From a virus: a stretch of 22,279 bases of DNA. The notes below the pieces were generated by a model. It worked only from the letters and a program-made list of their open reading frames with translations. It was not told where the DNA came from and did no database searches. Positions 1-22,279 of this stretch are shown one piece after another. Numbering within the stretch: the stretch's first letter is position 1; every line of letters starts with the position of its first letter. The position numbers and the translations under genes are program-made. Location of the stretch: positions 1 to 22,279 of the IMG/VR virus record IMGVR_UViG_3300030329_002386; one strand, 5' to 3'.

Positions 1-162
1 CTTGAAAATAATAATTTTGGAAATGTGTGTACTTTTCATAATCAAGATTGTCTTATGGTTTTACAAGTTAGAAATGAGGAAACTTGCGAATCAATTTATA
101 TTGATACTCAGGGATATAATTATTGTAGATATGTTGGCTATCAAATGAGGAGGAATAAATGA
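1..162 (+). CDS. 3' end of an unidentified early phage gene (partial)
   Basis: The plus strand is open from base 1 in frame 1 to a TGA at 160-162, giving the last 53 residues of a protein that begins outside the window. The visible part holds four cysteines and ends YVGYQMRRNK. It resembles no family I can name. Its last codons contain the GAGGAGG ribosome binding site of the next gene, and its stop overlaps that gene's start as ATGA, so the two are translationally coupled. It could belong to a nucleic-acid or metal-binding protein, but nothing visible decides this. Confidence 0.55.
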   Translation, partial: LENNNFGNVCTFHNQDCLMVLQVRNEETCESIYIDTQGYNYCRYVGYQMRRNK

Positions 163-245
163 TTACAGATAGAGGTAAGATATGGCTCATTATAATTATA
201 TTATCCATTTGGATTTGGTACGAAATAATAAACTTTTTTATATAA
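159..245 (+). CDS. 28-residue single-pass membrane peptide
   Basis: ATG at 159 overlaps the upstream stop (ATGA) and is preceded by GAGGAGG with 5-base spacing, the strongest ribosome binding site in this part of the window. The product is a short charged start (MITDRGK), then an unbroken hydrophobic, Trp/Ile-rich stretch from about residue 8 to the end, i.e. one membrane helix with an N-terminal cytoplasmic stub. Peptides of this size and shape in phages include membrane effectors, holin-like proteins and superinfection factors, but no homology is recognised. Existence rests on the ribosome binding site, the coupling and the clean hydrophobic profile. Confidence 0.55.
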   Translation: MITDRGKIWLIIIILSIWIWYEIINFFI

Positions 246-256
246 GGAGAAAGGAA

Positions 257-541
257 ATGAACTACGACGTAGCATATAAAATAATGTGCATATCTGATAC
301 AATAAAAGAAAGAGGTTACGATTTTGATTGCTATGAGGATTTATGGGAACAATCAAATGAAATCTATAATGAATGGGAAGAATGGGATATTGCGAACGAT
401 ACTGACAAGTTAAGTTGGTTAGGCTCACTAAATAAATTTTTAGACAATAAGGAGGAACAAGAAAGATATAGAAGAATACTACAACGAGGAAGAAAATATA
501 TAGAAGAATACTGCAAGGAGAAAGAAAATGAAATATTGTAA
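257..541 (+). CDS. Small acidic hypothetical protein
   Basis: I place the start at ATG 257 (AAGGAGAAAGGAA just upstream) rather than the in-frame ATG at 182, which lies inside the upstream membrane-peptide gene and has no ribosome binding site. The product is 94 residues, rich in Glu, Trp and Tyr (for example WEEWD), and ends in a charged helix (EEQERYRRILQRGRKYIEEY) likely to be helical or coiled-coil. No domain is recognised. It overlaps the next gene by 14 bp. Probably a cytoplasmic early protein of unknown role. Confidence 0.7.
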   Translation: MNYDVAYKIMCISDTIKERGYDFDCYEDLWEQSNEIYNEWEEWDIANDTDKLSWLGSLNKFLDNKEEQERYRRILQRGRKYIEEYCKEKENEIL

Positions 542-719
542 AAAATGCGATTATGAGTGGACTAGTGACTTTATAGATGATGATGGAAATAAGTTCGTCC
601 CATCTCATTATTGTATCAATAATACGTTTTATGATTGCGATACAGAAGAATGGGAAGAAGATACAAAAGACACAGAAAACTTATTAAGACATGAAATAGA
701 ACAAATAAAGGGAGAGTAA
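528..719 (+). CDS. Small putative zinc-binding protein
   Basis: 63 residues starting at ATG 528 behind AAGGAGAAAG. The N-terminus has CxxC (Cys4, Cys7), followed by His27 and Cys29 after an acidic loop, a spacing compatible with a small zinc ribbon. The C-terminal half is strongly acidic and helical (TEEWEEDTKDTENLLRHE). The gene overlaps its upstream neighbour by 14 bp and ends one base before the next ATG. Probably a nucleic-acid or protein-binding early accessory protein; family unknown. Confidence 0.65.
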   Translation: MKYCKKCDYEWTSDFIDDDGNKFVPSHYCINNTFYDCDTEEWEEDTKDTENLLRHEIEQIKGE

Positions 720-720
720 T

Positions 721-909
721 ATGAAGATAGATTATAATAAAATGAGATGTGCTTTAGCTTGTTTTGAGGCAGAATCAATAGATAGAGAGAGTATGTATGA
801 AATATTGTTATTTGGGACAACTGGTTGGAAAGACAATACAAACGAAGAAGTAAAAGATAGCTTTATTAACCTTTGGGGAGAAGAACAAATACCATACTTA
901 GCAAGTTAA
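721..909 (+). CDS. Small hypothetical protein
   Basis: 62 residues from ATG 721, with GGGAGAG just upstream inside the end of the previous gene. No domain, signal peptide or membrane segment is visible; it is mildly acidic and mixed in composition (FGTTGWKDNTNEEVKDSF). It is the last gene before the gene-free stretch 910-1361 and so may be the promoter-distal gene of the first early transcript. Function unknown. Confidence 0.6.
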   Translation: MKIDYNKMRCALACFEAESIDRESMYEILLFGTTGWKDNTNEEVKDSFINLWGEEQIPYLAS

Positions 910-1361
910 TTAATGCTTAAAACCTTTCTTTATATCTATCCCCTTAGATTTAAGCTAAGAGTTTTGCCTAGAGGAATCCTATCCCCTAGTTATAAAACTG
1001 GAGTGGATTCTAGGCTTTATATCTATCCCCTTGAGTTATCGCTAGTCGGATATGCCTAAGAATTATAAACCTTACTATAATTCTCGCTTGAGTTCCATTT
1101 TCGGTAGTTTAGGTTTACCTATCAGACCTAGTCTCAAGTTCGTCTTAGGTGGTGGCTATACTGAAATCCCTTTTTGTAACCACTTTTATACTATCCTCAC
1201 GCAAAAAGTACATAGTTCCCAAACCATGAGGACTACTATAATAAGCAATCTGATTATATTTTCCAAATGGATTTTGGGATTTAATTATATTTCTCGTCTG
1301 AATTTAGGGTATGTTAGATTTTTTTGTTGCACCTAATTATATTTTTGTATTACATTTGGTC
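910..1361 (+). other. Gene-free structured region with repeats and nested hairpins
   Basis: About 450 bp with no credible gene in an otherwise gap-free module. It holds: a CTTAG/CTAAG hairpin (943-947/955-959); a longer stem-loop, GCCTAG 966-971 with CTAGGC 1010-1015 and AATCC 975-979 with GGATT 1005-1009, capped by CTAGTT 986-991 pairing (one G-T) with AACTGG 996-1001 around an ATAA loop; a perfect 9-bp stem AGAATTATA/TATAATTCT (1059-1067/1076-1084); CTTGAG 1087-1092 with CTCAAG 1133-1138; and TCCTCA/TGAGGA near 1193-1233. It may be a replication origin, an operator region for the downstream HTH protein, or a noncoding RNA. Orientation of any RNA is assumed from the neighbouring genes. Confidence 0.55.
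928..1062 (+). repeat. Three phased TATCCCCT repeat units (43-44 nt period)
   Basis: TATCCCCT occurs at 937, 980 and 1024, spaced 43 and 44 bases. Units 1 and 3 share an exact 18-base direct repeat, CTTTATATCTATCCCCTT, at 928-945 and 1015-1032, offset by 87 bases. Each unit continues with a TAG/GAG-rich segment and then a GCCTA motif (966, 1011 on the opposite strand, 1054). The period is close to four DNA helical turns, as expected of iterons or multiple operator sites on one face of the DNA. The units are too divergent for a CRISPR array. Confidence 0.6.
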
Positions 1362-1604
1362 ATGATATATTTTAATAATACTAAATTAAAGAAGAAGATT
1401 AAGGAGTCTGGCATGAAGTCTAACTTTATAGCTAACTATATCGGACTACATAAGCAAACACTTAGCTTTTATCTTAATGGAAGAAGAAAACCGAAGAAAG
1501 AAACATTGAAACAGATAGCAAAACTGATTCATTGTAAACTGGGAGATTTTTATGACTCAAAAGAAGAAGCAGAAGAAAGAGCAGAGCATACAAACAATAG
1601 TTAA
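1362..1604 (+). CDS. Cro/XRE-type helix-turn-helix regulator
   Basis: 80 residues from ATG 1362. Residues about 7-58 form a Cro/CI-type HTH: helix 1 (KLKKKIKESG), helix 2 (KSNFIANYIG), recognition helix (HKQTLSFYLNG), then the conserved KPKKETLKQIAKLI and LGDFYDSKEEAEE. The order matches the XRE family, in which such proteins act as phage or plasmid repressors. No ribosome binding site precedes 1362. An internal ATG at 1413 has a perfect AAGGAG but would remove helix 1, so I keep 1362. The gene follows the repeat-rich region, a plausible operator site, and overlaps the nuclease gene by 53 bp. Confidence 0.8.
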   Translation: MIYFNNTKLKKKIKESGMKSNFIANYIGLHKQTLSFYLNGRRKPKKETLKQIAKLIHCKLGDFYDSKEEAEERAEHTNNS

Positions 1605-1920
1605 AAACTATAACGAAAATACCACCTTAAAAAGAAATGACCTGTCCAATGGTCGTTGGTATGAAGATTCTAAAGGTAACTATTATATTTCAGTCACGAG
1701 TTTTGACTCCATCGTAGCTAAGGGTAAGAATTTCCATGATTGGTTAATGAAAAATGGATATGATGCGATTAAGATTAGAGATGAAAAGGCTGCGATTGGT
1801 ACAATAGTACACGCTTATATTGATAAATTGGTTTTGGGCGAGGACATCAATCTAAATGCAGGATATGAATTAGATGGTGTTCATTATAATTTTGGAGTAT
1901 ATTCTGATGAAGACAAATAA
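1552..1920 (+). CDS. PD-(D/E)XK nuclease, N-terminal piece (RecB/Cas4-like)
   Basis: 122 residues from ATG 1552, with GGGAG 7 bases upstream inside the HTH gene. After a Lys/Gln-rich lead, residues 34-50 (GRWYEDSKGNYYISVTS) are the typical entry strand of phage RecB/Cas4-like exonucleases, and residues 83-87 (GTIVH) are nuclease motif I, with metal ligand His87. The frame then stops at 1920, well before the other catalytic motifs, which lie in the gene at 2152-2643. It therefore cannot cut DNA alone; I infer it assembles with the downstream product. The family does end processing or recombination during phage replication. It overlaps the middle ORF by 14 bp. Alternatives are a decaying gene or sequence error. 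Confidence 0.75.
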   Translation: MTQKKKQKKEQSIQTIVKNYNENTTLKRNDLSNGRWYEDSKGNYYISVTSFDSIVAKGKNFHDWLMKNGYDAIKIRDEKAAIGTIVHAYIDKLVLGEDINLNAGYELDGVHYNFGVYSDEDK

Positions 1921-2155
1921 ATACCACCTATTATATCAGAACAAGGATAATTGGAAAAAAAGAGTGCAAATGTTAAAAGCATTTAAAATACCTCATGAAG
2001 CAGAAATATTGGAGTGTGAATTAGAATACATACACTTAATTGATGATTATGATGGTGAGCCAGTAAGACAAGACAATCTTGGCTATGATATGGACTGGTT
2101 CTTTAAATTATATAAGGTTAATTATAAAACAAAACTAAGGATTTTACCCGCATGA
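1907..2155 (+). CDS. Unidentified small ORF lying between the two nuclease pieces
   Basis: 82 residues from ATG 1907 (GGAG at 1894-1897). Its frame differs by one from both flanking nuclease genes. It overlaps the N-terminal piece by 14 bp and the C-terminal piece by 4 bp (ATGA), so the three are translationally coupled. The product is mixed helical with many charged and aromatic residues (DNWKKRVQMLKAF, DDYDGEPVRQDN) and has no HNH, GIY-YIG or LAGLIDADG motif that would mark a homing endonuclease. It does not look like any part of a PD-(D/E)XK fold. Function unknown; it may be an inserted gene, a partner subunit or an inhibitor. Confidence 0.55.
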   Translation: MKTNKYHLLYQNKDNWKKRVQMLKAFKIPHEAEILECELEYIHLIDDYDGEPVRQDNLGYDMDWFFKLYKVNYKTKLRILPA

Positions 2156-2643
2156 TTACAAAGAACAATATAAGTAAGCCTATTATGGGATTTATGGCTT
2201 TTTGGGGCGATTATAAGCCAATAACCTATGCTTCAGAGATACAATTACATCACAAAGACATACCTTTTTGTGGTACTGCGGATTTTGTAGGTAAAATTAC
2301 CAATCCAAAGACTGGAAAGTCGGCAGTAACTTTGGTTGATTATAAAACTGGAAACCCTTTTAAGGTACATCAAGTGCAGTTATCTGCTTATGCGATGATA
2401 TGGAACAAATTATTCCCTAAGTATAAGATAACAGAGGTTGCGACCTTGCACCTAAAGAATACTTGGATTAAAAAACCCACATATACCCTTAAATATTATA
2501 AAATTGACTATAATTTGGTTAAGAATGTATATGATATATGGAAATGGCATGGAGAAAATGCAAGGGGCGATGCACCTAGACCTAATTTCCCTAAGCAGTT
2601 TCCTAGTAAGTTTAGTTTAAAAGAAGATGGCAATGAACTTTAA
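2152..2643 (+). CDS. PD-(D/E)XK nuclease, C-terminal piece (RecB/Cas4-like)
   Basis: 163 residues from ATG 2152, coupled to the preceding stop. It begins where the nuclease fold should resume after motif I: KPIMGFMAFWGDYKP, then Glu29, the GTAD motif (41-44, catalytic Asp44), VDYKTG (Asp63, Lys65), and QLSAY (Gln76, Tyr80), the QxxxY helix typical of RecB/Cas4/AddB-type nucleases. Motif I (GTIVH) is missing here and supplied by the 1552-1920 gene. Together they give a full-length nuclease of usual size. Expected role: 5'-3' or end-resecting exonuclease in replication or recombination. It overlaps the next gene by 17 bp. Confidence 0.8.
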   Translation: MITKNNISKPIMGFMAFWGDYKPITYASEIQLHHKDIPFCGTADFVGKITNPKTGKSAVTLVDYKTGNPFKVHQVQLSAYAMIWNKLFPKYKITEVATLHLKNTWIKKPTYTLKYYKIDYNLVKNVYDIWKWHGENARGDAPRPNFPKQFPSKFSLKEDGNEL

Positions 2644-2863
2644 AGAAGAAGATAAGAATATTTGGAGTAGTGCTAATGGAGATATTGAAATCTCAGATAT
2701 GGAAACCAGTCACATAAAAAACACTTTAAGGATGATAAATGACATGGTAGATAAAGGTAACCTAGAAGACTATCCAGTACAATACGATGTTTTGTTTAAT
2801 GAATTAGCTAACAGAGGATATGAATCTGATGATGAGCTTGATGAGATTTATAAACCATTATAA
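2627..2863 (+). CDS. Conserved-type small phage protein (TSHIKNTLRMI motif)
   Basis: 78 residues from ATG 2627; a second ATG at 2633 is equally possible, both behind AAAGAAG in the end of the nuclease gene. The segment METSHIKNTLRMIND followed by a region ending in FNELANRGYES resembles a short helical protein common in phage early regions (TSHIKN at the start, then an L..EL..R ending), which to my knowledge has no assigned function. The C-terminus is acidic (DDELDE). It overlaps the nuclease gene by 17 bp and precedes the AbrB-like gene by 10 bp. Confidence 0.65.
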   Translation: MAMNFKEEDKNIWSSANGDIEISDMETSHIKNTLRMINDMVDKGNLEDYPVQYDVLFNELANRGYESDDELDEIYKPL

Positions 2864-2873
2864 AGGAATGACA

Positions 2874-3014
2874 ATGAAAACAATACTAAGAAATAGTCAG
2901 AAATCACATATAAACATCCCCAAAGAAATATGGTCAGACATATTAGGTTGGAAAATGTCAGAACAAGTCAATATAAAAGTAGAAAATAATAAAATTATTA
3001 TAGAAAAAATATAA
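2874..3014 (+). CDS. AbrB/SpoVT-like small DNA-binding protein
   Basis: I start this at ATG 2874, which has AAAGGA 7 bases upstream, rather than at an in-frame ATG at 2820 inside the previous gene. The 46-residue product has the swapped-hairpin layout of AbrB-family proteins: KTILRNSQKSHINIPKEIW, then LGWKMSEQVNIKVENNKIII. Members dimerise through this fold and bind DNA as regulators or antitoxins. No toxin gene is adjacent, so a regulator is more likely. At 46 residues only the minimal fold is present, with no C-terminal extension. The family call rests on pattern, not on an alignment. Confidence 0.6.
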   Translation: MKTILRNSQKSHINIPKEIWSDILGWKMSEQVNIKVENNKIIIEKI

Positions 3015-3026
3015 AGGAAGAGCGCA

Positions 3027-3521
3027 ATGAATTTAGGAGATATGTTTGCAGAGCGATTCACCCCACAGGAAAATGAAAATTATGTAGAGGATTTTTTACA
3101 AAAAGCACAAACAAATATAGATAAGCAGACATTAAAGGATGATGAGGATTATCAAGATACACGAAACGTTATGTATGGACTTCTAGATTTACATACATCA
3201 AATGAAATACTTGATATATTTAATTTATTTATAAAAAGGTATACAATCATAAATAGAGAAAGTTTAAACTATGTAGCTAATTTTTATATTGTAGCCATCA
3301 TGGAATACGTGCAAGATAGAAAGGTCAATTTTAATATAAATACCACAGCATATTCTAATAGTGAATCTGAAAAATGGTTTGATAAGTCTCAACGACCTTA
3401 TTTCGCTTTTGACGCCAACCATAGATTAATAAAGATAATTGATAATTTTAATAGAAAAGCAAGTAATTTACAACTAGTAAAGGAGAAAACAAATGAAAGT
3501 GAAATACTGGTCACCAAATAA
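3027..3521 (+). CDS. Hypothetical early protein
   Basis: 164 residues from ATG 3027, behind AAAGGAAGAG. The sequence looks mainly helical: an acidic N-terminal half (DDEDYQDTRNVMYGLLDL), a central helical pair (NEILDIFNLFIKRY, ESLNYVANFYIVAIMEYV), and a basic C-terminal helix (HRLIKIIDNFNRKASNL). No catalytic motif, membrane segment or zinc motif is visible. It sits between the AbrB-like gene and the SSB-tailed gene and overlaps the latter by 29 bp, so it belongs to the replication/recombination cluster. Function unknown. Confidence 0.65.
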   Translation: MNLGDMFAERFTPQENENYVEDFLQKAQTNIDKQTLKDDEDYQDTRNVMYGLLDLHTSNEILDIFNLFIKRYTIINRESLNYVANFYIVAIMEYVQDRKVNFNINTTAYSNSESEKWFDKSQRPYFAFDANHRLIKIIDNFNRKASNLQLVKEKTNESEILVTK

Positions 3522-3834
3522 AAGGCTTTGTTTAGAAGCAGAGGGAGATGTTAAAGAGATATTTAAGCAGCTTGCTATGTTTGAGGAAGTCTTTTGTCAA
3601 GAAATAAACCCTGTAACAAAGGGAACAAATCTAGCTTATAGCGTGAGAGAGCATGATGGTAATGACTTTTACGAAATCAGAGATAAGGATAATAAAGGTT
3701 GGAAGTTGCCATTTGGTCAAACAAAAGTTGGGAATAAGTTATTTCCAAAGAGCTGGGAGAAGTATGACCCTGATGCACCACAAGTTAAATCAGCACCTCA
3801 AACTGCTAAAGCAGAAGGAGAGATGCCCTTCTAA
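3493..3834 (+). CDS. Phage early protein with SSB-like C-terminal tail
   Basis: 113 residues from ATG 3493 with AAAGGAG upstream. The core (residues about 45-90: TNLAYSVREHDGNDFYEIRD, then KLPFGQTKVGNKLFPKSWEKYD) matches a pattern I associate with a short phage protein often found beside recombination exonucleases. The C-terminus is a low-complexity Pro/Ala/Gln linker ending AEGEMPF, which closely resembles the acidic MPF/IPF tip by which single-stranded DNA-binding proteins recruit partners. A ssDNA-binding or recombination-accessory role is therefore plausible, but the core is not a clear OB fold. It joins the next gene by TAATG. Confidence 0.55.
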   Translation: MKVKYWSPNKRLCLEAEGDVKEIFKQLAMFEEVFCQEINPVTKGTNLAYSVREHDGNDFYEIRDKDNKGWKLPFGQTKVGNKLFPKSWEKYDPDAPQVKSAPQTAKAEGEMPF

Positions 3835-4274
3835 TGTCTATCAAGATTATGATAGAGAAGAACGGAAAGCAGTATCTAGCTGACGGAGATAAAGTGTTTG
3901 CTTGGTTGCAGGAGCGTTATATTAAAAATAATGACAAGCGTAGCCAAGCTAAAGCACTTCCTTATAAAGATAGGCTTGATAATTTTTTTGATAGCCTAAA
4001 TACCACAGAATCCGAGTGGTATAATGAATTAAAAAGCGCATATCCTGCGATAGATGTAGACTTTGCTTGTAAAAGAGCGAAGTTATGGTTGTCTAGCAAT
4101 TATAAGAAAGATTTTAAGAAGTTTTTAATGAACTGGATGAGTAAGGAGAATCCTACTATACAAGTAGAACAGAAAGAACAAATGCAAACTGAAGATAATC
4201 CAGAGTATTTAAAGAAGGTTGCAATGTCAAAAGCTTTTAAAAGAATGCAGGAAAAGTATGAACGAGACGAATAA
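3834..4274 (+). CDS. Putative replication-accessory protein
   Basis: 146 residues from ATG 3834, which shares a base with the upstream stop (TAATG). The segment around residues 72-105 (DFACKRAKLWLSSN, then KKDFKKFLMNWMSKE) is a pattern seen at the C-terminus of many phage replication/helicase-loader-type proteins (KAxxWLxxNPxxxxK...FLxxWL). The C-terminal 40 residues are a Gln/Glu-rich linker and a short basic helix. There is no N-terminal winged helix, so this would be the accessory part only. Position after an SSB-like gene fits replication. Role inferred from a weak pattern. Confidence 0.5.
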   Translation: MSIKIMIEKNGKQYLADGDKVFAWLQERYIKNNDKRSQAKALPYKDRLDNFFDSLNTTESEWYNELKSAYPAIDVDFACKRAKLWLSSNYKKDFKKFLMNWMSKENPTIQVEQKEQMQTEDNPEYLKKVAMSKAFKRMQEKYERDE

Positions 4275-4416
4275 AATATATCAAGAGCTAGAGATATTAT
4301 ACGAAGCTATGAAAATTGCTAAAGAAGGATTAAAAGCAATAGCAGAGCATGACATGATAGCGGAAAAGACTCTAGCAGAGATAGACAAAATAGTTGAAAA
4401 GATAACGCAGTTATAG
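4258..4416 (+). CDS. Small helical (coiled-coil) protein
   Basis: 52 residues from ATG 4258 (AGGAAAA upstream), preferred to an in-frame ATG at 4219 inside the previous gene. The whole product is a heptad-like amphipathic helix (IYQELEILYEAMKIAKEGLK, then IAEKTLAEIDKIVEKI), so a coiled-coil dimer is likely. It overlaps the upstream gene by 17 bp and is the last gene before a strong intrinsic-terminator-like structure at 4428-4505. Function unknown. Confidence 0.6.
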   Translation: MNETNKIYQELEILYEAMKIAKEGLKAIAEHDMIAEKTLAEIDKIVEKITQL

Positions 4417-4427
4417 TATATTAAGGA

Positions 4428-4505
4428 GGCTACCCTACGCAGGTTTCTTCCTTTCTTCACCTGCAAACTTTTCTTATAAAGCTCCCAAGGGTAGCCAATT
4501 TTTTT
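4428..4505 (+). terminator. Structured RNA with U-tract: branched terminator or small RNA
   Basis: An outer perfect 9-bp stem (GGCTACCCT 4428-4436 with AGGGTAGCC 4488-4496) encloses a 6-bp hairpin (GCAGGT 4439-4444 with ACCTGC 4459-4464, pyrimidine-rich loop) and a weaker CTTT/AAAG arm (about 4468-4481), i.e. a three-way junction. Two A's and seven T's (4499-4505) follow, the layout of a Rho-independent terminator. The outer loop is unusually long for a simple terminator, so a processed small RNA or a regulated terminator is possible. The next gene starts 14 bases later with its own ribosome binding site. Confidence 0.6.
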
Positions 4506-4518
4506 AATAGGAGAGTAA

Positions 4519-4689
4519 ATGAACAAAGGTCTGTGGGAAAGAATTAAATACTGGCGAAATAAATATAAAGATATGCCTAATGGATATTATGTGGCAATGA
4601 TGATAGGCGAGGAGTATACAAGTGAAAAATCAAAGCTATCTCCATCGCAAAGGAGTAAGGTTGGGGGACGTAAAGCAAAAATTACCTAA
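4519..4689 (+). CDS. Small basic hypothetical protein
   Basis: 56 residues from ATG 4519 behind TAGGAGAGTAA, the first gene after the structured terminator-like element. The sequence is basic and ends in a Lys/Ser-rich tail (SEKSKLSPSQRSKVGGRKAK); the N-terminus holds aromatic and basic residues (GLWERIKYWRNKYKDMP). It overlaps the next gene in another frame by up to 68 bp, depending on which start that gene uses. No family recognised; nucleic-acid binding is possible from the charge. Confidence 0.5.
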   Translation: MNKGLWERIKYWRNKYKDMPNGYYVAMMIGEEYTSEKSKLSPSQRSKVGGRKAKIT

Positions 4690-4870
4690 GAGTCCATTTA
4701 CTTGTAAAATGTGTAAAAAATACAATATAGGTCAGTTTAGATATGTATATGAAACGTATGAGATACTTCCAAAATACCCTAAAAAGGAACTTATTATTTG
4801 CGAGAAATGTGCTATCAGGGAGTATGGCAGTAAAAACAAAAAGAGGTTTAAAGATGACTTTACTATTTAG
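4622..4870 (+). CDS. Zinc-ribbon-like protein with a non-ATG start
   Basis: The open frame contains two CxxC knuckles, CKMC (residues 28-31) and CEKC (60-63), about 28 residues apart, with basic flanks: a treble-clef or zinc-ribbon layout. No ATG lies upstream of the first knuckle. GTG 4622 has GGAG at 7 bases; TTG 4661 has a perfect AAAGGAG at 5 bases and avoids most of the overlap with the preceding gene. I report the longer form; the TTG form (69 residues) may be the true one. Probably a small nucleic-acid- or protein-binding early protein. Confidence 0.55.
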   Translation: MKNQSYLHRKGVRLGDVKQKLPKSPFTCKMCKKYNIGQFRYVYETYEILPKYPKKELIICEKCAIREYGSKNKKRFKDDFTI

Positions 4871-4952
4871 TGGCATTATAATAATAGCAGTCGTTTGCAT
4901 GGCTATAGTTTTAATGGTTAATTTAATAGAATATTTAGCGGATAGATTATAG
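4854..4952 (+). CDS. 32-residue single-pass membrane peptide
   Basis: ATG 4854 has GAGG 7 bases upstream and lies in the end of the zinc-ribbon gene (17-bp overlap). The product is one long hydrophobic helix (about residues 2-25, FSGIIIIAVVCMAIVLMVN) with a short acidic/basic C-terminal tail (EYLADRL). A longer in-frame version from ATG 4743 would run through the zinc-ribbon gene and lacks support. It is the second tiny membrane peptide in the early module. Role unknown; membrane effector or inhibitor is possible. Confidence 0.5.
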   Translation: MTLLFSGIIIIAVVCMAIVLMVNLIEYLADRL

Positions 4953-5030
4953 GTGCATATAGGTGTGCCTTGTCGAAAAGAGGATGGGGTGGTCAAGGAG
5001 CTTAATTGAAACTTGGTGCATAGCCACCCC
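4952..5030 (+). promoter_or_regulatory. Intergenic hairpin with repeated GGTGCATA motif
   Basis: GGGGTGG (4986-4992) pairs perfectly with CCACCCC (5024-5030), with an inner CAAG/CTTG pairing (4994-4997/5012-5015). GGTGCATA occurs at 4952-4959 and again at 5015-5022 inside the hairpin. No U-tract follows, so this is not a simple terminator; it lies 23 bases before the DUF1599 gene and could control its translation or be a processing site. A 25-codon ORF (ATG 4984 to TAA 5061) crosses the hairpin and might instead be a leader peptide. Confidence 0.4.
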
Positions 5031-5053
5031 AGACTTAGAAGAAAGGAAAAGAA

Positions 5054-5407
5054 ATGAATAATGTAATAAGTAAAATAGAAAAACAATATCCACAATGTAC
5101 TACTGAACTTTTGGATAATTTTGACAGAGCTTACCAGCTTTGGTGTAAGAAACAAGATGATTATGGGGATGGCAACATCAAATTAGGATTAGATATTTCC
5201 TCCTCCTCAAACAAAGCCCTATCGCAACTTGGTGTTGTCATTCGCATGAACGATAAAATTCAAAGACTACTTAATATCCACAAGAAAAATATGTTCCATA
5301 ATGAAGATATGAGCGTATCTGATGAATCTATAGAAGATACTTGCATTGATTTGATGAACTATGCGAATATGTTACTTGCTTTATCTAAAGATAAGTGGGG
5401 TAAGTGA
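5054..5407 (+). CDS. DUF1599-type protein (possible nucleotide-metabolism role)
   Basis: 117 residues from ATG 5054 behind AAAGGAAAAGAA. Recognised by the order of motifs: FDRAYQLWCKKQDDYGDGN (23-41), LGVVIRMNDKIQRLLN (59-74, with the invariant R..DKIQRL), and ESIEDTCIDLMNYANMLL (91-108). This matches DUF1599, an all-helical phage family linked in comparative genomics to modified-nucleotide metabolism and resembling MazG-type helical folds. The acidic ExxxD residues could bind metal and nucleotide. Enzymatic activity has not to my knowledge been fixed. It is coupled by GTGA to the nuclease that follows. Confidence 0.75.
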   Translation: MNNVISKIEKQYPQCTTELLDNFDRAYQLWCKKQDDYGDGNIKLGLDISSSSNKALSQLGVVIRMNDKIQRLLNIHKKNMFHNEDMSVSDESIEDTCIDLMNYANMLLALSKDKWGK

Positions 5408-5835
5408 GCTTTAGGGAAGATTTAGAGGAAGGCAAAGAATACGAAAACTATATTTTAAATATAGTGCAAAAGAAGTACCCCCAAGCAAAGATAATAGACG
5501 GATATTTTAAAGAGTACGATATAATAATTCCAGAGAACAATAAAGCCATAGAGGTTAAATCTGATATTGATATGTGGGTAAGGACTGGTAATATAGCTAT
5601 TGAAGTGAGAAATAGGGGGGAATTGTCTGGTTTATCTGTAACAAAAGCAGACTACTGGTGTCATGTACTGGTAGAGTGTGGAAAAATTAAAAATACCTTA
5701 GTATTCGAGGTAAAAGAACTAAAAGAAATAGTTAAAGATTTTTTAAATAAAAAGAAAGCTAGAATGGTTATGGGTGGAGACGATGACTTAGCGCAACTCG
5801 TACTGCTGCCATTAACTGAATTGAGGGAATTATAA
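5404..5835 (+). CDS. PD-(D/E)XK endonuclease-like protein (GTG start)
   Basis: 143 residues from GTG 5404, which overlaps the upstream TGA (GTGA). The nuclease core is EYDIIIP (Asp39), IEVKSD (Glu50, Lys52), giving the D-(x)n-ExK signature, followed by the tail SGLSVTKADYWCHVLV (75-90), a helix typical of phage resolvase/endonuclease-like members that position DNA. The C-terminal helix (KKKARMVMGGDDDLAQLVLLP) is extra. Likely cuts branched or nicked DNA, or degrades host DNA. It joins the next gene by TAATG and is one of three PD-(D/E)XK proteins in this module. Confidence 0.75.
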   Translation: MSFREDLEEGKEYENYILNIVQKKYPQAKIIDGYFKEYDIIIPENNKAIEVKSDIDMWVRTGNIAIEVRNRGELSGLSVTKADYWCHVLVECGKIKNTLVFEVKELKEIVKDFLNKKKARMVMGGDDDLAQLVLLPLTELREL

Positions 5836-6008
5836 TGAATTGTTGGCATTGCAATACAGAGTTAATCTGGGGTGGAGACCATGATTATGAAGATTATGAT
5901 ATGGAAGGTGAAGGCATAGTAAGTAATTTAAGCTGTAGTAATTGTAATTGTTTTGTATTAGTTTATTTACCAATAGGAGAAAACCATGAGCCATCCGTCA
6001 AAAATTAA
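5835..6008 (+). CDS. Small phage zinc-ribbon protein (CWHC...)
   Basis: 57 residues from ATG 5835, sharing a base with the upstream stop (TAATG). The sequence starts MNCWHCNTELIWGGDHDYED and later has LSCSNCNCFVLVY: CxxC (Cys3, Cys6) and CxxC (Cys34, Cys37) plus Cys39, a four-cysteine zinc ribbon. I recognise the CWHC-ELIWGGDHD-E layout as a widespread short phage protein without known function. It overlaps the next nuclease gene by 23 bp, so it may work with the resolvase-type nucleases on either side. Confidence 0.7.
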   Translation: MNCWHCNTELIWGGDHDYEDYDMEGEGIVSNLSCSNCNCFVLVYLPIGENHEPSVKN

Positions 6009-6366
6009 GGGCAACAAATTTGAAAGAGACTGTTGCAAAAAAGCAGAATTATTTGAAATCCCATCTAAAAGAGCTTGGGGTAGTGATGGAAGGTCTATGG
6101 GATTAAACCCAGAGGTTGATATGGTTATCGGAGATAAAAAGTACAATGACGAAACGCACATACAATGCAAGATTAGAAAGCGATTACCAGAGTATATATT
6201 TCCAAAAGATGATGCTATAGATTGTCAGCTTATTAGAGAGGATAGAGGCGAAGCCTACATAGTTATTAGGTATGACGATTACCTTGCGGATATGCGCCGA
6301 TTAAGGCAATTAAAAGACCAACTAGACGCTTACCAAGTCTCTACAAACGAAAACGTCACAGAATAG
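5986..6366 (+). CDS. Hjc-like PD-(D/E)XK resolvase/nuclease
   Basis: 126 residues from ATG 5986 with AATAGGAGAAAA upstream. Layout follows archaeal Hjc-like and phage resolvases: KGNKFERDCCKK (Glu13), KRAWGSDGRSMGL (28-40), EVDMVIG (Asp45), HIQCKIRK (Gln60, Lys62; Gln in place of the usual Glu, as in many members), then a C-terminal helix. Expected role: resolving branched replication/recombination intermediates or trimming DNA before packaging. It is the last plus-strand gene and its 3' end overlaps the end of the convergent tail gene by 37 bp, with no obvious terminator between. Confidence 0.75.
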   Translation: MSHPSKIKGNKFERDCCKKAELFEIPSKRAWGSDGRSMGLNPEVDMVIGDKKYNDETHIQCKIRKRLPEYIFPKDDAIDCQLIREDRGEAYIVIRYDDYLADMRRLRQLKDQLDAYQVSTNENVTE

Positions 6367-7538
6367 ACCCCAGGGGCAACTTGTTTTATTGTAGAATTTG
6401 ATTTACTTAATCTACAAATCACAAAATCTTTTTTTGTATTATCTGGTTGAAAAATAAATGGTATTTGCCCACCTAAAGTATAATTTAAAAAACTAGAAAC
6501 TATACTTTCATCTTCATCAAAGGTAAAGCCTGAATTAGAGCCTTCTGTTATAGGTTCATAATCACCACTTAAATTTTTATAAAAGTTTTTAGGGAACATA
6601 TCAGTTTTGTCTATATAGCTAAATGTCACAGTAAAACTTCTTCTTCCAGTTCTTCTTGTTGCCTTATTGTCTTCATAGTTTACTGCATAAGCTAAATCTA
6701 AATCCATATCTTGATATGACTGTAGGTCTATATTAGTCCAAGGGGCAAAATCTCCCCAGTTTGGAGACTGATAATAATCAATTTGTGTCATTTCGTCCCC
6801 AGAAATTGTCTTGTTTGATTTTATCCCAGAATAGTCAAATGTTTGACTTACATTCAAATCTGCATTTTGTGGAAAATCAAAATATCTCCCAACTGTCGCC
6901 GAGCCTATCCTTAATTCCTCTCCTTGTAAAAATGTCCCTTCATTTGTACCGTCTGGGTATTTAATAAGCGAGCTAAATACCAATTTTATCTTGTCAGCGT
7001 TCCCATATTGAAATCCTGATATAGTAGACAACTCTCCATCATCTTCAAACTCTCTCCCTGACCAAGCACCCGTTGAATATAAAGTAGAGCCCAAATCTAG
7101 GAACTTTCTCGCTCCTAGAATATCGCTGTAGTCCGACATGTAATTAGCTAATTGGGATTCATTGTGGTTCTCTGTTTTAAAATGCGTATCTCTAGTTGTT
7201 CCACCTATTCCAATTTCTCCAAAATTGTGATTTAAAATTCCACCATAATTTATAGTAGAAATAAATTGCTGCACCTGCCTAGGCTTATTTGTTTCTTGGT
7301 AGTAATTTAGATTAACTCCAAACGCTATCCATTTTACGTCACTACCCACAACTACCCCAGCTGAAACTTTAGATGGATTAAAATCCCATGCGTCCATAGG
7401 GTTAAAACTTGCATCAAAACTTAATACGCCTGGGCTTGTATAACTGTCAACTAACCCTACAGCCTTTAGGTACTGCACATAATCTACATAAACCCTTGGT
7501 TTTGCTACCTTTCCATAAGAATCTATCGACAAAGACAT
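6330..7538 (-). CDS. Distal tail protein B (paralogue without carbohydrate-binding module)
   Basis: 402 residues from ATG 7538, ribosome binding site AAGGAG. It is paralogous to the gene immediately upstream: both start with SYG-V--PR-(Y/F)VDY-QY-KAVG, share GRY(F/Y)DFP--(A/P)DL-V, then WGD(F/Y)(A/S)PW-NIDL, TG(R/K)R-F----SY-DK---FP-NF and the C-terminal GGQIPFIFQPDN. As the last virion genes after the tail hub, both probably form tail-tip or side-fibre structures at the host contact. Family unknown. It ends convergently with the resolvase gene. Confidence 0.75.
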   Translation of the reverse strand: MSLSIDSYGKVAKPRVYVDYVQYLKAVGLVDSYTSPGVLSFDASFNPMDAWDFNPSKVSAGVVVGSDVKWIAFGVNLNYYQETNKPRQVQQFISTINYGGILNHNFGEIGIGGTTRDTHFKTENHNESQLANYMSDYSDILGARKFLDLGSTLYSTGAWSGREFEDDGELSTISGFQYGNADKIKLVFSSLIKYPDGTNEGTFLQGEELRIGSATVGRYFDFPQNADLNVSQTFDYSGIKSNKTISGDEMTQIDYYQSPNWGDFAPWTNIDLQSYQDMDLDLAYAVNYEDNKATRRTGRRSFTVTFSYIDKTDMFPKNFYKNLSGDYEPITEGSNSGFTFDEDESIVSSFLNYTLGGQIPFIFQPDNTKKDFVICRLSKSNSTIKQVAPGVYSVTFSFVETW

Positions 7539-7539
7539 C

Positions 7540-9054
7540 TTATATCTCCTTAAATTTCATTGAAATCGAATAGACTCCATTTGCTTCTTGGTTTATTTTC
7601 AAAGACGGCTTATCTAATTTACAAATTGCAAACTCTGCGATTTCATTATCTGGTTGGAATATAAAAGGTATCTGTCCGCCCATAGTAAATGTAAGAAAGT
7701 TTCCAATAATATTATCTTTATGTGTACCAGTATTGCTATCAGTCCAAGACCCTGCTGGTGTTATAACTTTTTTTACGCTAACATTATCTATAGTGCCAGC
7801 AAAACTACTATTTGCTGTGAATTTAAAACTTTGATTGTACGCAAATGCAGAGCGATTCTCAGCGTAATATATTTTTTTAAGCTTCACTCCTCCAGTGCTT
7901 TCTATGAGCTCGCCACCCGTTCCTCCAGTTTCTACGTATTGTGAGCCTAACCTAAATTGAATAGTACCCGCCGTTGATGTTATATCAAACTCAATTTTAA
8001 ATGTTTCCCCAATTTCTGCGACATTTTCTTGAGATACGGCTGTGGTTATTAGTTGACTCCCATCAATGGTGGCATTTCCACCAGAAAGATTCCAATCAGT
8101 CCATCCGCTTCCGCTAGGACCTAGTTCATTCCAGTAAGATGTACCATCTGCAAATGTCCCATTTTGTATCAAATTGTCGCTCAATTCTTCAGATGAGCCA
8201 TACTCAAGAGCCATATTGCCATTAAAATTCATAGGAAAAATATTTTCTTTATCTAGGTATGAATATTTTATATCAAAGGTTCTCTTGCCTGTTCTTGAAA
8301 TAGAACTATAATCTTCATCTCCGCCTTCATTCAGGTCTATGTTAACCCAAGGAGAGTAGTCTCCCCATTTTTTAGGTTTGGTGTAGCTATAGCTTCTTAA
8401 ATCACTTCCACCTGAAGTTCGGACTGTTTTTATGCCTTCATGCCTATAAGATATTTTTACGTCCAAGTCTGGAGAATATGGAAAATCATAGTATCTTCCA
8501 GATGAAAATGCTCCTATTTTTATAACTTGACCAACATTCCAGTCTACACCTTCATTTCCTCGATTTATTTTGAAACCCAATCTATCAAAATATTTCATAT
8601 CTCCCAAGTCATAATTATTACTAACAAAGCTATTTATTTTCCATATATTCGTACCCACATTTTGTCTAGCTGTGCTACGACCTAAAATACCACTTTGACT
8701 CGCATATCCTTCTTGTACTTTTGATTCAACATATCTTTCAGGGTCAATAGTTGATATATTGTGACCTAATAATGCTCCATAGTTCGCAGTAGATAATAAA
8801 TGTCTAAATTGTAGATTATCATAATCTGAATCAGAAAATATTTTAGCATAAGCTCCAAAACTACCATCAGATTGAGATGTAATTTCAAATGTCGCAACAT
8901 TTGATGGATTCATATCCCATAGGGCTTCAGGATTCGTTGACAATGATATATGATTGTAATGTAATTTTTCAAATATACCGACAGCTTTTCCATACTGGAT
9001 GTAATCTACAAAGATTCTCGGAGTTCCGACTGAACCATAACTACTTTCGGACAT
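7540..9054 (-). CDS. Distal tail protein A with inserted carbohydrate-binding module
   Basis: 504 residues from ATG 9054, overlapping the upstream gene by 14 bp. Residues 1-290 and 431-504 align with the paralogue at 6330-7538 (VDYIQYGKAVGI, GRYYDFPYSPDLDV, WGDYSPWVNIDL, GGQIPFIFQPDN). The extra ~137 residues (294-430) look like a CenC/CBM4_9-type carbohydrate-binding module: N-terminal NLIQNGTFADGTSYWNE, an internal beta-rich stretch with ITSTAGTIQFRLG, and the closing TIDNVSVKKV. I infer a tail-tip protein that adds glycan binding to a shared virion scaffold. The scaffold itself matches no family I can name. Confidence 0.8.
   Translation of the reverse strand: MSESSYGSVGTPRIFVDYIQYGKAVGIFEKLHYNHISLSTNPEALWDMNPSNVATFEITSQSDGSFGAYAKIFSDSDYDNLQFRHLLSTANYGALLGHNISTIDPERYVESKVQEGYASQSGILGRSTARQNVGTNIWKINSFVSNNYDLGDMKYFDRLGFKINRGNEGVDWNVGQVIKIGAFSSGRYYDFPYSPDLDVKISYRHEGIKTVRTSGGSDLRSYSYTKPKKWGDYSPWVNIDLNEGGDEDYSSISRTGKRTFDIKYSYLDKENIFPMNFNGNMALEYGSSEELSDNLIQNGTFADGTSYWNELGPSGSGWTDWNLSGGNATIDGSQLITTAVSQENVAEIGETFKIEFDITSTAGTIQFRLGSQYVETGGTGGELIESTGGVKLKKIYYAENRSAFAYNQSFKFTANSSFAGTIDNVSVKKVITPAGSWTDSNTGTHKDNIIGNFLTFTMGGQIPFIFQPDNEIAEFAICKLDKPSLKINQEANGVYSISMKFKEI
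7765..8175 (-). other. Carbohydrate-binding module inserted in tail protein A
   Basis: Codons for residues 294-430. The NG-F----YW start, two beta-strand blocks and the ending IDNVSV are the hallmark of CBM4_9/CBM6-type jelly-roll modules, in which the I-(D/N)-(N/D)-V-x-(V/L) strand closes the fold. The sibling gene has only a short linker (EGSNSGFTFDEDESIV) at the same point, so this is an in-frame gain in one copy or a loss in the other. The ligand cannot be read from sequence. Confidence 0.65.
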
Positions 9055-9493
9055 TTTTAACCCTTATTATTTCTTTATTTTTATCATTTAGTTTTATCTC
9101 TTTACCCATCCTAGTATACTTTAATTCCGTTTTTTGTATTTTTTTATATTTATTTGTTTTATTAAAATCTTCATATTTTGTATCTGAGACGCTCCATTTC
9201 GATTTAGATATTTTAAAGTCATCCATCATTCGACTTACTAAATGCTGCCTTATCTCATCCCCATTTTCATCATAAGCTTTAAATGTTATTATTTTAAAGT
9301 CTCCCTCGTATGTCATTAACTCTTCTTCTGGTGGGGACATAAACACAATTAACATCCTTTTACCATTTATCCCGCAAACTGTATTACCATGAACCTCGCC
9401 AGAAAACACACCCTTATACTTTATATCAAGCACTACAATATTATCTTTAACTGAATCTAGGTTAACCTTATTATGTGTCTGTATTATTTTCAT
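9041..9493 (-). CDS. Tail-associated hypothetical protein
   Basis: 150 residues from ATG 9493, one base after the stop of the tail-hub gene, with AAGGAT as ribosome binding site. The N-terminal half looks beta-rich (NIVVLDIKYKGVFSGEVHG, KRMLIVFMSPPEEEL) and the C-terminal 60 residues are very lysine-rich. No signal peptide or membrane segment. Placed between the hub and the two distal tail proteins, it is probably a minor tail or baseplate-assembly protein, but nothing more specific can be said. It overlaps the next gene by 14 bp. Confidence 0.6.
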   Translation of the reverse strand: MKIIQTHNKVNLDSVKDNIVVLDIKYKGVFSGEVHGNTVCGINGKRMLIVFMSPPEEELMTYEGDFKIITFKAYDENGDEIRQHLVSRMMDDFKISKSKWSVSDTKYEDFNKTNKYKKIQKTELKYTRMGKEIKLNDKNKEIIRVKNVRK

Positions 9494-9494
9494 A

Positions 9495-12400
9495 TTATCC
9501 TTCTAGTACCAATGTTACCATGCCAACCACATCGAGTATATCAATCAGTCCATCTTGATTAAAATCTGCATTGATTACACTTTGTTCATCGAAACCATTC
9601 TCGACTGTTATTAACAGATTTCCTAGTACGTGCTGAACTATTTTTATAATATCTTGCACATTAACATCTCCGCTAAGGTCTACGTCACCAGGTATAAAAG
9701 GGTCTACGATAGATATAACTGTTAGATGTGAAGTATCTTCAGGAGAGACAAGACCATCGTTATCTTCACACCTAGCTGCATGACCAAAAGTTTTTCCAAG
9801 CATTTCTTCTGTTACCGTAAAGGATATTTGTTTTATTTCTCCGTAGCCATCTTCATACCATGTTTCAAGGGAAAAATTAACATCACTATTTTCTTGAAAT
9901 GAGGCAAATCCATCTACAATCGTGTCAGCTCCAAGCATATGGAAGTCCCACCAAGATTCTATAGTTCCACCATCCACATTATCTGTAGTTGCATCACTTC
10001 TTATTATAACAGTGTCCCCAGGAAAAAAAGTGTACCTTTTTGCATCTTCAACGTTAATACCCCATAAGCCCATTGTAACATAATTTTCCACAGTCATGTC
10101 AACCACAGGTCTAGTAGGCGGCGGGGGGTACTCACAAGTACCATTATCTAAGACCGAATCGGGGTTGTAATTTGTTGCTGCGGGGTCAGTGCATCCAAAA
10201 TATCCTTCTGGGAACACACAGGAATCGTCATCATACGTTGCTTCAGGGTTATAATTTGTTGCGGCTGCATTCATGCACCCAGGGACTGGGGGGTCATAGT
10301 CACAACTAGCATCATCTACAGTTGCATCTGCATTATAATTATTTGCAAGTGGGTCTGTGCATCCAGCTATAGTTGGGGTAAAATCAGACGATGTTAGATT
10401 TAATTCATGTAATTGTATTGCTTCTATGGTAACTTCTTTTAAATTCTTACTACAAGAAGTTATCATGTAGATTGGATAAATATATTGATTTATATTGGTG
10501 TGTCCATGGACTAAACTTCTCCCATAGCAATTTGTATCGTTAATATTATCGTCAAACGATATTATATCACCCACTTCTAAATCAGCAGCCTCTAAAAAAG
10601 GTAAAGTTAATTTTAACAATAAGTGCTGATGCTTGTAAAATTCAAACATAAAATCTCTTAGCTCTATAGCTACAGAGTCAGATTGAATGTATGGAGCGTC
10701 TATTTCAAGAAGATAATTATCTTCATCTCCTGGGATTACCCCGTAATAATTTCTATACCTTGTCCTTATAGAATCTCCGCTGTCTTCATTTGCGTCAAGT
10801 GTTATTAATGATGTTCTACGCTCATTTTTATTAGTTAAATAATTATAGCGATAATTTACTAGGCAACCCCCTATACATAAATCCTCCATTTTTGTCTTTG
10901 TGAAACTAAACTTAATTACGTTCTCTGATTTTATTTTTTTATCTACATCCCCACCTTGGGATTTTAAATTTGTATTGTATTGATTTTTTATAGTCCCTAT
11001 TTCAGCCTTTCCATCTCTAGCTCTGTACCTAAAAAATAATCTTGATTGTCTACATATATCTTCTATAATATCTTTAGAGTTTTTAACCTCATTTATAGAA
11101 AAAGCCATACTTGTATTTCTGTCTTCATTTAAGGCATTTAAATACTTGTCTTCATCTATCATGTTATCAGAAACATTCATTTCTGTCTGCATTAAATTTC
11201 TTATAATTTGTGCGGGTTTTTCTATTAATATAGGAGCATTTGGAGTTTCATTTTCCTCTCTCCATCTAACAAAACTAAGTCCGTAACCTGTAAATGTTGT
11301 ATCATCAGTATCTGTTGGGTCAACCCAGTACCCATTAGGATTATTAAAATAATCATTTAGAGTGCTATGTTCCTCCCTCAAAATTTCTGAAATTTCATTT
11401 GGATTTTCTCCGTATATAATCCTACCGTAAACTAATTTAAACCCTTTCATGTAATAAGTTGGGTAAGAATTTTCCTGGGCTACCCCAGCGCTGTAAAATA
11501 ATCCCGAATCAGAAAAATGAACTTTTTTTGCTTTCATATAAAAATCCCATCCCTCTACACCTGTTGCGGTTGGATATGAATCCACTGCATCACCAGCTGG
11601 GCTCTCGCTGGCTGGTAATAAATATGTACGCAGGACACCCGAATTATATTGCACTGGACTAGAATTTACAGATGGTGAGCGCCAGTGCATATTCTCTATC
11701 TCGATGTCATATATATAGCAATCAGACATTTCATCGTAAAGCATTACTTGATAAATATGACCATTTATATTTTTAGTTTTAGCAAGTCCGTCGTGAAGTA
11801 TTGAATGTAATCCTCTTGCGTGCCTATTTTCTCTGTTATACCCAGCTACAGGGTTTCCTTCGCCCCCTAATTCTGCAAATTCTTTAAGGAGAAGAAATAT
11901 ACCTTGGTATATATTATCTAGGTCACCAGGATGAAGAACAGTGATTACACCTTGTATTGTACTTACATTTTCATATTCACCTCCAACTCTACCTTTTGCG
12001 TCTACAAAAAACTCATTAGAGAATACATCCGCCTCAGCCCAAGCTCGCCTCAAACCTAATCCGCCAAGTCCTACAAGTGCATCGTAAAATATATAATCAT
12101 TGTCTTGGTCACCCAAAGAATTAGTATCTGGATAGTGATAGAAAGATATAGCGTTACAATTTAAACCTTGCCAATTCCACTGGTCTTGAGAGCCCCCTTG
12201 AAATTCAGCACGAAATGGCTTGCCCATACCAGCACCACCTCCAGTGGACGCTAGATATTGATAGTCAAAATAGGATTTATATGAATATGCTGCATTGTCA
12301 GAATTATTTTCATGACTTAAGCCTTTGAATGTGAATTCATAAACCGCAGACATTTCAAACTTATCTTTAATTCCATTGGGAAACCAACCATTATTTACGT

Positions 12401-13862
12401 AATCAAAAATATTTGAATATGCGTCATTAAGACTAACCAACTCTGAGGGAAACCCCATAGCTTGCGCAACATCCACATAATCCTCCATTGGAGTAGTTAT
12501 GTCACCCTGTGCATCTTCGTCAATCTTAAACCCAGATGGATATGCGTAAACTTTATGGGTTGACAATTCTGGCGAACTTTCTCCACCTTTATAAATCATC
12601 GACAAGGCTATATTCCCAGTTATACTTAAATCCACAGGGTATGGAGTTAAATTTCCATCTGAATCTTCCTCTTTGTATGTATTATAGCCAGATAGTGGCT
12701 CGAAATTTACCTTCTGAACACCAATGCTTAAACGAAGAACATCTTTGTCTGGAAGTAATCCTGGAATATCAGAAGGCACAGTACCTATGTTTTTCCTTGT
12801 AGACAAGTCTTTAAAAACATCTCTTCCTCCATCATCGTAAACCACATATAAAGGTCTATCAGCATTAGCCTCTTGACCATGTAAAAATAAAGTCATACTT
12901 TGTCTTGATTTCACCCCTGAGAAAGAATGTACCCATAAAGCACTATTGAAAAGTATAGTTTCATAATCTCCATACTTGGAAATCATAGATATTCTATCTC
13001 CTTTAGTCTGATACTGAGGGTAATTATGATAATCTTCAGCTATTACTTTGTTTGTATTTATATAAGGCAAACAATTAACGTAATAATACTCACTGCTTAC
13101 GCCAATCATTAATGTCCTGTCTACTTTTAAATGACACTCAAGATATTCTGCTTCATCATATACTCCAGGAATTGTAAAGTTTTTAACGCCATGAACTTGT
13201 ACATCTCCTGATGTTATAGCAGAATTATCAAATAATATTTCTATTCCATTATCTGAATATAAATCAGTAGTATCAACTGTATTCATATAAGGTATCGCTG
13301 GGGCTTTACTTAGATGACCAAACAAAATAGGGACTGGCTTATTTTCATGAGCAGCAAAGGTTCGCCCTGGAGTCAACACACTCTCATGCCCTGGTAAATC
13401 AATAAAAAAACTATCAAGACTTACATCATTAGCATTTATAGTAATCTTGTCGGAATCATGCACTATTCTCGATATTTTAAGTTTAGCAATTAAGGCGCAA
13501 TCAGTTATATCTTGGCAACTTTGAGTCTTTAGGTATACGCTTATAATCTGACCTATTCCATTGCCAATCCTATCGGAAAGCCTACCGCTTGAGTTTTTAA
13601 AATTATTAAAGGATATATTTACGTTTGATAGATTTATTTTCCTTGTCCTTAAATCTATTTTCTCTCTTATCCCGCTTATTTTTAAATTTAAATCCTCATA
13701 AAAGACTGCATTGACGCCAAGCTCGTCATCGTCAAACATTTGCTGTCTTGTTCCGATGTATAACTTAGGAAGTGGAGTTTGTCTTTCTATTGAGATAAGA
13801 TACTCAGCGCTTGTCACGAAAGAACTTAGGTCATTTTTTATTCTATCAGTTAATTCAATCAT
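9495..13862 (-). CDS. Tail tip/hub protein with GCTD repeats and C-terminal dockerin
   Basis: 1455 residues from ATG 13862, which overlaps the tape-measure stop. Directly after the tape measure, residues 1 to ~1160 occupy the place of the tail-tip/baseplate hub: the start SAEYLISIERQTPLPKLYIG and the segment KDIIEDICRQSRLFFRYRARDG (~930-950) resemble hub proteins of long-tailed phages. Then come three 28-residue-spaced Cys repeats (1167, 1195, 1223: GCTDPLANNYNADATVDD and variants), a Pro linker, an Ig-like stretch (~1255-1388) and a type I dockerin (1392-1455). The C-terminal ~290 residues look borrowed from host secreted proteins, though reading frame and codon use continue without a break. 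Confidence 0.85.
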   Translation of the reverse strand: MIELTDRIKNDLSSFVTSAEYLISIERQTPLPKLYIGTRQQMFDDDELGVNAVFYEDLNLKISGIREKIDLRTRKINLSNVNISFNNFKNSSGRLSDRIGNGIGQIISVYLKTQSCQDITDCALIAKLKISRIVHDSDKITINANDVSLDSFFIDLPGHESVLTPGRTFAAHENKPVPILFGHLSKAPAIPYMNTVDTTDLYSDNGIEILFDNSAITSGDVQVHGVKNFTIPGVYDEAEYLECHLKVDRTLMIGVSSEYYYVNCLPYINTNKVIAEDYHNYPQYQTKGDRISMISKYGDYETILFNSALWVHSFSGVKSRQSMTLFLHGQEANADRPLYVVYDDGGRDVFKDLSTRKNIGTVPSDIPGLLPDKDVLRLSIGVQKVNFEPLSGYNTYKEEDSDGNLTPYPVDLSITGNIALSMIYKGGESSPELSTHKVYAYPSGFKIDEDAQGDITTPMEDYVDVAQAMGFPSELVSLNDAYSNIFDYVNNGWFPNGIKDKFEMSAVYEFTFKGLSHENNSDNAAYSYKSYFDYQYLASTGGGAGMGKPFRAEFQGGSQDQWNWQGLNCNAISFYHYPDTNSLGDQDNDYIFYDALVGLGGLGLRRAWAEADVFSNEFFVDAKGRVGGEYENVSTIQGVITVLHPGDLDNIYQGIFLLLKEFAELGGEGNPVAGYNRENRHARGLHSILHDGLAKTKNINGHIYQVMLYDEMSDCYIYDIEIENMHWRSPSVNSSPVQYNSGVLRTYLLPASESPAGDAVDSYPTATGVEGWDFYMKAKKVHFSDSGLFYSAGVAQENSYPTYYMKGFKLVYGRIIYGENPNEISEILREEHSTLNDYFNNPNGYWVDPTDTDDTTFTGYGLSFVRWREENETPNAPILIEKPAQIIRNLMQTEMNVSDNMIDEDKYLNALNEDRNTSMAFSINEVKNSKDIIEDICRQSRLFFRYRARDGKAEIGTIKNQYNTNLKSQGGDVDKKIKSENVIKFSFTKTKMEDLCIGGCLVNYRYNYLTNKNERRTSLITLDANEDSGDSIRTRYRNYYGVIPGDEDNYLLEIDAPYIQSDSVAIELRDFMFEFYKHQHLLLKLTLPFLEAADLEVGDIISFDDNINDTNCYGRSLVHGHTNINQYIYPIYMITSCSKNLKEVTIEAIQLHELNLTSSDFTPTIAGCTDPLANNYNADATVDDASCDYDPPVPGCMNAAATNYNPEATYDDDSCVFPEGYFGCTDPAATNYNPDSVLDNGTCEYPPPPTRPVVDMTVENYVTMGLWGINVEDAKRYTFFPGDTVIIRSDATTDNVDGGTIESWWDFHMLGADTIVDGFASFQENSDVNFSLETWYEDGYGEIKQISFTVTEEMLGKTFGHAARCEDNDGLVSPEDTSHLTVISIVDPFIPGDVDLSGDVNVQDIIKIVQHVLGNLLITVENGFDEQSVINADFNQDGLIDILDVVGMVTLVLEG
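9498..9689 (-). other. Type I dockerin domain at the tail-hub C-terminus
   Basis: Codons for residues 1392-1455. Two F-hand calcium loops are complete: GDVDLSGDVNVQD (Asp1393, Asp1395, Ser1397, Asp1404) and ADFNQDGLIDILD (Asp1433, Asn1435, Asp1437, Asp1444), each followed by the dockerin helix (IIKIVQHVLG and VVGMVTLVLEG). This is the normal double-repeat layout. In cellular proteins dockerins bind cohesins or anchor secreted modules; on a phage hub the partner would be a host or virion cohesin-like domain, which the window does not show. Confidence 0.8.
10128..10364 (-). repeat. Three GCTDPxAxNYN-type repeats in the tail hub
   Basis: Codons for residues 1167-1245. Repeat starts at G1167, G1195 and G1223, exactly 28 residues (84 bases) apart. 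Each has GC(T/M)(D/N)xxAxNYNx(D/E), then a D-rich turn and a closing (S/T)C, so two cysteines per unit that probably form a disulfide, with acidic turns able to bind calcium. The first and third keep GCTD; the second has GCMN. Such repeats are common in secreted proteins of marine FCB-group bacteria. Confidence 0.8.
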
Positions 13863-16378
13863 TAAGACATACCAAAGTCTGCGCCTTTTCTAACTGCTTC
13901 TGCAATCAGCTCAGGTAATTCTGTTTCCACAAACTCTGAAGATATTATTGGGTTATTTATTACTATCGAAGATGCTCCGCCACCTGCGTTCATACTTTCT
14001 AAATTATCTACACCTATAGACTCTACTGCGTTTCTGCTCATAACAAACTCTCCACGCTCTGCTTCTATTATCGTTCCTCCTTGTGCGTGTCTATTTCCGC
14101 CAACATATCCACCTTGCTCAAAATCTGAGAGTTTTATCGCAGCCATTGCGCTAAATCCTTTTTCTAATATTGAACTAACAGCACCTGCTGATGCGGCTGC
14201 TAATACCATATTTGCAGGGAACGGAACGTTTGCAAATACGCTCGCTAGTTGGTTTGCTAGTATTTCCCTTACTTTTGCATTTATAGCCTCTCTAGCTGCT
14301 GCTGATGCAGCTTTTCCAGCGTCATCGTAACTTGCGCCTAATGCCATAGCTGAAGCCACCTCCTGCTTCATTAGTCCAATCTTTTGAACAGTCAATTTAT
14401 TCTGAGCGGTATCTTTTTCCATGTTTGACATTTTGGTGTTATCGGCAATAAACTGCTCTTGTAATTTTATTTTATTTAACTCTCCCTGCAAAGAAAATTG
14501 TTCTCCTAGTGAAGTTTTAAGGTCTTCACTGCTCATTTCATTATTTAACTCAGATTGAGCCTCTACAAGTGTTTTGTTTTGGTTTATTAATTCTTCTTGA
14601 GCTTCTAGGATTTGCAATATTAATTTAATTCTATTGAAAAGAGGGTCGTTAGTTTTGTGGAGTTCAGCTGTAAGTATACCCTCCCATTCACTCTGCTTCT
14701 GTATACCTTCGACAAGAAGATTATTTAAATCAACAGACTTATCTATACCTGTGCCGTAATCTTCGAACGTAGCGTTAATATTCCTAACAGCATTAGCTCT
14801 AGCATTAAATGTTTGTATTTGAAATTGGTCTTGCCCTTGAACCTCCGCATTTAAAACAAATAATTGACTTTGCAATAAAAAAGATATTTGCTGTTCTCTT
14901 TTTAACTGCCTCATTTGTTCAGTCTGAGCCTTTATTGCTATTTTCTGCCTTTCTCTTTCTACAGTAACAGAAGCAATAGCACTTGCAAGTTCGTACTCTT
15001 GCATAGTTAACGAGCCGCCATTTTCAATAATCATTTTCTGTATTTGGTCTATTTCGCTCGTGGCACTAGCATTTAATTCAAGAAGGTCTAATTGTTTTTG
15101 CATTGCTATTATATTTTTTTCAATCTCTTCTTTAGACCTTGATGTGCTTTCAGCGCTCTTTTCTAAATTATTATTATATTTTTCTTGTGCTTCTCTAGCT
15201 CTTTCTGTCAGCTCTACGTCTTTCATTTTAACAATTCCAAGACCTACCAATAAAGCCTGAAAATTACTGGTTACGCCCTTGGCATCTATCACATTTTTAG
15301 TATACTTTAAATAGTCTCCACCAAGTTTTGCTATTGCTGTGGACGCAGCAATTACCGCAGCGAATGGGAGTGCTTTTTTGAGTAATTTAAATGCGGCTGT
15401 TGCACCCATTACAGCTTTAGCAGTCTTATCTAGACTTAAAGTTATCGCTCCAGCTCTTAGTAGATTAAATTGGGCTATTGTCGCAGCTACTACCGCAGCT
15501 TTGTATGTGACAAATGCCCCAGTAGCCACAGTTATAGCCGCACCTAAAGCTTTAACTTTCTCTACACTAATTGATTCAGCAAAGCTTTTTAATAATCTTG
15601 CAGTAGATTCAACTGCTGGTGCTAATACTTGACCAATATTTTCCGCAGCATCTCCAACTGCATTTCCAGTCGCACTCAATATTCCTAGAGTGGTATTTAA
15701 TTCGCCCTTAGCAAATCCGCCAAATATCTTGTCAATATTTTTAACTATAGATTCTAATCTTTCTGTGCTTCCAGCAGCGCCTTCAGCTTCTATTCCGTAT
15801 CTTGTAAGAGAGTTTGTAGAAGAACCTATAGATTTAGCTATCAAATCAGCAGCAGAATTTAAATCCATTCCTTTTGCAGACGCTAAGTCAAGGGTTGCTT
15901 GAGTTGCTTTTTTAAGCCCCTCTTCTTCTTTTATAAATGCAGCTAGCATAGCTTGTGCGCCAATAATAGCCTCATCACCAAATCTAGTTTGCTGCTGTAG
16001 AGCACCTGCCTGGTCTATAAGTGCTTGAGACCTTCTACCTAAAGCTGTTGTTAGTCTCTTCTCTGCTAACTCTTGTTCTCCAAACATTTTAACAAGCTTA
16101 ACAACCGAAGCGTTAACTAACCCGAATCCAAATGAGACAAGTAGTAATTTAGAACGAATGGTCGCAAAGCTATTTTGGACTAACCTTCCCTGGTTAGTAA
16201 TATCTATCATACCTTTATGGGTTTTCTTCATAGCGGTATTTAGTTTTTCTTGTGGAGGGGTTGCCTTTACAACAGTCTTATTTAACCTAGCCTGCGCATC
16301 TGCTAAAGATTTTATTGCCTTTTTTACCTTGTCGGCATTTTTGCCTAACTGAATATCTATAACTATTTTATTTGTCAT
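13862..16378 (-). CDS. Tape measure protein
   Basis: 838 residues from ATG 16378, overlapping the chaperone T frame by 11 bp. Typical tape-measure layout: an N-terminal coiled region (KKAIKSLADAQARLNKT), a hydrophobic segment near residues 78-96 (LLLVSFGFGLVNASVVKLV), further Ala-rich hydrophobic stretches in the middle (ALGAAITVATGAFVTYKAAV, LPFAAVIAASTAIA), long coiled coils, and the end GGYVGGNRHAQGG with GEFVMSRNAV, which is diagnostic of the family. It sets tail length and enters the host envelope at infection. At ~1.5 angstrom per residue the tail would be near 125 nm. Confidence 0.93.
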   Translation of the reverse strand: MTNKIVIDIQLGKNADKVKKAIKSLADAQARLNKTVVKATPPQEKLNTAMKKTHKGMIDITNQGRLVQNSFATIRSKLLLVSFGFGLVNASVVKLVKMFGEQELAEKRLTTALGRRSQALIDQAGALQQQTRFGDEAIIGAQAMLAAFIKEEEGLKKATQATLDLASAKGMDLNSAADLIAKSIGSSTNSLTRYGIEAEGAAGSTERLESIVKNIDKIFGGFAKGELNTTLGILSATGNAVGDAAENIGQVLAPAVESTARLLKSFAESISVEKVKALGAAITVATGAFVTYKAAVVAATIAQFNLLRAGAITLSLDKTAKAVMGATAAFKLLKKALPFAAVIAASTAIAKLGGDYLKYTKNVIDAKGVTSNFQALLVGLGIVKMKDVELTERAREAQEKYNNNLEKSAESTSRSKEEIEKNIIAMQKQLDLLELNASATSEIDQIQKMIIENGGSLTMQEYELASAIASVTVERERQKIAIKAQTEQMRQLKREQQISFLLQSQLFVLNAEVQGQDQFQIQTFNARANAVRNINATFEDYGTGIDKSVDLNNLLVEGIQKQSEWEGILTAELHKTNDPLFNRIKLILQILEAQEELINQNKTLVEAQSELNNEMSSEDLKTSLGEQFSLQGELNKIKLQEQFIADNTKMSNMEKDTAQNKLTVQKIGLMKQEVASAMALGASYDDAGKAASAAAREAINAKVREILANQLASVFANVPFPANMVLAAASAGAVSSILEKGFSAMAAIKLSDFEQGGYVGGNRHAQGGTIIEAERGEFVMSRNAVESIGVDNLESMNAGGGASSIVINNPIISSEFVETELPELIAEAVRKGADFGMS

Positions 16379-16811
16379 TCTTTACTGCCTTATTTTGCAG
16401 CCTATTTAAAGCTTTTCTAATTATATAACTTTTTTGAACCCATCTACTTGGCTGCTCTCCGTAACACCCAGGAAATGCAGGGGTTTTAAAATTCTCACAA
16501 TATATATATCTTTGAATATCTTTCTGAGTGAGTTTATCAAAAACAAAATTAGGGCAAGCAAAAAATGGTATTTGCGACCCTATAGAAGATGCGATGTCAA
16601 AAGATTTCCCATGTTCATTATTCATAATTTTTGTTTCCTCTATGATTAAATCTACAACTTCCCAAACATCTTCTTTGTTACTAAATAATCTTTCTTCATA
16701 CCTGCCATCAATCATGACAGGTATTCGTGCCTCGTAAGGAAAACTATGGAATCTACAGCCTCCGCATGGTTCAAAAAATACGTTGAGTTCTATTTGGAGG
16801 CTTTCTGCTCC
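16368..16811 (-). CDS. Tail assembly chaperone, T part (made by -1 frameshift from G)
   Basis: This frame is -1 relative to the G gene, is open from a TGA at 16848-16850 through the G stop (16790-16792) down to 16368, and includes a conserved-looking segment before any ATG (FFEPCGGCRFHSFPYEARIP). The first ATG (16715) has no ribosome binding site. That is the lambda G-GT arrangement: T is expressed as a GT fusion. The T part holds a CGGC..H cluster and more cysteines (FFACPNF, YCENF, PGCYG), which could bind metal. GT proteins chaperone the tape measure onto the tail tube. I give the extent from the likely slip site. Confidence 0.75.
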   Translation of the reverse strand, partial: GAESLQIELNVFFEPCGGCRFHSFPYEARIPVMIDGRYEERLFSNKEDVWEVVDLIIEETKIMNNEHGKSFDIASSIGSQIPFFACPNFVFDKLTQKDIQRYIYCENFKTPAFPGCYGEQPSRWVQKSYIIRKALNRLQNKAVKNDK

Positions 16812-17071
16812 CCCAAGACTATATAATCCTGCATAGCCATGAATATATCAACTCTATCTTGCATACTTAAAGTTTTTAAAAAATCATCTGAAGAATCTCC
16901 GTCTAAACAGGTTCTAATCCATTTAGTCATAGTAGTGTTGAGCATTTTTACGTTCCCAACACTACCATCTTCATTTGTCTCATATTCGACAGAGTCAAGG
17001 AGCATATCCTTTTCATCTATCGAAACATCTTTAAACTTAACCTTTTTACCAGACTTAGTTTTAAATTCCAT
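16790..17071 (-). CDS. Tail assembly chaperone G
   Basis: 93 residues from ATG 17071 (AAGGGAAAAAG upstream). A small acidic helical protein (GKKVKFKDVSIDEKDMLLDS, LKTLSMQDRVDIFMAMQDY) in the exact gpG position: between the major tail protein and the tape measure. In long-tailed phages gpG and the frameshifted gpGT coat the tape measure during tail assembly and are absent from the finished virion. Its last codons overlap the open T frame. Sequence similarity to known gpG families is weak, so the call rests mainly on position and the overlapping frame. Confidence 0.75.
   Translation of the reverse strand: MEFKTKSGKKVKFKDVSIDEKDMLLDSVEYETNEDGSVGNVKMLNTTMTKWIRTCLDGDSSDDFLKTLSMQDRVDIFMAMQDYIVLGEQKASK
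16808..16814 (-). promoter_or_regulatory. Probable -1 ribosomal frameshift site (GGGGGAG) for GT
   Basis: Near the end of gene G the zero-frame codons TTG GGG GAG give a G5 run, the only homopolymer in the short overlap where a P-site tRNA can slip back one base and keep full pairing (GGG to GGG). AGGA lies about 12 bases upstream, within the 10-14 base distance known to stimulate -1 slippage. The A-site codon would re-pair imperfectly (GAG to GGA), so the heptamer is not canonical. Confidence 0.5.
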
Positions 17072-17096
17072 TCTTTTTCCCTTTTTTATTTATCTA

Positions 17097-18113
17097 TTAT
17101 GCTAAATTAAATGTTAAAATGTCATTCCCAACATTAACAGCTTTTATATCTACATCAAGCATCATTATATCAGCTTCACTTAAAGCTGCATTTGTTAATA
17201 CTCCGCTTCCCATGGCAATAGAACAGTCGGTTGCAGTAGCCTGTGTAAGAGCAAGCATACCAGCAGCATCGTGTGCAGATTGCGTATTAAAGTTGTTAAG
17301 TATTGGTCTTGTAACCGAATCATACTTGACTGAAACACTTGCAGTTACAGCTAACTCTGGCGCTCTAGCAAAAGCAGCAAATCCTGTAGCTGAAACGCCC
17401 GTATATACAGCAGGACTATCTATAGTGACACTGAAAGATGACATAATAGTTGATGTGATACTATTTACCGTTGTAGCCCCAGTTAATGTAGATATAGAAA
17501 TTGGCGCTGCTGAATAAGCTGTATCTGCGTGCATGGTAGCTGTGTTATTTGTTATAGGCTTCTGCCCAGTTGATATAGTAGCACTCCATTTATAAAGTCC
17601 TCCATCCGCTCCAGCCTCTGCTGATATTGAGAAATTGGTGCATAGGCAACCAACTAAAACAATATTATATCCATCTGTTGTATCAGGCGGGGCTAAAACT
17701 AACGTAAATGTCTTATTATCCTCTGTCCCGCTTCCATATAAACCAGACACTGTAGTGCTGGCAGTCGGGATAGCAATATCTGCTGCGGCTGCGTTGAGAT
17801 TAACTCCGCATACGCTTTGCATTAATAATGCGTGTCCACCATCATTGTGATAAGTTCCAGACAAAGTAACTTCTGTCGCTCTCATTACGTTATCTTGGTA
17901 AAAATCATTAGCGTGCAAAACCCTTCCAACACTTGACCTTGGTGTTAAATTTTGATTTGGGGTTATAGATGGAAAGCTAACCGAATCCACATCAAGTTGA
18001 GATAAACCACTTGTTATGGCTGGAGCATCTAATGCCCCTGCGTTATTACCTGTATCTGTCTCCTCTACCACCCAAGCCTTAAAATCTTTTGGTGAAAATG
18101 CTGCATTAGCCAT
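17097..18113 (-). CDS. Major tail (tube) protein
   Basis: 338 residues from ATG 18113, sharing a base with the upstream stop (TAATG). Acid-poor, Ala/Thr/Ser-rich and beta-rich throughout, with no membrane or coiled-coil segments, as expected for a tube monomer. Order supports this: tail-terminator-like gene, small gene, this gene, then chaperones G/GT and tape measure is the standard sequence. N-terminal SVSFPSITPNQNLTPRSSVGR followed by VTLSGTYHNDGG resembles tube-forming proteins. Possible second domain in the C-terminal half. Identity comes mainly from position. Confidence 0.8.
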   Translation of the reverse strand: MANAAFSPKDFKAWVVEETDTGNNAGALDAPAITSGLSQLDVDSVSFPSITPNQNLTPRSSVGRVLHANDFYQDNVMRATEVTLSGTYHNDGGHALLMQSVCGVNLNAAAADIAIPTASTTVSGLYGSGTEDNKTFTLVLAPPDTTDGYNIVLVGCLCTNFSISAEAGADGGLYKWSATISTGQKPITNNTATMHADTAYSAAPISISTLTGATTVNSITSTIMSSFSVTIDSPAVYTGVSATGFAAFARAPELAVTASVSVKYDSVTRPILNNFNTQSAHDAAGMLALTQATATDCSIAMGSGVLTNAALSEADIMMLDVDIKAVNVGNDILTFNLA

Positions 18114-18298
18114 TATTTACCTCCTTTTGTATTAGAGGTAGATTTTACTTCCTCTACTTGTTCTTTTATTAGTTCAGGAACTACATCTAGCTCCACTTGT
18201 TTTCCTTGATTTAGTGCTGTCCAATCAGATAGTTCTAAACCACAGTAATTTTGGTTAGATGATATTTTATCATCCATACTCTTTAATTTAACTTTCAT
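18113..18298 (-). CDS. Small hypothetical protein before the tail tube gene
   Basis: 61 residues from ATG 18298 with TAGGAG upstream. It has a short basic start (MKVKLKS), a region around YCGLELSDWTALNQGKQVEL, and an acidic then Lys-rich tail (ELIKEQVEEVKSTSNTKGGK). The tight spacing to both neighbours and the coupled TAATG junction make it a genuine gene. No family recognised. It may assist tail tube or connector assembly. Confidence 0.6.
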   Translation of the reverse strand: MKVKLKSMDDKISSNQNYCGLELSDWTALNQGKQVELDVVPELIKEQVEEVKSTSNTKGGK

Positions 18299-18306
18299 AT
18301 TAACTC

Positions 18307-18756
18307 CTAGCTAACGTTTCCTGTGTGTTGGCACTTCCACACTAATTCAACTACATATTCATTCTCATCTTCTAAAGCATTAAGCGATGTGGATTCAACT
18401 CTTCCATTGTACCATTTCTCAGTAGCACTATTCTCATTAGTGTAAGAGGCACTACTATTATCGTGCATCAATGCTTCAATTCTTGACGTATACCTAAGCA
18501 CATGGTCAAGAGAAGTTTTCTTTATATTTTTATCCAAAAAGTAATAATACATATTAACAGTATATTCTCTTTGTTCAGCAGACGCCATATATGTAATTAA
18601 TTCGCTACCAATGGGGTCTAACCTCATAAATTGGCTACTTGCTTGTGTAGACTCATGACCTATATACACAGGTAGTGCGTTCTTAAATTCTGTCCTTAAA
18701 ATGTTACGTAATTTATCAAGAATATTCTTAAAGTTACTAGTAAAAGTTACGGGCAT
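18307..18756 (-). CDS. Tail terminator/completion-like protein
   Basis: 149 residues from ATG 18756, sharing a base with the upstream stop. An N-terminal helix (FKNILDKLRNILRTEFKNAL) followed by alternating strands (YTVNMYYYFLDKN, NEYVVELVWKCQH) matches the general layout of tail-terminator/gpU-type proteins, and the gene sits between the connector-like protein and the tail tube, where that function is encoded. Such proteins form a hexameric ring that caps the tube and joins the head. Assignment is by layout and order, not by a firm motif. Confidence 0.6.
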   Translation of the reverse strand: MPVTFTSNFKNILDKLRNILRTEFKNALPVYIGHESTQASSQFMRLDPIGSELITYMASAEQREYTVNMYYYFLDKNIKKTSLDHVLRYTSRIEALMHDNSSASYTNENSATEKWYNGRVESTSLNALEDENEYVVELVWKCQHTGNVS

Positions 18757-19730
18757 TAAAATTTATTCCTTCTCATATATTTATTTCTTGTTCTGGTCAT
18801 CTTTATACCTTTTAAGTCCGAAGTGTCAATTTCTTCGTTGTAACCCCTAACCTCTACTTCCCACTCATCCGTAGCAACTGCTTCAGAGGCATCTGTATTC
18901 CCTGCAAATCTAACTTGCAATCCGTAAGCTAAAGACTGGTAATCTCCAGTTATTTTTTCGTCATCCACTACCTTGTCTTGCTTTAATCCATTCCCATCTT
19001 TAACAAAGACGTTATATGTAGCTGTCCCTATAATGCCAGCATCTTGAATTTCTAATTTAATCAAATCATAATCTACAGACCCAGCCCTTCCCCTAAAGTC
19101 TACAGGTCTGACTGCTCCAGTATAAGTAACATCTCTTAATACGCCTTGCGAAGCATCTCCAGTATTCTGCCAAGATAATGCAGCTCTACCTTCATTTAGT
19201 AATTGAACATTATTATCAGCTTCTAACATAAGTGCTGCGGCAATCTCTGAGGTAGGGTCTTTTGTCCTTACCATAAAAGCAGCAGCGTATAGAGCTGTTG
19301 TTCTTACTATCATATAATCGAAGTTTCCTTCTTTGTCTTTTAGTTGATTCTTAGGTAGTTTTGGGTCAAGCCTAGAATCTATATATCTACTTGCATCTGT
19401 TCTAAATTGAGTTACCATGGTAGTAAAAAGCTCACCTGCCTCCATTAGCTTATCTATGGGTGTACTAGCAGAATAATAATAAAGTACGTCATCAGTAGAG
19501 TTGTAAAACCATTCTCCTTCAACGTTTAAGTCGGTGTGAGCAGATTGTGCTGAACCTAAAGATTCTCCATCTACAAATAACTGAGTTACTTGACCACTAT
19601 CATGAGCGGCATATTTATTAGTTGAAACCTCTGTCCACCCATATATAGGAACTTTTTGGTCAAACTCATCCAACTGAGGAAATACTCGCTTTAGCTCTTT
19701 ATGCGTACAATATATTGGTGCTGATGCCAT
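18756..19730 (-). CDS. Head-tail connector-like protein
   Basis: 324 residues from ATG 19730, AGGAG upstream inside the preceding tiny gene. The N-terminus (IYCTHKELKRVFPQLDEFD) and the helical segment around residues 105-175 (VTQFRTDASRYIDSRLDPKLP, then VRTTALYAAAFMVRTKDP) fit the helical core of connector/adaptor proteins (gp6- or DUF1320-like: I-S-L----P followed by A--YAA). Two beta-rich regions flank it (residues ~30-95 and ~215-310), which is long for the family. Probably sits below the portal at the neck. Confidence 0.6.
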   Translation of the reverse strand: MASAPIYCTHKELKRVFPQLDEFDQKVPIYGWTEVSTNKYAAHDSGQVTQLFVDGESLGSAQSAHTDLNVEGEWFYNSTDDVLYYYSASTPIDKLMEAGELFTTMVTQFRTDASRYIDSRLDPKLPKNQLKDKEGNFDYMIVRTTALYAAAFMVRTKDPTSEIAAALMLEADNNVQLLNEGRAALSWQNTGDASQGVLRDVTYTGAVRPVDFRGRAGSVDYDLIKLEIQDAGIIGTATYNVFVKDGNGLKQDKVVDDEKITGDYQSLAYGLQVRFAGNTDASEAVATDEWEVEVRGYNEEIDTSDLKGIKMTRTRNKYMRRNKF

Positions 19731-19732
19731 TA

Positions 19733-19816
19733 TTATCTCCTCTTAATAGATTTTCTTTTCATTTTTCTTTTAGACTTCTTAGGTCTACCTCTTTTTTTAC
19801 CGTATCCGTATGGCAT
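19733..19816 (-). CDS. 27-residue basic AT-hook-like peptide
   Basis: ATG 19816 with AAGGAG 6 bases upstream; stop TAA at 19733-19735, two bases before the next ATG. The peptide is MPYGYGKKRGRPKKSKRKMK plus KSIKRR: a perfect AT-hook core (KKRGRPKK) and 13 Lys/Arg overall. It sits within the virion operon, with a good ribosome binding site on both sides. I recall similar short MPYG...KRGRP peptides next to structural genes in other marine phages. Possible roles are DNA binding during packaging or head filling. Confidence 0.65.
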   Translation of the reverse strand: MPYGYGKKRGRPKKSKRKMKRKSIKRR

Positions 19817-19825
19817 ATTATCTCC

Positions 19826-21418
19826 TTAATATGTTGTGACTGTTAACTTTGCTTCACATTTTTGCTGAGGAGTATTAGCTAAAACTTGCCTCAATGAATT
19901 TGTTTTACCTGTAGTTGTGGGGTCTAATTTTCCACTAAATGCAGAAGTATGCAAGCAGCTAACTACAAAATGCGCATTGGGCTTTTCTGGCAAAGTCCAA
20001 TTATGTGCGCCCGTCTCGTAGTTAATCTTACCAACTACCTTATCATTAGCCCAAATCAAATTTCCATATCCATCATCTCTTATGAATATACTTTTGTATG
20101 ATGAGCTGTTTGTAATTGGGTCATATGTAAGTTCAGGCTCAAGTCTTGAGTCGATTGCTGGCGATATACTTCCTGCTGCTGGTATTCTACCAGTCCCAAA
20201 GAACTCTGCTGTTCCACTGCTTCCTGCACCGAGCTCTATTGCTGATGTTGATAAATATGAACCGCTCCTAAATACCATATCCCCACCCTCTAATGTTACA
20301 TGAACTTTCTTTTCAAATAGATTCCCTGATGTGTAGTACTGAGCATCTAGCGCAGCTTGTATTTTAGATACAATCCCATTAGAGCCTCCAAATCTAGTGT
20401 TACTTGAATCTGTAGTAAATGAAAGGTTATCAAAAGTTGTCCCTCCGTCTACTTTTATATCAAATTCATAAGCAGTTGATGCTGTAAGTCCTGACTCTGA
20501 ATTTGAATTAATATCTGACAATCCAAGTGATTGGCTGCCTTGTGTAAAGAATTGAACTGCAACTGAGCCAGGTATAATTCCCTTAAACCCTTCATCATTA
20601 CCAACTCTACCCTTAGTGAAAAAATTATTACTCTTCCATCTACCCATATCATCTGTTTGGCAGGTTGAATATTTTGTAGGATGATGCATCTCATTATGAA
20701 ATGATATATTCACTGCTGTTCCATCTGCATGAGTAGCTGCTGTAGTTCCAAACATACCTCTCTTTACAGTCAATGTTGAATTTGCTAAATCTGCGCCAGT
20801 TCCAACGTCAGTAACCTCTAAATACTCACTTTCAATTTTTATTATATCTCCAGGGAAAAAATAAGTGTTGATTCCAGCAGCCTCTACATATAAAGTTGTA
20901 GCTGTTGCGCCTGAAGCAAAGTCCCCTGATGTAGCTGTGTCTACATTAGCGGCAGTATCTACTATCTCTGCCCCACTAGCAATATCTGCTGGATTTAAAG
21001 ATGTTACGGCAGTTCCATCATACTCCCCTACAGCATCTCCAACTATTGCTCTAGTCGTTGGTAGTTGTATTTCCTCTCCTGGATTCAATAAATACTTTAC
21101 ATATCTTATACCAGAAGCATCAGTATCAACCGTACCTTCTGCCGTATATGAGTTGTATGCAAATAGCGCTATTGCACTTACATCCCCATCATTACTCACC
21201 TTAACAGCATTAATTGCACCTGTCTTTGAAGCTGTTGCGCTACCTGAAAGGCTTAAATCAAGTAACAAATCTGGAGTATCTGCACTATATGTAACCGATT
21301 TTGTTTTTATGTCTACTGGCGTTGCAAATTTATTCTTACCTTTGGATGCGCTGCTTAATCTATTTTGCCCTGCTAGTGTTCGAGCACTTGGAGAGCTACC
21401 ATAATCTCCTAATCCCAT
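19826..21418 (-). CDS. Virion structural protein (head or neck decoration)
   Basis: 530 residues from ATG 21418, AAAGGAG upstream. It is Ser/Thr/Ala/Gly-rich and beta-rich, with a flexible N-terminus (MGLGDYGSSPSARTLAGQNR), a module near 189-202 (PGDIIKIESEYLEV, followed by VKRGMFGTTAATH) that recurs in virion structural proteins, and a globular C-terminus with conserved-looking aromatic and acidic residues. Upstream of the connector gene, head-associated genes are expected. It could be a decoration, head-fibre or capsid-accessory protein. It does not resemble an HK97-type capsid. Confidence 0.6.
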   Translation of the reverse strand: MGLGDYGSSPSARTLAGQNRLSSASKGKNKFATPVDIKTKSVTYSADTPDLLLDLSLSGSATASKTGAINAVKVSNDGDVSAIALFAYNSYTAEGTVDTDASGIRYVKYLLNPGEEIQLPTTRAIVGDAVGEYDGTAVTSLNPADIASGAEIVDTAANVDTATSGDFASGATATTLYVEAAGINTYFFPGDIIKIESEYLEVTDVGTGADLANSTLTVKRGMFGTTAATHADGTAVNISFHNEMHHPTKYSTCQTDDMGRWKSNNFFTKGRVGNDEGFKGIIPGSVAVQFFTQGSQSLGLSDINSNSESGLTASTAYEFDIKVDGGTTFDNLSFTTDSSNTRFGGSNGIVSKIQAALDAQYYTSGNLFEKKVHVTLEGGDMVFRSGSYLSTSAIELGAGSSGTAEFFGTGRIPAAGSISPAIDSRLEPELTYDPITNSSSYKSIFIRDDGYGNLIWANDKVVGKINYETGAHNWTLPEKPNAHFVVSCLHTSAFSGKLDPTTTGKTNSLRQVLANTPQQKCEAKLTVTTY

Positions 21419-21428
21419 TGTTACTCCT

Positions 21429-22211
21429 TTATGTTAAATGATATTTTACTTTAATGTTTATTGTATAGTCAGAATTAACACTATCTGACTTGAAAAATGC
21501 TAAAATTACTTTCCCTGCTGCTACTGATGCGCTATCTACTGTAAAACTAGACAAGTATGGTTGTTCGCTTCCTGCATTAGTGACATCGCTGTTGTGCGCT
21601 AATAAAGTTCCGTTAGTTAAACACGCTGTTGCACCGCTTGTAAAATCATAACTAAATAAGTGCATACGTGTCGTATCTCCAGTTGCTGTATCTGCACCTT
21701 CTATACCTGTTACGCCATCTATTGATATTGCATCTGTTACATACCAAAGGCATGATACTATGTCACTTGCTCTAGTTGCATTACCTTCAGAAGTCGTGAA
21801 TGTAGTTGCAGGGTCTGTTCCAGTACCAAATGCAGGTGGATATGATGCGTCAGATGAGCTATATTGATTTCCAAATGGTAAAGCATGATGTGTATCATCA
21901 ACAAAAGAATTTGCCCTTCCAATGCCAAAATAAGCATATTGAGTGTTTACATAATTCCCAAGAGCGGAAACCTTACTATTTGTTGAATCAACTACAAGCA
22001 AATCTGTACCACTTACATCCTCTACTTTAAATGTAGATGTTGTATTTACTGTAGGTTGAATGTTTGTTGCTCTCTCGCCTATTGATAAAGATGAAGATGT
22101 TCCCTCCCCATCTTTTATAGTCTTAGCTGAAGCAACAATGCCGCTATTTGAATTATCTACTTGCAATAAATCTTTATAGCTACTTGCCAATGTTTTATTC
22201 GTTAAACTCAT
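21429..22211 (-). CDS. Virion structural protein, tail- or head-fibre-like start
   Basis: 260 residues from ATG 22211, AGGAG upstream, sharing a base with the stop of the gene before it (TAATG). The first 60 residues (NKTLASSYKDLLQVDNSNSG, VKDGEGTSSSLSIGERATNI in outline, then STFKVEDVSGTDLLVVDS) follow a pattern seen at the start of fibre and appendage proteins of marine phages, a beta-rich stalk. The rest (about 100-260) is a beta-rich domain ending SDYTINIKVKYHLT. Probably a virion surface protein. Confidence 0.6.
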   Translation of the reverse strand: MSLTNKTLASSYKDLLQVDNSNSGIVASAKTIKDGEGTSSSLSIGERATNIQPTVNTTSTFKVEDVSGTDLLVVDSTNSKVSALGNYVNTQYAYFGIGRANSFVDDTHHALPFGNQYSSSDASYPPAFGTGTDPATTFTTSEGNATRASDIVSCLWYVTDAISIDGVTGIEGADTATGDTTRMHLFSYDFTSGATACLTNGTLLAHNSDVTNAGSEQPYLSSFTVDSASVAAGKVILAFFKSDSVNSDYTINIKVKYHLT

Positions 22212-22279
22212 TACTCTCCTGTTGTGATGGTTGAGGGCAATGCGATTGCCTTAACTATGATTGGTGGATAGTGCGTACC
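22211..22279 (-). CDS. 3' end of an unidentified virion gene (partial)
   Basis: Reading leftward from the right edge, the minus strand is open for 22 codons to a TAA at 22211-22213, ending ...YPPIIVKAIALPSTITTGE. The stop shares its last base with the next ATG and the gene's last codons contain that gene's AGGAG, as at other junctions of this operon. The start lies outside the window. By position it should be a head gene; the fragment is too short to identify. Confidence 0.45.
   Translation of the reverse strand, partial: GTHYPPIIVKAIALPSTITTGE

Follow-up and report, generated by a model that had tools for sequence, protein, structure and literature searches.

The window, by which we mean the whole 22,279-bp stretch of DNA analysed, is a fragment of an uncultured phage whose minus strand encodes a tail tube protein (PF18906), a tape measure protein, a 1455-aa hub and distal tail proteins (Table 1).

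The hub gene and its neighbours

The hub gene lies immediately downstream of the tape measure gene, an order also found in a Marinimicrobia prophage. Its conserved core was modelled with AlphaFold2 from an alignment of 27 members (alignment A1), giving a pLDDT of 88.9, and a Foldseek search of the PDB matched the model best to the tail-tip hubs of Chi, JBD30, T1, lambda and T5 (E = 6e-10 for 8vjh, 1.4e-9 for 8rk3, 1.8e-9 for 9l9p and 1e-8 for 8xcg). Hubs of the lambda gpJ, Chi, T1 and T5 pb3 type thus share with the window hub both the fold and the position after the tape measure gene. On its modelled fold and gene order, the 1455-aa protein is a siphophage tail-tip hub of the lambda gpJ type, which bears out the preliminary description of it as a phage tail hub.

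The core terminates at a conserved Q-[LVI]-H motif and is followed by cysteine repeats, a spacer and a dockerin. Virion proteins from Synechococcus phages contain similar repeats, as does the single-cell virus AG-345-P14, and tblastn matches to the window hub were confined to this part of it; tblastn with three hubs returned no cultured or named phage relative. The spacer found no match in a Pfam search of the hub, and an Ig-like fold is our guess from its sequence. Two relatives (L040 and L077) have the hub divided into two adjoining genes (562 + 838 and 660 + 817 aa), with the dockerin on the second.

Table 1 Features of the hub locus, in positions of the window
Feature	Position	Strand	Basis
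Tape measure protein, 838 aa	13862..16378	-	Similar to annotated tape measure proteins (tblastn)
Tail-tip hub gene, 1455 aa (P0001)	9495..13862	-	ORF; position after tape measure; core hub fold
Conserved N-terminal hub region, ~residues 1-230	13173..13862	-	Region matched in relatives (phmmer)
Conserved tail-hub core, residues 871-1157	10392..11252	-	Alignment A1, AlphaFold2, PDB matches
Three GCTDPxAxNYNPxxxxDDxSC-type cysteine repeats, ~residues 1165-1250	10113..10370	-	Sequence
Probable beta-sandwich (Ig-like) spacer between repeats and dockerin, ~residues 1255-1385	9708..10100	-	Predicted from sequence only
C-terminal type I dockerin, residues 1391-1455	9498..9692	-	PF00404; AlphaFold2; PDB fold matches
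F-hand 1 (calcium loop DVDLSGDVNVQD + helix), residues 1393-1414	9621..9686	-	Sequence; column conservation in 80 relatives
F-hand 2 (calcium loop DFNQDGLIDILD + helix), residues 1433-1454	9501..9566	-	Sequence; column conservation in 80 relatives
150-aa gene directly 3' of hub	9041..9493	-	Start conserved in close relatives
504-aa distal tail protein, PR[IV][FY][VI]D.. family	7540..9054	-	Variable in close relatives
402-aa paralogue of 504-aa distal tail protein	6330..7538	-	

The 504-aa distal tail protein carries an insert (NLIQNGTFADGTSYW...) that is missing from its 402-aa paralogue and looks like a carbohydrate-binding jelly-roll. Another contig of the same phage (G001) opens with a further partial copy of these paralogues (L005:2-490) and encodes a cytosine-5 DNA methylase (L005:3153-4091) and a ParB-N6/N4 methyltransferase fusion (L005:6392-7483). 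Terminase and capsid matches were too distant for naming a host.

A dockerin at the end of the hub

The last 64 residues of the hub had been described as a type I dockerin with both calcium loops intact, and residues 1391-1455 are confirmed as such. PF00404 matched with 25.3 bits in a six-frame search of the window and 25.9 bits for the isolated domain, above the cut-off of 22.9; a scan of the full 1455 aa gave only 17.9 bits (E = 0.0037), so whole-protein annotation would miss the dockerin. The double F-hand fold that the preliminary description anticipated was obtained when a 73-aa stretch was modelled with AlphaFold2 from an alignment of 80 hub dockerins (pLDDT 94; helices 20-31, 44-50 and 60-72). 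The top 32 PDB matches of this model were all dockerins, most with TM scores of 0.7-0.9 and rmsd of 1.1-3 Å, although the small size of the domain kept the individual Foldseek E-values weak (none better than 0.004).

The two calcium loops read D-V-D-L-S-G-D-V-N-V-Q-D and D-F-N-Q-D-G-L-I-D-I-L-D, with a helix after each. All ligands are present; position 5 of loop 1 is Ser in the window hub and Asp in 78 of 80 relatives, which makes this dockerin slightly divergent. Fold and double F-hand are common to cellulosomal type I dockerins (PDB 2ccl, 1ohz, 4uyq and 6kgf), as are the calcium ligands at positions 1, 3, 5, 9 and 12 and the near-symmetrical repeats. Cellulosomal dockerins, however, are borne by polysaccharide-degrading enzymes rather than by a phage tail hub, and where the recognition positions of the Clostridium thermocellum dockerin are Ser-Thr, those of the hub dockerin are mostly hydrophobic (V/I-L). 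The hub also differs from its structural relatives: the matched PDB tail hubs have other tip domains and, as far as the listed matches show, no dockerin, whereas the tip of the window hub is a module type of secreted bacterial proteins, unlike the tips of the lambda, Chi, T1 and T5 hubs.

Only two contigs in IMG/VR carry close relatives of the full hub, and prevalence was therefore read from alignments of the core. A DNA pattern for the dockerin loops retrieved more than 120 IMG/VR contigs. With the window hub, stripped of its own dockerin, as query, some 27 of the long proteins ending in a dockerin were recognised as homologous hubs; alignment A1 was too heterogeneous to serve in a pattern scan. 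Two further scans used the hub core alone and were thus free of selection for the dockerin. Of the hubs that they recovered, 127 have an intact 3' end and 112 of these end in a dockerin, as the preliminary description had expected of close relatives, and since the seeds were themselves dockerin-bearing, this proportion describes the present clade and not gpJ-like hubs overall. Among the other 15 are a frame-shifted copy (L136), three hubs with half a dockerin (L223, L226 and L227) and a clade cleanly without the domain (L231, L233, L234, L235 and L237). Members of this last clade have short terminal tails such as GRGGGGY.

In 42 of 50 whole hub-family records a dockerin scored above the Pfam cut-off, nearly always singly and in the hub frame, and it usually ends 0-4 residues from the stop. 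All 80 non-redundant hub dockerins matched PF00404 (E <= 0.01), and the calcium-ligand Asp residues are conserved in 79, 78, 80, 79 and 77 of the 80, and in 78 of 79. A chance PF00404 match is excluded by the shared ligands of all 80 relatives, and recent contamination with host DNA by the in-frame dockerins at hub ends in more than 100 contigs. A dockerin fold is also present in unnamed viral proteins of 830-1374 aa in BFVD (A0A516LCZ1, A0A516M0J5 and others), whose size and terminal fold suggest that they belong to the same hub family.

We found nothing on tail-hub dockerins in a literature search. Two phage papers mention dockerins in passing, one in describing structural resemblance to a carbohydrate-binding module of cellulosomes (PMC5967307) and the other as a blastp note (PMC3558961).

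Exchange of dockerins between near-identical hubs

Hubs that are 97-99% identical in the core may bear dockerins only 44-73% identical. The window hub and L002 share 99% of core residues (dS 0.06) but 73% of dockerin residues (dS 0.67); for L186 and L190 the values are 97% (dS 0.08) and 44% (dS 1.37), and for L202 and L191 they are 99% and 58%. The opposite pattern was also found, with core and dockerin dS of 0.44 and 0.03 (L256 and L257), 0.41 and 0.02 (L166 and L171), and 0.57 and 0.03 (L149 and L145). This excess of synonymous change shows exchange of DNA, beyond fast amino-acid change. Directly 3' of the hub, DNA identity in close pairs returns to 0.93-0.99 over the first 300 bp (0.97 for the first 300 bp of the 150-aa gene between the window and L002).

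Across 13 close pairs, calcium ligands differed at 5 of 130 sites and other dockerin sites at 191 of 429. Positions 7, 15, 18 and 19 changed most, so that the helix-surface positions 15, 18 and 19 are among the most changed, and the helix-core positions 20-21 changed little. Judged by these sequence comparisons, the hub dockerin behaves as an exchangeable specificity module on a fixed scaffold. In several close pairs with nearly identical hub cores, DNA identity falls again, to 0.72-0.81, within about 300-900 bp past the hub; this further variable stretch, at the start of the distal tail protein adjoining the hub, is a likely second host-range locus.

Probable hosts and a candidate receptor

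We searched 84,980 genomes at the DNA level for a helix motif taken from hub dockerins (DGx[VI]N[VI]LD[VI]VxLVNxIL) and obtained 58 stretches in total, nearly all in Candidatus Neomarinimicrobiota (Marinimicrobia, SAR406). The exact motif is present in only 7 of the 110 unique hub tails; a looser form is found in 48 of them, compared with 2 of 92 viral dockerin proteins that are not hubs. We also compared the 80 hub dockerins with a library drawn by PF00404 alone and limited to Marinimicrobia, Bacteroidota and other viral dockerins. Marinimicrobia gave the best match for 63 (the window's included), other viral dockerins for 16 and Bacteroidota for one; 77% still matched Marinimicrobia best in a size-matched draw. 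We treat this comparison as supportive only, because Bacteroidota contributed just six usable sequences and segmentation was by a hub-derived profile. Placement follows the same lines: 21 of 32 sampled Marinimicrobia dockerins sit 0-4 residues from the protein end, as in the phage, whereas all six Bacteroidota library dockerins have ~190-250 residues after them. The hub dockerin thus shares subtype and protein-terminal placement with non-cellulosomal dockerins of Marinimicrobia, although the latter are on cellular proteins.

A profile of the hub core matched 4 of 245 Marinimicrobia genomes, with top scores of 160, 151 and 108 bits, and 1 of 242 Bacteroidota genomes, where the match scored 54 bits and covered part of the core; a pattern scan for hub group B found no relative in the 84,980 genomes. 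One Marinimicrobia prophage hub lies on a 502-kb contig with a capsid-tail module, followed by host genes that we take, from reading their translations, to be dnaX, recA and alaS. The Marinimicrobia prophage hubs end at the Q-L-H motif with no dockerin, which suggests that the dockerin was a later addition to an older hub and makes the tie of the dockerin-bearing clade to this phylum an indirect one. Together, these comparisons indicate Marinimicrobia as the likely hosts of the dockerin-hub phages and, we infer, of the window phage itself.

PF00963 cohesins were found in 150 of 244 Marinimicrobia genomes versus 83 of 242 Bacteroidota genomes, and in 22 of 24 genomes picked by the helix motif. 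A recurrent carrier, ~250 aa long, begins like a signal peptide and combines one cohesin with a T9SS-type C-terminal domain (NYPNPFNP...), and other Marinimicrobia carriers have a lipobox-like start (...GCGGGG); from these sorting signals, the cohesins would be displayed on the cell surface. PF00963 was absent, even at E = 1, from 50 hub-family phage records, many of which are fragments, and from G000, G001 and G002, records that may likewise be incomplete. Nor did these phage records, possibly fragments, hold a cohesin-bearing scaffoldin in the same genome as the dockerin, as a cellulosome would.

The preliminary description suggested that the dockerin would suit docking either to a cohesin-like host surface protein or to another part of the virion, and had proposed looking for cohesins in the phage and its predicted hosts. 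Our results support this, with the host cohesin favoured, because cohesins are present in the probable hosts and were not found in the phage records, and because the dockerin is swapped as a specificity domain would be. We put at roughly 0.6 the probability that the dockerin forms the tail's receptor-binding tip, mimicking host dockerins and docking on host surface cohesins. Weighing against this reading are the rarity of the exact helix motif in hub tails, the dockerin-less Marinimicrobia prophage hubs, the cohesins and the one partial hub-core match in Bacteroidota, and the hub sub-clade that does without a dockerin. In lambda gpJ the C-terminal end is the receptor-binding part; the dockerin occupies the same place in the window hub, and its location at the tail tip is deduced from the position of the gpJ C-terminus. 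Core, spacer and terminal dockerin would then place a host-type plug at the tail tip, the phage copying the C-terminal dockerin ending of Marinimicrobia proteins. As calcium is scarce in the cytosol and plentiful in sea water, the dockerin would fold, and turn sticky, only after release; by plugging into a surface cohesin it would bring the hub to the cell surface, and a dockerin swap would lead to a different cohesin and a different host. That a widespread family of uncultured marine siphophages adsorbs in this way, by mimicry of Marinimicrobia dockerins and with host range altered by dockerin exchange, we rate at slightly better than even odds.

Dockerins serve as assembly joints in cellulosomes, and the hub dockerin could be such a joint for a side fibre or tail-tip protein with a diverged cohesin-like domain. 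The distal tail proteins adjoining the hub have no recognised fold and could hide the partner, and the close pairs that differ in the dockerin also differ in the variable stretch of these proteins. This family is, however, equally present beside dockerin-less hubs, and a calcium-dependent assembly step would fall in the low-calcium cytosol; with PF00963 absent from the 50 records, many of them fragments, and the likeness to Marinimicrobia dockerins left unexplained, we consider a joint unlikely. Marginally less probable again is a dockerin scaffold captured from the host and re-purposed for a non-cohesin surface molecule, whether a sugar or another protein: fast change at exposed positions and swapping would fit any receptor-binding domain, but the host subtype and C-terminal placement have been kept, and a partner of the same type explains this most simply. 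A partner-less, calcium-dependent cap stabilising the hub end would suit the strong conservation of the calcium ligands and the intact coding of some hubs without a dockerin, but it is improbable, since neither block exchange between hubs with near-identical cores nor change mostly at helix-surface positions would be expected of it.

If docking of the hub dockerin on host surface cohesins is correct, it would represent a new mode of phage host recognition, one that exploits the dockerin-cohesin plug and socket of the host itself. It would also suggest a receptor for the phages of SAR406, a lineage abundant in the ocean, on whose phages our literature search found almost nothing. The hub dockerin and the candidate cohesins are small, and their predicted interaction is open to study in vitro without culture of host or phage.

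Some Marinimicrobia proteins join cohesin and dockerin, and one 1.5-Mb Marinimicrobia genome (G056) has 58 dockerin matches. A literature search for Marinimicrobia with dockerin and cohesin found nothing; this genome and the SAR406 loci L326-L389 appear to represent an undescribed dockerin-cohesin system. Dockerin-like elements were also seen in other viral proteins. A BFVD lysozyme (A0A8S5SX96) has a dockerin-like fold, and in four other phages (L073, L079, L111 and L121) one dockerin-like calcium loop lies within short proteins of ~177 aa that are perhaps lysins.
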